This document shows positions 1-59,703 of a stretch of 59,703 bases of DNA, piece after piece. The stretch is taken from positions 1-59,703 of the forward strand of contig CAJODQ010000007.1 in assembly GCA_905233345.1 (NCBI GenBank). Direction: 5' to 3'. Made by a program: the position numbers and the translations under genes. Position 1 is the first letter of the stretch. The number at the start of each line of letters is the position of its first letter. The notes under the pieces were generated by a model that made no database searches, was not told where the DNA came from, and saw nothing but the letters and a program-made list of their open reading frames with translations. This DNA comes from an uncultured Bacteroidales bacterium (GTDB lineage: Bacteria; Bacteroidota; Bacteroidia; Bacteroidales; UBA932).

Positions 1-242
1 ATCATTGATTTTGATATTTGCTTCAAAGCAAATCAAAACCCCGTCAAATGGACCATTTTTCAATTACAACACTGGGGGAAAATTGAATTACTATCTACAC
101 CATAGGGGTATGGGTATGGTATATTGGGGGTTGAGGTATCGGCAAAATAGCGTTGGAAGGTTTCGCCCCTTTTTACAGGCATTTTAGCATATTTTGCTTT
201 TTTGCTGTTGCAAGTTTCGGGTTTTTGTTTACCTTTGTCCTA
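1..242. other. AT-rich non-coding stretch with a promoter at its end
   Basis: This stretch is clearly richer in A/T than the rest of the window. A bulged hairpin lies at 9-38 (TTTTGAT..TTGCTT paired with AAGCAA..ATCAAAA) and could be the end of an upstream transcript. An open frame of 60 codons at 5-187 has no recognisable features and I do not call it. The stretch ends with a promoter for the structured RNA that follows. The composition is compatible with the edge of an acquired element, but I see no integrase or transposase in the window to prove that. Confidence 0.4.
208..237 (+). promoter_or_regulatory. Bacteroidetes-type promoter for the structured RNA/leader
   Basis: A TTG at 208-210 is followed after 19 bases by TACCTTTG at 230-237, matching the -33/-7 consensus of the primary Bacteroidetes sigma factor. 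The predicted transcription start is near 242-245, which coincides with the first base of the outermost helix of the predicted RNA at 243. Confidence 0.6.
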
Positions 243-398
243 TCATAATGGCTGACAATAATTGTAGGCAACCATTTGAGCAGACATCTATCCACTAAAT
301 GGGTGTCTGCTTTATTTTCCAAAGCGAACAACCCTAACCGAGGGGAAGTGCTCAAACAAGGGAGTGAAGTTCTTACGGCCTACAATTATTCATTATGA
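243..398 (+). ncRNA. Candidate structured RNA or 5' leader with nested helices
   Basis: Nested complementary arms are visible: 243-250 with 391-398 (8 bp), 257-269 with 378-390 (13 bp, perfect), 275-279 with 352-356 (5 bp), and 280-286 with 304-310 (7 bp). A small hairpin sits at 332-344. The arms are in the correct order for one multi-helix fold. A promoter places the 5' end at the outer helix. The 3' arm of the outer helix contains the start codon of the small gene at 395, so the fold could hide that start and act as a translational switch. No known riboswitch, tmRNA, 6S, SRP or RNase P sequence was recognised. The fold was found by eye, not by energy calculation. Confidence 0.5.
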
Positions 399-532
399 GA
401 AAAAGAACTTTTCACCAATTTGTTTGCATCTCCGTTAGAGTGGAGGTGAAACGTGTTGTCAAGGTGAAAGCGTACAAACGCATTCGCCGTGGCAAAGTAG
501 AAAAGGTTAGGACACACTACCGCAAGTATTAG
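395..532 (+). CDS. Small basic protein, 45 residues, unknown function
   Basis: An ATG at 395 opens a 45-codon frame ending in TAG at 530-532. The product begins MRKRTFHQF and is very rich in Arg, Lys and Val (for example VKAYKRIRRGKVEKV), with a strongly positive charge suggestive of nucleic-acid or membrane binding. It has no signal peptide or membrane segment. Its start codon lies in the 3' arm of the outer helix of the preceding candidate RNA. The regular charge pattern and dedicated promoter make a real gene plausible, but it is short and I do not recognise the family. Confidence 0.5.
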   Translation: MRKRTFHQFVCISVRVEVKRVVKVKAYKRIRRGKVEKVRTHYRKY

Positions 533-660
533 TGGTACTTGTGACGGGGTAGACTAACTTGGGGTTTCAGCCATTTCTCGTTATCGTCAATGAACTGAAC
601 CACCTTTCGGAAGTCCCTCCAAAGGTTCAATAATTCGACTTTAAGGGGAGCCCACAAACA

Positions 661-694
661 AAAAGCATCCGTTGAAATGGCGGATGCTTTTTTT
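661..694. terminator. Bidirectional terminator, copy 1
   Basis: AAAAGCATCCG at 661-671 pairs with CGGATGCTTTT at 681-691, followed by more T residues; the A-tract on the other side makes it usable on the minus strand too. It lies just beyond the end of the minus-strand lipoprotein gene and downstream of the plus-strand small gene. A hairpin with the same stem lies at 2752-2785. Confidence 0.8.
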
Positions 695-715
695 GTGGCC
701 TATCGGCGAATCGCC

Positions 716-1102
716 CTATTCGCCGCTGGGGCTTTTGAAGAGTTCTTTGAAGAACGTGCCGAGGTCTTCGATGAAGCTCGGGAACTGCTCGAAGAATTCA
801 TTGATGGAATCAACGACGCTGCTGATACCCGATTTCGTAACGAGGGCATAATACTTGGCGATGGCGTCGCGGATCTGCTTCTGTTCTTCCTCGGTGTAGG
901 AACTCTTGTTATTATCGAATTCCTTCACCATTTTCTCAAACTGTTCGTTGGCCTTGTTCCAGTCGTCTTCCGAGTAGGAGGCGCAATTCTTCTCCACGTC
1001 GTTGACGAAGTCATCGAAACGCGTTGCGAGCGACTTGGTGCAAGCGGCGAGCAGCAGGATGGCAGCTGCGGCCATCAGCGTGATTTGAAATACTTTTTTC
1101 AT
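716..1102 (-). CDS. Small putative lipoprotein, unknown function
   Basis: A 128-residue product beginning MKKVFQITLMAAAAILLLAAC. The hydrophobic leader ends in a lipobox (LLAAC), so a lipid-anchored, probably outer-membrane protein is predicted. The rest is rich in Asp, Glu, Lys and Phe and probably helical. A longer reading from 1150 exists, but the ATG at 1102 gives the proper leader. It follows the AGCS transporter on the same strand and is followed by a terminator, so the two probably share a transcript. No domain recognised. Confidence 0.75.
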   Translation of the reverse strand: MKKVFQITLMAAAAILLLAACTKSLATRFDDFVNDVEKNCASYSEDDWNKANEQFEKMVKEFDNNKSSYTEEEQKQIRDAIAKYYALVTKSGISSVVDSINEFFEQFPSFIEDLGTFFKELFKSPSGE

Positions 1103-1137
1103 AGTGTTACTATTAAATGATTGGTTAACAATTGTTT

Positions 1138-2553
1138 TCATTCCCAGCATTCCAGTTTCAGCTCCGGCATGGCGTCACGGTGAAAGACAGGGTCCTTGCC
1201 GGCTTTTTTCTGGGCGCAATAGTCGTTGAGCAGTCGAAAGACATATTTGCTCAGCCGAAGGATCGCGTAAAGGTTGCAGGCCGTCAGAAGCGCCATGCAC
1301 AAGTCGCCCAGGCTCCAGACCAGGTCGAGGCTGGCCAGCGCGCCGAATAGTACCATCACGCCGCCGGACAGCAGTCGGTAGACTGTCATTACCCATTTCT
1401 TTTTCGTCAGGAAATGGATGTTGGCCGCGCCGTAGTAATAATTGCCGATGATGCTCGAATAGGCGAAGAGCAGGATGGCCGCCGCCACGAAGATGGTGCC
1501 GAAGCGTCCCACTTCCGCCTCCAGCGCTGCTTGCGTCAGGGCGATGCCACCCGGGCCGGCCTGTGCGTCAACACCGCTGAACAGGATGATGAAGGCCGTG
1601 CAGCTGCACACCACCAGCGTGTCGGTAAACACACCGAGCGCTTGGATGAGCCCCTGCTTCACGGGGTGGCTGGTGCTAGCCGTGGCCGCCACGTTCGGGG
1701 CGGAGCCCTCGCCGGCTTCGTTGGAGAAGAGGCCGCGCTTGATACCGGTCATCAGCGTGGCAGCAATGCCGCCGCCCGCGATCTGGGTGATTCCGAACGC
1801 ATCCTTGAAAATAAGGGTAAAGACCTGCGGAATCAGGTCGAGGTGCCGGCAGATGACGAACAATGCGAGGATCAGGTAGCCGAGGGCCATGATGGGCACG
1901 ATGACGCTGCTGACCTTGGCGATGCGGTGGATTCCGCCGAAAATCACCACCAGCGAAATGAGGACCAACACCAAACCGACGACCACTGGATTGAAACCAA
2001 AGGCGACGTTGAGCGCCGTGCAGATGGTATTGCTCTGGATAGAGTTGTACGACAAGCCAAAGGTGATGGAGATCAGGATGGCGAAGAGGGCGGCAAGCCA
2101 GGGCTGCTTCAAGCCTTGGAGGATATAGTAGGCAGGTCCGCCGATGAACGAATGGCGGTGTTTCTTTTTGAAAAGCTGGGCCAAGGTCGATTCCACGAAA
2201 GCCGATGCCGAACCCAGCAGGGCGATGATCCACATCCAGAACACGGCGCCCGGACCGCCGATGGTGATGGCGGTCGCCACGCCCGCCAAGTTACCGGTTC
2301 CCACCCGGGTGGCCACCGAAACGGCGAAAGCCTGGAACGAAGAAATGTGCTTTTCTCCATCGTGCTTGCCGGTGGAATCGCCCAGCAGGCGGAACATCTC
2401 GCCGATCATCCGGAATTGTACGCCACGCGTCTTCAGGGTAAAGTACAGCGCGCAACCAATCAGCACGGCAACCAGGATGTAGGTCCAGAGAAAGTCGTTG
2501 GAAGCCGTTATGATGCGATTCAACCAGCTGTCAGCAGAGAAGATATCGGGCAT
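1138..2553 (-). CDS. AGCS-family amino acid:cation (Na+) symporter
   Basis: A hydrophobic 471-residue protein of the alanine or glycine:cation symporter family. About ten membrane segments are visible. The family motif GTGNLAGVATAITIGGPGA lies near residue 85, with GLFSNEAGEGSAPNVAATA in the second half, both typical of AlsT/DagA-like carriers. It should import a small amino acid with Na+ across the inner membrane. The start chosen at 2553 (MPDIFSADSW) omits an N-terminal extension of 32 residues that looks like untranslated leader. The upstream region 2647-2726 carries a palindrome and repeated CATGTAATC motifs. The substrate cannot be told from sequence. Confidence 0.88.
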   Translation of the reverse strand: MPDIFSADSWLNRIITASNDFLWTYILVAVLIGCALYFTLKTRGVQFRMIGEMFRLLGDSTGKHDGEKHISSFQAFAVSVATRVGTGNLAGVATAITIGGPGAVFWMWIIALLGSASAFVESTLAQLFKKKHRHSFIGGPAYYILQGLKQPWLAALFAILISITFGLSYNSIQSNTICTALNVAFGFNPVVVGLVLVLISLVVIFGGIHRIAKVSSVIVPIMALGYLILALFVICRHLDLIPQVFTLIFKDAFGITQIAGGGIAATLMTGIKRGLFSNEAGEGSAPNVAATASTSHPVKQGLIQALGVFTDTLVVCSCTAFIILFSGVDAQAGPGGIALTQAALEAEVGRFGTIFVAAAILLFAYSSIIGNYYYGAANIHFLTKKKWVMTVYRLLSGGVMVLFGALASLDLVWSLGDLCMALLTACNLYAILRLSKYVFRLLNDYCAQKKAGKDPVFHRDAMPELKLECWE

Positions 2554-2646
2554 GGCGTTTTTTAGAAAACGCGTAAAAATACGAAATCGTTTCGGTTTTT
2601 GAACGCCAAATCCGATAAATGCAAAAAAATTGGCGCATATCATCCG

Positions 2647-2726
2647 CATGTAATCGTATATGTTGATTACATGGTGCCATCGTATCTATCTGATTATCAG
2701 ATAGCATTGTTCAAAATGATTACATG
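2647..2726. promoter_or_regulatory. Operator-like region: three CATGTAATC motifs and a palindrome
   Basis: CATGTAATC occurs at 2647-2655 and, inverted, at 2665-2673 and 2718-2726. Between them lies a perfect palindrome, CTATCTGATTATCAGATAG, at 2686-2704. The block sits upstream of the minus-strand AGCS transporter gene in an otherwise AT-rich gap, so it is a good candidate for transcription-factor binding. The factor is unknown. Confidence 0.45.
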
Positions 2727-2751
2727 CCGGTGAAAAAGTTGTAAAAACAAA

Positions 2752-2785
2752 AAAAGCATCCGTCGAAATGGCGGATGCTTTTTTT
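2752..2785. terminator. Bidirectional terminator, copy 2
   Basis: AAAAGCATCCG at 2752-2762 pairs with CGGATGCTTTT at 2772-2782, with A and T tracts on both sides. It ends the minus-strand U32 gene. Its stem is identical to that of the hairpin at 661-694 and the loop differs at one base. Confidence 0.8.
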
Positions 2786-2802
2786 GTAGACTCATCTCCT
2801 GA

Positions 2803-4572
2803 TTAACAGTCAGGTGTAATGACCATCTCGCAGGCGGCGCAGTCGAAGTGGAGGCGAAGGCGGTTCTTCTGATTGACGAGGAAAAGGGGAGACCCCGGGT
2901 CGGGGCCCGGGGTGACGCTCGTCATGCCGGGCTTGACCCGGCATCTCGGACACATCCCCAGCTCCCAGCGGATGCAGTAGCGGCTGCGGAGGAGTTCGGC
3001 GGGGATGCCGAGGGTCGAACGGTTGAGGGCGGCTGCGCCGGGACGGGACGTATGCGCCATGTCCGGGCGCGGCCGGGTCTCGAGGCGCTCCTGCAGGGCT
3101 TCCGCCAGATCGCGGCGAATGCCGTTCAAGAAGGCGGCGGAATAGAAGCGCACGGGATCAGCCTCCAGCGAACGGATCGCAAACGCAAACGGTCCCGTGT
3201 GTTTGCCCAGCTGGCGGCGCAGGCCTTCCAGCGCCACATCGGACTTGTCGGCCAGCGGGGCCGCATCGGTGAAGCGCTGCTCCACAGAAACACCCTGCGA
3301 AGAAGCTGTAACTACGGTCTGGCCATCGCGGGAGTGCCAGTCAAGCGCCACGTCGAGCACCCGCCGGGGCATATTCTTTTCGAGTTCCCGCTCGAAACGG
3401 ATATCCAGGTTGCGGTAGACCCGCATGCCGGGCGTCAGCCCGGTCTTATCGCGCAAGGTCACGCGTCGGCCTTCGGCCAGTTCCACCCGCGCGCCCGTTA
3501 CTGCATCGCCCTTCCCCACAAACGACAGACCGTCGCCATTGGCCAGCGGCTTGCTGCCGGAAATCTCCACCACACGACCACGCACGGCCAAAATCTCGCC
3601 GAGGGGTTCGCCGAGCGCCTTGGCCGCATCTTCGCTGCGCATCTTTGCGCGCGGGCGCCGGTCCGGGCCGGCATCCACGAAAGCCGTGGTCCAGCCCCGG
3701 GTAAAAGTCCGGTCGGGATCGGGCGTGAAACCGCCCTCCAGCCGTCCGGCTGATGCCGCCGCATAGTCCGGATGCGACGCCAGGAATGCGTCGATCACCC
3801 CGCGGTAGTGCCGCACCACATTCTTCACATAGGAAGCATTCTTCAGCCGGCCCTCGATCTTGAAAGAACTGATCCCGGCCGCCACCAGGTCGGGAAGAAG
3901 GCCGTCAAGCCGCAGGTCGCGGGGCGAGAGCAGCGGCTGATCGCGGACGAGCACCCGGCCTTCGGCATCAACCAGGTCGTAGCGCGAACGGCAGGCCTGT
4001 GCGCAGACACCGCGGTTGGCGCTCCGGCCGGTGAGCTGCTGGCTCAGGTAGCATTCCCCGCTGTAACCCACACAGATGGCACCGTGGATGAAAAACTCCA
4101 GCTCGCATGAAACGGCGGCGCGAATGGCGCGGATCTGATCCAACGTGAGCTGCCGCTCGAGCACCAGGCGCGAGAAGCCCAGTGATTCAAGCTCCTGCGC
4201 ACGTTCGGGCGTGCGGATGGCCGTCTGCGTGGAGGCGTGCAGTTCCACGGGCGGCAGCGGCCCTTCGAGCAGCCGCAGGTCTTGGACGATAAACACGTCG
4301 ACACCCGCGTCATAGAGGTCCTGCACCAACTGACGGGCCTGGACGAGCTCCGGGTCCTCGAGCAGCGTGTTGACCGTAGCGTGGACCTTGGCGCCATACA
4401 GGTGCGCGTGGCGGCACAGCCGGGCGATTTCATCGATCGGGTTGCCCGCCGCCGCACGGGCGCCAAACGCAGGCCCCGCAATATAAACGGCATCGGCACC
4501 ACAGTCGATGGCTGCGATGCCGATATCCGTGTTTCTCGCGGGCGCGAGAAGTTCCAGTTTCTTTAGTTGCAC
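2803..4572 (-). CDS. U32-family peptidase / RNA-hydroxylation-type protein
   Basis: A 589-residue U32 family protein. The N-terminal part (LELLAPARN, near residue 5) starts the TIM-barrel-like domain, and the U32 signature is visible near 165-185 (EFFIHGAICVGYSGECYLS). Family members are annotated as peptidases, and some (RlhA, TrhP) act in RNA hydroxylation; which applies here is unknown. Conserved cysteines include CAQACRSRY, ELGMCPRC and a C-terminal FDCAACEM. The start is a GTG overlapping the TPR gene by 10 bases, implying translational coupling. Near the C-terminus an in-frame segment (about CRVKPGMTSVTPGPDPGSPL) derives from a palindromic repeat inserted at 2889-2947. Confidence 0.85.
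   Translation of the reverse strand: MQLKKLELLAPARNTDIGIAAIDCGADAVYIAGPAFGARAAAGNPIDEIARLCRHAHLYGAKVHATVNTLLEDPELVQARQLVQDLYDAGVDVFIVQDLRLLEGPLPPVELHASTQTAIRTPERAQELESLGFSRLVLERQLTLDQIRAIRAAVSCELEFFIHGAICVGYSGECYLSQQLTGRSANRGVCAQACRSRYDLVDAEGRVLVRDQPLLSPRDLRLDGLLPDLVAAGISSFKIEGRLKNASYVKNVVRHYRGVIDAFLASHPDYAAASAGRLEGGFTPDPDRTFTRGWTTAFVDAGPDRRPRAKMRSEDAAKALGEPLGEILAVRGRVVEISGSKPLANGDGLSFVGKGDAVTGARVELAEGRRVTLRDKTGLTPGMRVYRNLDIRFERELEKNMPRRVLDVALDWHSRDGQTVVTASSQGVSVEQRFTDAAPLADKSDVALEGLRRQLGKHTGPFAFAIRSLEADPVRFYSAAFLNGIRRDLAEALQERLETRPRPDMAHTSRPGAAALNRSTLGIPAELLRSRYCIRWELGMCPRCRVKPGMTSVTPGPDPGSPLFLVNQKNRLRLHFDCAACEMVITPDC
2889..2947. repeat. Palindromic repeats inserted in the U32 gene
   Basis: Two GC-rich palindromic units lie side by side: CCCCGGGT..GCCCGGGG-type at about 2892-2912 and CCGGGCTTGACCCGG at about 2928-2942. 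The same units occur at 37216-37265 and 45169-45230, with a related one at 11015-11060. Here they add roughly 20 codons between two cysteine motifs without breaking the frame. Confidence 0.7.
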
Positions 4573-5498
4573 TTCAGCGTGGTGATCTGATAGCGGGCAG
4601 CCTCACCCCATTTGGGGTCCTGGGAGATCTGTTTGAAGTAGCCGCAAGCCTTGGCATTGTCGCCGGCACCCACGAGGGCGGTACCGAGCTGATAAGTGAT
4701 CTGGGCCTTGTCGGCGGCGTTGGGGCTCATCGAGAGATAAGCTTCGAAAGCGTCGGCGGCCACTTTGTTCTGCTTGAGCGAGAGGGCGCTGATACCGATG
4801 ATCTTCTCAGCGTTGGCGTTATCGACATATTCGGTCGACTTCTGGGCGTTCTCCAACGCGCCCTTCATATCTTTGGCTTTCTGGCAGGCGACGGCTTTCT
4901 TCACATAGAGGTTGGAGAGCTGCTTGGCAGCGGCTTCTTCCTGACCGTTCTCGGAAGCGAGCTCGAAGGCCTTGATGGCATCGTCGGCTTTGCCCTGGGC
5001 GGCGAGGGCCTGGCCCTTGCGCAGGTGTGCCTGGCCGTTGGTCGGATCAGCGTCGATCACTTTCTGGTAGCCGGCCACAGCAGCTTCATAGTCCTTGGCG
5101 TTGAGTGCCTGGTTGGCATCGGCCATCAGGATCTGAGGGATCAGGCCTTTGGCCTCTTCCACGACTTCGGCGTCACCGAAGGCTTCCCCTTTCTCAATGG
5201 CTTTCTGGAACTGGGCGACCGCCTCGTCCATCTTCTTCTCGTTTACGAATTCCTTACCGAGGGAGATATAGAGTTTCGGGAGGATGCCTTTGCACTGCCC
5301 GGCGATTTCGGCACCTTCGTCTCCGAGCTTGCCGGCCATGTCGAGGGCCTGCTCAAACAGCGTGATAGCCTCAGCCTTATTGTTGTCGATAGCGGCAGCA
5401 GCGTTGTTGTAAATTTCTGTAGCTTTCTCCAAATCCTGAGCTGCAGCGATGCCCAACGTACAGAGGGCGACCAAGAGGGTAACGAAAATCTTTTTCAT
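4563..5498 (-). CDS. Secreted TPR-repeat protein
   Basis: A 311-residue protein with a cleavable signal peptide (MKKIFVTLLVALCTLGIAAAQ). The rest is almost all alpha-helical tetratricopeptide repeats, most obvious at about 150-185 (AVAGYQKVIDADPTNGQAHL), where the classic TPR residues can be read. Such proteins scaffold periplasmic or outer-membrane complexes in Bacteroidetes. Its last codons overlap the GTG start of the U32 gene. The partner is unknown; there are no catalytic features. Confidence 0.85.
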   Translation of the reverse strand: MKKIFVTLLVALCTLGIAAAQDLEKATEIYNNAAAAIDNNKAEAITLFEQALDMAGKLGDEGAEIAGQCKGILPKLYISLGKEFVNEKKMDEAVAQFQKAIEKGEAFGDAEVVEEAKGLIPQILMADANQALNAKDYEAAVAGYQKVIDADPTNGQAHLRKGQALAAQGKADDAIKAFELASENGQEEAAAKQLSNLYVKKAVACQKAKDMKGALENAQKSTEYVDNANAEKIIGISALSLKQNKVAADAFEAYLSMSPNAADKAQITYQLGTALVGAGDNAKACGYFKQISQDPKWGEAARYQITTLKCN

Positions 5499-5572
5499 CG
5501 TTTATCAGTTTTTGTTTGTATTGTCGAGTTGGTGTCTATGCATAAAGGCTGCCAAAATTATCAACTATTGCG

Positions 5573-5580
5573 TAAATTTG
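5573..5580 (+). promoter_or_regulatory. -7 box upstream of the DUF3109 gene
   Basis: TAAATTTG at 5573-5580 matches TAnnTTTG, 15 bases before the ATG at 5595. No clear -33 TTTG is visible. Confidence 0.5.
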
Positions 5581-5594
5581 CAAAACTTTTTATC

Positions 5595-6188
5595 ATGAAA
5601 GTCCCAACCATCCTCCAGATCGGTGACATCCTGGTATCGTCTGAAGTGCTTACAGAGCACTTTTGCTGCGATTATGCCGTCTGTCGCGGCGCATGTTGCA
5701 TCATCGGCGACAGCGGGGCTCCGCTGCAGGAGAGCGAGACGGAATTGCTGGAGCGGCACTACCCGCAGTTCGAGGGATGGATGAGTTCCGCGGGGCGCGA
5801 AAAGATCGCGGAAACAGGCTTTTTCGAGGTGGATCGCGACGGCGACCTGGTGACGCCCCTGCTGCACGGCGGCGAAGAGTGTGCCTACACCTGCTTCGAA
5901 GACGCAGGCTGCTTCTGCGCCATCGAGCGGGCCCACTGCGCGGGACGCTGCCCCTGGGTCAAACCCATCTCCTGCCGCCTCTACCCCATCCGGGCCTCGG
6001 TGCTCCGCAACGGCCTGACCGCCCTCAACCTCCACCGCTGGGATATCTGCCAGTGCGCTTTCGAAAAGGGAAAAAAAGAGAAGGTTCCCGTCTATCAATT
6101 CTTACGGGAACCCCTCATCGACGCTTATGGCGCCGCTTTCTTCGATGAACTCTGTGCCGTCGCCCGCCAGCTGGCCGAAGACAGCTAG
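5595..6188 (+). CDS. DUF3109 family cysteine-rich protein
   Basis: A 197-residue protein starting MKVPTILQIGDILVSSEVL. It contains many cysteines in the pattern CCDYAVCRGACC, CAYTCFEDAGCFCAIERAHCAGRC and SCRLYP, typical of DUF3109 (YkgJ/Fe-S-like) proteins of Bacteroidetes that probably bind a metal or iron-sulfur cluster. A longer in-frame reading extends upstream to 5025 but runs antisense through the TPR gene; the -7 box and leader support the ATG at 5595. The gene converges on the DUF2007 gene and the two stop codons share the bases CTAG at 6185-6188. Confidence 0.85.
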   Translation: MKVPTILQIGDILVSSEVLTEHFCCDYAVCRGACCIIGDSGAPLQESETELLERHYPQFEGWMSSAGREKIAETGFFEVDRDGDLVTPLLHGGEECAYTCFEDAGCFCAIERAHCAGRCPWVKPISCRLYPIRASVLRNGLTALNLHRWDICQCAFEKGKKEKVPVYQFLREPLIDAYGAAFFDELCAVARQLAEDS

Positions 6189-6385
6189 ACGGCGCGGTCC
6201 AGAATCATCTGGGCGGTTTCGAGGTCTTCTTCGTTGACCATCAGCTGTATACCGTGGCGGCCCATCTGGACGCCCGGATACGGGCTGCTGACATTCATGA
6301 TGACGGACTGGATGCCTTCGCTTGCGAGACGGCCCTTGGCGATCTCGGCATCATACACATTGTTGAATTCTGCAGCGACTTTCAT
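6185..6385 (-). CDS. DUF2007-type small protein
   Basis: A 66-residue soluble protein (MKVAAEFNNVYDAEIAKGRL...) with the beta-alpha-beta pattern of DUF2007 putative signal-transducing proteins: an N-terminal strand, a helix ending in GRLASEGI, then a second half ending EEDLETAQMILDRA. The family probably forms a small PII-like fold; the ligand is unknown. It lies 17 bases after the membrane protein gene on the same strand, so the two are probably co-transcribed. Confidence 0.8.
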   Translation of the reverse strand: MKVAAEFNNVYDAEIAKGRLASEGIQSVIMNVSSPYPGVQMGRHGIQLMVNEEDLETAQMILDRAV

Positions 6386-6402
6386 GGCTGTATCGGTTTT
6401 TG

Positions 6403-6888
6403 TTATGCTTCTTCCTGTTCGCGGCTTTCCTGGCGGACACGGTGGTTGATCAGACTGAGTATCCGCAGCAGGTCCTTGCGGTAGCCTTCGACGATCACGG
6501 GGTTGTCGGCGGTGGAGAAAGTCACGCGGTCCTCATACATGCGCGTCAGACGGGCATAGGCGCTGCGCTTGACGTAGGTCACGCAGTTGGGTTCCTTCGT
6601 CTCCGGCACATAATCCAGCGACTGCATCACCTCATCGATCATTTCGGCATAGTTTGTGAACGGGCCGTTGAGGTACAGTTCTTTTTTCTGGAAACTCAGG
6701 TAAGGATACAGCGCGGCGACAGCCACGAAAAACAGCATGATCTTGGGCAGCGAGCCTTCCTTGAAGAGATCGACGAAGCTCAGACCGGCAGCTTTCTGGC
6801 TGGAAAAGAGGTAGATGATACCGACCATCAAGACAAAGATGATGGCGAAATAGATCAGGTATTTGAGCGCACGGATCAGGTATCTCAT
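6403..6888 (-). CDS. Conserved two-helix membrane protein
   Basis: A 161-residue protein with two membrane helices near the N-terminus (about residues 8-28 and 48-64) and a cytoplasmic-looking domain of about 95 residues (LYLNGPFTNYAEMIDEVMQSL ...). I do not recognise the family by name; the pattern resembles conserved hypothetical proteins of Bacteroidales. It is divergent from the gene at 6957 and upstream of the DUF2007 gene. Confidence 0.75.
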   Translation of the reverse strand: MRYLIRALKYLIYFAIIFVLMVGIIYLFSSQKAAGLSFVDLFKEGSLPKIMLFFVAVAALYPYLSFQKKELYLNGPFTNYAEMIDEVMQSLDYVPETKEPNCVTYVKRSAYARLTRMYEDRVTFSTADNPVIVEGYRKDLLRILSLINHRVRQESREQEEA

Positions 6889-6899
6889 GGGGATTAAGA

Positions 6900-6930
6900 T
6901 TGGTTATCTTTACAAAAATATATATTTTTG
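6900..6930 (+). promoter_or_regulatory. Promoter of the coiled-coil membrane protein gene
   Basis: A TTG at 6900-6902 and TATTTTTG at 6923-6930, separated by 20 bases, match the Bacteroidetes promoter consensus. The ATG follows at 6957. Confidence 0.55.
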
Positions 6931-6956
6931 CACAAACTTAAGAAAAAAGTACAGCG

Positions 6957-7889
6957 ATGGAAGAACTTGATGAAGAGATGATCCAGTTTGAAAAAGATCA
7001 TCCGAGCAAAAAAAGTGGAAATGGCAGTGCCGGCAATTCGATGCGCACGGTAGCCATCGTCCTCGGCGCCGTCGCCGCGGCCCTGCTGGTTGTTCTGGGC
7101 GTGATGATGGTCAAGAAGAACGCACTGGTGAAAGACCTCAATATCGACAAGCAGAACCTGACGAACGAACTGATTGCCCTCCATGGCGACTACGAAGCCC
7201 TGAGCACAAACAACGCCGCGCTCAATGACTCCCTCAACGTCGAAAAAGTGAAGGTGGAACAGCTGATCGAGCGGCTCCAGAAGACGGAGGCCACCAACCG
7301 GGCCAAGATCCGCCAGTACGAGCAGGAACTTGGCACCCTCCGTTCCATCATGAAAGGATACATCCGGCAGATCGACTCGCTCAACACACTCAACACCTCC
7401 CTGCGGAACGAGGCTTCGGCCGCCCGCCGCGAGGCTCAGGAGAGCAAGCGCCAGTATGAAGACCTGCGCTCCACCACCGACGAGCTCTCGAAGATCGCTT
7501 CGGCCGGCGCCGTGGTGAAGGGCCGTGGTTTCAACCTGGTCGCCATCAACGAGTCGAACAAGGTCACCGACCGCAGCAGCCGCGCCCGCAAGCTCCGCGC
7601 CTGCATGAGCCTGATTGAAAACAGCATCGCCGAACGCGGCTGGCGCACGGTCTACATCCGTGTCAAGGGTCCCGACGATATCCTGATGACCGACGACACG
7701 GGCAAAGTCTTTGTCTGCGACGGCGAACAGATGATCTACTCGGCGCTTCGTGAAGTGGACTACCAGGGCGAGGAAGTGGAAATCTGCATCTACTTCGCCT
7801 CTTCAGAATCCTTCGCGAAAGGCAAGTACACGGTTGAGTTCTATACCGACGAGACCAAACTCGGCACCGCTGAGACGATCCTGAAATAG
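6957..7889 (+). CDS. Membrane-anchored coiled-coil protein, unknown function
   Basis: A 310-residue protein: an acidic cytoplasmic N-terminus (MEELDEEMIQFEKDH), one membrane helix at about 30-50, a long coiled coil at about 55-180, and a globular C-terminal domain of about 125 residues (VKGRGFNLVAINESNKV...). Conserved hypothetical proteins of this design occur in Bacteroidetes; the C-terminal domain is probably in the periplasm. The hemW gene follows after 4 bases, suggesting a common transcript. Confidence 0.8.
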   Translation: MEELDEEMIQFEKDHPSKKSGNGSAGNSMRTVAIVLGAVAAALLVVLGVMMVKKNALVKDLNIDKQNLTNELIALHGDYEALSTNNAALNDSLNVEKVKVEQLIERLQKTEATNRAKIRQYEQELGTLRSIMKGYIRQIDSLNTLNTSLRNEASAARREAQESKRQYEDLRSTTDELSKIASAGAVVKGRGFNLVAINESNKVTDRSSRARKLRACMSLIENSIAERGWRTVYIRVKGPDDILMTDDTGKVFVCDGEQMIYSALREVDYQGEEVEICIYFASSESFAKGKYTVEFYTDETKLGTAETILK

Positions 7890-7893
7890 CCCT

Positions 7894-8961
7894 ATGCCGG
7901 GGCTCTACGTCCACTTCCCCTTCTGCGCGTCGAAGTGCGTCTACTGCGACTTTTACGCACGCGTGAGAAAAGATTGGAAGCCCTACGTGGAAGCCCTTGT
8001 GCAGGAAATCCGCGAACGTGCGGCAGAACTGAACGTCCCCCCGACGACACTCTATTTCGGCGGGGGGACGCCTTCTTTGCTGCCCCCAGCGCTGCTGACC
8101 CGGGTGGCCGATGCCTGCCGCGCAACGTTTGGCGTGCAGGCTTTCGAAGAGTTTACCGTGGAAGTCAATCCCGACGACGTGACACCATCGCTCGCGGCTG
8201 CGCTGCAGGAGATGGGCGTCAGCCGGGTGAGCATGGGTGTGCAGTCTTTCGACGACGACCAACTGCGCTGGATGCGGCGGCGGCACACGGCCGCGCAGGC
8301 CGAGGCGGCCTGTGCGACGCTGCGCCGCGCCGGCTGCGACAATCTGTCTCTCGACCTGATCTTCGGTTTCGAGGGGCTCGGTGACGTCGACTGGCTCGCT
8401 TCGGTCGACCGGGGGTTGGCCCTGCAGCCCGAACACATCTCCTGCTACCAGATGATGGGCCGTTGGGCCGACGGTGACGAGGAGCGCTGCCGACGGCAAT
8501 ACACGCTGCTGCAGGAGCGGCTTGCCGCAGCGGGCTTCGTGCAATACGAGATCTCGAATTATGCCCGGCCGGGGCGGGAATCCCGGCACAACAGTGCCTA
8601 TTGGTCACGCGAGCCCTATCTGGGCTTCGGGGCCGGCGCCCATTCCTTCGACGGTAACCGCCAGCGCCGCTGGAACACCCCCGACATCGACGCCTACGTC
8701 GCATCCCGGCCCTTCGGCACGGAAACCCTCTCCGACCAGGAGGTTTACGAAGAAAAACTCATGCTGGGCCTGCGCACAGTCAAAGGCCTTTCCAGGGCTT
8801 CCCTGACGCCGTGGGAGCAGACGCTATTGGCACAAAAAGAACCGGTCCTGGAGCAATTGTCCAAGACCGGTAAGTTGGTTGTCGAAGGATGTTTCCTGCG
8901 GATTCCGGCGGCCGAGCTCTATGTCTCCGACAGCATCATCCGCGAACTCTTTCCGGACTAG
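7894..8961 (+). CDS. hemW: HemW-like radical SAM heme chaperone
   Basis: A 355-residue radical SAM protein of the HemN/HemW family. The 4Fe-4S motif CASKCVYC lies near residue 11, followed by the GGGTPS motif and by EVNPDDVT and GVQSFDD, as in HemW. Proteins of this length with no N-terminal extension are usually HemW (heme insertion) rather than coproporphyrinogen dehydrogenase HemN. It converges on the succinate dehydrogenase subunit gene; their stop codons share CTAG at 8958-8961. Confidence 0.88.
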   Translation: MPGLYVHFPFCASKCVYCDFYARVRKDWKPYVEALVQEIRERAAELNVPPTTLYFGGGTPSLLPPALLTRVADACRATFGVQAFEEFTVEVNPDDVTPSLAAALQEMGVSRVSMGVQSFDDDQLRWMRRRHTAAQAEAACATLRRAGCDNLSLDLIFGFEGLGDVDWLASVDRGLALQPEHISCYQMMGRWADGDEERCRRQYTLLQERLAAAGFVQYEISNYARPGRESRHNSAYWSREPYLGFGAGAHSFDGNRQRRWNTPDIDAYVASRPFGTETLSDQEVYEEKLMLGLRTVKGLSRASLTPWEQTLLAQKEPVLEQLSKTGKLVVEGCFLRIPAAELYVSDSIIRELFPD

Positions 8962-9626
8962 CAGCAGCCGTTGGCCTTGCAGTAGGCGGTGATTGCGATG
9001 ACGATGAAGCCCAGGATGATGATGGTCACATAGGCGCCGCAGATCACTTTCCAGCGTTTCATCCAGATGTTGTTGTTCCAGCCGACGGTCTGGAGGGCGC
9101 TCCAGAAGCCGTGGGTCAGGTGGAACCACAGGGCGATGAACCACACGATGTAGAGCAGGGTGATCCACCAGCGGCCGAAGGTCAGACGCATCAGTTCATA
9201 CGGGTCGCCCTCGGGACCGCCGATCCAGTTCTGCAGCTGCATCTTGGCCCAGAAGTCCGTCAGGTGCAGGAAGATGCCCACCAGGACAATCACGCCCAGG
9301 ACAAACATATTCCGGGAAGACCAGGAGTCCGTCTTCGCTTTGTTGGAAACCTCATAGCGCTGATCGCCGCGTGCCTTCATGTTGCCGATGGTCAGGATGA
9401 TGGCGTAAACGATGTGGACGAGGAAGCCGGCGGCCAGGACAGGGACCATGATGTTGACGATACCCAGCGACATGAAATCGCAGACGCCCTTGAAGACCAC
9501 ATTGTCGGAGTCGAACACATAAGTCAGGTTCAGACACATGTGCAAGGTCAGAAAGAGGATGAGGAACAGACCGCTGATGCTCATCAGCAGTTTCTTTCCG
9601 ATAGAAGACTTGAATATGCTTGCCAT
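8958..9626 (-). CDS. sdhC: Succinate dehydrogenase/fumarate reductase cytochrome b subunit
   Basis: A 222-residue membrane protein with five helices and heme-ligand histidines (FLTLHMCLN, FLVHIVYA, GIFLHLTDFW, FHLTHGFWSA). It matches the Bacteroidetes type-B succinate:quinone reductase membrane subunit and would anchor SdhA/B at the inner membrane and pass electrons to or from menaquinone. The flavoprotein and iron-sulfur genes normally follow directly, but here the gene is followed by the convergent hemW, so it stands alone in this window. Confidence 0.88.
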   Translation of the reverse strand: MASIFKSSIGKKLLMSISGLFLILFLTLHMCLNLTYVFDSDNVVFKGVCDFMSLGIVNIMVPVLAAGFLVHIVYAIILTIGNMKARGDQRYEVSNKAKTDSWSSRNMFVLGVIVLVGIFLHLTDFWAKMQLQNWIGGPEGDPYELMRLTFGRWWITLLYIVWFIALWFHLTHGFWSALQTVGWNNNIWMKRWKVICGAYVTIIILGFIVIAITAYCKANGCC

Positions 9627-9689
9627 AGTTTGCGTTTATTATTTTTTCGTGATGATTGACGCATTAATTATGCAAAGATAATCTGAAAC

Positions 9690-9720
9690 TTGATAAAATC
9701 ATAATAAATGGCTATTTTTG
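9690..9720 (+). promoter_or_regulatory. pyrH promoter almost touching the start codon
   Basis: TTG at 9690-9692 and TATTTTTG at 9713-9720. The ATG of pyrH is at 9725, only four bases after the -7 box, so the message would have no or almost no 5' leader. Confidence 0.6.
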
Positions 9721-9724
9721 TTTC

Positions 9725-10435
9725 ATGAAATACCGTAGAATTCTCCTCAAACTTAGTGGTGAGGCCATCGGTGGCCCGGATGGCATCGGCCTCAATGAGC
9801 ATGTTATGGAAGCCTACGCCCGGCAGATCGCCGCGGTGGTCAAGCAAGGCGCCCAGGTAGCCATCGTCATTGGCGGCGGCAACATCTTCCGCGGCCTGAG
9901 TGGCACCCAGCGCGGCTTCGACCGCGTCCGGGGCGACCAGATGGGCATGCTCGCCACAGTCATCAACAGCATCGGCCTTTCCCTTGCGCTGCGCAACGCA
10001 GGCCTGAAGGCGGAAGTTTTCACCTCCACCCCGATGCGCCCGATGGCCAAATATTACATGCGCGACGAAGTCAACGAATACCTGGAGAACGGGGGCGTGG
10101 CCCTGATCGCCGGCGGCACCGGCAACCCCTTCTTCACCACCGATTCCGCCGCCGCGCTGCGCGCCTGCGAGCTCCGCTGCGACGCCCTGCTCAAAGGCAC
10201 GAAAGTTGATGGCGTGTACGACGCCGATCCCGTGAAGCACCCCGAAGCCAAACGCTACGAGACACTTACCTTCGACAAGGCGATTGCCGACAACCTCAAG
10301 GTGATGGACCAGACGGCCTTCACCCTCTGTAAGGAAAACGGCATGCCGATCATCGTCTTCAACATGAACGACGAAGGTATGCTCGAAAAAGTAGTGGCCG
10401 GCAACGGACGCTGCACCGTACTCAGCAACAAATAA
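9725..10435 (+). CDS. pyrH: UMP kinase
   Basis: A 236-residue amino-acid-kinase-fold UMP kinase (UMP + ATP to UDP + ADP). The start MKYRRILLKLSGEA is the canonical N-terminus, so the short distance to the -7 box is real. The phosphate-binding GGGNIFRG, the DQMGMLATVIN segment and the TGNPFFTTDSAAALRA motif are all present. The ribosome recycling factor gene starts on the base after its stop codon, the widespread pyrH-frr arrangement. Confidence 0.95.
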   Translation: MKYRRILLKLSGEAIGGPDGIGLNEHVMEAYARQIAAVVKQGAQVAIVIGGGNIFRGLSGTQRGFDRVRGDQMGMLATVINSIGLSLALRNAGLKAEVFTSTPMRPMAKYYMRDEVNEYLENGGVALIAGGTGNPFFTTDSAAALRACELRCDALLKGTKVDGVYDADPVKHPEAKRYETLTFDKAIADNLKVMDQTAFTLCKENGMPIIVFNMNDEGMLEKVVAGNGRCTVLSNK

Positions 10436-11011
10436 ATGACTAGCGATATGATTGAAAAAGCAAAAGCCGTGATCGCCGCCGCGAAAGACAAGATGCAGAG
10501 CGCCGTCACCTATTTGGACGAAGATCTCAAAACCTACCGGGCCGGCAAGGCCAACCCGGCGGTCTTCGACAGTGTCGTGGTCAACTATTACGGGACCATG
10601 ACCCCCATCCCGCAAGTGGCCAGCATCAGCACGCCCGATGCGAAGACCATGCTCATCCAGCCGTGGGACCGCAACCTCATCCACCCCGTGGAGAAGGCCA
10701 TCATGGACGCCAACCTGGGCTTCACGCCCCAGAACAACGGCGAAGTGATCCGTATCAACATCCCGGCCCTCACCGAGGATCGCCGCAAAGAGTTGGTGAA
10801 GAAGGCCCGTACGGCCGGTGAGAACGCCAAAGTCGGTGTGCGCAACGCCCGTCGCGACGCCATCGAGAGCCTCAAGAAACTCCAGAAAGAAGGCCTCCCC
10901 GAAGACACGGAGAAAGACTTCGAGGATGAAGTGCAGAAATGCACCGACAACTTCATCAAGAAGGTCGAAGACATCCTTTCCGCCAAGGAAAAAGAGGTGA
11001 TGACCGTCTAG
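10436..11011 (+). CDS. frr: Ribosome recycling factor
   Basis: A 191-residue protein, close to the usual 185. Family motifs include YRAGKANPAVFDSV, QPWDRNLIHPVEKAIM and a helical C-terminal half (RRKELVKKARTAGENAKVGVRNARRDA). It splits post-termination ribosomes together with EF-G. It begins directly after the pyrH stop; a second ATG at residue 5 could also serve as the start. A palindromic repeat and a terminator follow. Confidence 0.95.
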   Translation: MTSDMIEKAKAVIAAAKDKMQSAVTYLDEDLKTYRAGKANPAVFDSVVVNYYGTMTPIPQVASISTPDAKTMLIQPWDRNLIHPVEKAIMDANLGFTPQNNGEVIRINIPALTEDRRKELVKKARTAGENAKVGVRNARRDAIESLKKLQKEGLPEDTEKDFEDEVQKCTDNFIKKVEDILSAKEKEVMTV

Positions 11012-11014
11012 GAA

Positions 11015-11060
11015 AGATCCCTCGACTTCGCTCGGGATGACAAAGGAGTGATGCTCGGGC
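11015..11060. repeat. Intergenic palindromic repeat
   Basis: Begins AGATCCCTCGACTTCGCTCG and continues GGGATGAC, with arms CCCTCGA/CTCGGG. The same unit recurs inside the metallopeptidase gene at 45169-45200. This is the only copy in the window outside a coding sequence. Confidence 0.65.
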
Positions 11061-11073
11061 TTACAAAAAGATG

Positions 11074-11104
11074 ATACCCGAAGAGGCTAGATCTCTCCGG
11101 GTAT
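11074..11104 (-). terminator. Terminator overlapping the end of a lipoprotein gene
   Basis: ATACCCG at 11074-11080 pairs with CGGGTAT at 11098-11104, and the inner AGAG with CTCT. On the minus strand it is followed by a T-rich run (CATCTTTTTG). The hairpin includes the stop codon of the gene ending at 11087, and may also serve frr on the plus strand. Confidence 0.6.
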
Positions 11105-12721
11105 TATGATATTTAACGTTGCCTGGAGCTTGTCGGAGGCGCGGATCGGGCGAGAAGACTTGGGATTGCGGATGCGGTAGACGACCACGGCCTTGGAGAG
11201 ATTGTCCGTGGCGGCGGTGGCGGCCACGATCTCCTGCCGGATGGCGGTCGTGCTCTCGGCCGCGAACGTCTGGGTCATGGGACGGGAAAGGGCCCGGCCC
11301 GTGTCGTCCATCAATGTGAGCGTCATGTCGACGTCGAGCGGCAGTGTATTGACCACTTCCCCCTGCAGCCTCAGCGGCTGCGCCTTAAGGGCCGCGCCGA
11401 CTTTCGCCGGCACCGACAGGGTGTCGGACAGGCTCAGGTCGAAGGTACCGGCCGGTACAAACGGCATCACCACCGTGGGCGTCAGCGTCACCTGGTTGTC
11501 CTGCTCCATATAGACGGTGCAGGATTGGTCCTCCAGCGTGGCGGCAGAGGTCAGGAAGACGAACTCATCGGGCACACGGGCGAAGAGCGGTGACAGGTCT
11601 CCCGCTTCCTGCAACTGGAAGACCGAGGAGGTGGTGCTGCCCGGCGCCGCGACCGCCAGCGGCATCCGCAGGCCGGGCAGTTCGGCGATGGCCCGACGGC
11701 CCTTGCGCGAAGTCAGGTCAACCAAGGCCTGGGCGGGCACGGACAGATTGGATGTCATGTCGAGTTGTACCGCGGACCCGCTGGCATCGAGATCCAGCGC
11801 AGAGAGGTTCGCAGGCAACTTCAGCGAGCCGGTCACGGATTTGGTCTGATAAGCGAAACGGCCGGTGACGCCCTTGCACTTGACATCGAGCAGCACGACG
11901 GTGACGTTGAGCAGGAGGTCGGCGGGAGCGGCGGCCAGCCGGTCTTTCGTGGTTTTAAGACCTTCCATGGTCACTGATCCGCTCAGGCCGACGCGGGCGT
12001 CAAGCTTGAGGGTATGCCGGACGGGATCGAAATTGTCGGGGTCGAAAGGCACGCCGTCGAGGTGGAAAACCTTGGTGGCCGTGTAGCCGTTTTCGGGGGT
12101 CAGCGGCGCGTCGAAATGCAGGATGCCGTCCACCGCCTCGGGGCTGTTGAAAAAGGCCCGCATATCAACAGAGAACTCAGGAATGACAGCCCCTTCCGTG
12201 AAATAGGGATTGGTGACCGACAGCGTGACATCGAAATGCGAGCTTTCCGTCAACAGGATGTCTTCCAGCGCGATGACCTCGTCCGGAAGCGCCGCCAGAT
12301 AGATGGACATTCCCTTAGAACGGTAACCCAGGTCGATGTTGGCGGGCAGGAGCGTGGCTAGATCGACCGTCTCACCAGCGTCCGCCGGCACAGCCGGATT
12401 GGGGCTCAGATAGAAATCGTAACCGATGCGATAATTGAGATAACGTTTGAACGGCCGCTCTGCATCAAAATCTTTCAGGATATCAAAACCCAGGGTGAAC
12501 GGTGCATCCGTGCAGCGGAAAGCGAGTCCGTCGCCCTGCTGCACCAACAAGGGCCGCAGGTCCTCGGCGACCAGGCTCTCGCCGGTAATGCCGGCGGTCT
12601 GTCCCAGCGAGACTGTTTCGTCGGGCCTTGGGACCGGAATGAGTTCGGTTTCAGGTTTCGGGCAGGCCGTCAGCAGCACGAAGGCCGCCGCGAAGGCCAG
12701 GAGATGGAAGAGCGATTTCAT
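11087..12721 (-). CDS. Large putative lipoprotein, unknown function
   Basis: A 544-residue product with a type II signal peptide (MKSLFHLLAFAAAFVLLTAC). The remaining sequence is rich in beta-prone stretches and Asp/Thr/Val, as in multi-domain beta-sandwich surface lipoproteins of Bacteroidales. No catalytic motif or named domain seen. It is divergent from the delta prime gene at 12813 and appears monocistronic. Confidence 0.78.
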   Translation of the reverse strand: MKSLFHLLAFAAAFVLLTACPKPETELIPVPRPDETVSLGQTAGITGESLVAEDLRPLLVQQGDGLAFRCTDAPFTLGFDILKDFDAERPFKRYLNYRIGYDFYLSPNPAVPADAGETVDLATLLPANIDLGYRSKGMSIYLAALPDEVIALEDILLTESSHFDVTLSVTNPYFTEGAVIPEFSVDMRAFFNSPEAVDGILHFDAPLTPENGYTATKVFHLDGVPFDPDNFDPVRHTLKLDARVGLSGSVTMEGLKTTKDRLAAAPADLLLNVTVVLLDVKCKGVTGRFAYQTKSVTGSLKLPANLSALDLDASGSAVQLDMTSNLSVPAQALVDLTSRKGRRAIAELPGLRMPLAVAAPGSTTSSVFQLQEAGDLSPLFARVPDEFVFLTSAATLEDQSCTVYMEQDNQVTLTPTVVMPFVPAGTFDLSLSDTLSVPAKVGAALKAQPLRLQGEVVNTLPLDVDMTLTLMDDTGRALSRPMTQTFAAESTTAIRQEIVAATAATDNLSKAVVVYRIRNPKSSRPIRASDKLQATLNIIIPGEI

Positions 12722-12773
12722 TGTTCAACGCGTTAATTGGGTAAAGATACGAAAAATTCCGCATAGGAAGAAA

Positions 12774-12805
12774 TTGCCGCATCTGCGAAAAAATATGTAT
12801 CTTTG
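12774..12805 (+). promoter_or_regulatory. Promoter of the delta prime gene with a very short leader
   Basis: TTG at 12774-12776 and TATCTTTG at 12798-12805, 21 bases apart. The ATG lies at 12813, seven bases after the -7 box, so the mRNA leader would be only a few bases. Confidence 0.55.
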
Positions 12806-12812
12806 AGGGATT

Positions 12813-13862
12813 ATGCGCTTTTCGGAATTGATCGGCAATACGGAGCTCCGGCAACAGCTGGTGCGGATGGTCCGCGGCAACCGCCTCGGCCATGCCATCC
12901 TCTTTGTGGAAGAGGACGGCGGGGGTGGCTTTGCTTTCGCCCTGGCCCTGGCACAGTTCGTCAATTGCCGGGAACCCCAGGAGGAAGATTCCTGCGGCGT
13001 ATGCCCTTCGTGCCACAAATACCAGAAGCTCATCCACCCCGACCTGCACTTCGTCTTCCCGGTGAGCGGCAGCACCCAGCTGAGCGAAAGCGAGAAGAAA
13101 GCGCCCGTGTCGGACTACTTCCTGCCCGCCTTCCGTGAGCTGGCGCTGGCCAACCCCTACTTCACCGAGCAGGAACTCTACGACGCCATCGGCCTGGAGA
13201 ACAAGAGCGGGCTGATCAGCGTGCACGAGTCGCGGCGCATTTTCGAAAAGCTGTCGCTCCGGGCAGCCGAAGGCAGTTGGAAAACCATGATCATCTACCT
13301 GCCGGAAAAGATGAACCTCGATGCGGCCAACAAACTGTTGAAACTGCTCGAGGAGCCGCCGGCCGGCACCCTCTTCCTGCTGGTTTCCCACCAGCCGGAA
13401 CGGCTGCTGACGACCATCCGCTCGCGCTGCCAGGCCATCTCCCTGAAACCCCTCACCCGCGAGGAGCGGCGCCGCACAGCCGGCGGGCGCGACAGCGACA
13501 ACGCCGAATACCGCGAAATCGCCAAGTCGCTGCTCGAAGCCGGCCTGGCCAAACACATCATCGACACCTTCCCCCAATGGGAGATGCTCGCCGACCTGGG
13601 TCGGGAGAAGCAGCGGGAATGGTGCCTGTACATGGAACAATACATCCGCAAAATATACCTGGTTGCCAGCGGGCTGGACAGTCTGGCCGACCTTTCCGAA
13701 CAGGAAGAGGCCACCATCCGCGGCTTTGCCGCCCGCATCAAGCCCAGTTTCTACGAGAAGGCCTTCGGCGCCGTCGACGCGGCCCTCGCCGCCGTGGCGA
13801 GCAACGTCAACCCGAAGCTGACCTTCTGTGACCTGAGCAACCGGCTCTTACTAGCTTTATAG
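12813..13862 (+). CDS. holB: DNA polymerase III subunit delta prime-like clamp loader protein
   Basis: A 349-residue AAA+-fold clamp loader subunit. After MRFSELIGNTELRQQL the Walker A position reads VEEDGGGGFAF, lacking the GKS/T lysine, so it probably does not hydrolyse ATP, as is known for delta prime subunits. A zinc-type cysteine group (C at about 51, then CGVCPSC) is visible, followed by MNLDAANKLLKLLEEPP and TIRSRCQ, hallmarks of delta prime/DnaX-type proteins. It heads a tight series with ricT, gldH and trmB. Confidence 0.85.
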   Translation: MRFSELIGNTELRQQLVRMVRGNRLGHAILFVEEDGGGGFAFALALAQFVNCREPQEEDSCGVCPSCHKYQKLIHPDLHFVFPVSGSTQLSESEKKAPVSDYFLPAFRELALANPYFTEQELYDAIGLENKSGLISVHESRRIFEKLSLRAAEGSWKTMIIYLPEKMNLDAANKLLKLLEEPPAGTLFLLVSHQPERLLTTIRSRCQAISLKPLTREERRRTAGGRDSDNAEYREIAKSLLEAGLAKHIIDTFPQWEMLADLGREKQREWCLYMEQYIRKIYLVASGLDSLADLSEQEEATIRGFAARIKPSFYEKAFGAVDAALAAVASNVNPKLTFCDLSNRLLLAL

Positions 13863-13866
13863 CCCC

Positions 13867-15192
13867 ATGGAAGACATTACCCTCAAAGAAAAAGGATCCA
13901 CCCAATATGATTGCTCCCGCGGCTGCGAAGTGGAGCGTACGCCCATCGGCGAGCTGAAGGTGCGCTACAACATGCGCTGCTGCAAGCTCAGCAGCTACGA
14001 CTGGATGGAAGGCATCCACCAGAGCCGCTACAGCGACCTCTACGAAGTGCGCTTCAAGAACACCCGCAAGGTGTTTTTCCGCAACACCTCGGGCCAGATC
14101 ATCAAGGCGGGCGACCTCGTGGTCGTGGAAGCCCAGAACGGGCACGACCTGGGCATCGTCACGCTCGAAGGACCCGTAGTCCTCGAGCAGCTGGCCCGCC
14201 ACCGCATCGACCCCGAAACCTACGAATTCCGCCGCATCTACCGCAAGGCCAAGATCCTCGACATCGAGCGCTGGCAGGAAGCCATCTCCCGCGAGCAGAA
14301 GACCATGATCCGCTCGCGCCAGCTGGCCGCCCGCCTCGGTCTCGACATGAAAATCGGGGACGTGGAATTCCAGGGCGACGGCACCAAGGCCATCTTCTAC
14401 TACATCGCCGACGAGCGCGTGGACTTCCGCCAGCTCATCAAGGACTTCGCCGAAGAGTTCCACATCCGCGTGGAGATGAAGCAGATCGGTGCCCGCCAGG
14501 AAGCCGGCCTGATCGGCGGCCTCGGCGTCTGCGGCCGTGCCCTCTGCTGTTCCAACTACATGTCGGACTTCCAGTCGATCACCACGCAGGCGGCCCGCTG
14601 CCAGGACCTCTCGCTCAATCCGCAGAAACTGGCCGGCCAGTGCAGCAAGCTCAAATGCTGCATCAACTACGAAGCCTCCACCTACGTGGATGCCCAGAAA
14701 CAGCTTCCCGACATGCGCGGCCCCATTGAACTCGAAGACGGTCCGGCCTGGCTCATGAAGACCGACATCCTGCGCGGCATCATGTACTTCTCCTACGAGC
14801 AGGGTAGCCTGGCAAACCTCTATCCCCTTTCAGCCAAGCAGGTCCGCGAAATCCTGGCGGAGAACCGCCAGGGCAACAAGCCGGCCTCGCTGCAGGAAAG
14901 CGGCCCGGCCGTCCAGAGCGAATTCATCAGCGCCGTGGGCGACGACAGCATCACCCGCTTCGACGAGCAGAAAAAGCGCAAGGGCGGCAACAACCGCCGG
15001 CGCGGCGGCCGCAACAACGGCAACCGGAACAACGAGAACCGCAACGAGAACCGCAACGAAAACCGGAACAACGCCGGTGATCGAAACAACAACGGCGGCG
15101 AACGGCGGCGCGACAACCGGCCGCGGCGCGGCAACGACAATCATCCGAACGGCAACACCGGCAATAGTGGCAACAATGGGAAGCAGGCGTAA
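13867..15192 (+). CDS. ricT: RicT/PSP1-domain protein with low-complexity tail
   Basis: A 441-residue PSP1-family protein related to B. subtilis RicT (YaaT), part of an iron-sulfur complex that influences RNase Y activity. The PSP1 core is at about 60-300, with cysteines GVCGRALCCSNY and GQCSKLKCCINYE. In addition the N-terminus carries DCSRGCEV and MRCCKLSS. The last 75 residues are a repetitive Asn/Arg/Gly tail (NRNENRNENRN) that may bind RNA. The gene overlaps gldH by 17 bases. Confidence 0.85.
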   Translation: MEDITLKEKGSTQYDCSRGCEVERTPIGELKVRYNMRCCKLSSYDWMEGIHQSRYSDLYEVRFKNTRKVFFRNTSGQIIKAGDLVVVEAQNGHDLGIVTLEGPVVLEQLARHRIDPETYEFRRIYRKAKILDIERWQEAISREQKTMIRSRQLAARLGLDMKIGDVEFQGDGTKAIFYYIADERVDFRQLIKDFAEEFHIRVEMKQIGARQEAGLIGGLGVCGRALCCSNYMSDFQSITTQAARCQDLSLNPQKLAGQCSKLKCCINYEASTYVDAQKQLPDMRGPIELEDGPAWLMKTDILRGIMYFSYEQGSLANLYPLSAKQVREILAENRQGNKPASLQESGPAVQSEFISAVGDDSITRFDEQKKRKGGNNRRRGGRNNGNRNNENRNENRNENRNNAGDRNNNGGERRRDNRPRRGNDNHPNGNTGNSGNNGKQA

Positions 15193-15676
15193 ACATCCGC
15201 TGCTGACCCTGTTGCTCCTCGCGCTCCTGCCGGCCCTGCTGACCGGTGCCTGCAGCAAGCCCGCGGGCAATTCCCGCTTCATTGCTGCCCAACAAGCCCG
15301 CAGTGAAGGCGGCGTCTACCGCTTCGACGTCCACTTTGACGATACCACGGCCCTGTATACCCTGGAACTGGCGGCACGCCTGGTCGCCAGCCAGCTTCCC
15401 GGCGAAACCCTGAGCCTGAATATCCGCATCGTGGATCCCGCGGGAAACTACAGCATCGAACGCGTGGATCTTCCGCTGGCGGAAGGCCCGGGCATCCGCC
15501 TGACCCATGGCGGCGGCACGGTGGTCGACGGCAGCTGGCCCTGGCGCGACTTCCCGGCAAGCGGTGGCGTCTGGCACTTCCTGATCCAGCCCGCCGACCC
15601 GGCACAGGCCAGAGCCCTGCAGGGCCTGGGCTTCTCTTACGAACTGAACGAAACCTGCAACGATGGGAAAAGGTAA
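15176..15676 (+). CDS. gldH: GldH-like lipoprotein
   Basis: A 166-residue lipoprotein (MGSRRKHPLLTLLLLALLPA, lipobox LLTGAC). Size, position after ricT and motifs (RFDVHFDDT, VDLPLAEGPG, WHFLIQPAD) match GldH-type lipoproteins, first described in gliding motility but conserved in many non-gliding Bacteroidetes. The start codon at 15176 lies in the tail of ricT, and the 3' end overlaps trmB by 14 bases. A longer in-frame reading upstream would run inside ricT and has no signal peptide. Confidence 0.75.
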   Translation: MGSRRKHPLLTLLLLALLPALLTGACSKPAGNSRFIAAQQARSEGGVYRFDVHFDDTTALYTLELAARLVASQLPGETLSLNIRIVDPAGNYSIERVDLPLAEGPGIRLTHGGGTVVDGSWPWRDFPASGGVWHFLIQPADPAQARALQGLGFSYELNETCNDGKR

Positions 15677-16400
15677 ACTGAGAAAATTCCGGGAGAACGA
15701 GACCTTCTCCTGCCTGGTGCAGCCCGCCACCGAAGAATTGCTCGGGCGCGACCATCCCCTGAAGGGGCACTGGAAATCCGAGATGTTCCACAACGACCAC
15801 CCCATCGTCCTCGAGCTGGGGTGCGGCAAGGGCGAATACACCATCGCGCTGGCGGAACGCTTCCCCGACAAGAACTATATTGGCATTGACATCAAGGGCG
15901 CCCGGCTCTGGAAGGGTGCCAAATACGCCACCCTCAACCAATTGGGCAACGTGGCCTTCATCCGCACGCGCATCGAGTTCATCGAGTCGCTCTTCGGCCC
16001 GGGCGAGATCGACGAGATATGGATTACCTTCGCAGACCCGCAGGAGCGCAAGCCCCGCAAACGCCTCACCCACCCCCGCTTCCTGGAAAGCTACCGGCGC
16101 ATGCTTGCCCCGGGCGGGATCATCCACCTGAAGACCGACAGCCGCCTGCTGCACCACTTCACCCTCGAAACCGCGCGCTGCAACGGCCTGACGGTGCTCG
16201 AGAACAACGAAGACATCTACGGCACGGGGCGCGCCGACGAGCTGCTCAGCATCCAGACTTTCTACGAGAAGAACTTCCTGGCACAGGGCATCCCCATCAC
16301 CTATCTGGCGTTCCGGCTCAACAGCGACGCGACCCTGGTCGAACCCGAGTGGGACCAGGAACCTTACGAACAGACCTACAAGACGCTTACGCGGTCCTGA
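15663..16400 (+). CDS. trmB: tRNA (guanine-N7)-methyltransferase
   Basis: A 245-residue SAM-dependent enzyme making m7G46 in tRNA. The SAM-binding motif VLELGCGKGEYT lies near residue 48, then YIGIDIKG. The usual PDPWPK motif reads FADPQERKPRKR here, a deviation seen in some Bacteroidetes, so the active site may differ slightly. The gene overlaps gldH at the start and the polyprenyl synthase gene (convergent, 14 bases) at the end. Confidence 0.9.
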   Translation: MGKGKLRKFRENETFSCLVQPATEELLGRDHPLKGHWKSEMFHNDHPIVLELGCGKGEYTIALAERFPDKNYIGIDIKGARLWKGAKYATLNQLGNVAFIRTRIEFIESLFGPGEIDEIWITFADPQERKPRKRLTHPRFLESYRRMLAPGGIIHLKTDSRLLHHFTLETARCNGLTVLENNEDIYGTGRADELLSIQTFYEKNFLAQGIPITYLAFRLNSDATLVEPEWDQEPYEQTYKTLTRS

Positions 16401-17352
16401 CGGCCATCAGTCCGGCCATTTTTTCGAGATAGTTTTTAGCCTCGGACGCCGGAAGTGGCGCGAGGGCTTCGGTGGCCTGGCGGATCTCCTCCTCCAGGAC
16501 CCGGCGCGCATCGGACAGCGCGTCGTATTGCCGCACGAGCGAGAAGATCTCCTCGACCAGTTCGGCGTCGGGTTTCCGCATGCGGCGGCGGAGCTTGCGC
16601 GCGAGGGCGGCGGGAACTTTCGCCAGCAGGCAGAGCAGCGGCAGGGTGATCTTCTTTTCCATGATATCCTGCCCGGTGGGCTTGCCAATGGCCAGCTCCG
16701 GCGAATAGTCGAGGATGTCATCCATCATCTGGAAGGCCTGGCCAATGTGGCAGGCGTAGCTGCGGCAGGCGGCGATCTCCGCCTCCCCGGCCCCGGCACT
16801 ATAAGCCGCACTCACCATGGCCGCCTCGAAGAGCGAGGTGGTCTTGCAATAAATGATCCGGCGGTAGTCTTCTTCGGTGGTGTCGCCTTTTTCGGCACGT
16901 TCGAGCTGCAGCATCTCGCCCCGGGCCAGGTCGCCCAGGCACTTCGAGAAAGCGTGCAGCACCCGCTTGTCGGGATGGTCGATGATCAGGTCCATGGCCC
17001 GGGAAAGCCAGAAATCCCCGACCAGCACGGCGGTAGAGGGCGTGTAGAGTGCCATCACGGTGGGGGCGCCACGACGGACGGTCGACTCGTCGGCCACGTC
17101 GTCGTGCAGGAGCGTGGCCGTGTGCAGCAACTCGGACGCCGCCGCACAAGAAACAACGCGCTCATCGCACGGGGCCCCGAGGGCTTGTGCGATGAGCAGC
17201 GTAAAGGTAGGGCGAAGCTTCTTGCCCCCGTGCTCCAGGATGAAGCGGTTCACCTTTTCGAGCAACGGGATATCGGTCCGGAGACTTTCGGCGAAGCAGC
17301 GCTGGAAATCCGTCCAGGCCGGGCCCAGAAACTTTTGGACTTCCTTGTACAA
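16387..17352 (-). CDS. Polyprenyl diphosphate synthase
   Basis: A 321-residue trans-prenyltransferase. The two aspartate-rich motifs are intact: LLHDDVAD near residue 85 and MMDDILDY near residue 210. GGKKLRP binds the pyrophosphate. It builds long-chain isoprenoids, here probably the side chain of menaquinone; chain length cannot be read from the sequence. It starts 2 bases from the end of the beta-barrel gene, suggesting one transcript. Confidence 0.9.
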   Translation of the reverse strand: MYKEVQKFLGPAWTDFQRCFAESLRTDIPLLEKVNRFILEHGGKKLRPTFTLLIAQALGAPCDERVVSCAAASELLHTATLLHDDVADESTVRRGAPTVMALYTPSTAVLVGDFWLSRAMDLIIDHPDKRVLHAFSKCLGDLARGEMLQLERAEKGDTTEEDYRRIIYCKTTSLFEAAMVSAAYSAGAGEAEIAACRSYACHIGQAFQMMDDILDYSPELAIGKPTGQDIMEKKITLPLLCLLAKVPAALARKLRRRMRKPDAELVEEIFSLVRQYDALSDARRVLEEEIRQATEALAPLPASEAKNYLEKMAGLMAVRTA

Positions 17353-17354
17353 GG

Positions 17355-17942
17355 TTAGAATCTCAGTGCGATGGAGATTTCGAAAGTACGGATGTGACCC
17401 GAGATATCATCGAAGTGCGACATGGCGTCCTGTGCACTCTTGACATCAGCCAAGGTACCAAAGTTCCAGTTGAACTTGCCAGCGATCTGAAGCTTCCAGA
17501 TCTCGACACCCAGACCGGCACCGACACCCCACTCAAAATGCTTGAGGGCTTTAACATCGGTCTCGGAGATATTCTTGCCGCTCGGTTTGAAGCGATAACC
17601 CAAGAACGGGCTGCCGAAAATGAAGGGACGGGCGATCAGCAAATCGGGACCCCACTGGACATTGAGGGGAATTTCCAGGCTGGACAGCCGGAGATCGGCA
17701 CCATCCGAGAATTTCAGGCCGGACACCTTGTAAAGCAGTTCCGGCTGGAACGAGAAACCGTGCGAAGGTTCGGTCTGGAAGCCGATACCGGCATGCCAAC
17801 CAGAACGACCGGCTTTCAGGTCTTTCACCGTCACGCTGCTACTGCTGGAGTAGTTGTAACCAGCCTTGACGATAAAGCCCTGCGCATTGGCCAGAATGCC
17901 GAAGCACAGGATGCTGACGATCAACAGAGTAAGTTTTTTCAT
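17355..17942 (-). CDS. Outer-membrane beta-barrel protein (PorT-like)
   Basis: A 195-residue product with a signal peptide (MKKLTLLIVSILCFGILANA) and alternating amphipathic beta-strands ending in a C-terminal aromatic residue (EISIALRF), as in small porin-like barrels such as PorT/OmpX types. The function is unassigned. The start at 17942 (MKKLTLL) was chosen over a reading extending to 18107 that runs through the thioredoxin gene in another frame. Confidence 0.8.
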   Translation of the reverse strand: MKKLTLLIVSILCFGILANAQGFIVKAGYNYSSSSSVTVKDLKAGRSGWHAGIGFQTEPSHGFSFQPELLYKVSGLKFSDGADLRLSSLEIPLNVQWGPDLLIARPFIFGSPFLGYRFKPSGKNISETDVKALKHFEWGVGAGLGVEIWKLQIAGKFNWNFGTLADVKSAQDAMSHFDDISGHIRTFEISIALRF

Positions 17943-17953
17943 ATTCGTTCGTT

Positions 17954-18271
17954 TTAGATAATTGCTTCGATTTTCTTTTCGATTTCGGCCTGCGGGACGG
18001 CGCCCACCAGGCGGTCGACCAGTTCGCCGTTCTTGAAGAAGAGCAGCGTGGGGATGTTGCGGATGCCGAATTTCATGGGGATGTCGGCGCTCTCGTCCAC
18101 ATTGCATTTGACCACGTTCATCTTGCCTTCATATTTCTCGGCCAGTTTGTCCACCACGGGAGAAAGCATGCGGCAGGGACCGCACCAGGTGGCCCAGAAA
18201 TCCACGAGCACGGGCAGGGAGCCCTGTTCGACGATCTCGGAGAAATTGGAATCAGTTAATGCTTGTGCCAT
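17954..18271 (-). CDS. trxA: Thioredoxin
   Basis: A 105-residue thioredoxin with the active site WCGPC near residue 30, the cis-proline segment NIPTLL, and a start at MAQALTDSNF. No signal peptide, so cytoplasmic. A TATCTTTA-like -7 box lies about 40 bases upstream. The barrel gene follows after 11 bases. Confidence 0.93.
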   Translation of the reverse strand: MAQALTDSNFSEIVEQGSLPVLVDFWATWCGPCRMLSPVVDKLAEKYEGKMNVVKCNVDESADIPMKFGIRNIPTLLFFKNGELVDRLVGAVPQAEIEKKIEAII

Positions 18272-18327
18272 ATTCTTATTGTCTATTTGCGTTAAATCTG
18301 GGTAAAGATACAATTTTTTTCGGAATG

Positions 18328-18621
18328 TCAGACGGTTTGCTCGATATTCCAGACGAAGGCGCGGACGCCCACCGCCTTGTTGCGCGCGTCGAGCTTGCGC
18401 ACCGTCAGCAGCAGTTCGTCCACCTTCTCGTCGGGCACCACCGTGATGATGGCGGAGTTCATTTCCGGCCAGGTGTGGGTGCCGCGGCGGGGCTCGCCGT
18501 CGACGGAGCCACAGCCCTGCACCTGCTCAAAAAAGGTAAAACCTCTGATTTCCAACACTTCCAGCATATACTCCACGCGCGTGGTGAAGGCCTGGTTGAA
18601 TACAATCATTACACTTTTCAT
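18328..18621 (-). CDS. PG0541-type transporter-associated protein
   Basis: A 97-residue soluble protein (MKSVMIVFNQAFTTRVEYML...) with a PII-like ferredoxin fold pattern. In Bacteroidales the PG0541 family is encoded at the end of RND efflux operons, exactly this arrangement: the start codon overlaps the RND gene by four bases. It may sense a ligand or control pump activity. The central GCGSVDGEPRRGTHTW loop may be the binding site; this is inference. Confidence 0.8.
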   Translation of the reverse strand: MKSVMIVFNQAFTTRVEYMLEVLEIRGFTFFEQVQGCGSVDGEPRRGTHTWPEMNSAIITVVPDEKVDELLLTVRKLDARNKAVGVRAFVWNIEQTV

Positions 18622-21600
18622 CGCGTTTCCTCCTGATCGGGATTCAAATTCATGAAAATAAACTCTTTGCGGCGCTTCTCCTCCTTGTTGCGCTCACCGC
18701 TGCGGGACATCAGGCCATAGACCACCGGCACGATGATCAGCGTGATGAAGGTCGAAACCAACAGACCACCGATCACCACGATACCCAGCGGACGCCACAT
18801 TTCGGAACCCTCACCGTGGCTCAAGGCCATCGGGAGCATACCGAGCAGGGTCGTGAAGGCCGTCATGAGCACCGGGCGCAGACGCGAGGCACCCGAGAGG
18901 GCAATGGCGTCGTTGAGCTTGTAGCCGCGGTCGCGCATCAGGTTGATGTAGTCCACCAGCACGATACCGTTCTTCACCACGATACCGATGAGCATCACGA
19001 TACCCAGCGCGCCGATCATGTCGAGTGTCGTGCCCGTGATCCAGAGGGCCAGCACCACGCCTGAGAGGGCGAACGGAATGGCCAGCATGATCACGGCGGG
19101 CTTGCTGAGGCTTTCGAACTGCGAGGCCATCACGATATAGACGAGCAGGATGATGAGCAGACCCAGCGTCAGGATGTCGCTGAAAGACTTCTGCTGGTCT
19201 TCGTAGTCACCGGCCAGGATCACCGAGACGCCCGAAGGTGCCCTGTGCTGGTCCACCTGCACCTGGATATCACGCGCCAGCTCGCCCAGCGAGGTCTTGT
19301 ACGGCAGGGCCGTCACACGGACATAGCGCTGGCGGCTCTTGCGCTCGATGGTCTGGGGGGCCCAGTACTCCTCGATCGAGGCGATTTCGCTCAGTTTGAT
19401 GCGGTAGCCCGTCGCGGTCGGGATGGTGAGGTCGAGAATGTCGTTGATGGAGTTGCGGTCCTCTTCCTTGAGGCGGACCACAATGTTGTATTCATCGCCG
19501 TCTTCTTTCAGGAAACCGGCCGTATAGCCGGCCACACGGTTGCGCACATACTGCGACACAGTGGCGGTATTCAGGCCGTACATGGCGGCTTTCTCCTTGT
19601 CGACCACGAGCTTCAGCTCGGGACGGTCCTTGTCGCGGGTCACGCGCACGTTGCGGGCGCCCGGCACATTGTCGATGATCGCCTGGCGGATCTCCTGGGC
19701 ATAGAGGCTCGTCTCGTCGAAGTCGTAGCCGTAGATCTCCACGTCGACCGTGGAGGCACCGCCACCGCCCATACCGCCGGAGGCCATGCACTGATACTCA
19801 ATGATCTGGGGATACTTGGACAGCTCCTGACGGATGACTTCGGCAATCTCGTCGATGGTGCGTTTACGCTCATATTTCTTGGTGCAGACCACCGTCATCG
19901 AGATCTTGTAATTGGTATTGGAGGAGAAGAGGGCGCTGATGGAGCTCTCGTCGTTGGAACCGGCGGAGGTCGAGATGCGCTTGACTTCGGGCACCAGTTC
20001 CATGATGCGGCCTTCCAGCACGCGGGCCAGGGCGGCCGTCTGCTCGATGCGCGTACCCGGCTGCACTTCCACGGTCACGCTGAGGCGGCCGTTGTCGCTG
20101 GTCTGCATGAAGTCTGTACCGATCTTGCCGGCAATCAGCGGAAGGAGCGTCAGTCCGAAGAAGATCACGGCGACGACGATGGTGACCAGCTTGTGACGCA
20201 GGCACCAGCTCAGCAGTCGCGCATAGGCCTTGTCCACCTTGTCGAGGACGCCTTTCACGATAAAGCGGTCATACCAGCCCGTCTTCTGTCCCTCGTCAAT
20301 GAGATGTCCTTTCTCGTCGATTTCCACCTTGTTGGCCTTCAGCAGCTTCGAGCAAAGCATCGGGATCAGCGAGATGGCCACCAGCGTCGAAGTACAGACC
20401 ACGATGGTCACGATCCAGCCCAATTCCTTGAAGAGGATGCCGGCCATGCCGGTGAGCATGGTCAGGGGGATGAACACCGCCGCGATGACGAGCGTCGTCG
20501 CGATGACGGAGGTCCACACCTCGTTGGTCGCGTAGATAGCCGCTTCGTGCGGCGAACTGCCGCGGTCGATGTGCTTGGAGATATTTTCCAGCACCACGAT
20601 GGCGTCGTCGACCACCATACCGATGGCCACGGTCAGTGCGGACAGGGAGATGATGTTGAGCGAACTGCCGACCATCAGCAGGTAGATGAAGGCCACGATC
20701 AAGGCGATCGGGATGGTAATGCCGATGATCAGGGTCGCGCGCCACTTGCCCAGGAAGAAGAAGACCACCAGCACCACGAAGAGCAAGGCGTAGAGGATGG
20801 ATTCCTCCAGCGAGCCGATGGCGTTTTCAATTTCTTCAGACGAGTCGTAGATCATCTTGATCTCGACGTCGGAAGGCAAGGTTTTCTCGATCTTGGCGAG
20901 TTCCTTGCGCACGTCCTTACAGACCTGCACGGTATTGGAGCCCGATTTCTTGGCAATGATCAGACGGACGGCATCCTTGCTGTCCACCTTCTCGTCGAGC
21001 GAGAGGTCTTTGATGGTATCGCGAACGGCGGCCAGGTCGCGGACGAACACTTTCTGGCCCTGCGGCGAGGTGAACACCACGATATCGGAGATCTCGGCGC
21101 TCTGGCCGTACTCGCCGCGCACCTGCATCTGGTACTGTTCCTTGTTCATCTTCACCGTACCGCTCGAGAGGTTCAGGTTGTTCACGCTGATGGCGTTCGC
21201 CACCTGCTCGAGGGTCAGGCCGAAGCCGTCGAGCTTGGCCTGGTCGATGTCGATATAGACATAGCGGTCGGGGGCGCCGGACACCGACACGGAGCCGATG
21301 CCCTTGATGCGGTTGAGCTGCGGCACCACCTCGTCGTTCATGATCTTCTCCAGGCCGGGATAGCTTTCCTTGGCCATCACGGAATACTGGAGGATCGGCA
21401 TCAGGCTCGAATTGAGCTTGAACATCACGGGGCTGGAGCAACCGTCAGGCAGGTTGCTCTTGACCATGTCGATGTACGATCGTATGTCGTTGGCCGCCTC
21501 ATCGAGGTTGGCCCCCCACTCCATCTCCAGGGAGACAACCGACATGTTGTCGCGCGAGGAGGAGGTCAGTTCCTTCAGGCCGTCGACCGACGTGAGGCTG

Positions 21601-21806
21601 TTCTCGATGATCTTGGTCACATTGGTTTCGATCTCGCTGGCGGAAGCGCCGGCATAGGTGGTCATCACCGTGATGTACGGCGGTTCCATCTCCGGGAACT
21701 GGTCGATCGGCAGCCGCAGGAGCGAGAACACGCCGATGACGATGACCGCCACAAAGATCAGCGCCGTGGTGACCGGTTTGTTGATCGCTGATTTGTAGAT
21801 GCTCAT
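18618..21806 (-). CDS. RND efflux pump inner-membrane transporter
   Basis: A 1062-residue RND pump of the HAE1/AcrB class. The N-terminus (MSIYKSAINKPVTTALIFVA), the proton-relay aspartates in helix 4 (GMVVDDAIVVLENI) and twelve membrane helices in two repeats with large periplasmic loops are visible. It exports hydrophobic compounds with the MFP adaptor and TolC partner encoded just upstream. Substrates are unknown. The gene ends by overlapping the PG0541-like gene by four bases. Confidence 0.93.
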   Translation of the reverse strand: MSIYKSAINKPVTTALIFVAVIVIGVFSLLRLPIDQFPEMEPPYITVMTTYAGASASEIETNVTKIIENSLTSVDGLKELTSSSRDNMSVVSLEMEWGANLDEAANDIRSYIDMVKSNLPDGCSSPVMFKLNSSLMPILQYSVMAKESYPGLEKIMNDEVVPQLNRIKGIGSVSVSGAPDRYVYIDIDQAKLDGFGLTLEQVANAISVNNLNLSSGTVKMNKEQYQMQVRGEYGQSAEISDIVVFTSPQGQKVFVRDLAAVRDTIKDLSLDEKVDSKDAVRLIIAKKSGSNTVQVCKDVRKELAKIEKTLPSDVEIKMIYDSSEEIENAIGSLEESILYALLFVVLVVFFFLGKWRATLIIGITIPIALIVAFIYLLMVGSSLNIISLSALTVAIGMVVDDAIVVLENISKHIDRGSSPHEAAIYATNEVWTSVIATTLVIAAVFIPLTMLTGMAGILFKELGWIVTIVVCTSTLVAISLIPMLCSKLLKANKVEIDEKGHLIDEGQKTGWYDRFIVKGVLDKVDKAYARLLSWCLRHKLVTIVVAVIFFGLTLLPLIAGKIGTDFMQTSDNGRLSVTVEVQPGTRIEQTAALARVLEGRIMELVPEVKRISTSAGSNDESSISALFSSNTNYKISMTVVCTKKYERKRTIDEIAEVIRQELSKYPQIIEYQCMASGGMGGGGASTVDVEIYGYDFDETSLYAQEIRQAIIDNVPGARNVRVTRDKDRPELKLVVDKEKAAMYGLNTATVSQYVRNRVAGYTAGFLKEDGDEYNIVVRLKEEDRNSINDILDLTIPTATGYRIKLSEIASIEEYWAPQTIERKSRQRYVRVTALPYKTSLGELARDIQVQVDQHRAPSGVSVILAGDYEDQQKSFSDILTLGLLIILLVYIVMASQFESLSKPAVIMLAIPFALSGVVLALWITGTTLDMIGALGIVMLIGIVVKNGIVLVDYINLMRDRGYKLNDAIALSGASRLRPVLMTAFTTLLGMLPMALSHGEGSEMWRPLGIVVIGGLLVSTFITLIIVPVVYGLMSRSGERNKEEKRRKEFIFMNLNPDQEETR

Positions 21807-21809
21807 CGT

Positions 21810-22826
21810 TTAGTTCTCCTTGATTACGTTCAACTTCGAGCCGTCGACCAGTTTACCCTGGCCCACCGTCACGAGGTGGTCGCCTTCCTGCAGTTCGTCG
21901 CTGATGACTTCGATCTTGTCGTCGAAACGCTGGCCGAGCTTCACGAACACGCGTTTGGCTACGCCACCCTCATCGATGAAGACATAGCGGTCGTTCGAGC
22001 CGGTGAGCTTCAGCACGGCCTGGTAGGGCACCACAAGGGCGCGGTCCATGCCCACGGACATGCGGGTCTTGGCATACATACCCGGACGCAGCTTCAGGCT
22101 CTTGTTTGGAATCCGCAGCTTGGCGGGGAAGGTGTGCGAGGTCGGTTCGATGGCCGGATAGACGATGTCAATCGTGGCAGGGAACTCTTCGCCGGGATAG
22201 ATGTCCGTCCGGATCATGACCGGCATGCCTTTCTTGATATGCGGGAAATAGTTCTCCGGGATGGGAATCAGGGCCTTCAGGAGATAGATCTGCGTCAGCT
22301 CCAGGATGGGCTGTCCGCTGTACAACTCACCGTCCTCATAGTTCTTGGCCGTGATCACACCGGAAAAAGGCGCGCGGACGAAGGTGTTCTTCTCCAGGAA
22401 ATCGAGCGACTCCTTGGTCTGCTCGTAGCTCAGCTTCGTCTGGTCGTAGGTCTGCTGCGACACAGCGCCGCTCTCACGGAGCGTTTCCATGCGCTGCAGT
22501 TCCACACCCAGGTTGGCGTACGTCAGTTTCGTGGTGTTGTACTGGTTCTGGTCCATCCGGACGAGCATCGCGCCGGCTGCCACCTCGGTGGCCACATCGG
22601 CGTAGATGTGCTCGATGATGCCTGTGACGGACGGGGAAATCTTGACCGACTGCCAACTTTCCAGCGTGGTGGAGAATTCGAGTTCACGTGAGATGTCGGA
22701 CATGACGATCGTGGTGGTTTCCACGAGTTCCACGCGATCTTCCATCTTCTGCTCGGTTTGCTTGCCGCCGCACGCGGTGGCAAGGACGGCCAGGGCCGCC
22801 ACTAAGAGGATACTGCTTCTTTTCAT
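21810..22826 (-). CDS. RND periplasmic adaptor (membrane fusion protein)
   Basis: A 338-residue lipoprotein (MKRSSILLVAALAVLATAC). The hairpin and lipoyl-like regions are visible: AGAMLVRMDQNQY, a coiled coil at about 90-140, then FVRAPFSGVITAKNYEDGELY. It links pump and outer-membrane channel. A second in-frame ATG nine bases earlier (22835) is possible; the shorter start gives a cleaner signal peptide. It lies between the TolC and pump genes with gaps of 3-11 bases. Confidence 0.9.
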   Translation of the reverse strand: MKRSSILLVAALAVLATACGGKQTEQKMEDRVELVETTTIVMSDISRELEFSTTLESWQSVKISPSVTGIIEHIYADVATEVAAGAMLVRMDQNQYNTTKLTYANLGVELQRMETLRESGAVSQQTYDQTKLSYEQTKESLDFLEKNTFVRAPFSGVITAKNYEDGELYSGQPILELTQIYLLKALIPIPENYFPHIKKGMPVMIRTDIYPGEEFPATIDIVYPAIEPTSHTFPAKLRIPNKSLKLRPGMYAKTRMSVGMDRALVVPYQAVLKLTGSNDRYVFIDEGGVAKRVFVKLGQRFDDKIEVISDELQEGDHLVTVGQGKLVDGSKLNVIKEN

Positions 22827-22837
22827 ATGGTTCATTT

Positions 22838-24136
22838 CTATTTATTCAGGAGTTGTTCGAGGGCTACCTGCGCATCGATGATATCAAACAGGGCCTGCAC
22901 ATAGTTGCTTTGCGCGGTGAGAAGGTTCGTGCCGGAATTGGTCACGTCGAGGCTGGACGCCACGCCTTGCTCGTATTTCTTGGAGATGTTGTCGAACACG
23001 CGCTGGGCCACATCCACGTTCTGTTTCTGGATGTCGTATTTCTCGAGGGCGCTGCGCAGGTTGTAGACCAGCTGGTGGTGCTGCACATACAGGGCAAGTT
23101 CGGTATCCGCCAGGGTATTGAGCTGTTTCTGGTAGTTCAGGCGCACTTCTTTCATGTTGGCAGTCATCTTGCCGGAGGTGAAGATCGGGATATTAAGCTG
23201 GGCGCCGATCATGTTCGGCGGGGTCATGTTCATCGTAGGCTCGTCGCTGAAGTTGTGGCGGCCACTGTACTGGTGGTAGATACTGAACGTGGGTCCGTTC
23301 GTCCAGCCGGTCAGGGCAATCTGCTTGCGGGTCAGCTCGGTGTTCTGTTTCAGGAGCTGGTAGTCGTAGTTCCGTTCGATGTCGAACGGCTCGTCGAGCA
23401 GGCTCGAGGCGGCGCTGAGGTTCAGCAAGTCATCGAGACTCTGCGTCAACACGATCTGAGCTCTTTCCTCCAGGCAGAGCTGGAGTCGCAGCGAGTTATG
23501 GACCATCTCCAGCGCGCGCTGGGTGATGTTGATGGAATTGGCCATCGTGGCCACCTGCACCAGCAGCTGATCGGCGTTGGTCTGCTCAGCCACACCCACG
23601 TCCACGGATTTCTGGGTCATCTCGTAGAGTTTCTGCATGCTCTCCAGGTTCTGCTCGAGCAGATGAAGGGTCTGTTCGGTCACCAGGGCCGAGAAATAGA
23701 GGGTCTCGACCTGGTTGGCGATTTCTTTCTCGGATTTCTCGAGGGTGATGTCGGCCATCTTCCGCGATATGTCGGCAATGCTCAGCGACACGATCTGGGC
23801 GCCACTCAGCGAGATGTTGGTCGTGAGGTTGAAGGTGGCGTAGGGCGGCATGGACAGCTGCATCTGGCCGAGATCCATCTTGTAGCCCATCATGTTGGAA
23901 TAGGAAGTGGCCGCTGTCACCTGGGGCAGCATGCCGGCGATCGTCTTCCATTTGGTGGCCTGTGCTTTCCGGATGTCAAGCGAGGCGTTCGCGAGGGTCC
24001 GGTTGTGCTCAATGGCGTATTGCTGGGCTTCGTCGAGGGTAAACGAGATCTTTACGGGACCGTCCTGTGCGAAGGCGCTGGCTGCGACCAGCAGGGCAAG
24101 CACGAACAGTCCTGTTTTTTGCATGATATTTCTCAT
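22838..24136 (-). CDS. TolC-type outer-membrane efflux protein
   Basis: A 432-residue protein with signal peptide (ending ASAFAQ) and two TolC-like halves: FTLDEAQQYAIEHNRTLANASLDIRKAQ at the start and long helical segments to the end (LLTAQSNYVQALFDIIDAQVALEQL). It forms the exit duct of the efflux pump. First gene of the four-gene operon; its promoter is at 24167-24197. ATG at 24124 (MQKTGL) is an alternative start. Confidence 0.9.
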   Translation of the reverse strand: MRNIMQKTGLFVLALLVAASAFAQDGPVKISFTLDEAQQYAIEHNRTLANASLDIRKAQATKWKTIAGMLPQVTAATSYSNMMGYKMDLGQMQLSMPPYATFNLTTNISLSGAQIVSLSIADISRKMADITLEKSEKEIANQVETLYFSALVTEQTLHLLEQNLESMQKLYEMTQKSVDVGVAEQTNADQLLVQVATMANSINITQRALEMVHNSLRLQLCLEERAQIVLTQSLDDLLNLSAASSLLDEPFDIERNYDYQLLKQNTELTRKQIALTGWTNGPTFSIYHQYSGRHNFSDEPTMNMTPPNMIGAQLNIPIFTSGKMTANMKEVRLNYQKQLNTLADTELALYVQHHQLVYNLRSALEKYDIQKQNVDVAQRVFDNISKKYEQGVASSLDVTNSGTNLLTAQSNYVQALFDIIDAQVALEQLLNK

Positions 24137-24166
24137 TTCTAGGATATTTTACAGCGTATGAAGGCG

Positions 24167-24197
24167 CAAAAATACTACAAAAATCGCACCACGCAAA
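24167..24197 (-). promoter_or_regulatory. Promoter of the RND efflux operon
   Basis: On the minus strand: TTTG (24197-24194), 19 bases, TATTTTTG (24174-24167), an exact match to the Bacteroidetes consensus with ideal spacing. The predicted leader is about 25 bases. Confidence 0.75.
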
Positions 24198-24198
24198 A

Positions 24199-24425
24199 AT
24201 AAGCTACGCTCCATGGCTCTGGTTTTCGTTCAGCTCGCGAAAAAATGCTCGCTGAGCCGAAAACCACCCGCCATTACGCTCCGCTTGCGCCAGGCACGAT
24301 TGGGAAATTGCTTCGAAGACCCTAGCCACCCGCGGCTGATAGCGGGAGGGGCCCATGCGAAGCATGGGAGGGAGACGCGAAGCGTCGGTCTGAGAAGCAA
24401 TTCCCAGAGCGCCCAAGCAAGCAAA
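24199..24425. repeat. Dispersed hairpin-rich element, copy A
   Basis: The first 90 bases (about 24199-24290) align, at roughly 80 percent by eye, with the reverse complement of 43176-43285, from AATAAGC..CGCTCC through AAAATGCTCGC to the CACCC run. The remainder contains short hairpins with three-base loops, such as CCATGCGAAGCATGG at about 24353-24367 and GACGCGAAGCGTC at about 24374-24386. No credible gene lies here. It fills the space between the M28 peptidase gene and the efflux promoter. Confidence 0.6.
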
Positions 24426-24435
24426 TAGTCTGTCG

Positions 24436-25992
24436 TTATTCTTTGTAAAGGCCTTCGCGGGAGAGGAGATGGTCGAGGTTGGCAAGGCCGTACATGACGA
24501 CAGCGGTGACAACGGCGGAGTGCTCCATGTATTCGGGGATCGCCTTGTTGAAGATGTCACGCTCGGTGTGCCAAATCTCGCGGTACTCGAAGTTGTATCC
24601 CTTCGGGTCGGTCTCGCGGAAGGAGATAGCAGGGACGCCATTCATCGTGAAGTAGGCATGGTCGCTGCCGCCGGCGCGGGTCGGACGGGCCTGCGGCGGG
24701 CCCTGGCGCTTTTCGACGGTGAACGGGAAGTCCGGATTGATGTTGTTGACCGGCTTGCAGACCTCTACGAAGTCGTCGTACATGGCCGGAGGAACCGTGA
24801 TGCTGGTGGCGCAGAGCGGGCCGCCGTCGCGGTTGAAATAGTTCGAGATCTTGTCGAGCGGCACGGTCTTGTTTTCCACGAAATACTTCGAGCCCAGCAG
24901 GCCGAACTCCTCGCCCGTCCAGATGCAGAAGAGCATCGTGCGCTTGGGCTTGGCACCGGCAGCCGCCAGCAGGCGCGCCGCCTCCATGGTCACCGACGTG
25001 CCGTTGCCGTCGTCGATGGCGCCCGTTCCGATGTCATAGGCGTCGAGATGGCCGCCGGCCAGCACGTATTCCTTCGGATACTTGCTGCCGCGCAGGATGC
25101 CGATGATATTGTGGTATTTCACCGGTCCGCGGTAGAAATGGTTGCGGATCTCGAATTCAAGCTGGAAGATGTCCTTGCGCTGCACCTTCTCCTTGATCAC
25201 CTTGAACTGCGCTTCGTCGAGGCAGATGTCGCACACGCGCGGCAGGTTCTCCATCGTGATGTTATAGCAGTTCGCGCGGTCGTACATCACCTGGAGGGGC
25301 ACCTTCGCGGAACGGATGAAGCCCAGTACGCCCGCATCCACCATCTCACGGTAGAACAGCGCCGGCGCGCTCTCATATTCCTTCAGGGGCTTGGGCTCCG
25401 CATCGCGGTTTTCGAAATTCCAGCGGCGGATCTCGTTGTTCTCCTTGTCAATTTCTTCGTTTTTCGCAATAACCTTGGCGCGATTCTCGTCGGCAGCCGC
25501 TGACCAGTCGATGGCCATGCCGTTCGATTCGGCGTCCAGCAGCACCCAGGCGCCCTTCAGCGCGCCCTTCATGCGGTCGAGGTCGCGGCGAGTCTTGGGC
25601 TCCAGCAGCACATGGCCGGTCTGTTTGCCCCGGGTGCCCGCCGTGTAGGACGGCGTGCCGAAATGCAGCACCATGCCATCTTCACTCAGCATGCGCCCGA
25701 ACCAGGGACCGCGGTTGAAACCCACGTTGATCTGGCCGGCTTCCTGCACCATCACCTCGAGGCCCCACGATTCAAACTGCTCTTTCACCCAGGCCTCGGC
25801 CTCCGTCAGGGCGGCGGAGCCGATGAGGCGACCGCCGATCACGTTGGCCAGGAAGTCGTCGTGCTCCATGGTCCGGTTGTCGGTGGTGCCGATTTCAATG
25901 ATTTTCTTGACGGTCTTGTCCTGTGCGGAAAGGGACAAAGAAAAACTGATAGCCAGAAGGGCTGTCAGCATATACATCAGACTTTTTTTCAT
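24436..25992 (-). CDS. M28-family zinc aminopeptidase, secreted
   Basis: A 518-residue protein with a signal peptide (ending SLSLSAQ). Zinc ligands typical of M28 are visible: GGHLDAYDIGTGAIDDGNG (His and bridging Asp), WTGEEFG (catalytic and metal-binding Glu), and a late His (EIWHTERD). An inserted PA-like domain at about 130-270 separates the N-terminal part from the catalytic core. It probably trims peptides in the periplasm or outside the cell. A TACTTTTG -7 box is at 26014-26021 on the minus strand. Confidence 0.9.
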   Translation of the reverse strand: MKKSLMYMLTALLAISFSLSLSAQDKTVKKIIEIGTTDNRTMEHDDFLANVIGGRLIGSAALTEAEAWVKEQFESWGLEVMVQEAGQINVGFNRGPWFGRMLSEDGMVLHFGTPSYTAGTRGKQTGHVLLEPKTRRDLDRMKGALKGAWVLLDAESNGMAIDWSAAADENRAKVIAKNEEIDKENNEIRRWNFENRDAEPKPLKEYESAPALFYREMVDAGVLGFIRSAKVPLQVMYDRANCYNITMENLPRVCDICLDEAQFKVIKEKVQRKDIFQLEFEIRNHFYRGPVKYHNIIGILRGSKYPKEYVLAGGHLDAYDIGTGAIDDGNGTSVTMEAARLLAAAGAKPKRTMLFCIWTGEEFGLLGSKYFVENKTVPLDKISNYFNRDGGPLCATSITVPPAMYDDFVEVCKPVNNINPDFPFTVEKRQGPPQARPTRAGGSDHAYFTMNGVPAISFRETDPKGYNFEYREIWHTERDIFNKAIPEYMEHSAVVTAVVMYGLANLDHLLSREGLYKE

Positions 25993-26051
25993 AGGGCAAT
26001 TGCTTTTACCCTACAAAAGTATGAAAAAAAACGGCTCGTGGTGCCCGGTGC

Positions 26052-26291
26052 CTACATGCGCTCGTACACGAAATCGTAGAGCGCTTCGAAAGTGAGGATG
26101 TGCGTGACTTCCACGCCTTTGAGCTTGACGCCCGTCTGGGCTTCGATCAGGGCGATCAGGTCGACCAGGCTCAGGCTGTCGAGGTCGAGGGTCTCCTTGA
26201 TGGGAGCCTCGGGAGCGAGTTTCTCCTCCTCCAGCTCGAATTCCTCGGCGATGGCTGCACGCAGCTTATCGATCATTTCTTGTTTTTCCAT
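26052..26291 (-). CDS. Acyl carrier protein
   Basis: A 79-residue acidic four-helix protein. The serine for 4-phosphopantetheine is in DLDSLSLVDL near residue 39. It sits one base after the PlsC-like acyltransferase gene and away from fatty acid synthesis genes, so it may be a specialised carrier handing acyl chains to that enzyme rather than the housekeeping ACP. That role is inference. Confidence 0.85.
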   Translation of the reverse strand: MEKQEMIDKLRAAIAEEFELEEEKLAPEAPIKETLDLDSLSLVDLIALIEAQTGVKLKGVEVTHILTFEALYDFVYERM

Positions 26292-26292
26292 G

Positions 26293-27603
26293 CTATAGGA
26301 TATTTTTCAATTTCGTAAATAAGGCCGCCCGCTTCTCTTTCAGGGCTGCGGCGCGCTTGCCAGCCTTCAGGTAGCGGAAATCAGCCCGCAGGCGCAGCGC
26401 CAGGCGGGTCCAGTACCACTCGAAGATGCAGAGGAAGGGCAGCGCGAAGCCGTGGATCAGCGAACAGGCGCCCAGCCAGTGCCATTCCACCAGAACGGTG
26501 ATCAGGAAGCTCAACGGGAGAATCACCAGCACGTCGACAGGCAGCACGAAGGTGCCTTCGAACATGTTGTCTTCCATCTTGTTGGCAAAATGTTTCGGAA
26601 TGTACCAGCAAAGCACGGAGGGCCAGATGGCAACGGCTGCCAGCGGCAGGGTCAGCAGCAGGAGCAGGGCTTCGCCGATGACACTCAGCACGCCGGGCTT
26701 CTTTTCGAACTGCCGGTCTTCCAGGCCCAGCGACTGCATGGTCTCGCGCACGTCGCGGATTTCCTCGAACGGGACTTCGTGCGCAGCGATCCGCGCCACC
26801 AGTTCCTTGTCGGCTTCCAGTTTCTCGGGCAGCAGTTCCGGATTTTTGTCCAGCGAACGGGCGAAATCCTGGCCGAAAGCGCTCTCGCGCAGGTAGTCGA
26901 TCTCGTCGTAGTGCGCCCGGTCCTGGATGTCGAGCATCATTTCGCGAATGCGGGCCTTCACCTCTTCATTGACCTGGCGCCAGGCCGTGCGGGGATGCGA
27001 TTTGTAAAGCTCGTAGTACGGCTTGAGGGACACGGGCTTGCCAAAGCGCACCAGCATGTCGTTGCGGATGCCGTGGTATTTCGAGTAGTGGTTGCACGAA
27101 GGCAGGATGAAGATCTCCTTCTCGAAGTTCGCGTGCTCGGCCGCCTCGAAGCCCATGCGCAGGTAGCCCTGCGAGAAGAAGCCCAGCCAGTGGCCGGTCT
27201 GATGGCCGGCTTCGGGATAGAGCAGGATGCTGTGGCCGTCGAGCAGGTCTTTCTCGGTGAGCTGGAAAGTCTCCTGGTTGCGCGACAGCTGCTCTTCGCC
27301 CTGGTACATCATCCGGAAAGCGGGGCGCAGGCCCACCCAGAGGATGAACTTCGTGAAGGGCGGGGTGATCGTGAAGGCGTCAGCCCGGGCGATGAAACGC
27401 ATCTTGCGGTCGTTGACGGCCAGCAGCACGCCCAGCGCGTCGTTCAGGCAGTTCTGGTGATCCGATACCATCAGCATGGGCGTACCGTCTTCCGGGATGT
27501 TCTCCACGTCCAGGCTGTAGTAGCGACGGTAATAGAAGCCATTGATCATCAGGCGGAAGTACGCCTTGACCAACTTATAGGGCAATGATATCTTTTCCTT
27601 CAC
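26293..27603 (-). CDS. PlsC-type glycerophosphate acyltransferase-like protein
   Basis: A 436-residue protein. The acyltransferase block lies at about 45-220: SDHQNCLNDALG (the His-x5-Asp variant of the HX4D motif seen in this subfamily), FIARADAF and LLYPEAGHQ (second block). Two or three membrane helices follow at about 305-400. It would transfer an acyl group, perhaps from the adjacent ACP, to a lipid precursor. A TACCTTTG -7 box is at 27626-27633 on the minus strand. The acceptor is unknown. Confidence 0.8.
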   Translation of the reverse strand: MKEKISLPYKLVKAYFRLMINGFYYRRYYSLDVENIPEDGTPMLMVSDHQNCLNDALGVLLAVNDRKMRFIARADAFTITPPFTKFILWVGLRPAFRMMYQGEEQLSRNQETFQLTEKDLLDGHSILLYPEAGHQTGHWLGFFSQGYLRMGFEAAEHANFEKEIFILPSCNHYSKYHGIRNDMLVRFGKPVSLKPYYELYKSHPRTAWRQVNEEVKARIREMMLDIQDRAHYDEIDYLRESAFGQDFARSLDKNPELLPEKLEADKELVARIAAHEVPFEEIRDVRETMQSLGLEDRQFEKKPGVLSVIGEALLLLLTLPLAAVAIWPSVLCWYIPKHFANKMEDNMFEGTFVLPVDVLVILPLSFLITVLVEWHWLGACSLIHGFALPFLCIFEWYWTRLALRLRADFRYLKAGKRAAALKEKRAALFTKLKNIL

Positions 27604-27693
27604 TTCTTTTGGGCAAAAAGTCCCGCAAAGGTAATCATTTTCTTTTTACCTTTTAAAAATACGCGCTTGCAAAAAAATGTCCACCTGCGTCAA

Positions 27694-27777
27694 TTTACGA
27701 TTTTACACAACCTGATCCATTATATTTTACTCATTTTAACACAATTAGTCCCCAAGTTTTTACGATCCTTTACAACC
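27694..27777 (+). promoter_or_regulatory. Direct repeats upstream of the first AraC-type gene
   Basis: TTTACGAT followed by TTTACACAACC at 27694-27712 and by CCTTTACAACC at 27759-27777, 65 bases apart. A TGCGTC (reverse complement of the GACGCA motif near the second cassette) is at 27686-27691. A weak -7 box (GAACTTTG, 27795-27802) follows. Probably the control region of the first cassette. Confidence 0.4.
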
Positions 27778-27822
27778 ACAAACAGAATCCTTCCGAACTT
27801 TGCATACGCAATTCCAGGAAGT

Positions 27823-28119
27823 ATGCAAAACATCGAACATATCCTCGACACCATCCGCACCGAAGTAGAAGAACGCCGCGCGTACCTGGACCCCAACCTG
27901 ACGCTCGCCTCCCTCGCCGACCGGTGCCAGACCAACCGCACCTACGCATCGAAGGCCCTGAAAGAATTCGGCGGCTTCTTCGTCTACATCACCCACTGCC
28001 GACTGGCCTACGCCGAAACCTGGCACAAAAACCATCCCGACGCCACCGTCGACCAGATGGCCCACGCCGCTGGCTTCGGCACCCGCCAGTCCTATTACAA
28101 TGCCATCAAACATTTATAA
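27823..28119 (+). CDS. Stand-alone AraC-type DNA-binding protein (cassette 1)
   Basis: A 98-residue protein that is little more than an AraC-type double helix-turn-helix domain (YLDPNLTLASLADRCQTNRTYASKALKEFGG ... DQMAHAAGFGTRQSYYNAI). It lacks any sensor domain. The domain is clearly related to the C-terminus of the regulator at 51419-52510 (shared: AYLDP.LTL..(L/V)ADRC..NRTY). It lies six bases before the small peptide gene and upstream of the fimbrillin-like lipoprotein gene, and is the likely regulator of that group. A longer reading from 27667 is possible but the ATG at 27823 begins the conserved part. Confidence 0.8.
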   Translation: MQNIEHILDTIRTEVEERRAYLDPNLTLASLADRCQTNRTYASKALKEFGGFFVYITHCRLAYAETWHKNHPDATVDQMAHAAGFGTRQSYYNAIKHL

Positions 28120-28125
28120 ATAGCC

Positions 28126-28257
28126 ATGACCCTCAAAAGACCCTACGAAACGCCAATGGCGAAAGCGATAGAATTGAAATATCAAGGCTTCCTCTGCACC
28201 AGCGAAACAGATAACGCAACAGATGTCGAAGGCTTCACCTGGATTACACTTCCGTAA
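28126..28257 (+). CDS. 43-residue peptide, cassette 1
   Basis: Starts MTLKRPYETPMAKAIELKY, contains QGFLCTS with a single cysteine, and ends FTWITLP. It has no signal peptide. Its relative at 52789-52917 shares the same plan: YE(T/S)P, V/IE-(L/V)-K-(Y/F)-QG-(F/I)-(L/I)-CTS, a variable polar stretch, aromatic residues and final LP. In both cases the peptide gene lies immediately before a fimbrillin-like lipoprotein gene. It resembles the short ORFs often seen beside surface protein genes in Bacteroidales; function unknown (peptide signal, cofactor or modified-peptide precursor are possibilities). Confidence 0.65.
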   Translation: MTLKRPYETPMAKAIELKYQGFLCTSETDNATDVEGFTWITLP

Positions 28258-28275
28258 CGACTTAAGCAACGTATC

Positions 28276-29943
28276 ATGAATAAAAATATCCTCATGCTGA
28301 TGGCCGCAGGGCTGTTCTGCCTCGCCGCTTGCAACGATATACTTGAAGTACAAGAAATCACCCAGCCGGAAGAACCCACTAGTTCCGGCAAGATGATTAC
28401 GGAAACCATTACGGCAAAAGTTGATTTTGGCGGCACGAAAGCTGGCATCGGAGCAGACGGAACCTTCTCCTGGACCCAAGGGGATCTTGTCGCTATACAT
28501 GTGTATAACGAAAACTCTTCTCCCGCATACAAATATGTTGTCAGCAGCGGCGCCTCCGCGTTTGGGGATAGTGCTTCGTTCGCAGTTTCTTACGAAGCGC
28601 CCTATGCCCGAAACGCGTTTGCCGTATATCCCAGTTCCATCGTTCCCAACACCGCTACTGGTGGGTTATACGGAATCGGTCATCCGTTGGATCTGGTGAT
28701 GCCCGCTTCTTACGCCCTTGACAGCATTTCCGGTGAAAAATCGCCCTGCCCGATGATTGCAACAAACAATCCCAACAGCCCAAAATGGAGATTCAAGCAA
28801 TTGTGTGGTCTACTGCGCCTTACTGTGTCCGGCATTCCTTCTACAGCCAGCTATTTGAAACTATATTTCAATGGAGTGGCTGTGAGCGGGGATTTCCAAG
28901 TCGCCGTCAGTGGGACTGACGTTGTCCCCGGAACATCAACGCTCAAATTGAAAGAATCTGCCCGCGACCAAGATCAATATATTACGATAACCGATTTACC
29001 GGCAAGCGTCGGCACCGTGACCTTTAACATTCCGCTTCCCACCACAGAAAGCGTCAGTTATCAGGACATCGTCGTCTCCGCCTGGGATGCGAGTGATCAC
29101 GCGCTGAAGGCGGAAATCATTCCGTTCACGCACTCCGTCGCCAGAGCGCAAGGCATAAAAATGTCCATTTCGCTGACAAGCTACGCATTCTACCGTGGCA
29201 CGTCTGGTAATACTCCGCTTTACTGCCTTATCGCTCCCGGTAACCTGAAATACAGCAACGGTACATTCAGTTTCCATACAAATCAGTATGATCGTTGCTT
29301 TACAACGGATGTTTATGATGGGAGTGACGCACAAAAAGCAGAGCGCACGGCAAACTACACTTCGAGCGGAACATTTGACCTATTTGGTTTTGGAACCTCG
29401 GGGTACAATTACTGTTACGCTTGGCTTCAGGATAACGATGACAGTAAATATGCTCCCGGCCATCTTTCCACTTCCACTTATTCGCAATATGATTGGGGAA
29501 TATATAATCCTATCGGGAGCTATTCCAAAAAAATATGGTGTACGCCCACGCATGATGAAATGAATGCGCTGAGATGGGGAGGCGCAACGGTCGTTGGCAT
29601 TAAAGGCAGAATAATCATTCCCGAATTATTCGTTGATCCCATGAAAAACAATGGGAGCGATGCATTCATAGAGTATATAAACAATAACTGCTCTTCAAGC
29701 CCAGATACTAATGTTTATGATGCTGATGGCTGGGCAGCCATGGAGAATGCAGGGGTCGCGTTCCTTCCGTTCACGGGGGAGGATGTATATAGCCATTATA
29801 TCAATAAACAAGGGGATTATTGGACAGCGACGTCGTATAGCAATAATTCAGCATATTTATATAGAGTCGGTTCTGTCGACGACGATCACCATACCAATCG
29901 CCATAAAAGCAAAGCCGTCCGCCTTATCCACCGCTTGAGATAA
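28276..29943 (+). CDS. Fimbrillin-like surface lipoprotein (cassette 1)
   Basis: A 555-residue lipoprotein (MNKNILMLMAAGLFCLAAC). After the lipobox come an acidic linker (EITQPEEP) and a fimbrillin-type beta-sandwich (FGGTKAGIGADGTFSWTQGD, then AFAVYPSS). The C-terminal 180 residues resemble the FISUMP-like module of such proteins (WCTPTHDEMNAL, GWAAMENAGVAFLPF, YWTATSYS, AVRLI). It probably sits on the cell surface as a fimbrial subunit or adhesin. The leader is almost identical to that of the lipoprotein at 52924-54774, whereas the bodies have diverged. A strong terminator follows. Confidence 0.82.
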   Translation: MNKNILMLMAAGLFCLAACNDILEVQEITQPEEPTSSGKMITETITAKVDFGGTKAGIGADGTFSWTQGDLVAIHVYNENSSPAYKYVVSSGASAFGDSASFAVSYEAPYARNAFAVYPSSIVPNTATGGLYGIGHPLDLVMPASYALDSISGEKSPCPMIATNNPNSPKWRFKQLCGLLRLTVSGIPSTASYLKLYFNGVAVSGDFQVAVSGTDVVPGTSTLKLKESARDQDQYITITDLPASVGTVTFNIPLPTTESVSYQDIVVSAWDASDHALKAEIIPFTHSVARAQGIKMSISLTSYAFYRGTSGNTPLYCLIAPGNLKYSNGTFSFHTNQYDRCFTTDVYDGSDAQKAERTANYTSSGTFDLFGFGTSGYNYCYAWLQDNDDSKYAPGHLSTSTYSQYDWGIYNPIGSYSKKIWCTPTHDEMNALRWGGATVVGIKGRIIIPELFVDPMKNNGSDAFIEYINNNCSSSPDTNVYDADGWAAMENAGVAFLPFTGEDVYSHYINKQGDYWTATSYSNNSAYLYRVGSVDDDHHTNRHKSKAVRLIHRLR

Positions 29944-30000
29944 CCGCTTCTCACTTGTATGCGCTGCAACGTACACACCTGACCAATAACCACTTATGCA

Positions 30001-30036
30001 AACACCTCCCCTTCGCCACGAAAGGGAGGTGTTTCT
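30001..30036 (+). terminator. Terminator after cassette 1
   Basis: AACACCTCCC at 30001-30010 pairs with GGGAGGTGTT at 30024-30033, followed by T residues. It ends the lipoprotein transcript on the plus strand and may also stop the convergent GH26 gene. Confidence 0.8.
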
Positions 30037-30084
30037 ATAAACTCCTGATCTCCAGTTGCGTCCGTTGCAGCGGCTGATGATACC

Positions 30085-31494
30085 TTATTTGAGCGACGGC
30101 ATGGATTCACGGGTGAACACCCTTGACGAGGACATCAGGGATTTCCAATAAGCGTCCGTATTGAGGGAATAGGACTCCAGGTCCCAGGCCATAAACCAGT
30201 TCCAGCTTTCTCCGGCAGAAAGGCACTTGGCGGGGTCCGGAATATTACCGCATTCACTTACCGTCACCAACTTGTGCCCGCCGGAAAGCGCCACGGCGGC
30301 CTTGTACTGCCGCTCTTTTGCATCCGTATCATCGGCATAAATATCCACGCCCACGATGTCTACCTCGTCATTGCCCGGATACCACGAGGCATAATCTTTC
30401 TCTGCCCCCACGGTAGCGTCCAGCGTCCATACCCAAATCAGGTTGTCCAGTCCGTACTCCCCTTCCAGTTTGTCCCGAAGGAGTTTCCAGAGCCGCTTGC
30501 AGGCATCGGCTCCGCCGCGGCCCCACCAGAACCAGGCGCCGTTGGAGCCATACACATTGTAATTGCCGGCCGCTTCGTGCAGCGGGCGCCAGAGGACGGG
30601 AATACCCGCATCCTTCAGCAGTTTCAGGTAGCCAGCGACCTTTTCGATGTCCTGAAGAAGAAAATCGTTCTCCCAGGTGCCGGAGGCAAGGGCGTTCGTT
30701 ATGCTGAAGTTGGTCTTGTCGCTGTAAAAACCGTAACCGTCGAAATTGCCCGCCTTTCCCTTTTCCCAGGCATCCTTGGAAGTGGGCACGTTCCAGTGCC
30801 ACATAAAAGAGACCAGGCCATTCTTTTCCCACTGTTCCTTCGCGGCGGAAATGTCTCCGTAATTCACCTGCCAGCTCCAGCTCTCCGGAGTAGGAGAATA
30901 CTGCAGGTAAATGTAATCATAGCCCGCCAGGGCAGGATGCTTACCCGTCTTTGTAAACACCTGGTTCACACGGTCGTTGTTGTTGGCCGTCCCGCCGGAC
31001 TGCACGCCGCTGAGCATCTTCTTCCCGGCTTGCTCCCTGAGGAAATCATACACCTTGACAGCCTGCTGGCTGGCCTTGGCATTCGTCAGTTTCGCATCTG
31101 TTTCATCGGGCGTTTCCGGCATTTCGGCCGCAGCCTGTTTCACCTGGAGCATGGCCGACGTAGCGCCCGTGGCCTTGAAAGTAAGCGTAGCCTCCCGCGT
31201 CTCATAGTTAGGGTTGGCAGCCACCGTCATCGTCATTGTGACGGTGTAATCTTTGAAGGTGCCGGCCGTTACCGTCACCCAGGAAGGTTTCTCCACCTGG
31301 GGAACAAAAGGCGACTTGACGGTAATGTCAAAGCTGCCGCCGGCCGCTGTCGCCTCAACAGACGTAAGACTGAGGGTAATGGTCGTGGGCACCTTGGGCG
31401 TGGGATCCGGTGTCGGTTCAGGGCTGTCATTTTCTACGCAGCCCCCTAAAAGAGCCAGGATAACAAAGGATGCTATGAGGTGGAATCTTTTCAT
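30085..31494 (-). CDS. GH26-type glycoside hydrolase with BACON-like domain
   Basis: A 469-residue lipoprotein (MKRFHLIASFVILALLGGC). A beta-sandwich resembling BACON domains is at about 40-125 (SVEATAAGGSFDITVKS), followed by a TIM barrel of family GH26. The acid/base glutamate is in WRPLHEAAGN and the nucleophile in VTVSECGN, so it is probably an active endo-acting mannanase or relative. The cell anchor suggests surface or periplasmic glycan cutting. Start at 31494 or the adjacent ATG 31497; the minus-strand -7 box TATATTTG (31523-31516) supports either. Confidence 0.87.
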   Translation of the reverse strand: MKRFHLIASFVILALLGGCVENDSPEPTPDPTPKVPTTITLSLTSVEATAAGGSFDITVKSPFVPQVEKPSWVTVTAGTFKDYTVTMTMTVAANPNYETREATLTFKATGATSAMLQVKQAAAEMPETPDETDAKLTNAKASQQAVKVYDFLREQAGKKMLSGVQSGGTANNNDRVNQVFTKTGKHPALAGYDYIYLQYSPTPESWSWQVNYGDISAAKEQWEKNGLVSFMWHWNVPTSKDAWEKGKAGNFDGYGFYSDKTNFSITNALASGTWENDFLLQDIEKVAGYLKLLKDAGIPVLWRPLHEAAGNYNVYGSNGAWFWWGRGGADACKRLWKLLRDKLEGEYGLDNLIWVWTLDATVGAEKDYASWYPGNDEVDIVGVDIYADDTDAKERQYKAAVALSGGHKLVTVSECGNIPDPAKCLSAGESWNWFMAWDLESYSLNTDAYWKSLMSSSRVFTRESMPSLK

Positions 31495-31515
31495 CATTGA
31501 GAATGGACAACTGAA

Positions 31516-31523
31516 CAAATATA
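31516..31523 (-). promoter_or_regulatory. -7 box of the GH26 gene
   Basis: TATATTTG on the minus strand, an exact TAnnTTTG match, about 20 bases before the start codon. No -33 match at standard spacing was found. Confidence 0.5.
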
Positions 31524-31577
31524 CACAAAATTGATAGCCCTTCCTATTTCCATAGATAGAAATCTTTGTGCAAGTAG

Positions 31578-31585
31578 TATCTTTG
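31578..31585 (+). promoter_or_regulatory. -7 box of the GNAT gene
   Basis: TATCTTTG, 24 bases before the ATG at 31610. It begins the plus-strand three-gene group at 31610-34250. Confidence 0.5.
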
Positions 31586-31609
31586 TAGGGTGAAAATCGA
31601 TATTGCGTT

Positions 31610-32095
31610 ATGTCAGAATTCATCATACGCCCGGCTGAACCTCGCGACCTGGAAGCAGTGAATACGCTCCTGGGGCAGGTCCTGGCCGTGCATCATGCCG
31701 CCAGGCCGGACCTGTTCCGCCCGGTAGGGAAAAAATACACGGACGAAGAACTGCTGGCCATCTTTGAAAACCCGGATACGCCGGTCTTTGTATACGAGAG
31801 AGAAGGAGCCGTACTGGGATATGCTTTCTGCGTCATTCAGTACCAGGATAGCGGAGCGCTGAAGCCGCGTACAACGCTGTATCTGGATGATTTATGCGTT
31901 CTCGAGTCGGCCCGCGGCCTACATATCGGCACTACGCTGTTCGACTATGTGAAGGCGTTTGCAAAGAAGAAAGGATGCCACAACATCACCCTTCATGTCT
32001 GGGAAGGCAACCCTGGTGCAATAGCATTCTATCGGGCCCAGGGGATGATGCCGCAATATACCTCCATGGAACTGTTGTGCGAAAAACAATCCTGA
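31610..32095 (+). CDS. GNAT-family N-acetyltransferase
   Basis: A 161-residue protein with the GNAT fold: an N-terminal strand-helix (FIIRPAEPRDLEAVNTLL), the central LDDLCVLESARGLHIGTTLFDYV where acetyl-CoA binds, and the closing YRAQGMMPQYTSMEL. It transfers an acetyl group to an amine; the substrate is unknown. The alpha/beta hydrolase gene follows after one base. Confidence 0.88.
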   Translation: MSEFIIRPAEPRDLEAVNTLLGQVLAVHHAARPDLFRPVGKKYTDEELLAIFENPDTPVFVYEREGAVLGYAFCVIQYQDSGALKPRTTLYLDDLCVLESARGLHIGTTLFDYVKAFAKKKGCHNITLHVWEGNPGAIAFYRAQGMMPQYTSMELLCEKQS

Positions 32096-32096
32096 T

Positions 32097-33149
32097 ATGA
32101 ACCGTATTACGACAATCTCGCTTAAGATTCTGAAATGGGTGGGGATCAGCATCCTTTCGCTCATCGTGCTCTTTTTTCTCACCAGATGGATTGGCCAGGG
32201 CGTAAACAAGCGTACTCCCAGCGGTGGTATCAACAAGTCGATGTATGTCGACATCAACGGGTCAAAGCAGTGGATAAGCATCTACGGACAGGATAAGGGT
32301 AATCCCGTCCTGCTCTATTTACATGGCGGCCCCGGAGCAGCCACGAGTCTTTATGATTATGCTTTTACGCGGAAGTGGAGCGATGTCTATACCGTCGTCA
32401 CCTGGGATCAGCGCGGATGTGGAAAGAGTTATGACAAGTCTCATCCTGAGACTATCACGGCCGACATGATGATGCTAGATGGAAAGGCATTGACCGAGTT
32501 CCTGCGCGACTACTTGCAAGTCGAAAGGATTACGCTTCTCGGGCATTCCTGGGGTTCGTATTTCGGCGCCAATCTGGCGCTCGCCCACCCTGAATACTAT
32601 GAGGCCTTTATCGGCGCAGGACAGTTCATCGATATGGACGAGAATGAACGCAGGCTGTACGACGCCGCAATGACCTGGTCGGAAAACGATCCGGAAGGCC
32701 GCGAGATGGTGGAGAAATGGGGAGCGACCCTAAATTCGGAAGAGGAGGATGTGTATTTGAGAAGCAAAATCATGGAACGATACGGCTATGGAATGATGAA
32801 GGACGGAACGGATTATTCTATTGTCGCCGCCGTGCTCTTCAATCCATATTATTCGTTAAAGGATATTATTGATTACCTGAAACGCGAACCATTGAGTTCG
32901 GAATACAAGTCTTTTTTCCTCTCAGACGGATTTCTTGAAATGTCTCTCATGGGTAGGTATGATTACGCCGTGCCCTATTATAACATCAACGGAGACATGG
33001 ACTATCAGACCAATTACTCGCTTGCCTGCGAATACTTCGAACAGGTAAACGCTCCCAAGAAGCAGATGTTCGTGATGAAGGACGCCACCCACGGCCTTCT
33101 TGAATCTCGTTCAGAAGAGTTCTCCGGTTATCTCCACCAGATACATTAA
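32097..33149 (+). CDS. Membrane-anchored alpha/beta hydrolase (proline iminopeptidase-like)
   Basis: A 350-residue protein with one N-terminal membrane helix (about residues 12-33) and an alpha/beta hydrolase domain. Visible: oxyanion motif YLHGGPGAA, WDQRGCGKS, nucleophile elbow GHSWGS, and a late His (DATHG). The HGGPG and DQRG signatures are those of proline iminopeptidase-like enzymes (S33). The catalytic domain should lie outside the cytoplasm. It is between the GNAT and metallophosphoesterase genes. Confidence 0.85.
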   Translation: MNRITTISLKILKWVGISILSLIVLFFLTRWIGQGVNKRTPSGGINKSMYVDINGSKQWISIYGQDKGNPVLLYLHGGPGAATSLYDYAFTRKWSDVYTVVTWDQRGCGKSYDKSHPETITADMMMLDGKALTEFLRDYLQVERITLLGHSWGSYFGANLALAHPEYYEAFIGAGQFIDMDENERRLYDAAMTWSENDPEGREMVEKWGATLNSEEEDVYLRSKIMERYGYGMMKDGTDYSIVAAVLFNPYYSLKDIIDYLKREPLSSEYKSFFLSDGFLEMSLMGRYDYAVPYYNINGDMDYQTNYSLACEYFEQVNAPKKQMFVMKDATHGLLESRSEEFSGYLHQIH

Positions 33150-33167
33150 TTGCTACCTTTTCAGGAA

Positions 33168-34250
33168 ATGAGAACAGGTATTATCGTTATCTTGCTTGGA
33201 GCCATGCTGGGTGTAGCCTATGTCACGTGGCACCTGTGGCGCATCACGCCGGGCGGCTGGGTAGCCAAACTGGTGGTTGCATTGTTATTCCTTCTCTGGA
33301 TGGCTGCCGCATTCGCCAGTATGCTGCTACGCGAAAAGGCTTCCCTTTCAACCATCACCACCCTCTACGAGCTGGGGCATCCCTGGATGATTGCATTCCT
33401 GTACCTGCTGATTGTTTTCATTCTGGCCGATATCGGGGTTCTTGTCCGACTCGTTCCTAAAGACTGGCTCATCAGCAATGCCGTTACAATGGCCAGTATC
33501 CTGGGCGTGATTGCCGTCGTGCTCACAGCCGGCGGCATCCATTATCGGCACAAGTACCGTGAAGAACTAACTGTGTATACAGACAAACCGCTGGAGAAGC
33601 CGCTTACTGTCGTTCTGGCAAGCGACCTCCATATCGGCTATAGCAACAGGAAGGCTGAACTGGGCCGCTGGATTGACCTGATCAACGCCGAGCATCCGGA
33701 CATCGTGCTGTTCTGCGGCGATATTGTGGATATCCAGCTCCGGCCCCTCGTAGAAGGTAATTTTGCCGAGGAGTTCCACCGCCTGACGGCTCCGGCTTTC
33801 GCCGTGTTAGGTAATCACGAATATATCGGAGGTGAAGGGGATGCGGAACGTTTCCTGAAAGATGCAGGCCTCGGCCTGTTGCGGGATTCCGTGGTTCAGT
33901 TGATGGGAATTACTATAATCGGCAGGGATGATAGAAGCAATCCCGATCGGAAGCCGCTCTCGGAGTTGGCGGATTCACTGCAGGGCTTCAGTATTCTGCT
34001 GGACCATCAACCCTATCATTTGGAAGAAGCCGAGAGCAACGGAATTGACTTCCAGTTCAGCGGTCATACGCACCGCGGGCAGGTATGGCCCATCAGCTGG
34101 CTGACGGATGCCCTGTATGAAAAGTCCTGGGGACATCTCCAGCGCGGCCATACGCAGTATTATGTGAGTTCTGGCCTGGGCATCTGGGGGCCAAAAATCC
34201 GTATCGGCACTCGGTCAGAGTATTTGGTGCTGCACATCGAATCCCAATAA
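33168..34250 (+). CDS. Membrane-bound metallophosphoesterase
   Basis: A 360-residue protein with about four membrane helices in the first 130 residues and a calcineurin-like phosphoesterase domain: ASDLHIG, FCGDIVD, GNHEY and SGHTHRGQ metal-binding motifs all intact. Similar proteins (YaeI-type) act on phospholipid or nucleotide-lipid substrates; the substrate is uncertain. ATG at 33168 (MRTGIIVILLG) is preferred over an upstream TTG. Last gene of the three-gene group. Confidence 0.87.
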   Translation: MRTGIIVILLGAMLGVAYVTWHLWRITPGGWVAKLVVALLFLLWMAAAFASMLLREKASLSTITTLYELGHPWMIAFLYLLIVFILADIGVLVRLVPKDWLISNAVTMASILGVIAVVLTAGGIHYRHKYREELTVYTDKPLEKPLTVVLASDLHIGYSNRKAELGRWIDLINAEHPDIVLFCGDIVDIQLRPLVEGNFAEEFHRLTAPAFAVLGNHEYIGGEGDAERFLKDAGLGLLRDSVVQLMGITIIGRDDRSNPDRKPLSELADSLQGFSILLDHQPYHLEEAESNGIDFQFSGHTHRGQVWPISWLTDALYEKSWGHLQRGHTQYYVSSGLGIWGPKIRIGTRSEYLVLHIESQ

Positions 34251-34258
34251 ATCAAGGA

Positions 34259-34346
34259 GTGACGGTAGGGGTCCACAAAGAGGGACATTTCCGTCAAATA
34301 AGGCCGATTTTGATGGTAGCGGTCCAAAGAATGGGACGTTTCCCGC
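34259..34346. repeat. Two direct repeats of a 52-bp hairpin unit
   Basis: The motif GGTAGnGGTCCA...GGGACnTTTCC occurs near 34263-34292 and again near 34315-34343, with a 52-base period. The first copy can fold: TGACGG with CCGTCA outside and GTCC with GGAC inside. No coding potential. It lies between the metallophosphoesterase gene and the hairpin region before tRNA-Leu. Confidence 0.5.
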
Positions 34347-34362
34347 ACTAGAAATAATTCTA

Positions 34363-34582
34363 TTGGTTTCAACTCGGCCGGCCAGAAGCCGAGGTACTAG
34401 GAAGCGGCATCAGCCGCTAGCGGAGGCCGTTGCGGCGGACTGTGCGATAGCAGGCCGGAGCGGCAGGGTTTACTCCCGATGGTCCTGCTCTCGCCTACGG
34501 CTCGGGTGGGGCAGAGCCCCAGTAGACACAGGTGCCGTAAGGCACAAGAAAGGCCGCGCTATTGCGCAGCCTTTCTTGTGCC
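34363..34582. repeat. Cluster of short GC-rich hairpins next to tRNA-Leu
   Basis: Many short-loop hairpins follow each other (GGGGCAGAGCCCC, GGTGCCGTAAGGCAC). The last is large: GGCACAAGAAAGG near 34534-34546 pairs with CCTTTCTTGTGCC near 34570-34582, and its arm reaches into the 3' end of the tRNA gene; on the minus strand it can act as the tRNA's terminator or processing hairpin. No gene seen. Confidence 0.5.
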
Positions 34583-34663
34583 TCGGGCGGGACTCGAACC
34601 CGCACGGCCGTTTCGGGCCAAGGGATTTTAAGTCCCTCGTGTCTACCATTCCACCACCAAGGC
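34579..34663 (-). tRNA. tRNA-Leu (anticodon UAA)
   Basis: 85 nt. Acceptor stem GCCTTGG (34663-34657) pairs with CCGAGGC (34586-34580). The anticodon loop is within GGGACTTAAAATCCC, giving UAA, and a long variable arm (TGGCCCGAAACGGCC) is typical of tRNA-Leu. T-arm GCGGGTTCGAGTCCCGC is intact; CCA is not encoded. No promoter consensus is visible between it and the upstream terminator at 34695. Confidence 0.95.
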
Positions 34664-34694
34664 GGTAGGGGCCGGGTGTGGGCCCCAGGGGATA

Positions 34695-34723
34695 AAAAGG
34701 GGAGGGACGGACCCTCCCCTTTT
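34695..34723 (-). terminator. Terminator of the OmpA/TPR gene
   Basis: AAAAGGGGAGGG pairs with CCCTCCCCTTTT around a short loop, with a T run on the minus strand. It lies 22 bases after the gene ending at 34745. Confidence 0.8.
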
Positions 34724-34744
34724 CGATTTCAGTGCTTCAGCGGA

Positions 34745-36217
34745 TTATTTGTTGAAGAACTTGTTGTTGAGGACGACTTTGCGGAGCTCGTTGGTGTTGG
34801 TCTCGCGGAGCTTCTGGTCGGTCACCTTCTCGAGGCAAGCCTTGGCGTTCTCGGCATCGCCCTTGGCGAGGTAGCAGGCAGCGAGGTTGTTGTAAACTTC
34901 CTCGGAGTCACCGGCCTTCTTGTAGAGCTCGATGGCCTCGTCGATGTTACCTTCAGCGTATTCACGGGCGGCGGCCACAGCGGCGACGCGGGTGTCGTTC
35001 GGATAGAGCTTCACAGCCTTCTCGGCAGCTTCGATCGGAGCGCCGTCCTGGATCCAGAGCACGTACTCGTCAGCGGAGACATTGGCCGGATCAGCCTTGT
35101 AGAGCGCCTGGACATCGGACTTGTTGTAGCCCTTGTTCTGGAAGGTCACGACTGCTTCAGCGAAACGGCTGCGCGGGTACACAGCGTCGAAAATCTTCTT
35201 GTACGGCTTGCCACCGTCGATCTTCTTGATGGCAGCTTCGCGTTTGTCGAGGTCGCCGTTGGCAGCGATGGCATCCTGGATGGCAGCACGGTTGGCAGCC
35301 ACGACCGGCTCGTCGGTGTTGTCGACATAGTCGATGATGGAATCCCAGTACTCACCATTGCCCTTCACGCTGTAGACATCCTGCGGGAAGTTGTACTTGT
35401 CGGAGATGATGCCCTTGACCGTCTTGGCGCGGTTGATGGAGAGGTTCTGGTTGTAAGGAACGGTAGCTTCCGGGGAAGCCCAGCCTTCGATGGCGACGGA
35501 CGTCACGGCGAAGTTACCGCGATCCAGCGTATTGAGGAGCTCGAGGGCCTCAGCGTTCTCGAGATAGTTGTCGACAGCCTTGGTCACGTTGACCGGGTAG
35601 AACAGTTTGGTGCGGAGCACGCGGGTACCTTCCATCTTGGCAACAACCGGGATCGGGGCGATCACAGGATCAACCACGAGCGGCTCGCTGAGGTACGGGA
35701 TGTCGCAGATGTACTCTTCGCCCGGATAGTTCTCGATGCAGTTCGGCTTGTAGGTCACCTTCTGGGTCGTGGTGTAGAAAGCGGCGCCATTGTCCATCCA
35801 GTCCTCGTAGGGAACCTGGGTGCAGGTCTTCACGTGGAGCGCTTCGCCTTCCTTCACCTTGAAGAAGCGGACGCTATTGGGGTCGCAGACACCGTAGCAA
35901 ACGCGCTGCAGCCACTCTTCGTTGATCTTGCGGGACTCGCCGTTGACCACGATCATTTCAATCACTTTCTTGTTGCCGTTCTCGTCACGCACAACCGGGG
36001 TGATGAGGAGGGAGGAGCACTCGTCCATCGCATCGGCGGCCACATCAACATTGTAGCAAGCGATGAGCGCCGTTCCTTCGGCGTTCGGAGCCAAATCGGT
36101 AATGGTGACAGTCACCTTGCCGTTGCCGACTTTGTAAGAGTTGTCCACTGCAGAAGCAGTAAATGTTGCAACGAGCATCAATGCTACAGCTGCGAACAAT
36201 GTACTCAATTTTTTCAT
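34745..36217 (-). CDS. Outer-membrane-associated protein with OmpA-like domain and TPR repeats
   Basis: A 490-residue protein with signal peptide (MKKLSTLFAAVALMLVATFT...). N-terminal half of unknown type (possibly DUF3868-like), then an OmpA-C-like region at about 250-285 (VAIEGWASPEATVPYNQNLSINRAKTV), the part that binds peptidoglycan in relatives, and TPR repeats at about 400-475 (EAIELYKKAGDSEEVYNNLAACYLAKGDAENA). Likely an envelope scaffold. A strong promoter and a leader of about 70 bases precede it. Confidence 0.8.
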   Translation of the reverse strand: MKKLSTLFAAVALMLVATFTASAVDNSYKVGNGKVTVTITDLAPNAEGTALIACYNVDVAADAMDECSSLLITPVVRDENGNKKVIEMIVVNGESRKINEEWLQRVCYGVCDPNSVRFFKVKEGEALHVKTCTQVPYEDWMDNGAAFYTTTQKVTYKPNCIENYPGEEYICDIPYLSEPLVVDPVIAPIPVVAKMEGTRVLRTKLFYPVNVTKAVDNYLENAEALELLNTLDRGNFAVTSVAIEGWASPEATVPYNQNLSINRAKTVKGIISDKYNFPQDVYSVKGNGEYWDSIIDYVDNTDEPVVAANRAAIQDAIAANGDLDKREAAIKKIDGGKPYKKIFDAVYPRSRFAEAVVTFQNKGYNKSDVQALYKADPANVSADEYVLWIQDGAPIEAAEKAVKLYPNDTRVAAVAAAREYAEGNIDEAIELYKKAGDSEEVYNNLAACYLAKGDAENAKACLEKVTDQKLRETNTNELRKVVLNNKFFNK

Positions 36218-36289
36218 ACTTTTTGTTTATTTAGTTAATTATTAAATACTTATAGTGGTACGCTTTCGTCCTAACATAATTAGCAACCC

Positions 36290-36320
36290 CAAAGTTAAGC
36301 ATCTTTTTCGGGAATTCAAA
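36290..36320 (-). promoter_or_regulatory. Promoter of the OmpA/TPR gene
   Basis: On the minus strand TTTG (36320-36317), 19 bases, TAACTTTG (36297-36290): exact consensus and spacing. The leader is about 65-70 bases. Confidence 0.75.
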
Positions 36321-36361
36321 CTTTGAAAGTGAAGTTTTTATGGGTTGTATGGTATTTCTTT

Positions 36362-36369
36362 TATCTTTG
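36362..36369 (+). promoter_or_regulatory. -7 box of the polyferredoxin gene
   Basis: TATCTTTG, 17 bases before the ATG at 36387; no good -33 match. Confidence 0.5.
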
Positions 36370-36386
36370 TAGAAAAATTTAACCCC

Positions 36387-37904
36387 ATGTTACGAAAGAT
36401 CCGCATCACGGCAGCCGTGCTGTTTTTTGCCCTCATCACGCTGCTGTTCCTCGACTTTACCGGAGCGATGCACACCTGGTTCGGCTGGATGGCCAACATC
36501 CAGCTCCTGCCCGCCGTCCTGGCGCTGAACCTGGGCGTGATCATCGCCCTGGCACTCCTGACCCTGCTCTTCGGGCGCGTGTACTGCTCCGTCATCTGCC
36601 CCCTGGGCGTCCTGCAGGACATCATCTCCTGGTTCAGCGGCAAGCGCAAAGGCAAAAAGAACCGCTTCACCTTTAAAAAAGAGAACAAGTGGCTCCGCTA
36701 CGGCGTGCTGGTGATCTTCATCGTGCTGATGGTGGCTGGCGCGAACGCCGTGGCCATCCTCATCGCGCCATACAGCGCCTACGGCCGCATCGCCAGCGCC
36801 CTGTTCGCACCCCTGTACGGCTGGTGCAACAACCTGCTGGCCAGCATCTCCGAGCACTTCGGCAGCTATGCCTTCTACCCCACGGAAGTCTATCTGAAGA
36901 GCCTGCCCGTACTGATCGTGGCCGCCGTGACGCTGGTGGTGCTGGTTATCCTCGCCTGGAAAGGCGGCCGCACCTGGTGCAACAACATCTGCCCCGTCGG
37001 CACTGTCCTGGGCCTCCTCTCCCGCTTCTCCCTCTTCCGCCCGGTCATCAACACCGACAAATGCGTAAACTGCGGCCTGTGTGGCAAACGCTGCAAAGCC
37101 TCGTGCATCGACACGAAGAACCACCGGATCGACTACAGCCGCTGCGTGGCCTGCTTCGACTGCCTGGAGAATTGCAATAGCGGAGCGATCAAGTATACGT
37201 TTGCCTATGGCAAGGAGATTCCGGGTCAAGCCCGGAATGACGGGAAAGAGGTCGGGCATGATGGTAAAAGAAGCGACGTGAGCGGCAGACGGGCATTTCT
37301 CGTCGGCACCGCATTGGTGGCAGGCGCCGTGACCGTCGAAGCCAAGAAGAAAAAGCTGGCCGAAGGCGTCGCCCGACTTGAAGATAAACAGGTGCCGCCG
37401 CGGACCGTGACCCCCGTCCCCGCCGGCGCCATCTCCCGCAAACATTTCTACCAGCACTGCACCGCATGCCAGCTCTGCGTGAGCGCCTGCCCCAATAACG
37501 TGCTGCGGCCCTCCGCCCGCCTGGCCACCCTCATGCAGCCCGAGATGCATTTCGACCAGGGCTACTGCCGCATTGAGTGCAACCGCTGCACCCAGGTCTG
37601 CCCCGCCGACGCCATCCGGCCCGTCGACAGCATCGCCGACAAGAGCGCCATCCAGATCGGCCACGCCGTTGTCATCCCCGAAAACTGCGTCGTCAACCGC
37701 GACGGCGTGCATTGCGGCAACTGCGCCCGCCACTGCCCCACCGGCGCCATCACCATGGTCGCCAGCGAGACGAACCCCAAACTCCGCCTGCCCGCCGTCA
37801 ACCCCGAACAGTGCATCGGCTGCGGCGCCTGCGAACACCACTGCCCGGCCCGCCCGGTCAGCGCCATCTATGTCGAAGGACACGAAGTCCACAAAGAAAG
37901 ATAA
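36387..37904 (+). CDS. Polyferredoxin: NapH-like membrane part joined to NapG-like ferredoxin
   Basis: A 505-residue protein. The first 240 residues resemble NapH/NosR-type membrane proteins: several helices and the CxxxCP pairs VYCSVICPLG and TWCNNICPVG. Two 4Fe-4S motifs follow (CVNCGLCGKRC..C and CVACFDCLENC). After a linker containing a palindromic repeat, SGRRAFLVGTALVAGAV looks like a twin-arginine leader, and four more clusters follow (HCTACQLCVSAC, CNRCTQVC, CGNCARHC, CIGCGACEHHC). It should move electrons across or along the inner membrane, perhaps to the aldo/keto reductase encoded 4 bases later. Confidence 0.82.
   Translation: MLRKIRITAAVLFFALITLLFLDFTGAMHTWFGWMANIQLLPAVLALNLGVIIALALLTLLFGRVYCSVICPLGVLQDIISWFSGKRKGKKNRFTFKKENKWLRYGVLVIFIVLMVAGANAVAILIAPYSAYGRIASALFAPLYGWCNNLLASISEHFGSYAFYPTEVYLKSLPVLIVAAVTLVVLVILAWKGGRTWCNNICPVGTVLGLLSRFSLFRPVINTDKCVNCGLCGKRCKASCIDTKNHRIDYSRCVACFDCLENCNSGAIKYTFAYGKEIPGQARNDGKEVGHDGKRSDVSGRRAFLVGTALVAGAVTVEAKKKKLAEGVARLEDKQVPPRTVTPVPAGAISRKHFYQHCTACQLCVSACPNNVLRPSARLATLMQPEMHFDQGYCRIECNRCTQVCPADAIRPVDSIADKSAIQIGHAVVIPENCVVNRDGVHCGNCARHCPTGAITMVASETNPKLRLPAVNPEQCIGCGACEHHCPARPVSAIYVEGHEVHKER
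37216..37265. repeat. Palindromic repeat inside the polyferredoxin gene
   Basis: GATTCCGGGTCAAGCCCGGA at about 37218 plus a following GGTCGGGCATGATGG, same family as at 2889 and 45169. It encodes about 16 residues (EIPGQARNDGKEVGHDG) in the linker between ferredoxin clusters and the twin-arginine-like segment. Confidence 0.7.
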
Positions 37905-37908
37905 GCCC

Positions 37909-39279
37909 ATGGAAAGACGTGATTTTCTCAAGATAGCCGGCGCCGCTGCCGCAACCGCCGCAGCTGCCGCCTGCACCCCCGGCGCCAAGAATGCCACGGC
38001 CACCCAGAAAGAGCCTGGCACCATGACCTACCGCAAGAGCCCGCAGGGCGAAGATGTGTCCCTGCTCGGATACGGCTGCATGCGCTGGCCCACCACCACC
38101 GACGCCGAAGGCAAGACCATCATCGACCAGGAACAGGTCAACGCGCTTGTGGACTACGCCATCGAACACGGCATCACCTACTTCGACACCGCTCCCGTCT
38201 ACGGCCAGGGCGAATCGGAGCGCGTGACCGGCATCGCGCTGAGCCGCCACCCGCGCAGCAGCTGGACCATCGCCACCAAACTCTCGAACCAGCGCGGCGA
38301 CTTCTCGCGCGAATACGCCCTCAACATGTACCGGCACTCCTTCGAGATGCTGCAGGTCGACTACCTCGACTACTATCTGCTGCACTCCGTGGGCGGCACG
38401 TCCGGCAACATGGGTTGCATGGAAGTGCTGCAGAAGCGCTTCTTCGACAACGGTGTGCTTGACTTCCTCCTCAAGGAGCGCGAGGCGGGCCGCATCCGCA
38501 ACCTAGGCTTCTCGTTCCACGGCGACCAGCAAGTATTCGACTACCTGCTCTCGCAGCACGACAAATACCACTGGGACTTCGTCCAGATCCAGATGAACTA
38601 TGTGGACTGGAACCACGCCCACACCCTTTCCGCCCGCAACGTCAACGCCGCCTACCTCTATGGCGAGCTCGACAAGCGCGGCATCCCCGTGGTCATCATG
38701 GAGCCCCTGCTTGGCGGGCGGCTGGCCAAGCTCCCGACCTATGCGGCGGACCAGCTGCTGGCCCGCGATCCCGGATCTTCGCTCGCATCCTGGGCCTTCC
38801 GCTTCTGCGGCACCATGCCCCGCGTGCTGACCGCCCTCAGCGGCATGACCTACAAGGAGCACCTGGTCGACAACCTCCGCACCTTCTGCCCGCTGGAGCC
38901 CCTGACGGACAGCGATCTGGAGTTGCTCGAAAAAATCGCTGAAGATTACGTGAAATTCCCGCTCATCCCCTGCACCGACTGCAAGTACTGCATGCCCTGC
39001 CCCTACGGTGTGGACATCCCCGGCGTCTTCTCCCACTACAACAAGTGCGTCAACGAGGGCTTGCTGGAGGAAGACCGGCAGAGCCCGGCCTACCGCAAGG
39101 CGCGGCGCGCATACCTCGTGTCGCTTGACCGGAACCTCGACAAGATGCGCCAGGCCCACCATTGCATCGGTTGCGCCCAGTGTGTAGACGCCTGCCCGCA
39201 GCGTATCGGAATTCCGGGACAGATGCGCCGCATCGAGAACTATACCGAGGAATTAAAGCGCGACACATCCCGCCTGTAG
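37909..39279 (+). CDS. Tat-exported aldo/keto reductase with 4Fe-4S domain
   Basis: A 456-residue protein with a twin-arginine signal (MERRDFLKIAGAAAATAAAA) ending in a possible lipobox (AAAACTP). The aldo/keto reductase barrel has YFDTAPVYGQGES (Asp, Tyr), IATKLSN (Lys) and YLLHSVG (His), the catalytic tetrad. C-terminal cysteines (CTDCKYCMPCPYGVDIP and CIGCAQCVDACPQRI) form a ferredoxin-like domain. It follows the polyferredoxin gene by 4 bases, so the two probably form a periplasmic electron-transfer pair. Substrate unknown. Confidence 0.87.
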   Translation: MERRDFLKIAGAAAATAAAAACTPGAKNATATQKEPGTMTYRKSPQGEDVSLLGYGCMRWPTTTDAEGKTIIDQEQVNALVDYAIEHGITYFDTAPVYGQGESERVTGIALSRHPRSSWTIATKLSNQRGDFSREYALNMYRHSFEMLQVDYLDYYLLHSVGGTSGNMGCMEVLQKRFFDNGVLDFLLKEREAGRIRNLGFSFHGDQQVFDYLLSQHDKYHWDFVQIQMNYVDWNHAHTLSARNVNAAYLYGELDKRGIPVVIMEPLLGGRLAKLPTYAADQLLARDPGSSLASWAFRFCGTMPRVLTALSGMTYKEHLVDNLRTFCPLEPLTDSDLELLEKIAEDYVKFPLIPCTDCKYCMPCPYGVDIPGVFSHYNKCVNEGLLEEDRQSPAYRKARRAYLVSLDRNLDKMRQAHHCIGCAQCVDACPQRIGIPGQMRRIENYTEELKRDTSRL

Positions 39280-39280
39280 C

Positions 39281-39913
39281 ATGGCAGCCATCATTTTCGA
39301 TTTCGACGGCACGCTGGCCGACACCGTGCACGGCATCCTGGCCACGGCGCAGGAAACCCTGCGGCGCATGGGCAGGGGGCCGGCCGACGAAGCGGCGCTG
39401 GCGGCGACCATCGGCCTGCCGCTGCGCTGCAATTTCACCCAGGGCGTCGGCCTGAGCGAAGAAGAGGCCGACCAGGCGGTCGCCATCTACCGGGATATTT
39501 TCGACACGGTGGCGCCGCCGCTCGTCAGCAGTTTCCCGGGGGTGGAAGAGACGCTCCGCACGCTGCATGAACGCGGCATTCCCATGGCGGTGGCCACATC
39601 GCGCGGGCGGCACTCGCTGCTCATTCTGATGCAGCAGCTCGGGCTGGACGCGTACATTCCGCCGGAGCATTGTTTCGCCGTGGACTCGGTGGCCCGGCCC
39701 AAGCCGGCGCCCGACATGGTCTACCTGATCCTGGCAAAACTCGGCGTCCGGCCCGAAGAGACGCTGGTGGTGGGCGACACAACTTTCGATATCGAAATGG
39801 GCCGCAACGCCGGCTGCCACACCTGCGGTGTCTCTTACGGAAACCAAAGCGCCGACACACTGGCCGGCGCTTCTCCTGATTATATCATCGACGATTTGCG
39901 GAAGCTACTGTAG
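39281..39913 (+). CDS. HAD-family phosphatase (phosphoglycolate phosphatase-like)
   Basis: A 210-residue HAD hydrolase: DFDGTLADT near residue 7 (nucleophile and acid), ATSRGR (motif II), RPKPAPDM (Lys) and VGDTTFDIEMG (motif IV). Small helical cap at about 15-85. It begins one base after the reductase gene and its end overlaps the flavodiiron gene by nine bases. The substrate is not certain. Confidence 0.88.
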   Translation: MAAIIFDFDGTLADTVHGILATAQETLRRMGRGPADEAALAATIGLPLRCNFTQGVGLSEEEADQAVAIYRDIFDTVAPPLVSSFPGVEETLRTLHERGIPMAVATSRGRHSLLILMQQLGLDAYIPPEHCFAVDSVARPKPAPDMVYLILAKLGVRPEETLVVGDTTFDIEMGRNAGCHTCGVSYGNQSADTLAGASPDYIIDDLRKLL

Positions 39914-41089
39914 CATCGCGGCGGCGAGGGCCTCAAGTTTCGGGAGGTCTTCGGCGTGCATGCGGCTGCGGATGGTCACCATGGGCTCGACGAGGGTGAT
40001 GTCCTTCATGGCGCCGAGCATCTCTTTCATGACACGGCCGGCGCTGGGAGCCCAGCTGCCGTTCTCCACGAAACCGACTTTGCGCTGCTGGTAGCCCTTG
40101 GCCTGCAGGCGGTAGAGGAAGTCGTGCATCGGGGTGAAGACGCCGCCGTCGTAGGACGAAGCGGCCAGCACCATCTTGCCGTAGCGGAACGCATCTTCCA
40201 CGCACTCCGCGATGTCTTCGCGGGTGATGTCGGAGATAGCCACCTTCGGGCAGCCTTTTTCACGAAGCATGTCCGCCAGCTTTTCTGCAGCGGCAGCCGT
40301 TCCGCCATGGATCGAAGCATAAGCCACGAATACACCCTCGGTTTCCACGCCGTAGCTGCTCCAGGTCTGGTACAGGCCCAGGTGATACGGCAGGTTCTCG
40401 TTGAGGATGGGACCGTGGAGCGGGCAGATCATCGCAATGTCGACGCTGGCGAGCTTCTTGAGCAGGTTCTGTACCTGGACGCCGTATTTGCCGACGATGT
40501 TGAAGTAGTAGCGGCGTGCCTCGCAGGCCCAGTCGTCGTCTTCCGACACGAGGAAGCCCGTGTGCGACATGGCGCCGAAGCGGCCGAAAGCATCGGCCGA
40601 GAAGAGGACCTTCTCCGAATTTTCATACGAGACCATGACTTCCGGCCAGTGGACCATCGGGGCCAGGAAGAAACGCAGGCTGTGGATGCCGAGCGCGAGC
40701 GTGTCGCCTTCCTTGACGGCCAGCGTGCGGCCTTCCAGCGCGATGCCCTCGAAGAACTGCGGAAGCATCTTGAGCGCAGCGGCGGTGGCCACAAGCGTGA
40801 CGGAGGGATAGGTCTCCAGCATCCAGGCGATGAGGGCGGAGTGGTCGGGTTCCATGTGGTGGACCACCAGATAGTCGGGCTGGCTGTCGCCGAGGGCGTC
40901 CGCCAGGTTGGCCTTCCATTCGTCGGCCTTGCGGGCATCGGCCGTATCAAGCACGGCGATCTTTTCATCGCGGATCACATAGGAATTATAGGACATTCCC
41001 TCGGGAACGTCGTATTGGCTCTCGAAGAGGTCGAGCTCTTCGTCATCGACGCCGATGAACTGGATGGAAGCGGAGATATCTTTGATCAT
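39905..41089 (-). CDS. FprA-type flavodiiron protein
   Basis: A 394-residue protein: N-terminal metallo-beta-lactamase domain with diiron ligands (HHMEPDHS, SADAFG, CPLHGPI), then a flavodoxin domain (YASIHGGTAAAAEKLADML) that binds FMN at about 255. It reduces O2 or NO and protects anaerobes. Convergent with the HAD gene. Confidence 0.93.
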   Translation of the reverse strand: MIKDISASIQFIGVDDEELDLFESQYDVPEGMSYNSYVIRDEKIAVLDTADARKADEWKANLADALGDSQPDYLVVHHMEPDHSALIAWMLETYPSVTLVATAAALKMLPQFFEGIALEGRTLAVKEGDTLALGIHSLRFFLAPMVHWPEVMVSYENSEKVLFSADAFGRFGAMSHTGFLVSEDDDWACEARRYYFNIVGKYGVQVQNLLKKLASVDIAMICPLHGPILNENLPYHLGLYQTWSSYGVETEGVFVAYASIHGGTAAAAEKLADMLREKGCPKVAISDITREDIAECVEDAFRYGKMVLAASSYDGGVFTPMHDFLYRLQAKGYQQRKVGFVENGSWAPSAGRVMKEMLGAMKDITLVEPMVTIRSRMHAEDLPKLEALAAAMLQ

Positions 41090-41125
41090 GGTCTTGATTT
41101 TTAGCGTTTGAACAACAAAATTACG

Positions 41126-41133
41126 TAATTTTG
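41126..41133 (+). promoter_or_regulatory. -7 box of the M3 peptidase gene
   Basis: TAATTTTG, 23 bases before the ATG at 41157; a TTTG lies at 41107-41110 but with short spacing. Confidence 0.5.
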
Positions 41134-41156
41134 CAGAATATTGAAATGATTCTTAT

Positions 41157-43175
41157 ATGAAACGAATTTTTGCCATCGCACTGGCTTTTATCGCCATGAC
41201 AGCATGCACCAGCCACCGCACCAATCCGTTCTTTGAAGAATGGAATACACCTTTCGGCATTCCGCCTTTCGAAAAGATCCAGGAAGCCGATTACATCCCC
41301 GCCATCGAAGAAGGCATCAAACAGCATGACGCCGAGATCGCGGCCATTATCGCCAACACCGAAGAACCGACCTTCGACAATGTGATCGCTGCCTTCGACC
41401 AGTCGGGCCAGCTGCTCAGCAAGGCTGGCGGCGTGCTCTTCAATCTCGCCGAGACCGACATCACGCCGACTCTCGAGAAGATCGTGGAAGAAGCCACCCT
41501 GCTCGTGGCCCAGCACAGCAACGACGTCATCTTCAACAAGGCCCTCTTCGACAAGGTGGAAGCCATCTACAAGCAGAAAGCCTCGCTCGGCCTGACCCGC
41601 GAGCAGGAGATGGTGCTCGACAAGATCTACCGTTCGTTCGCCGACAACGGCATCGCCCTGGATGAAGCCGGACAGGCCCGCATGAAAGAGATCAACACCG
41701 AACTCTCCGCCCTGAGCAACCGCTTCGGCAATTACCTCCTCAAAGAGAACAATGCGTTCAAAGCCCAGTTCAACGTGGCCATCTCCGAATACCGCGACGT
41801 GATGGCCCAGCTCGAGGATCGTTCCGAGCGCGAGAAGATGTTCCGCGCCTTCGCCTCCCGCGGCAACAACGGCAACGAGTACGACACCAAGGAAATCATC
41901 CTCAATATCCTGAAGCTCAAGGAAGAAGCCGCCAAGCTCATGGGCTACGACAACCCTGCCGCCTATATCCTCAGCGACAAGATGGCCAAGACGCCCGGGA
42001 CGGTCGACGCCTTCCTGGCCAATATTTTCAAATATGCCGTGGCCCGCGCCAAGGAAGAGGTCTACGACATGCAGAAGATCATGGATCAGGACATCGCCGC
42101 CGGCAAGGTGGAGAAAGGTGCCAAGATCCAGCCGTGGGACTGGTTCTACTATAGCGAGAAGGTCCGCAAGGCCAAATATGACCTCGACGAGGAACTCGTG
42201 AAGCCGTACTTCCAGATGGAGAACGTCCGCGAGGGCGTGTTCAACACCGCTTCAAAACTTTACGGCCTGCAGTTCGAGAAGATCGAGAACGCACCGAAGT
42301 ATCACCCCGACGTGGAGGCCTTCAAGGTTTCCGATGCCGACGGCTCGCTCATCGGTGTGCTGCTGACCGACTACTTCCCGCGTGAAAGCAAGCGTGGCGG
42401 TGCCTGGATGAACAACATGCGCGACCAGTACGTGACCCTCGACGGCCAGATGGTCCGCCCGATCATCGTCAACGTGGGCAACTTCAACAAGCCGACCGAA
42501 GACACGCCTTCGCTGCTGAGCATCGACAACGTGGAGACTATGTTCCACGAATTCGGCCACGCTCTGCACGGCCTGCTGAGTCAGTGCCACTATGCCACTG
42601 TCAGCGGCACCTCCGTCGCTCGCGATTTCGTCGAGCTGCCTTCGCAGATCAACGAGAACTGGGCCTTCCAGAAAGAGGTGCTGACCGGCTACGCCAAGCA
42701 TTACCAGACCGGCGAGGTGATCCCCGACGAGCTGGTCAACAAGATCCTGGCCGCCCGCACTTTCAACCAGGGCTTCATGACCACCGAGCTCTGCGCCGCC
42801 TCCATCCTCGACATGAAGTGGCATGAACTCGCTTCGGTCGAAGGCGTCGACATCGAGGCCTTCGAGGCCCAGGCCTGCAAGGAGATGGGCCTGATCGACG
42901 AGATCATCCCGCGCTACCGCACCACCTACTTCAACCACATCTTCAACAGCGGTTACAGCGCCGGCTACTACAGCTACCTCTGGGCCGAAGTCCTCGACAA
43001 GGACGCTTTCGAACTCTTCAAGGAGAAAGGCATATTCGATCCTGAGACGGCCATGAGCTTCCGCCACAACATTCTCGAGAAGGGCGGCAGCGACGAGCCG
43101 ATGACGCTCTACAAGAACTTCCGCGGCGCCGAGCCCGATCCCGACGCGCTCCTCCGCGCTAGGGGACTTAAATGA
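41157..43175 (+). CDS. dcp: M3-family peptidyl-dipeptidase (Dcp-like) lipoprotein
   Basis: A 672-residue zinc metallopeptidase with a lipobox (MKRIFAIALAFIAMTACTS). The catalytic motif TMFHEFGHALHGLL lies near residue 462, with a downstream Glu, as in the M3A family. Length and sequence match peptidyl-dipeptidase Dcp, which removes C-terminal dipeptides. Probably periplasmic. Its stop codon is at once followed by the dispersed repeat at 43176. Confidence 0.92.
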   Translation: MKRIFAIALAFIAMTACTSHRTNPFFEEWNTPFGIPPFEKIQEADYIPAIEEGIKQHDAEIAAIIANTEEPTFDNVIAAFDQSGQLLSKAGGVLFNLAETDITPTLEKIVEEATLLVAQHSNDVIFNKALFDKVEAIYKQKASLGLTREQEMVLDKIYRSFADNGIALDEAGQARMKEINTELSALSNRFGNYLLKENNAFKAQFNVAISEYRDVMAQLEDRSEREKMFRAFASRGNNGNEYDTKEIILNILKLKEEAAKLMGYDNPAAYILSDKMAKTPGTVDAFLANIFKYAVARAKEEVYDMQKIMDQDIAAGKVEKGAKIQPWDWFYYSEKVRKAKYDLDEELVKPYFQMENVREGVFNTASKLYGLQFEKIENAPKYHPDVEAFKVSDADGSLIGVLLTDYFPRESKRGGAWMNNMRDQYVTLDGQMVRPIIVNVGNFNKPTEDTPSLLSIDNVETMFHEFGHALHGLLSQCHYATVSGTSVARDFVELPSQINENWAFQKEVLTGYAKHYQTGEVIPDELVNKILAARTFNQGFMTTELCAASILDMKWHELASVEGVDIEAFEAQACKEMGLIDEIIPRYRTTYFNHIFNSGYSAGYYSYLWAEVLDKDAFELFKEKGIFDPETAMSFRHNILEKGGSDEPMTLYKNFRGAEPDPDALLRARGLK

Positions 43176-43285
43176 CGGGGCTCTGCCCCGAACCCCGCGC
43201 CTGAGCGTAGCGGTGGGTGTTTTTCGGAGCCGCGAGCATTTTTCTGCGAGCGGGACGAAAAACAGAGCCGCGGAGCGAAGCTTAT
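43176..43285. repeat. Dispersed hairpin-rich element, copy B
   Basis: The reverse complement of this stretch matches 24199-24290 over about 90 bases. It begins with a GGGGCTCTGCCCC hairpin and fills the whole space between the two convergent peptidase genes, ending inside the stop codon of the minus-strand gene (TTA at 43282-43284). Confidence 0.6.
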
Positions 43286-45306
43286 TTCGACAGAATACAG
43301 CTGACGGCCGTGAGGATGGGGTCGACACTGATGGGAGCGCCGACGGCTCCTTGTATCCAGGCCTGCGGCGTAAGGCGGCCCTGGCGGTAGATGCGCTGCA
43401 GCTCTGCGGCGAAAGCCGCATCGCTGCCGCACTGGCGCAGATGCTCCTCGATCTGATAGTGGATGATGTGCCCGACCGGGTAGTTCGGCAGATACATCGG
43501 ATAGTCCAGCATGTGCGAATAGATGGCCAGCAGCGGCGAATCGGGCGTCCCAAGCACCGGCGCGTAATACTGGTTCCAAACGTCGCGCGCGATGGCCAGC
43601 ACCGCGTCGCGCAGCTCGGCGGCTGTCGCAGCCGGATGATCATAAAGCCAGCGCCAGGTGTACATGTCGACCAGGCTGACCCCCATGATCTCATACATGC
43701 CCCAGAAGATGTCGAGCGTGGCATTGTCGTCGATCAGCTGCCGGCCATAACCCAGCAGCTGCAGGTCGCGGACCTGGAAGAGGAAGGCCATCGCTTCGGT
43801 CATGGCGCTGTTGGGCACGCCGAACAGCGGATAGTAGTCGATGTGGTACAGGTCGGTCACCTGCTCGACGTTGTGGCCGAACTCGTGGACGGCGATGTTG
43901 TAGCCCTTGTAGTCCATACCGGCAGGACCGATGCGCGTACGCAAGCGCGCAGGTTCGGTGCGGCCGAGGCATTCCCAGGCGTGGCCGGAGCCCCGGGCCG
44001 CTTCCACGACGATGTGGTCGGCCAGGAACTGCGCCTCCACGGCGTCAAAGCCCAGGTTGCGGAGCATGCGGGGCATGTCGCGGTGGAAGGCTTCCCCGTC
44101 GGGGTAACGGCGGCGCGTCTCGGCGGTCAGTTGGTCTTCGGGGATAGCAGAACGGCTCTTGAAGCCGTCGTACCAGATGTCGTAGGGCCGCAGCTCCCGC
44201 CCCAGGCGCTTCCGGATCAGCGCAGCCTCCTGCCGCACCTGCTCCGAAGACAGGAAGCGGACGAAAAGATCTTCCACCTCACGATCGGACAGCTCGAGGC
44301 TGCCCTCGAAATTGCGCGCGATGGCGGTGGGCAGGGAAGGACACCAGCGGTCGACTTCCTGAAACGCATGGAACTGACTGAGAATATGCGCGTAACGCAC
44401 ATCGCCTTCCGCCGGAAGAGAGACCTCCGCGCCATCTTTCCATGCGCGGTTCGAAATAGGAGCCCAGTCGTAGGCCGGATCGTTGACCACAGCAGCAGGA
44501 ATCTCCTGCGTGACGATGCGTTCCATCACCTGGTAGATCATCTCCTGCTTCTCGTTCGCATGCGGCACGTCGGCGTAGTTCGATTTGAGCTCGTCGCGCA
44601 GGTTCCAGTGCGAGAGCAGCGACATATCCGCTGGGAACAAACGCTCCCCTTCCTCGGTCAGCAGATGCCCCATCCGGATGTTGTAAGTATCCACATAGGC
44701 CTCGGCAGCACTGCGCGCACTGACCGCGCGCTGGCTCACCTCGGCCGGCACACGCTCGGTAAACACGTCGCCCAGGCGCGCGCAGGCCCACTGATAGCGG
44801 TCCCACCCCGCACCCAGCGCATTCTTTTCCTCCAGGGTATAGTGCGGAAAATTGAGGATCGTGATGAAGGCCACCTTGTTGGCGAACAGGTCGTCGGAAT
44901 GGTGGGCGGCCACATCGTAGCCGGCCAGCAGGTAGTCGATCGGGGCCGGCTCGCCTTCCGCCAGGACAGTGGGACGGCCCAGCTCGATGGTCAGCTGGTT
45001 GTAGCCGGTGTTGAAGATTTCGAGCATGCGCGAGAGCTTGTCGAAAAGGACGCGGCGCGCTTCGGGCGTCGGCGCCAGCCATTCACGCACGAAGACCTCG
45101 AAGTCGGCCTGCGTGCCATCTTCCGGTCGCCACAGCGCCGCGCACTGGTCGATGCCCCTTTGTGGATCAGATCCCTCGACTTCGCTCGGGATGACAAAAG
45201 GAGACCCCGGGTCAAGCCCGGGGTGAGGGGCTTGAGCGGATTTTTTATCGGAACCGCATCCGACGGCCAACACCGCCAGCACAAAAATGACGACGATTCG
45301 TTTCAT
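43282..45306 (-). CDS. Zinc metallopeptidase lipoprotein (HEXXH)
   Basis: A 674-residue lipoprotein (MKRIVVIFVLAVLAVGC). The zinc-binding motif AVHEFGHNVEQV lies near residue 420, within a mostly helical protein. I do not assign it to a named family with confidence. Just after the lipid-anchor region, about 20 residues (HPGLDPGSPFVIPSEVEGS) come from a palindromic repeat inserted in frame at 45169-45230. Start at 45306 gives the signal peptide. Confidence 0.82.
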   Translation of the reverse strand: MKRIVVIFVLAVLAVGCGSDKKSAQAPHPGLDPGSPFVIPSEVEGSDPQRGIDQCAALWRPEDGTQADFEVFVREWLAPTPEARRVLFDKLSRMLEIFNTGYNQLTIELGRPTVLAEGEPAPIDYLLAGYDVAAHHSDDLFANKVAFITILNFPHYTLEEKNALGAGWDRYQWACARLGDVFTERVPAEVSQRAVSARSAAEAYVDTYNIRMGHLLTEEGERLFPADMSLLSHWNLRDELKSNYADVPHANEKQEMIYQVMERIVTQEIPAAVVNDPAYDWAPISNRAWKDGAEVSLPAEGDVRYAHILSQFHAFQEVDRWCPSLPTAIARNFEGSLELSDREVEDLFVRFLSSEQVRQEAALIRKRLGRELRPYDIWYDGFKSRSAIPEDQLTAETRRRYPDGEAFHRDMPRMLRNLGFDAVEAQFLADHIVVEAARGSGHAWECLGRTEPARLRTRIGPAGMDYKGYNIAVHEFGHNVEQVTDLYHIDYYPLFGVPNSAMTEAMAFLFQVRDLQLLGYGRQLIDDNATLDIFWGMYEIMGVSLVDMYTWRWLYDHPAATAAELRDAVLAIARDVWNQYYAPVLGTPDSPLLAIYSHMLDYPMYLPNYPVGHIIHYQIEEHLRQCGSDAAFAAELQRIYRQGRLTPQAWIQGAVGAPISVDPILTAVSCILSK
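45169..45230. repeat. Palindromic repeats in the metallopeptidase gene
   Basis: Two units: GATCCCTCGACTTCGCTCGG at 45169 (as at 11015) and CCCCGGGTCAAGCCCGGGG at about 45204 (as at 2889 and 37216). They lie in frame just after the lipobox, a position that tolerates extra residues. Confidence 0.7.
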
Positions 45307-45337
45307 TTTCAAAATAATCTGTATTTTTACAAATATA

Positions 45338-45808
45338 ATGAAAAAAGAGAAATACGAGGAACTGCTGCAGGAAGTGGCCGTCCTCACCGCCGGCGAGACC
45401 GACGAGATCGCCAACATGGCCAATATCGCAGCCATCATCCATACCAAAATGGGCTTTCACTGGACCGGCTTCTACCGCGTCCTCCCCACTCCCGATGGCG
45501 GCGAGGAGCTTGTCCTGGGCCCGTTCCAGGGTCCCGTTGCCTGCACCCGCATCGCGTACGGCCGCGGCGTATGCGGCACCGTCTGGAAAGAAAAACGCAC
45601 CCTCATCGTGCCCGACGTGGAGCAGTTCCCGGGCCATATTGCCTGCAGCGCCCTTTCGCGGAGCGAGATTGTAATCCCGATCGTGCGAAAAGGCGCCGTC
45701 GTAGCGGAACTCGACATCGACAGTGCTGAACTGAACACTTTCGATGCCGAGGATGAACATTACTTGACCGTTCTCTTAACGTCCTTGGGAGAGGCCGGGA
45801 AATCCTGA
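45338..45808 (+). CDS. msrC: Free methionine-(R)-sulfoxide reductase (GAF domain)
   Basis: A 156-residue GAF-domain protein. Three catalytic-type cysteines are present: PVACTRI, GVCGTVW and HIACSALSRSE, as in fRMsr/YebR, together with IVPDVEQFPGH and the closing LDIDS. It reduces free methionine-R-sulfoxide. A TATTTTTA-type -7 box lies about 10 bases before the ATG at 45338. The 3' end overlaps the convergent DUF799-like gene by 49 bases. Confidence 0.88.
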   Translation: MKKEKYEELLQEVAVLTAGETDEIANMANIAAIIHTKMGFHWTGFYRVLPTPDGGEELVLGPFQGPVACTRIAYGRGVCGTVWKEKRTLIVPDVEQFPGHIACSALSRSEIVIPIVRKGAVVAELDIDSAELNTFDAEDEHYLTVLLTSLGEAGKS

Positions 45809-46443
45809 TCCTGCAAATACAGATTGTCGTACTTGCCGACCGGCAGATCCTCGAAGATGTAGTAATTGGCCTTGCGGGCCGCCTCGATCTGGTCGGTGAG
45901 GGCGGTGTTGATCGCGCCCGCCGCCAGCTCCACGAGCACGTCGAGCAGACCTTTTTCCTTGCTCGACTTGCCCGAATCGACCGACAGGTCAAGATACAGG
46001 TCGCAGCTGCGGTCGAAAAGGATCTCTTCGGTCAGCGTCGACTTGATGATGTAGCGGATCTTCGTATTGATGCCCAGACCCTGCTTGGCCCAGGAATCGA
46101 TGATCGAAAATACCACCGCATCGACCCCGAAGAAATCGCGGAACTGCTTGAGCGGCTTGTCGATGAACAGCTCGGCGTCGTAGGCGCTCTCCTGCTTGAG
46201 GATATCCATCGAAAGCGAGGGGGAAATCACATAGTAGCCCGCCTCCGCGAGGGGACGACTGATGGACGTATACAAGAGCTCCTTCGCATCGACGTTCGCC
46301 GAATTGTTGATTGGCGGCATCACCAGCAGGGTCACCGGTTTCTCCTCATACATTTTGGGATAGAGACTGCTCCGGGTCAAGTTCGTTGAGCCGCAGGACG
46401 CGAGAACCAGCGTCGCCAGAATGAGATAGAAGAACTTTTTCAT
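45760..46443 (-). CDS. DUF799/GNA1162-like lipoprotein
   Basis: A 227-residue lipoprotein (MKKFFYLILATLVLASC). LLVMPPINNSANVDAKELLYTSISRPLAEAGYYVISPSL is characteristic of the GNA1162/DUF799 family of putative outer-membrane lipoproteins. It is last of a run of a CsgG-like protein, a small lipoprotein, a DUF4810-like lipoprotein and this one, a set found together in other bacteria. The C-terminal 16 codons overlap the convergent msrC gene. Confidence 0.8.
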   Translation of the reverse strand: MKKFFYLILATLVLASCGSTNLTRSSLYPKMYEEKPVTLLVMPPINNSANVDAKELLYTSISRPLAEAGYYVISPSLSMDILKQESAYDAELFIDKPLKQFRDFFGVDAVVFSIIDSWAKQGLGINTKIRYIIKSTLTEEILFDRSCDLYLDLSVDSGKSSKEKGLLDVLVELAAGAINTALTDQIEAARKANYYIFEDLPVGKYDNLYLQDQDFPASPKDVKRTVK

Positions 46444-46444
46444 A

Positions 46445-46888
46445 TCATTGGAAGATTCTGGCCGACAACGGCTGGATGAATTGAATGGATTCCGGATAGT
46501 AGTGCATCTCCATCTGGAAAAGCTCGCGGCTCCGCTCCAGGAACTGCGCGGGCAGATATCCCAGCGTCGTCTTCTGGCGGCTGGTCGCATGCTCGGCGAA
46601 GATCACGGCCGTCTCGGGCTGCGCGAGCAGCCAGGCATACTCGGCGCAGATGCCCGGCGGCGGCACGTTGCGCCAGCCGCCCGGGTGGGAAACCAGCTGC
46701 TCGTACATCACCAGCATCGCACAGATGCTCTCGGGGCTCTGCTTGGCGGAAGTGCGGTAGGCTACACGCTCGTATTGCGTCACGCCATCGGACACGCCGC
46801 CCCAGTCGTATAAAACATAAGAGGTCGGACCACAGGCAGAAAGCAGCAGTCCGACCGTCAGCAGCAATGCAAGCTGTCTCAGTCTCAT
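46445..46888 (-). CDS. DUF4810-like lipoprotein
   Basis: A 147-residue lipoprotein (MRLRQLALLLTVGLLLSAC). Short conserved patches (YDWGGVSDGVTQY, GGWRNVPPPGICAEYAWLL) agree with DUF4810. It overlaps the upstream small lipoprotein gene by four bases and is one base from the DUF799-like gene. Part of the CsgG-type cluster. Confidence 0.78.
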   Translation of the reverse strand: MRLRQLALLLTVGLLLSACGPTSYVLYDWGGVSDGVTQYERVAYRTSAKQSPESICAMLVMYEQLVSHPGGWRNVPPPGICAEYAWLLAQPETAVIFAEHATSRQKTTLGYLPAQFLERSRELFQMEMHYYPESIQFIQPLSARIFQ

Positions 46889-47223
46889 AGGTTGATGACC
46901 TTGGTATCGCCGGCGGATACGAAAATCTTCTGGGTCAGGACGGTACGTCCCTTCCGACGGACGCTTATCTCGTGACTGCCCGGTTTGACCTCAATCATGT
47001 TCTCGGCGGTCTTGCGGATGTTGCGCTTCTTCTTGAAATCATTGTCTTTCACGGTATTGACCCGATAAGACTTGCCGTCGATGTTCACATCGATCGAATA
47101 GGAACTGTCGTCGAAGAAGATCACGCCGGCCATGTCGGGCCTGCCAGAGACCACGGTTTTGTTGCCAACGCCGCAACCGGCTACCAGCGCGGCTGCGAAC
47201 AGGAAAATGAGAAGCTTTTTCAT
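46885..47223 (-). CDS. Small lipoprotein with PEGA-like domain
   Basis: A 112-residue lipoprotein (MKKLLIFLFAAALVAGC). The remainder is beta-rich (VNIDGKSYRVNTVKDND ... EVKPGSHEISVRRKG) with the look of a PEGA-type domain. It lies between the CsgG-like and DUF4810-like genes and is not part of the usual three-gene set, so it may be a lineage-specific member. Confidence 0.75.
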   Translation of the reverse strand: MKKLLIFLFAAALVAGCGVGNKTVVSGRPDMAGVIFFDDSSYSIDVNIDGKSYRVNTVKDNDFKKKRNIRKTAENMIEVKPGSHEISVRRKGRTVLTQKIFVSAGDTKVINL

Positions 47224-47241
47224 CAGTAGTATAGGAATGGA

Positions 47242-48120
47242 TTATTCGTCGAGGATGTAGTAGTTGTCGAGATGCGCTTCATCGATGTCATCACCCTGAT
47301 AGGAGCAGAAGGAAATCTCAGTCTCCGGGGTGTCACCCACCGTCACCTGCACCGTCACCACGCCGATCAGCGTGCCGGGCAGTTCGATTTCCATGCCGGT
47401 CTGCGGGTTCTTCACCTTGCGGCCCTTCTTGTAGACATTGAACTTGTCGCCCGTAGCCAGGCCCTGTGCAGCGCCGCCCGCAATGATGTAGGAACCTCCG
47501 TCCTCTGCGAGGATGTAGGAACGCCACGGTTTGTCCATGCACTTGTTGATGATGTTCTCGACGAGCTGCGAAAGCGCTGCGGAGATGGCCTTGTCGCTCA
47601 GGGTGGCATCGTAGCCCGCCGTGCCGCCGATGCCCAGCGTCTGCTTGCTGGTGGTCTCGGCAAAGCCCTTCGCTTCGTCGGAATAGATGATCAGGCCGGT
47701 GGCCGCCTCCACGAGCCGGACGCTCACGCCCGCCTCGACCGTCTGGGTCTTGGTGGAAGAGAACACCTGTTCGTGGCCCTCATTCTTGCGGCCGAACTCG
47801 GTAATAGAGCCCAGGATGATGTAATCTGCGCCGATCTTGTTCATGCTGTCGCCGGCTTCTTTCACGAGCACGTCGAGGTCTTCCCGCTCCAGCAGGATGA
47901 ACTTGCCGCTCTGTGCGAGCTTCGAAGAGAGGATATCAAGCGCCTGCTTGCGCATGGGGTCGTTGTCCTTGTCGTAGAAGAGACCCTTGCCATACTGGGT
48001 TTCATTGGTGAAACGGCCGATGGCCACTTTCCGTTTGATGGTCTTTTCCTGTGCAAAGACAGGAGCCGCCGTCAGCACGGCCAGCAGGACGACCAGTATC
48101 GAACAAACAATCTTTTTCAT
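47242..48120 (-). CDS. CsgG/HfaB-like secretion-associated protein
   Basis: A 292-residue exported protein (signal peptide MKKIVCSILVVLLAVLTAAPVFA). CsgG fold signs: KVAIGRFTNETQYG at the start, LSSKLAQSGKFILLEREDLD, ADYIILGSITEFG and a later helical part. CsgG forms the outer-membrane pore for curli; in this cluster relatives may instead make or support an envelope complex. No lipobox is seen: the leader ends VFAQE, unlike classical CsgG. The start at 48120 is preferred over 48129. Confidence 0.82.
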   Translation of the reverse strand: MKKIVCSILVVLLAVLTAAPVFAQEKTIKRKVAIGRFTNETQYGKGLFYDKDNDPMRKQALDILSSKLAQSGKFILLEREDLDVLVKEAGDSMNKIGADYIILGSITEFGRKNEGHEQVFSSTKTQTVEAGVSVRLVEAATGLIIYSDEAKGFAETTSKQTLGIGGTAGYDATLSDKAISAALSQLVENIINKCMDKPWRSYILAEDGGSYIIAGGAAQGLATGDKFNVYKKGRKVKNPQTGMEIELPGTLIGVVTVQVTVGDTPETEISFCSYQGDDIDEAHLDNYYILDE

Positions 48121-48143
48121 CGTATTCAAATACTTACGTTATT

Positions 48144-49238
48144 TCAGTTGAGGGCTTCTTTCTGCAAAAACTTCGCCATTTCGTCGAGGTGGGCGCAGGC
48201 CGACTCAAACAGTTTCCACTGTGCGCGGGTCCGGACAAGGTTGTGAGCCGGATATTTAATCTTGTAATAAGTGTCTTCGTTGATGTAATCGGTCAGGAAA
48301 CGCACCGCCTGCATGTAGGGGAAGAGCGTGGCGGCGAAGGGCAGGTTCTCGCGCTCGACCGGGGTCAGGAAGGCACCGGCAGTGGAAAGATAGCCCCGGG
48401 CGAAGGCCCGGAAGATATCCATGTTGAAGCCCACCTTGTCGAGGTCCGGGTCGTCCTCAGCGCCGGTATTGGCCGCCGTGCGCAGGAAGTCGCCGAAATC
48501 AGAGAAGACGAAGGAAGGCATCACCGTGTCGAGATCGATGACGCAGAGGATGCTGCCATCGCGGTCGAAGAGCATGTTGTTGACCTTCGTGTCGCAGTGG
48601 CAGATGCGTTTGGGCAGCAGCCCCTCGCGGTACATGCGATCGGCCTTGCACATCTCCGCCTCGCGGGCGAACATGGTGTCGACCAGCGCACGGACCTCCG
48701 GATCAGCCATGCGGCCGGCCGCATCCGCGGCCACGGCCTCGCGCAGCTGCCGAGCCCGCAGCTCCATGTTGTGGAAATCGGGAATCGTCTCGCCCAGCTG
48801 GTCGGGCAGGTCGGCGAGCATGGCCTCGAACTGGCCGAAAGCCTCGCCGGCATAGCCTGCATATTCGGGCGTCACGGCCTCGTAGGTCAGCGCGTCGCGG
48901 ATGAAAACCGACACGCGCCACCACTCCTTGCCATCCGTCCAGTAGCTCTTGCCCGTTTCGCGGTCGGGAAGGAAATGCAGCACCTTGCGGTCGATGTCCG
49001 TTTCACCCGCCAGCTCCAGCTTGTGCCGGATATGGCGCGTCACGCAGTCGATGTTGTGCTGCAGCAGGTCGACATCGCGGAAGATACCCTGATTGATCCG
49101 CTGCAAGACGAAATCGTCCGGGCCGTCGGTGACGACCCGGAACGTATCGTTGATCAAGCCATTGCCCAGCGGGCGGATGTCGGTCACCGTTCCCGGCAGG
49201 ATGAAGTGACTGACGATCTTTTCCAGCTTTGCGTCCAT
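48144..49238 (-). CDS. Aminoglycoside-phosphotransferase-fold kinase (NahK-like)
   Basis: A 364-residue APH-fold kinase. HCDTKVNNMLFD (Brenner motif) near residue 205 and CVIDLDTVMPS (metal-binding Asp) near 225 are intact. Size and the neighbour, a GH109 enzyme, suggest an N-acetylhexosamine kinase phosphorylating GalNAc set free by that enzyme. It starts one base after the GH109 stop. Function by context; not proven. Confidence 0.78.
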   Translation of the reverse strand: MDAKLEKIVSHFILPGTVTDIRPLGNGLINDTFRVVTDGPDDFVLQRINQGIFRDVDLLQHNIDCVTRHIRHKLELAGETDIDRKVLHFLPDRETGKSYWTDGKEWWRVSVFIRDALTYEAVTPEYAGYAGEAFGQFEAMLADLPDQLGETIPDFHNMELRARQLREAVAADAAGRMADPEVRALVDTMFAREAEMCKADRMYREGLLPKRICHCDTKVNNMLFDRDGSILCVIDLDTVMPSFVFSDFGDFLRTAANTGAEDDPDLDKVGFNMDIFRAFARGYLSTAGAFLTPVERENLPFAATLFPYMQAVRFLTDYINEDTYYKIKYPAHNLVRTRAQWKLFESACAHLDEMAKFLQKEALN

Positions 49239-49239
49239 G

Positions 49240-50637
49240 CTATTTCTCCCCCTCCGCCAGGGCATAATGGAATCCGTCCACCTTGTTCCAGGCACCACGG
49301 GTGAAGTCGGGCACTTCGACCGGCATCGAGCCGTTCTCCAGCGAGACGCGCGATAGCGGCGCCACGCAACACCACTCGGCCAGGTCGTACACGTCCATGT
49401 CGAGCGGCAGGCCGTTGCGCAGGCAGTACACCAGGCGGTAGTCCATGATGAAGTCCATGCCGCCATGGCCGCCGACCGACTTGGCCAGCGCCTCGAATTC
49501 AGGCGTCAGGATCACGTTGCGGTAGCCGGCCTGCAGTTCCTTGAGCTCGTCGCCGCTGTAAATCTTCTCGTCGCTGATGTGACGGGCATCCACTTTTTCG
49601 GCGGGCTTGTCGACACGCAGGCAGTACTGGCTGACGGGATACTTGGAAGCATAACCGTCGGTGCCCACCACCTGATACATGCGGCTGTACGGGCGCGGCG
49701 TCATCACGTCGTGCTCGATGAGCAGGGTCTTGCCCTTCTCGGTGCGGATGAGCGTGGAGGTCTCGTCGCCATTGGCGAATTCGGTCACCGGCTTGCCTTC
49801 ATGGTTGGAGGCGATCTTGGCGCCGTTGAACGACTTGGTGTCCATCGACACGAGCGTGGTCATGCGGTCGCCACGGTGGATGTTGAGCACCTGACAGACC
49901 GGGCCGATGCCGTGCGTGGGATACACATCGCCGCGGTGCTTTTGGTTGTAGTCCAGGCGCCAGTTGTCCCAGTATTCATCCCAGAAGGGATCCAGGTTGT
50001 GGCAGTACGCGCCTTCCACGTGGATCACCTCGCCGAAGATGCCGCGCTGTGCCATCTCGAGGGTTGTCATCTCGAAGAAGTCATAGATGCAGTTTTCGAG
50101 CATCATGCAGTGCATGCGTGTCTTTTCCGACTGGTTGATCAGGCCCCAGATCTCGTCCATATCGAGGGCGGCAGGCACCTCGATGGCTACGTGCTTGCCA
50201 CATTCCATGGCATACATGGCAATCGGATAGTGGTTGAGCCAGTCCGTGCAGATATAGACCAGGTCGACGTCGGGCTGCTCGCAGAGGCCCCTCCAGGACT
50301 CCTGTGTGCCGCTGTACGAGCCGGCTGCGGCGGGTTTGCCACGCTTTGCCAGGGTAGCCTGGCTGCTTTCAACGCGGTCGGGTAGCAGGTCGCACAGGGC
50401 GACGATCTCAGCGCCCGGAATCTGTGTGAGACGTTCCACGGCGTCGCTGCCGCGCATGCCGAGACCAACCACACCAATGTGCACGGTCTCGATCGGTTCG
50501 GCCGTCAGGCCCAGGACGTCCGTCTGTCCCGCCGGCCGTGCCGGGACGGGGGTACGGATGATATTTTCAGCGGGCTTGCTGCATCCGGCCATCAGCAGGA
50601 CCAGCGCCGTACAGAAAAGCAAGAGGGTGTGTTTCAT
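49240..50637 (-). CDS. GH109-type NAD-dependent alpha-N-acetylgalactosaminidase
   Basis: A 465-residue lipoprotein (MKHTLLLFCTALVLLMAGC). The dinucleotide-binding GVVGLGMRGSDAV lies near residue 55. Later motifs GDVYPTHGIGPVCQV and GGHGGMDFIMDYRLV with NGLPLDMDVYDLAEW are those of GH109, which uses a redox step to cut alpha-GalNAc from mucin or blood-group A glycans. Other members carry a Tat signal; here the leader is of lipoprotein type. It pairs with the kinase downstream. Confidence 0.87.
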   Translation of the reverse strand: MKHTLLLFCTALVLLMAGCSKPAENIIRTPVPARPAGQTDVLGLTAEPIETVHIGVVGLGMRGSDAVERLTQIPGAEIVALCDLLPDRVESSQATLAKRGKPAAAGSYSGTQESWRGLCEQPDVDLVYICTDWLNHYPIAMYAMECGKHVAIEVPAALDMDEIWGLINQSEKTRMHCMMLENCIYDFFEMTTLEMAQRGIFGEVIHVEGAYCHNLDPFWDEYWDNWRLDYNQKHRGDVYPTHGIGPVCQVLNIHRGDRMTTLVSMDTKSFNGAKIASNHEGKPVTEFANGDETSTLIRTEKGKTLLIEHDVMTPRPYSRMYQVVGTDGYASKYPVSQYCLRVDKPAEKVDARHISDEKIYSGDELKELQAGYRNVILTPEFEALAKSVGGHGGMDFIMDYRLVYCLRNGLPLDMDVYDLAEWCCVAPLSRVSLENGSMPVEVPDFTRGAWNKVDGFHYALAEGEK

Positions 50638-50665
50638 GGAAAAAGGACTTTTCGTTCTGAGACGG

Positions 50666-51355
50666 CTACATGCCGTAGATGATGCCGACGGTCCAGTAGT
50701 TCATCTGCACGCTGCCGGCAGGAAGCAGGGGGGCGAAGTTCGGCGTGAACTTGAAATAAACGCCCATGTCGCAGAAGGTGATGCCAGCCACCACGTTGAA
50801 GGAGCAGCGATTGAGCAGGGCCTTGCTTTCGGCAACCCGCACCGTCTTGTTGTCGTTCCGATAGCTGTAATAAGCCGTACCGGGCAGGTTCACGTCCAGC
50901 TCGGCACCGGCCGATATCTTCAGGTCGCCGATGATGCCGTGCGCCACCAGCGGGAAGTTGAAGCTGAAGTATTTGAGGCCACCCGAGAGTTTTGTGCCCA
51001 GCGGGAAGGAACTGGCATTGCTGTAATCTTTCGCCTGGATCCGGTAGTGCTCGTCCAGGTAGAATTCGGCGTTCTTGCCGTTGAAGCGGTTGAACGCGCA
51101 GTCCGCGCCCAGCGACAGGCCCAACCAGTCTGTCGGGAAGACGTCGAGCTGCAGGACGTTGAAGTAGAATTCGCCGCTGACCGAAGGCTTGAAATCGGGG
51201 GATTTTGTGACATGGAAACCATAGCCGACGCGCGAAAGGACTTCGAGCTGCACCTGATCGTTGGCCGACGACACAATGATGGCCCGGTCGCGCTCATCGG
51301 CGAAAGCGGGGGTCAGCAGACATATTGAGAGAAGGAAAAGAAGGGTCTTTTTCAT
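50666..51355 (-). CDS. Outer-membrane protein, unknown function
   Basis: A 229-residue product with signal peptide (MKKTLLFLLSICLLTPAFA) and beta-barrel-like alternating strands (GYGFHVTKSPDFKPSVSGEFYFNVL), ending in MNYWTVGIIYGM. It is 28 bases before the GH109 gene on the same strand and may be its co-transcribed partner. No specific family recognised. A longer reading upstream would run through the opposite-strand AraC gene and is not supported. Confidence 0.78.
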   Translation of the reverse strand: MKKTLLFLLSICLLTPAFADERDRAIIVSSANDQVQLEVLSRVGYGFHVTKSPDFKPSVSGEFYFNVLQLDVFPTDWLGLSLGADCAFNRFNGKNAEFYLDEHYRIQAKDYSNASSFPLGTKLSGGLKYFSFNFPLVAHGIIGDLKISAGAELDVNLPGTAYYSYRNDNKTVRVAESKALLNRCSFNVVAGITFCDMGVYFKFTPNFAPLLPAGSVQMNYWTVGIIYGM

Positions 51356-51401
51356 GGAAGAACGCGTTAAAACTATGCAAAGGTAGCAAAAATATTTTTT
51401 G

Positions 51402-51409
51402 TATTTTTG
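51402..51409 (+). promoter_or_regulatory. -7 box of the membrane AraC gene
   Basis: TATTTTTG, nine bases before the ATG at 51419; a very short leader is expected. Confidence 0.5.
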
Positions 51410-51418
51410 TCCCCGCAT

Positions 51419-52510
51419 ATGGCTCCGTCCTCCACATACTTCTACGGCATCGCGACCGTGGTATACATGACCACCTGCCTGGTGGTGGCGGCGGTGCGCT
51501 GGTTCCATATGTGCCGGCCCTACGACCGGAATCCCCGTTACTACTATCCCGGACGACCCTTCCTCACGGGCGCGTGGCTGAGTTCCCTGACGCTGCTGCC
51601 CTACCTCATCCATCCGGAATGCGCGGATGCGTGGTTCCTGGCGCGCTTCTATTTCCTGCCGGTGACGCTCTATCACTTCACGCTGCTCCTCTTCTCCTAT
51701 TTCGGAAATGTCATGAAATGGAAGCAGTGGCGTTGGCCTGCGATCATCGCGGGCTTTCCGGTGGCGCTGGTGATGCTGGCCGCCGTAGTGCTGGCCATTG
51801 TGCCCGGCGAGCAACTGGGCGGAACGCACCTGGCGAACTATCTGCTGTACATTATGGGCATGCTCATCACGGCGCTCTGCTTCGCTTCCATCGCCATGGT
51901 GATGATCTGGGCCAATCGCTTCGACCCCGACGACTACTCCAATCCGAAAGACTTCCCTGTCACGCAGGCACGCAAGTGGCTGATGATGATTCTCCTGAAC
52001 CTGACGTTCTGCTGGACGGTGGCCCTGCTCAACAACCCGACCGCGCTGGCACTGCTCGAGATCTTCATCGCCAGCTTCTGCGTGGTCACCGTCATCACGG
52101 CCCTGCACCCCAACCGTACCCGGGCACCCGAGGAGCCCGCGCCGGAACTTCCCGCAGCGGCAGAAGAAACGTCGCAGGTCTACAATCGCTCGCTTCCCCG
52201 CCATCGCCAGGAAGAGATCCTTTCCGCCATCGTCACGGTCGTGGAAGAGATGGAAGCCTATCTCGATCCGCACCTCACCCTGCAGGACGTGGCGGACCGC
52301 TGCGGCTACAACCGCACCTATATCTCCGGCCTGGTGAAAACCCAGTTCGGCGGCTTCTCCGACTACGTCAACCGCCTCCGCCTCACCTACGTCGACAACT
52401 ACCTGAAGCAAAATCCTGACGCCACCCTCAGCGAAGCCATTGACGCCGCCGGCTTCGGTTCCCGCTCCCGTTACTACGCCTGCAAATCGAAGTTGCAGGG
52501 GGAGAAATAA
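51419..52510 (+). CDS. Membrane-bound AraC-type regulator (cassette 2)
   Basis: A 363-residue protein with five or six membrane helices in the first 220 residues (for example IATVVYMTTCLVVAAVRW, WPAIIAGFPVALVMLAAVVL) and a C-terminal AraC double helix-turn-helix (AYLDPHLTLQDVADRCGYNRTYISGL ... AAGFGSRSRYY). This layout suggests a sensor in the membrane controlling DNA binding. The DNA-binding part is closely related to the stand-alone protein at 27823-28119. The start at 51419 (MAPSSTYFY) is an ATG; a TTG at 51407 would add four residues. Confidence 0.87.
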   Translation: MAPSSTYFYGIATVVYMTTCLVVAAVRWFHMCRPYDRNPRYYYPGRPFLTGAWLSSLTLLPYLIHPECADAWFLARFYFLPVTLYHFTLLLFSYFGNVMKWKQWRWPAIIAGFPVALVMLAAVVLAIVPGEQLGGTHLANYLLYIMGMLITALCFASIAMVMIWANRFDPDDYSNPKDFPVTQARKWLMMILLNLTFCWTVALLNNPTALALLEIFIASFCVVTVITALHPNRTRAPEEPAPELPAAAEETSQVYNRSLPRHRQEEILSAIVTVVEEMEAYLDPHLTLQDVADRCGYNRTYISGLVKTQFGGFSDYVNRLRLTYVDNYLKQNPDATLSEAIDAAGFGSRSRYYACKSKLQGEK

Positions 52511-52522
52511 GGGTTTTCGCTG

Positions 52523-52624
52523 CGTTAACGGCGGCCGTTAACGAATTCAAACAACATTTTGACGCAACCGGACACCGCTTGGACGCAGGCGATACAGTCC
52601 TTCCATGCGCGCACCCTACCTTTG
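52523..52624 (+). promoter_or_regulatory. AraC-type operator and promoter of cassette 2
   Basis: A perfect 21-bp palindrome at 52523-52543 (arms CGTTAACGGC). Then the half-site GACGCA at 52561-52566 and 52582-52587, exactly 21 bp (two helical turns) apart in the same orientation, as usual for AraC-type dimers. TACCTTTG at 52617-52624 is the -7 box; no good -33 TTTG, as expected for an activator-dependent promoter. The first ATG downstream is at 52650. Confidence 0.6.
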
Positions 52625-52649
52625 TATCGCGTTTGAAAAACCGCGCAGT

Positions 52650-52775
52650 ATGGACTGGCAAAACATCCTCATGATCATCATCACCGTGCTGCTGCTTTTC
52701 GTGTGGCTCCCGGTCCTCATCCTCTCCGTCCGCCGCGCCCTTCGGAAAGAAAAGGAACAATCCGACAATAAATAA
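52650..52775 (+). CDS. 41-residue single-helix membrane micropeptide
   Basis: Begins MDWQNILMIIITVLLLFVWL, continues PVLILSVRRALRKEKE and ends QSDNK. One strongly hydrophobic helix of about 23 residues, followed by a positively charged tail that should stay inside. It lies between the -7 box at 52617 and the small peptide gene. Copy 1 of the cassette has no equivalent. It could be a partner of the membrane regulator; that is inference. Confidence 0.55.
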   Translation: MDWQNILMIIITVLLLFVWLPVLILSVRRALRKEKEQSDNK

Positions 52776-52788
52776 TTATCATCATACC

Positions 52789-52917
52789 ATGGGCAACAAC
52801 AAGAAACTTACGTATGAATCACCCCACACAGACGTGGTGGAAGTAAAATTCCAAGGCATCATTTGCACCAGCGACCCCCAGAATGCAGGTGGCGAAAACT
52901 TCATTTGGCTTCCCTAA
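52789..52917 (+). CDS. 42-residue peptide, cassette 2
   Basis: Starts MGNNKKLTYESPHTDVVEVK, has FQGIICTSDPQNAGG and ends NFIWLP. Paralogue of the peptide at 28126-28257: same YE-S/T-P, VEVK/IELK, QG-x-x-CTS, aromatic, and LP end. One cysteine, no signal peptide. It lies 6 bases before the lipoprotein gene. Function unknown. Confidence 0.65.
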   Translation: MGNNKKLTYESPHTDVVEVKFQGIICTSDPQNAGGENFIWLP

Positions 52918-52923
52918 CTTAAC

Positions 52924-54774
52924 ATGCAAGCAATTATGAAAAAAAATATCCTCATACTGATGGCCGCCGGGCTGTTCTGCCTCGCCGCCTGCAACAATGC
53001 ATTGGAGATCAAAGAAATCACCCAGCCGGAAGACCCCAACGCGCCTGTCCAGCTGATTACGGAAACCATTTCGGCGCGCGTCGGCGACGGTGCTACCAAG
53101 GCTACTATTGACGGAAGCAGCGGAACGTTCTCCTGGACGGAAGGTAAAGATAAAATCGCCGTTCACACGACTGGAGGGTACGTTCTCTCCACAGTGGCCT
53201 CGGCCAGCGGAGCAACTACAGACTTTACCGTATCCTATTCAGGTAGCAGAGATTGTTTTGCCGTCTATCCGCACACGCTGGTATACAACGAGTCTACTTC
53301 ATCTTTCATTGCAGAGTGTGTAGAAACCTATGGAACCGATAACAATAAAACTATTAAAGTTTGTCTTCCATCCACTTACGCATTAGGAGACATTCAGGAC
53401 GACAACACCATTTGCCCCATGATTGCCACGAATACACCGGGGTCCGGATGGTCATTCATACAGCTCTGCGGCCTTTTACGCTTAACGATCGACGGCATTC
53501 CGGCAGGAACAAAAAGTTTGAAGGTCGATTTCAACGGAATACCCGTAAGCGGCATTTACAGGGTTCACGGCTCTCCCCTTACAAGTACCCCTTCAAAACC
53601 AGATTCTCTCCAATGGGACTTGCATAATGATGAATATACTGATTACTACTCAGTCGGTATTGGTGGTAGTTATTACGATCATTTCTATGAAGATATTATC
53701 ACAATAACAGGAATTACTAATCAGGACCCTGTGACTGTAAACATTCCGCTTCCCACAAGTCCTAATCTCAATGTAGAAAGATATAAGTATAGAGAATTGA
53801 TCATTTATGCCTGTGATGAGAATGGTAAGCCACTTAAGGCTGCCGTTAAAACCTTATCTTTATACACGGCTAACCGGGCCAAGGGAAAGAAGGTTAGTGC
53901 CACGCTTTCTAGTGAACTATTCTCAGTAGCAGACGGAAAGTATGCGCTCATTGCTCCGTCCAATTTAAAGGCGACCACTACCGACTCGTGGTCAACTTGG
54001 ACCTTTAGTTTTATGGAGAACCCTTGGGATATTGTAGAGACTAATTTAGGCGCCGACACTTGTTGTACCGCAAACTATAAGACCCAGAGCGCTGCAAGCC
54101 TCTTCTCTTTTACATCCAGTGGGCTTTCTGATGATCATCAACATCCAAACAGTACTAATCCAAGCCTTGATGTTTTCTGGGCCTACAGACACGCGGAATA
54201 TGACCTGGATCGTTTCGTTGCCTCAGTTGGTAGTAGCTCAAATTATTATAGATATGCAGATTGGGGTTGTAATATTATTAGCAATGACGGCTTTAACAGA
54301 CAAGGATGCGGTTGGATAACTCCCTCCAATGCTGAGTGGACCTATCTGCTCAATACCCGCTCTGGTTACCGCTACGCTAAAGCCTCCATCCACTCAAGAA
54401 ATGGCCTGATTATTTTTCCGGATAATTTTAATCCTACTGCCGTTGGAGTGACTATCTCTAATGAAAACACTGCCAATGCCTCCTTCACCTCCTATTCTAA
54501 TGATGATTGGACAAAGATGGCAAATGCCGGCTGTGTATTCCTTCCGGTTGCAGGACAACGTACAGGAAGTACCGAAAAACCAAACATAACTCTTTCAACG
54601 CCAAATGAAGGCTATTACTGGTCTCGTACAGTTTATCAATCGAGTAGTCAAAAGCAACAATCGTATTGTGTCCATTTCACCGACTCAGAGGTTAATCCGG
54701 AATACCACAATTTTAAAAGATATGGCGCCTCTGTCCGCCTGATTTTCCCCGTCAACTATAATTTTATCAACTAA
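52924..54774 (+). CDS. Fimbrillin-like surface lipoprotein (cassette 2)
   Basis: A 616-residue lipoprotein; the ATG at 52936 (MKKNILILMAAGLFCLAAC) is also possible. Same plan as the lipoprotein at 28276: EITQPEDP linker, GTFSWTEG, FAVYPHT, WITPSNAEW, DDWTKMANAGCVFLPVAG, GYYWSRTVY, ASVRLIFPV. The second half (about 53600-54770) is much more A/T-rich than the surrounding genome, as often seen in variable surface proteins. Leader DNA is nearly identical to that of the first copy, suggesting duplication or gene conversion. Confidence 0.82.
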   Translation: MQAIMKKNILILMAAGLFCLAACNNALEIKEITQPEDPNAPVQLITETISARVGDGATKATIDGSSGTFSWTEGKDKIAVHTTGGYVLSTVASASGATTDFTVSYSGSRDCFAVYPHTLVYNESTSSFIAECVETYGTDNNKTIKVCLPSTYALGDIQDDNTICPMIATNTPGSGWSFIQLCGLLRLTIDGIPAGTKSLKVDFNGIPVSGIYRVHGSPLTSTPSKPDSLQWDLHNDEYTDYYSVGIGGSYYDHFYEDIITITGITNQDPVTVNIPLPTSPNLNVERYKYRELIIYACDENGKPLKAAVKTLSLYTANRAKGKKVSATLSSELFSVADGKYALIAPSNLKATTTDSWSTWTFSFMENPWDIVETNLGADTCCTANYKTQSAASLFSFTSSGLSDDHQHPNSTNPSLDVFWAYRHAEYDLDRFVASVGSSSNYYRYADWGCNIISNDGFNRQGCGWITPSNAEWTYLLNTRSGYRYAKASIHSRNGLIIFPDNFNPTAVGVTISNENTANASFTSYSNDDWTKMANAGCVFLPVAGQRTGSTEKPNITLSTPNEGYYWSRTVYQSSSQKQQSYCVHFTDSEVNPEYHNFKRYGASVRLIFPVNYNFIN

Positions 54775-54806
54775 CGCGGAGATCCTCTACATCAACCATA
54801 CTCCCG

Positions 54807-54834
54807 AGCCGCCGCAACACCCCTTGCGGCGGCT
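54807..54834 (+). terminator. Terminator between cassette 2 and HigBA
   Basis: AGCCGCCGCAA at 54807-54817 pairs with TTGCGGCGGCT at 54824-54834, then a T run. It serves the plus-strand lipoprotein gene and may also stop the minus-strand higA. Confidence 0.8.
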
Positions 54835-54848
54835 TGGATTTTTATCGG

Positions 54849-55214
54849 CTAAAGCATGCAAGCCCAGCCGAACTTCCGGGATATTTCTTTAAGCAGGTTT
54901 CTGTCCTGAACAGGGATAACTACGGAAACTGTCTCGCGCTGGTTTTCGTGTTCCGCGATATGGGCTGAATCCAAATCATACTGCGTCTGTAGATTCATCC
55001 ACATTTCAGCCGGAATGCCCAAAGCCTTTTCCAGCGCAACAGCGACATTCATGGAAATGGAACGTTTCCCGTTGATCGTCTCGCTGATGACCGAGGCTTT
55101 GATTCCCGTCATTTCTGAAAGTTGTTTCTGCGTAAGGCCCCTTTCTTTCAGTTCGTCCTTGATGAGTTCCCCCGGATGTGTCGCTACGAAAGGTACCAGC
55201 ATTGTATTATTCAT
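54849..55214 (-). CDS. higA: HigA-type antitoxin
   Basis: A 121-residue protein with the HigA layout: THPGELIKDELKERGLTQKQLSEMTGIKASVISETINGKRSIS (helix-turn-helix XRE), then ALGIPAEMWMNLQTQYDLD. It neutralises the toxin encoded upstream and represses the operon. The toxin gene overlaps its start by eight bases. Confidence 0.92.
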   Translation of the reverse strand: MNNTMLVPFVATHPGELIKDELKERGLTQKQLSEMTGIKASVISETINGKRSISMNVAVALEKALGIPAEMWMNLQTQYDLDSAHIAEHENQRETVSVVIPVQDRNLLKEISRKFGWACML

Positions 55215-55524
55215 AGTGTTTAGATATTTCCATTATTAGTGCGTTAACTCTGATTCTTTGCTCGTCAGGCGAGCTTATGAAAAGGAGTCGGTATTGGTCA
55301 TTGATCCAAACAGCCTCAACGCCTTTTAGGTTGCCTTCCTTCTTTTCATAGTGCAGCGATTTGATAAGAAACAAATCTTCTACACGGAGCGCACCTCTCA
55401 AATAGGTCACAACCTTGATATAGCGCTTTACGATATCCATCGGAAGGCGTTTATAATGCTTGTCGTTTGTAGACCCCGTCAAATACAGATCCTCCAAAGC
55501 CTTGTCCGCAAACTCAATGTTCAT
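55207..55524 (-). CDS. higB: HigB-type toxin (RelE/ParE superfamily)
   Basis: A 105-residue protein starting MNIEFADKALEDLYLTG, with the RelE-like core (VVTYLRGAL, KSLHYEKKEGNLKGVEAVWINDQYRLLF). Such toxins are mRNA interferases. The toxin gene comes first, the usual order for higBA. The operator and promoter are at 55545-55598. Confidence 0.9.
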   Translation of the reverse strand: MNIEFADKALEDLYLTGSTNDKHYKRLPMDIVKRYIKVVTYLRGALRVEDLFLIKSLHYEKKEGNLKGVEAVWINDQYRLLFISSPDEQRIRVNALIMEISKHYE

Positions 55525-55544
55525 ACTTCCCCTCAATCCATTGA

Positions 55545-55598
55545 CAAAGATAAATCTTTTTCTGAATAATTCACAGATTTGCGAATAATTCGCAAATC
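55545..55598 (-). promoter_or_regulatory. higBA promoter and HigA operator
   Basis: On the minus strand the -7 box TATCTTTG is at 55552-55545 and a TGTG stands at the -33 position. Just upstream lies a perfect palindrome at 55576-55598 with 11-base arms (GATTTGCGAAT) around one base. It is well placed for repression by HigA. Confidence 0.65.
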
Positions 55599-55692
55599 AT
55601 TTTTTGTTTGGCGCTAACAAAAATAGCCCAAACAACCCGCAAGAAAAAACTCGGATGAAAGATTTACAGAATCTCGAGAAAACGGGAAAAAG

Positions 55693-56946
55693 TTAATTTT
55701 TCCAGGCCTCCTTAACATCCTCCCAGGCATAGTACGGGCCGTCGGGGAGGCCGAGGAGCGTGGCTTCGCGCTCGTTGATGAAGCATTTGACCAAGATGTC
55801 GCCGGCGAAGTTGCGGAAGAAGACCATCCGGAAGTTGCCGGCGAAGGGTGTGTACTGCCAGCCGGGCCAGTCGATGGCCTCGTCTTTCGTCAGCCGCTCG
55901 CCAATCCCCTTCACGCCGATGCGCGAGCAGAAAGCCAGCAGATGCCAGTCGTGGCCGAAACGGAGGTCCGCGACGCAATCGCCAGTGGCGATGGCTGTAT
56001 CGGCTTTCGCGATGAAATCGTCGACCAGCGCATCCACTTCGGGCTCTGCCATGCGGCGGTCGCCGAACTCGGCGCTGTTGCACTGGCGCAAGAAGAGGTT
56101 CAGGGAAATCAGGCGCTCATACTGCTTCAGGTCCTCCACGTTGAACAGGTCAATCAGAGTCTCGTCCTGATCGAACGAGCCGCTGATGGCGGCGAAAGAA
56201 AGGGTGCCGGACAGCAGGTCTTCGATGGAGCAGCCCATGGCTTCGCGGGCGGCCGCTTCGTCGGTAAACACGCGCTGCGCGAAGTACGCCGTGTCAGCGT
56301 GGTGGGCATCGGCGAATTCCCCCATGATCTTGTAGGCTTCTTTCGTCACATCCTCGGGGTCGCCGCTGGAAAGATATTTCATATACTGCTCGCCCGTGTC
56401 CCAGCTCATGTCGAGCTGCGGATCGAGCGACAGCAGCTCGCCCGTAAACGCGGCCATGCTGACCAGGCAGCGGGGCGAGGTACTTGAGATGGCCCGGACG
56501 TGGCGTTTGCCGCCGCGGAACACCGGTTTATATTTCTCGTACATGCGTCGGGCAATCTGCCGATGCTCCCTCACGCCGCGCGGCGTGAGGCGACCGTTCA
56601 TGTCGTTGTGCAACTTATAAATCTCCTGCACCTGCGCGTACGCGCGCTCCCCTTCCTCGGTCAGCACCCCAGCCTCGTGCGCCTTGGTGTATGCCTCCAC
56701 CACTTTGGGATAGGGATAGCCCCAGTCGCTGCGTGCGCCGTGGCGCCCGTAGTGGCTGATGTAAAACGGCTTGTAGCCGTCCGGCACGGGGGTCTCCGCC
56801 ACGGGGAAATATTCATAGGGGCTGGTATTCACGCCAAAGCGATACAGATTGTCTTCGATGCCCTCCGGCACCACAACCACCTGCTCCCGGGGCGTGCAAG
56901 CGAGCGTCAGCCCCGCCAGGCAAAGAACGAAAAGGAAGCGTTTCAT
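55693..56946 (-). CDS. Histidine-type phosphatase (phytase-like)
   Basis: A 417-residue lipoprotein (MKRFLFVLCLAGLTLAC). The catalytic YGRHGARSD near residue 68 and the partner motif RFGHDWHL near 335 match histidine acid phosphatases. Gut Bacteroides have similar enzymes (MINPP type) acting on inositol phosphates; the specificity here is not determined. Secreted to the envelope. Confidence 0.88.
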   Translation of the reverse strand: MKRFLFVLCLAGLTLACTPREQVVVVPEGIEDNLYRFGVNTSPYEYFPVAETPVPDGYKPFYISHYGRHGARSDWGYPYPKVVEAYTKAHEAGVLTEEGERAYAQVQEIYKLHNDMNGRLTPRGVREHRQIARRMYEKYKPVFRGGKRHVRAISSTSPRCLVSMAAFTGELLSLDPQLDMSWDTGEQYMKYLSSGDPEDVTKEAYKIMGEFADAHHADTAYFAQRVFTDEAAAREAMGCSIEDLLSGTLSFAAISGSFDQDETLIDLFNVEDLKQYERLISLNLFLRQCNSAEFGDRRMAEPEVDALVDDFIAKADTAIATGDCVADLRFGHDWHLLAFCSRIGVKGIGERLTKDEAIDWPGWQYTPFAGNFRMVFFRNFAGDILVKCFINEREATLLGLPDGPYYAWEDVKEAWKN

Positions 56947-56995
56947 CGTGATTTTTTGTTCGTTGGTGCAAAATAATAAAAAAGTTGCAAAAATA

Positions 56996-57027
56996 TTTGG
57001 TTTATAAAATAAACTGGTTTATATTTG
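56996..57027 (+). promoter_or_regulatory. Promoter with operator for the membrane protein/regulator pair
   Basis: TTTG at 56996-56999, 20 bases, TATATTTG at 57020-57027, close to ideal. The spacer holds GTTTAT (57000-57005), ATAAAC (57009-57014) and GTTTAT (57017-57022), giving the inverted pair ATAAAC-TG-GTTTAT. Probably the binding site of the winged-helix protein encoded second in this operon. Confidence 0.65.
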
Positions 57028-57109
57028 CACTGTGATTCAAAACTGAACCGGTGCGCAACGGGAGGTGGAGGGTCCAAAATGTTTGTGCAACTTAAAAACA
57101 AAAACGAAA

Positions 57110-57727
57110 ATGGAAAACAACTTCTCCGCTGAAAACAGCCTCCGTTTGATCACGGAGACCATTGAACGCAGCCGTCGCACGATGGCCAAGAACTCCGGCA
57201 AGCCGATGATCCTCTGGGGAACGCTTGTCGCCGTCACCGCTGTTATTATTTACTTCCTCTGGGCGAAGACCGGCAATCCGATCTGGAACCTTCTCTGGTT
57301 CGCCATGTCCGCCATCGGCGGCATCTGCACCTATGTAATGGGACGCGACCGTGAGAAAGTCCCTGCCACCGAGATCAACCGTATCCTCGGCAAGGTCTGG
57401 ATGTGGTTCGGCATCTTTGCCACGGGCTTCTATGTCATGCTCTGGGTTGTCGCATGCATTCGCTACGCCGCGAATATGGACGGTGTCGTAGGTGTCGACA
57501 TGACGATGCTTATCCTGATGATGATGGGTCTGTGCGGCGCGATTTCCGGCTCGGTGATGAACCAGAAAGCCGTCTCGCTGTCGTCGGTACTGGCAACGGC
57601 CCTGGCCGTGATCTTCCTGCTGCTGATTCCGGACGGCTCTCCGCTCCAGATCCTGACCTTCCTGATCCTGGGCGTGGTCGCCCTGATCATCCCGGGCCTG
57701 ATTCTTCAACGTAAAGCGAACGCCTAG
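57110..57727 (+). CDS. Membrane protein of a regulator pair
   Basis: A 205-residue protein with a soluble N-terminus (MENNFSAENSLRLITETIERSRRTMAKN) and five to six membrane helices. Similar two-gene arrangements of a membrane protein followed by a MarR/ArsR-like winged-helix protein are common in Bacteroidetes. No transport or catalytic motif was recognised. The ATG at 57110 is preferred over a reading from 57065. Confidence 0.78.
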   Translation: MENNFSAENSLRLITETIERSRRTMAKNSGKPMILWGTLVAVTAVIIYFLWAKTGNPIWNLLWFAMSAIGGICTYVMGRDREKVPATEINRILGKVWMWFGIFATGFYVMLWVVACIRYAANMDGVVGVDMTMLILMMMGLCGAISGSVMNQKAVSLSSVLATALAVIFLLLIPDGSPLQILTFLILGVVALIIPGLILQRKANA

Positions 57728-57729
57728 CC

Positions 57730-58041
57730 ATGCCCGAGACTGGTAAATTCTTCAAGCCGCTGGATCCCCTGCTCCACTCGGAGCTTCGCCTCGCGGTAAT
57801 GTCCATCCTTCTCGACGCAGGCAGTGCAGATTTCGTCTACCTGAAAGCAGAGACGGGCGCGACATCGGGCAACTTGAGCGTGCAGCTCGACAAGTTGCAG
57901 CAGGCGGGCTATATTGAAGTGACAAAGGGATACAAAGGCAAGATGCCGCAGACAGTCTGCAGCATCACCGACAAGGGCCGCGATGCTTTCGCATCGTACG
58001 TCGAAGCCCTCCGCAGCTACATTTCATCGGACAACCGATGA
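57730..58041 (+). CDS. Winged-helix transcriptional regulator
   Basis: A 103-residue protein of the PF13601-type winged helix (DNA-binding) class: LHSELRLAVMSILLDAG, TSGNLSVQLDKLQQAGYIEV (recognition helix) and KMPQTVCSITDKGRDAF. It begins two bases after the membrane protein gene and probably controls their shared promoter, which contains a repeated GTTTAT motif. Confidence 0.85.
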   Translation: MPETGKFFKPLDPLLHSELRLAVMSILLDAGSADFVYLKAETGATSGNLSVQLDKLQQAGYIEVTKGYKGKMPQTVCSITDKGRDAFASYVEALRSYISSDNR

Positions 58042-58056
58042 AAACTTGAAAAAAAA

Positions 58057-58087
58057 TTTGGGAGTGTAAAAAAAGTTCGTACCTTTG
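58057..58087 (+). promoter_or_regulatory. tRNA-Gly promoter
   Basis: TTTG at 58057-58060, 19 bases, TACCTTTG at 58080-58087; exact match. The tRNA starts about 80 bases after the expected transcription start. Confidence 0.75.
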
Positions 58088-58173
58088 CATTCCCAACGCG
58101 GAGATTTTGAGCAAGTCGAGTGAAAAGAAAGTTCGCTTTCTTTTCCGAGACGCAGCCAAAATCCTGCCGCCAG

Positions 58174-58246
<73 letters not shown>

Positions 58247-58248
58247 CC

Positions 58249-58285
58249 AAAACAAATCGGCAGCTTCGGCTGCCGATTTTGTTTT
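58249..58285 (+). terminator. tRNA-Gly terminator
   Basis: AAATCGGCAGC pairs with GCTGCCGATTTT around a TTCG loop (58265-58268), followed by GTTTT. Confidence 0.85.
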
Positions 58286-58455
58286 AGGAAAACGAGCCGA
58301 ACGAAGCGACCCCAGCCCCCTGAGGGGGCGGCCGCCAGAATGGCGGCGGGGGGTAACGCGCAGATCGCGAGTAATGCCCGCGCATCGCGCGGGCTCGAGT
58401 CTCGTTTTCCGCTCAAAGCAAAAAGCAGCAGCCTCTAGGTAGCTGCTTTTTGTTT
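58286..58455 (+). repeat. Hairpin-rich repeat with partial copy of the tRNA-Gly 3' end
   Basis: Hairpins CCCCCTGAGGGGG and CCGCCAGAATGGCGG lie at about 58318-58350, and CGCGCATCGCGCG at about 58380. A perfect 20-bp copy of the tRNA T-arm/acceptor end is at 58395-58414 (original at 58228-58247). A second terminator-like stem (AAAAAGCAGC with GCTGCTTTTT) lies at 58420-58451. It may be the remnant of a second tRNA or an old integration scar. Confidence 0.55.
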
Positions 58456-58488
58456 TGCGGGACGAGGCTCGAAGGAAAAGTCTTCACC

Positions 58489-58581
58489 GTGCGCTTTATA
58501 GACTCCGCCGGACAGATTCACCTTGAAGAAACTGGAATCGCACTCATCCCCGGTGTCGATGAATATGTAATTGTGAAGTAA
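58489..58581 (+). pseudogene. Possible gene remnant
   Basis: An open frame without a convincing ATG encodes about 30 residues (RFIDSAGQIHLEETGIALIP, GVDEYVIVK) and ends at 58581. It reads like the C-terminus of a protein rather than random sequence, but no full gene precedes it. If real, the gene has lost its front part. Weak evidence. Confidence 0.25.
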
Positions 58582-58590
58582 CGCTATTGG

Positions 58591-58613
58591 AAAAAGGGCT
58601 CGTGCCCTTTTTC
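58591..58613 (+). terminator. Terminator after the remnant
   Basis: AAAAAGGGC (58591-58599) pairs with GCCCTTTTT (58604-58612) around TCGT. Confidence 0.75.
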
Positions 58614-58682
58614 TTATCGGCTAATTGACTTATATTTACACCGATAAATCGGAATTTATAATTTCCTCAATGATCTGATTAT

Positions 58683-59048
58683 ATGGATTACCGAGAAGAA
58701 GCCATAGAATGCGTTAAAGATTGTGTCCTCCCGATCCATCAGCAAATATATGCCAAGTATGATGGGGATTTCGACAGGATTTACTCGGAAGGATACAATA
58801 GCAGGTCATATCAGGGTAGGGTGATTGAGCCGGGGAAGGTTTATGAACTGAGTTATCTGGAATGTTCCTGCCCCAAGGTGAAATGCGGGCTCAGGAGCAA
58901 TCCTGAGCAATGCGAGTGTTCTCGACAAAGCATATTATTCATCCTTTCACAGCTTGAGCCTGACAGTCGGTTCGATGTCCGGATCGTGAATACGATACTC
59001 CGAGGGGGCGAACGTTGCACCTTCAGAATAGTAAGACATCCGGTATGA
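58683..59048 (+). CDS. V4R-like small cysteine-rich protein
   Basis: A 121-residue soluble protein. Cysteine clusters YLECSCPKVKCGLR and EQCECSRQSI, then GGERCTFRI, resemble the C-terminal part of V4R/ATC-hydrolase-like (DUF6144-type) domains that bind small hydrophobic ligands or metals. It ends with an ATGA overlap to the phosphatidyltransferase gene, so the two are translated together. No confident family name. Confidence 0.65.
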   Translation: MDYREEAIECVKDCVLPIHQQIYAKYDGDFDRIYSEGYNSRSYQGRVIEPGKVYELSYLECSCPKVKCGLRSNPEQCECSRQSILFILSQLEPDSRFDVRIVNTILRGGERCTFRIVRHPV

Positions 59049-59539
59049 AGCGATTGCCGAATGTCATATCGGTGCTCAGGGTAGCAGGCTCCATCGGCCT
59101 GTTGTTTTGCGATGTGGCCGGATGGATGTTCTGGGCGCTCTATGCGTTGTGTGGCATCAGTGATATGGTTGACGGTTGGCTGGCAAGAAGGCTCCACGCA
59201 GAAAGCAATACTGGAGCCTTTTTGGATAGTGTATCCGACATTTTATTCGTGGCCTGCTGCGCTATCCGGCTGTCGCCTGTCCTTGTAATTCCCACGTGGC
59301 TCTGGATCGGGGCCGGTATAATTGTCACCATCAAGATTATAAACCAGGTATCAGCCGTGGCCGTCTTCAAACGATTCTGTTTTCCTCATACATGGGCCAA
59401 CAAGCTGACCGGTTTCCTGCTATTCCTGACGGTGCCGACAATGTTCTGGTCAATGATTCCGATTTCCATCGTTGCTGCTATATCCACGTTCGCCGCCGTG
59501 CAAGAAGGGCATTATATCAGAACGAAGCATTTTTTTTAA
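59045..59539 (+). CDS. CDP-alcohol phosphatidyltransferase family protein
   Basis: A 164-residue membrane enzyme. The complete family motif is present at about residues 40-65: DMVDGWLAR, then eight residues, GAFLD, three, D. It joins a CDP-linked lipid to an alcohol (as in phosphatidylglycerophosphate or archaetidyl-type synthases), inside the membrane. The acceptor cannot be told. ATG at 59045 overlaps the preceding stop. Confidence 0.88.
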   Translation: MKRLPNVISVLRVAGSIGLLFCDVAGWMFWALYALCGISDMVDGWLARRLHAESNTGAFLDSVSDILFVACCAIRLSPVLVIPTWLWIGAGIIVTIKIINQVSAVAVFKRFCFPHTWANKLTGFLLFLTVPTMFWSMIPISIVAAISTFAAVQEGHYIRTKHFF

Positions 59540-59572
59540 CTTTTCTCTTGACTCGTACCCTACGGCACGTAT

Positions 59573-59580
59573 TATCTTTG
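59573..59580 (+). promoter_or_regulatory. -7 box of the MerR gene
   Basis: TATCTTTG with a TTG at 59548-59550. The long spacer contains GTACC..GGCAC (near 59555-59568), a near-dyad of the sort MerR regulators bind. Confidence 0.5.
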
Positions 59581-59610
59581 CCGGCGAATAACAAAAGTGC
59601 ACGAATTGTT

Positions 59611-59703
59611 ATGGGTAAAAACAAGTTGAAAATCGGGGAGTTTTCCCGCCTGGGCAGAGTGACCGTGAGGGCGCTCAGGCATTACGAGGAGATTGACCTG
59701 CTC
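59611..59703 (+). CDS. MerR-family regulator (partial, runs off the window)
   Basis: 31 residues visible: a short lead, then LKIGEFSRLGRVTVRALRHY, EEIDLL. This is the first half of the MerR-type winged helix. The gene continues beyond the end, so the effector domain is unknown. Confidence 0.85.
   Translation, partial: MGKNKLKIGEFSRLGRVTVRALRHYEEIDLL

Follow-up and report, generated by a model that had tools for sequence, protein, structure and literature searches.

The window analysed here is a stretch of 59,703 nucleotides from an uncultured Bacteroidales bacterium (genome G000, 2.32 Mb, 89.4% complete). At positions 51419-54774, a unit that we call cassette 2 or copy 2, a regulator gene is followed by genes for a one-helix protein (MIC), a small peptide (PEP) and a lipoprotein; all four genes were found and their order was confirmed. 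The regulator (51419..52510, + strand, 363 aa) starts at an ATG, with an in-frame TTG at 51407, and was assigned seven membrane helices and a C-terminal AraC-type DNA-binding domain from an AlphaFold2 model, HTH_18 and PDB matches. The model, built with 33 sequences (pLDDT 84.9), places helices at residues 2-29, 46-64, 69-95, 102-127, 137-167, 180-204 and 207-228 and the AraC-type domain after them. The membrane domain that an earlier note on this DNA had ascribed to the regulator is therefore borne out as a large domain of seven helices in the model. HTH_18 matches the window regulator at 26.3 bits, below the Pfam cut-off of 33.6, and is found at E<=0.01 in 31 of the 33 family members, while a PDB search with the DNA-binding part of the model returned AraC-type domains (probability 1.00, E 0.06). 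The family has the AraC-type double HTH domain that defines AraC/XylS-type proteins and, as modelled, the regulator unites a membrane and a DNA-binding domain in a single chain, the arrangement of a one-component regulator. The fold of the membrane domain gave only weak receptor-like matches in the PDB (E 0.2 or worse). The genome encodes five seven-helix regulators and one bare regulator, two further weak regulator matches lie on its contig C1, and contigs C13 and C14 carry two additional PEP-lipoprotein units.

MIC (52650..52775, +, 41 aa), recognised by family alignments and linkage, has an acidic N-terminus, a helix with a conserved W-P and a basic C-terminus that would be cytoplasmic according to the positive-inside rule. 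An in-frame ATG at 52605 is an alternative start that would give 56 aa. PEP (52789..52917, +, 42 aa), also recognised by family alignments, joins a conserved head (K..Y..P.....E.K..G..C.S) to a variable acidic tail. Both act like coding genes in most close-relative comparisons, with pN below pS in six of seven pairs for PEP (the exception being L077/L080) and in four of six for MIC, whose remaining two pairs have no silent change. The MIC family has no credible database match, and 20 PEPs compared with NCBIfam and Pfam gave single-member matches alone, at E 0.02 or worse; under curated models PEP does not belong to known peptide families, RiPP precursors included. The idea that PEP is a modified-peptide or pheromone precursor was dropped, as nothing beyond the head-tail shape pointed to it and the family models had no match. 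PEP is frequent in genomes that have no match to a seven-helix regulator, indicating that it is independent of this regulator.

The lipoprotein (52936..54774, +, 612 aa; alternative start at ATG 52924) has a signal with a lipobox-like LAAC, a TKA..W..GD start and a weak C-terminal Fib_succ_major match, and was assigned from the latter and from its similarity to the lipoprotein of a second unit in the window, copy 1. We take TKA..W..GD to be a fimbrillin-like start, and the label "fimbrillin-like" for the window lipoprotein rests on this motif. Fimbrillin models of Pfam and NCBIfam matched neither of the two window lipoproteins, and those of Pfam did not match the C13 and C14 lipoproteins. The Fib_succ_major match (E 0.0056, 17.4 bits against a cut-off of 33.9) falls short of membership in that family. 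Variation of the lipoprotein by a diversity-generating retroelement (DGR) was also considered; the genome, which is 89.4% complete, yielded no template copy, and the sole other match to the last 604 bases of the gene spans 22 bases (E 0.35). A structure model of the protein was useless (pLDDT 36).

Upstream of MIC and PEP genes we found direct repeats like TTGACGCAnnnGGACA, spaced by about 20.8 bp and in phase with the promoter. In cassette 2, operator repeat 1, TTGACGCAACCGGACA (52559..52574, +), starts 58 bp before a Bacteroidota-type -7 box, and repeat 2 (52580..52595, +), which is degenerate with two mismatches, starts 37 bp before it; both were assigned by motif and phasing. The box itself, TACCTTTG (52617..52624, +), was assigned by sequence match to TAnnTTTG, which we presume to be the Bacteroidota -7 consensus and used for all boxes described here. 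Phasing at 20.8 bp reached an R of 0.96 for 30 sites at 13 promoters, 12 of which have a site at -36/-37; this count leaves out L060, L059b and L060b as well as seven more regions that were unusable without an exact TAnnTTTG, and its half-site variants were picked by the analyst from those very regions. One region set comprised 17 of 23 regions, the other six being near-copies or second units that lack the motif. In a motif-free test of 23 regions, repeats at lags 20-23 beat shuffles in nine (p<=0.02) and were not significant at 0.02 in the other 14, copy 1 and C14 included; the direct repeat of cassette 2 has a lag of 21 (p=0.02 for lags 20-23). The exact operator motif (13/13) occurs twice in this genome, once per cassette, and with two mismatches allowed there are 76 matches, barely more than the 52 in the reversed control. 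The type of operator tracks the branch of the regulator, in cis at L071 and in trans at C13 of our genome and at G235:C39. C13, which has no adjoining regulator, shares its operator type with L071, and the C20 regulator clusters with the L071 regulator in the regulator tree (99/98). Exact TGAACGGAnnTGGACA sites number three in 12 genomes, all of them upstream of PEP units. On sequence grounds, direct control of the MIC-PEP-lipoprotein operon by the seven-helix regulator appears well supported.

The unit is not confined to this genome. Among 44 regulator loci of rumen Bacteroidales, 18 have a divergent MIC or PEP (both in 10, PEP in 7 and MIC in 1), and 26 have neither by these models, five loci starting less than 500 bp from a contig end; at L058, MIC and PEP are both on the same strand. 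MIC is missing from 7 of the 17 divergent PEP units. Across 299 genomes, a seven-helix regulator lies within 3 kb of all 12 credible MIC genes, a count that leaves out G056, a partial match within a 703-aa frame. Because regulator, MIC and PEP co-occur repeatedly in other species, the cassette is beyond chance. The earlier claim that the one-helix protein had been inserted in copy 2 does not hold, as MIC repeatedly accompanies seven-helix regulators, and the description of copy 2 as the same unit with additions is apt when it is set against copy 1 but not across genomes, where the membrane form is commoner.

Copy 1 consists of a bare AraC-type HTH protein without a membrane domain (27823..28119, +, 98 aa; assigned by HTH similarity and the regulator tree), a PEP (28126..28257, +, 43 aa) and a lipoprotein (28276..29943, +, 555 aa), the last two assigned by similarity to their copy 2 counterparts. 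Its inverted operator site, TTGACGCAGGTGGACA (27678..27693, -), supplies one of only two exact matches that the genome contains. Further sites that resemble the operator but are degenerate begin at 27694, 27726 and 27759, of which the third begins 36 bp ahead of a -7-like box, GAACTTTG (27795..27802, +; sequence match), that is one base off TAnnTTTG at its fixed positions. Identity between the copies is 51% for the HTH regions (regulator residues 263-355), 45% for the peptides and 34.6% over 603 aa for the lipoproteins, and by these comparisons copies 1 and 2 are true relatives. With just 219 bp between the copy 1 regulator and the neighbouring gene, no membrane domain is concealed there. In a tree of 58 of 61 regulator sequences (102 columns), three bare and 17 seven-helix regulators form one group (97/99), the rest of the family being seven-helix. 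Comparing bare and membrane-linked regulators, as the earlier note had proposed, thus places them in the same family by HTH and excludes unrelated AraC branches, the copy 1 protein being, as judged from the tree, a different branch of that family. A sister relationship of the copy 1 and copy 2 regulators is rejected (p-AU 0.0002). The note had also held that copy 1 lost, or never had, the sensor; loss is the simplest reading of the sequences, but copy 1 is not a sensor-less sibling of copy 2. Conversely, the bare form may be ancestral in the copy 1 branch, with the C6/C25 branch gaining the membrane domain by recombination. The 17 seven-helix members of the 20-row group are indeed a clade (98/90) with the bare proteins branching at its unresolved base, and the data neither establish nor reject a common clade for the bare three (177 of 500 bootstrap trees, p-AU 0.48). 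We nevertheless regard this origin as unlikely, since it requires the gain of a homologous seven-helix domain, for which loss is the simpler account, and is judged from a tree of 102 columns only.

Three genomes share a regulator-operator-MIC site that carries differing lipoproteins, the homology stopping within the PEP gene. L059 and L060 are 98.8% identical across 7.4 kb up to nucleotide 17 of PEP and 98.9% identical across 565 bp downstream, with both flanks within a single contig (308 kb and 65 kb), and C14 of our genome has a third cargo at the corresponding site. From these three sister sites we infer that the lipoprotein, together with the PEP tail, is exchangeable cargo. All genomes are metagenome-assembled, and repeated PEP heads could mislead assemblers, but with near identical flanks inside single contigs and a third cargo at C14, misassembly of metagenome bins is a very unlikely source of the exchange. 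L106/L113 is a weaker further case of exchange. Covariation among head, tail and lipoprotein is weak (Spearman 0.08 to 0.15; 1485 non-independent pairs from 55 units), so no matching of tail to lipoprotein is claimed. Separately, roughly 2.1 kb of DNA ahead of a PEP gene is inverted between genomes (loci L222, L231 and L233); a phase switch was rejected and the inversion is taken as a rearrangement, because no recombinase was recognised inside the segment and, at two of the three loci, terminator-like inverted repeats flank it.

The probable reading, in our judgement, is a membrane-sensor one-component switch that drives an exchangeable surface lipoprotein through the MIC-PEP-lipoprotein operon. 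The seven-helix regulator would be an inner-membrane protein whose AraC-type domain lies on the cytoplasmic side, its membrane domain presumably sensing an envelope or outside cue. It would fill the direct repeats that lie about 37, 58, 78 and 98 bp ahead of the -7 box, an operator predicted from sequence, and once bound would activate the operon, as the position of the sites suggests. MIC, made from the same operon, would most likely dock on the membrane domain of the regulator and feed back, in keeping with their strict linkage, and PEP, made just ahead of the lipoprotein and constantly paired with it, probably has a cytoplasmic role in assisting or monitoring it. The PEP tail and lipoprotein would form swappable cargo behind a fixed site of regulator, operator, MIC and PEP head. 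Copy 1 would be a like unit under a bare DNA-binding protein, and the copy 2 regulator could also bind its operator motif.

If the regulator were a repressor, it would hold the operon off from the repeats until a membrane cue frees it. In L059 and L057 the final repeat begins 17 bp ahead of the -7 box, where binding might block RNA polymerase, but the site at -36/-37 in nearly all promoters and arrays that stay in phase upstream to about -98 are activator-like, and AraC-type proteins are mostly activators, as PMC2386152 also states, making repression improbable. The genes could also be neighbours only, the regulator having its targets elsewhere and the repeats being bound by another factor: numerous regulator loci have no adjoining PEP or MIC, and PEP units exist without an adjoining regulator. 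The tracking of regulator branch by operator type, in cis and in trans, speaks against such independence, to which we assign an even smaller chance. It is about as improbable as repression that the locus is a sensor-coupled antigen expression site in which the PEP head is the joint for new lipoprotein cassettes and, at the same time, MIC or a PEP product is a ligand-like peptide through which feedback reaches the seven-helix domain. If so, the lineage would keep its trigger and change its surface at a PEP-head joint behind a fixed operator, and the regulator would amount to a seven-helix receptor, in a bacterium, that is coupled directly to DNA.

Activation by the membrane-bound regulator, the reading we prefer, would amount to a wiring rule whereby the operator sequence predicts the pairing of regulator and lipoprotein, even across contigs, in a mostly uncultured rumen lineage. 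The rule ties in one micropeptide family and one family of peptides, both lacking credible matches in databases, and would let surface proteins be exchanged between genomes with their control unchanged. Small one-helix regulators of membrane sensors are known in MgrB and SafA, which act on histidine kinases. By analogy, MIC would work like them, as a one-helix protein under the control of the sensor that it possibly touches, but its partner would be a one-component regulator rather than a histidine kinase. The unit was found undescribed in the open-licence PMC literature that we searched. Gut-metagenome lipoproteins with Mfa2 and Fib_succ_major domains are reported to be the target of a diversity-generating retroelement (PMC4159848); the window lipoprotein shares with them the lipoprotein signal, a putatively fimbrillin-related part and a C-terminal Fib_succ_major match (here below cut-off), but differs in that a search of its genome turned up no template copy. 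Membrane-anchored AraC-type one-component regulators of Saccharophagus degradans are mostly paralogue expansions and were proposed to sense outside cues directly, and several of the membrane-bound factors of that genome are located near putative target genes (PMC2386152). Compared by that description, the likeness lies in the membrane-bound AraC-type architecture, whereas the role proposed there is polysaccharide degradation and the unit here has a micropeptide, a peptide, a lipoprotein and a phased operator array (PMC2386152). Membrane-bound AraC one-component regulators are a known kind, of which this unit is a variant.

The gene order that the earlier note described at 51419-54774 (cassette 2, or copy 2) was borne out: a seven-helix regulator, a 41-aa one-helix micropeptide (MIC), a 42-aa peptide (PEP) and a lipoprotein are all found there. 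In copy 1 (27823-29943), a PEP and a lipoprotein follow a bare HTH protein. The genome (G000), of which the window is contig C7, encodes five seven-helix regulators and one bare regulator; its contig C13 carries a PEP-lipoprotein unit with no adjoining regulator, and its contig C14 a regulator, MIC, PEP and lipoprotein followed by a second MIC close to the contig end. The closest named relatives of the window regulator are from rumen Bacteroidales MAGs. A HigB/HigA-like toxin-antitoxin pair (54849-55536, minus strand) lies directly downstream of cassette 2.

The one-helix protein had been taken for an insertion in copy 2, but it is no one-off. A MIC search of 299 family genomes gave 13 hits in 9 genomes, of which 12 in 8 genomes were kept after a partial match within a 703-aa frame in G056 was left out. 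Each of the 12 has a seven-helix regulator close by (right beside it in 9 cases, and no more than 3 kb away in 3 that belong to second units), and 11 are followed by a PEP, the remaining one being that on C14, which stops at the contig end. Among 40 genomes of the genus, the four with a MIC are all among the seven having a full-length seven-helix regulator, an overlap with a chance of 0.0004 if the two were independent and kinship is ignored. Because every credible MIC lies near such a regulator, yet 7 of the 17 divergent PEP units are without one, MIC is a recurrent but not obligatory partner of the seven-helix regulators, which it may contact.

Scanning GTDB genomes with the regulator alignment yielded 44 regulator loci. 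Their divergent neighbours (MIC within 450 bp, PEP within 650 bp of the regulator) were MIC and PEP at 10 loci, PEP alone at 7, MIC alone at 1 and neither at 26, counts in which neighbours can be missed at the 5 loci that begin less than 500 bp from a contig end. One of the 26, L058, has both genes on the same strand approximately 2.6 kb further on, in a window-like order. PEP was found in 70 of 299 genomes sampled from the family (E ≤ 1e-3) and in 2 of 295 sampled across the order, the window's own among them (E ≤ 1e-4, second alignment), figures that are not strictly comparable since alignment and cut-off differ. The ORF right after PEP has a strict lipobox in 36 of 59 PEP rows, near-copies included, and a relaxed one in 8, with 12 matching neither and 3 offering none to judge; from their printed starts, two of the 12 (L104 and L109) resemble lipoproteins and seven other secreted proteins. 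In 60 of 61 units the PEP tail is acidic, with a mean charge of -3.4. PEP probably has a role in the unit.

Regions upstream of MIC and PEP genes were read along the direction of transcription. A test that presupposed no motif compared direct repeats 20-23 bp apart with dinucleotide shuffles: of 23 regions, two of them near-copies of each other (L059 and L060), 9 exceeded the shuffles (p ≤ 0.02), copy 2 with them (p = 0.02) but not copy 1 (0.65) or C14 (0.25). The motif TTGACGCA-N3/4-GGACA occurs at 0-1 mismatch in 11 of 17 regions, three of which (copy 1, copy 2 and C14) are those it was derived from, and in none of 100 shuffles of each. It has two exact matches in the genome, one at each window cassette, and an exact match by chance in the 219-bp gap of copy 1 has a probability of about 7e-6 under equal base use; when up to 2 mismatches are tolerated the count rises to 76, against 52 for a reversed control, and loose matches therefore carry little meaning. 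Thirteen regions contain an exact TAnnTTTG, the Bacteroidota consensus -7 box; in these, 30 operator sites (up to 2 mismatches) start at approximately -17, -37, -58, -78 and -98, with a best period of 20.8 bp (R 0.96) and a -36/-37 site in 12 of 13, the half-site variants having been chosen by us from those very regions. The operator and its phase are legible in the DNA itself. The position of the sites fits an activator beside the promoter; the regulator would activate the MIC/PEP operon from these repeats, and its membrane domain may sense a signal.

As judged from sequence, the operator type can be predicted from the regulator both in cis and in trans. The unit on C13, which has no regulator, is preceded by four repeats of a different type (GAACGGAnnTGGACA-like). 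The regulator on C20 of the same genome groups with that of L071 (99/98), and the PEP adjoining the latter has the operator type of C13. Exact TGAACGGAnnTGGACA sites in 12 genus genomes number three, and each precedes a PEP unit: that of L071 on G235:C13, one on G235:C39 and the one on our C13. A one-mismatch copy precedes the C20 regulator itself in an L071-like array, beside which no PEP was found (L019, approximately 7100-7250, G000:C20), and in L068 the flanks conserved with L071 do not enclose the PEP-lipoprotein found between them in L071; both are probably empty expression sites. Operator-like sites were also seen elsewhere: before a PEP head with no recognisable tail or lipoprotein, an apparent remnant (L215:4911-4973, G000:C13); as a perfect palindrome made up of two sites, TGAACGCAGGTGAACA, upstream of genes that encode an outer-membrane-like protein and lipoproteins (L216, approximately 3006-3039; G000:C3:92005-92038); and as four repeats before a collagen-like-repeat lipoprotein with no PEP (L214, approximately 3178-3260, G265:C1).

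In a tree of the HTH regions (58 rows, 102 columns), the copy 1 regulator and the bare regulator of L092 are sisters (99/96). Both fall in one group (97/99) together with 17 seven-helix regulators of C6/C25 type and the bare protein of L153, with no firm branching order at the base of the group. The copy 2 regulator sits elsewhere, and copies 1 and 2 as sisters were rejected (p-AU 0.0002). Of the earlier proposal that copy 1 lost, or never had, the sensor, loss survives as the simplest reading, with one or two probable losses, but not as a change between sister copies; a single clade of the three bare regulators was neither shown nor rejected. Copy 1 has its exact operator in inverted orientation and only degenerate sites close to the promoter; an inverted operator pair also occurs in loci of its branch (L077, L087).

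The lipoprotein cargo changes by gene exchange with joints within the PEP gene. L059 (G200) and L060 (G244) are 98.8% identical across 7.4 kb that take in the regulator, its operator and MIC, stopping 17 nt into PEP, beyond which their lipoproteins differ (525 and 782 aa). Their second MIC and PEP head are 93.3% identical over 223 bp, stopping at the PEP Cys codon; those cargos differ too, one having 1000 aa and BspA-type repeats and the other 455 aa, and identity returns downstream at 98.9%. Our C14 matches L060 at 91% up to PEP nucleotide 90, followed by a third cargo. Plain homologous recombination is favoured over a programmed exchange. At L222, L231 and L233, a PEP gene is preceded by a segment of approximately 2.1 kb whose orientation is reversed between genomes; in two of the three, its ends carry inverted repeats as long as 41 bp.

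An AlphaFold2 model of the copy 2 regulator (33 sequences; pLDDT 84.9, pTM 0.62) shows seven helices with an AraC-type domain at the C-terminus, an arrangement that, with the DNA-binding end in the cytoplasm, would place the N-terminus outside. Against the PDB, the DNA-binding part matched AraC-type domains with a probability of 1.00, though at E 0.06, and the membrane part only weakly resembled seven-helix receptors (E 0.2 or worse); no non-HTH Pfam model matched more than 2 of the 33 family members at E ≤ 0.01. A second AraC regulator type, with Kelch-type repeats, one apparent membrane helix and an AraC HTH, occurs near PEP genes (L155:6811-8448 and L168:5099-6853, both minus strand).

Among open-licence PMC papers, we recognised no account of the regulator-MIC-PEP-lipoprotein unit; membrane-bound AraC regulators are already known (PMC2386152), and so are lipoproteins of the unit's domain type, as targets of diversity-generating retroelements (PMC4159848). 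The same genome also carries a diversity-generating retroelement (L241, G000:C14:392-5387) with a reverse transcriptase above the Pfam cut-off and a 164-bp template (1448-1611). Its variable copy (2555-2718) sits where a 944-aa lipoprotein gene ends and differs from the template at 22 positions, 20 of them template adenines. That lipoprotein has a weak Fib_succ_major match.
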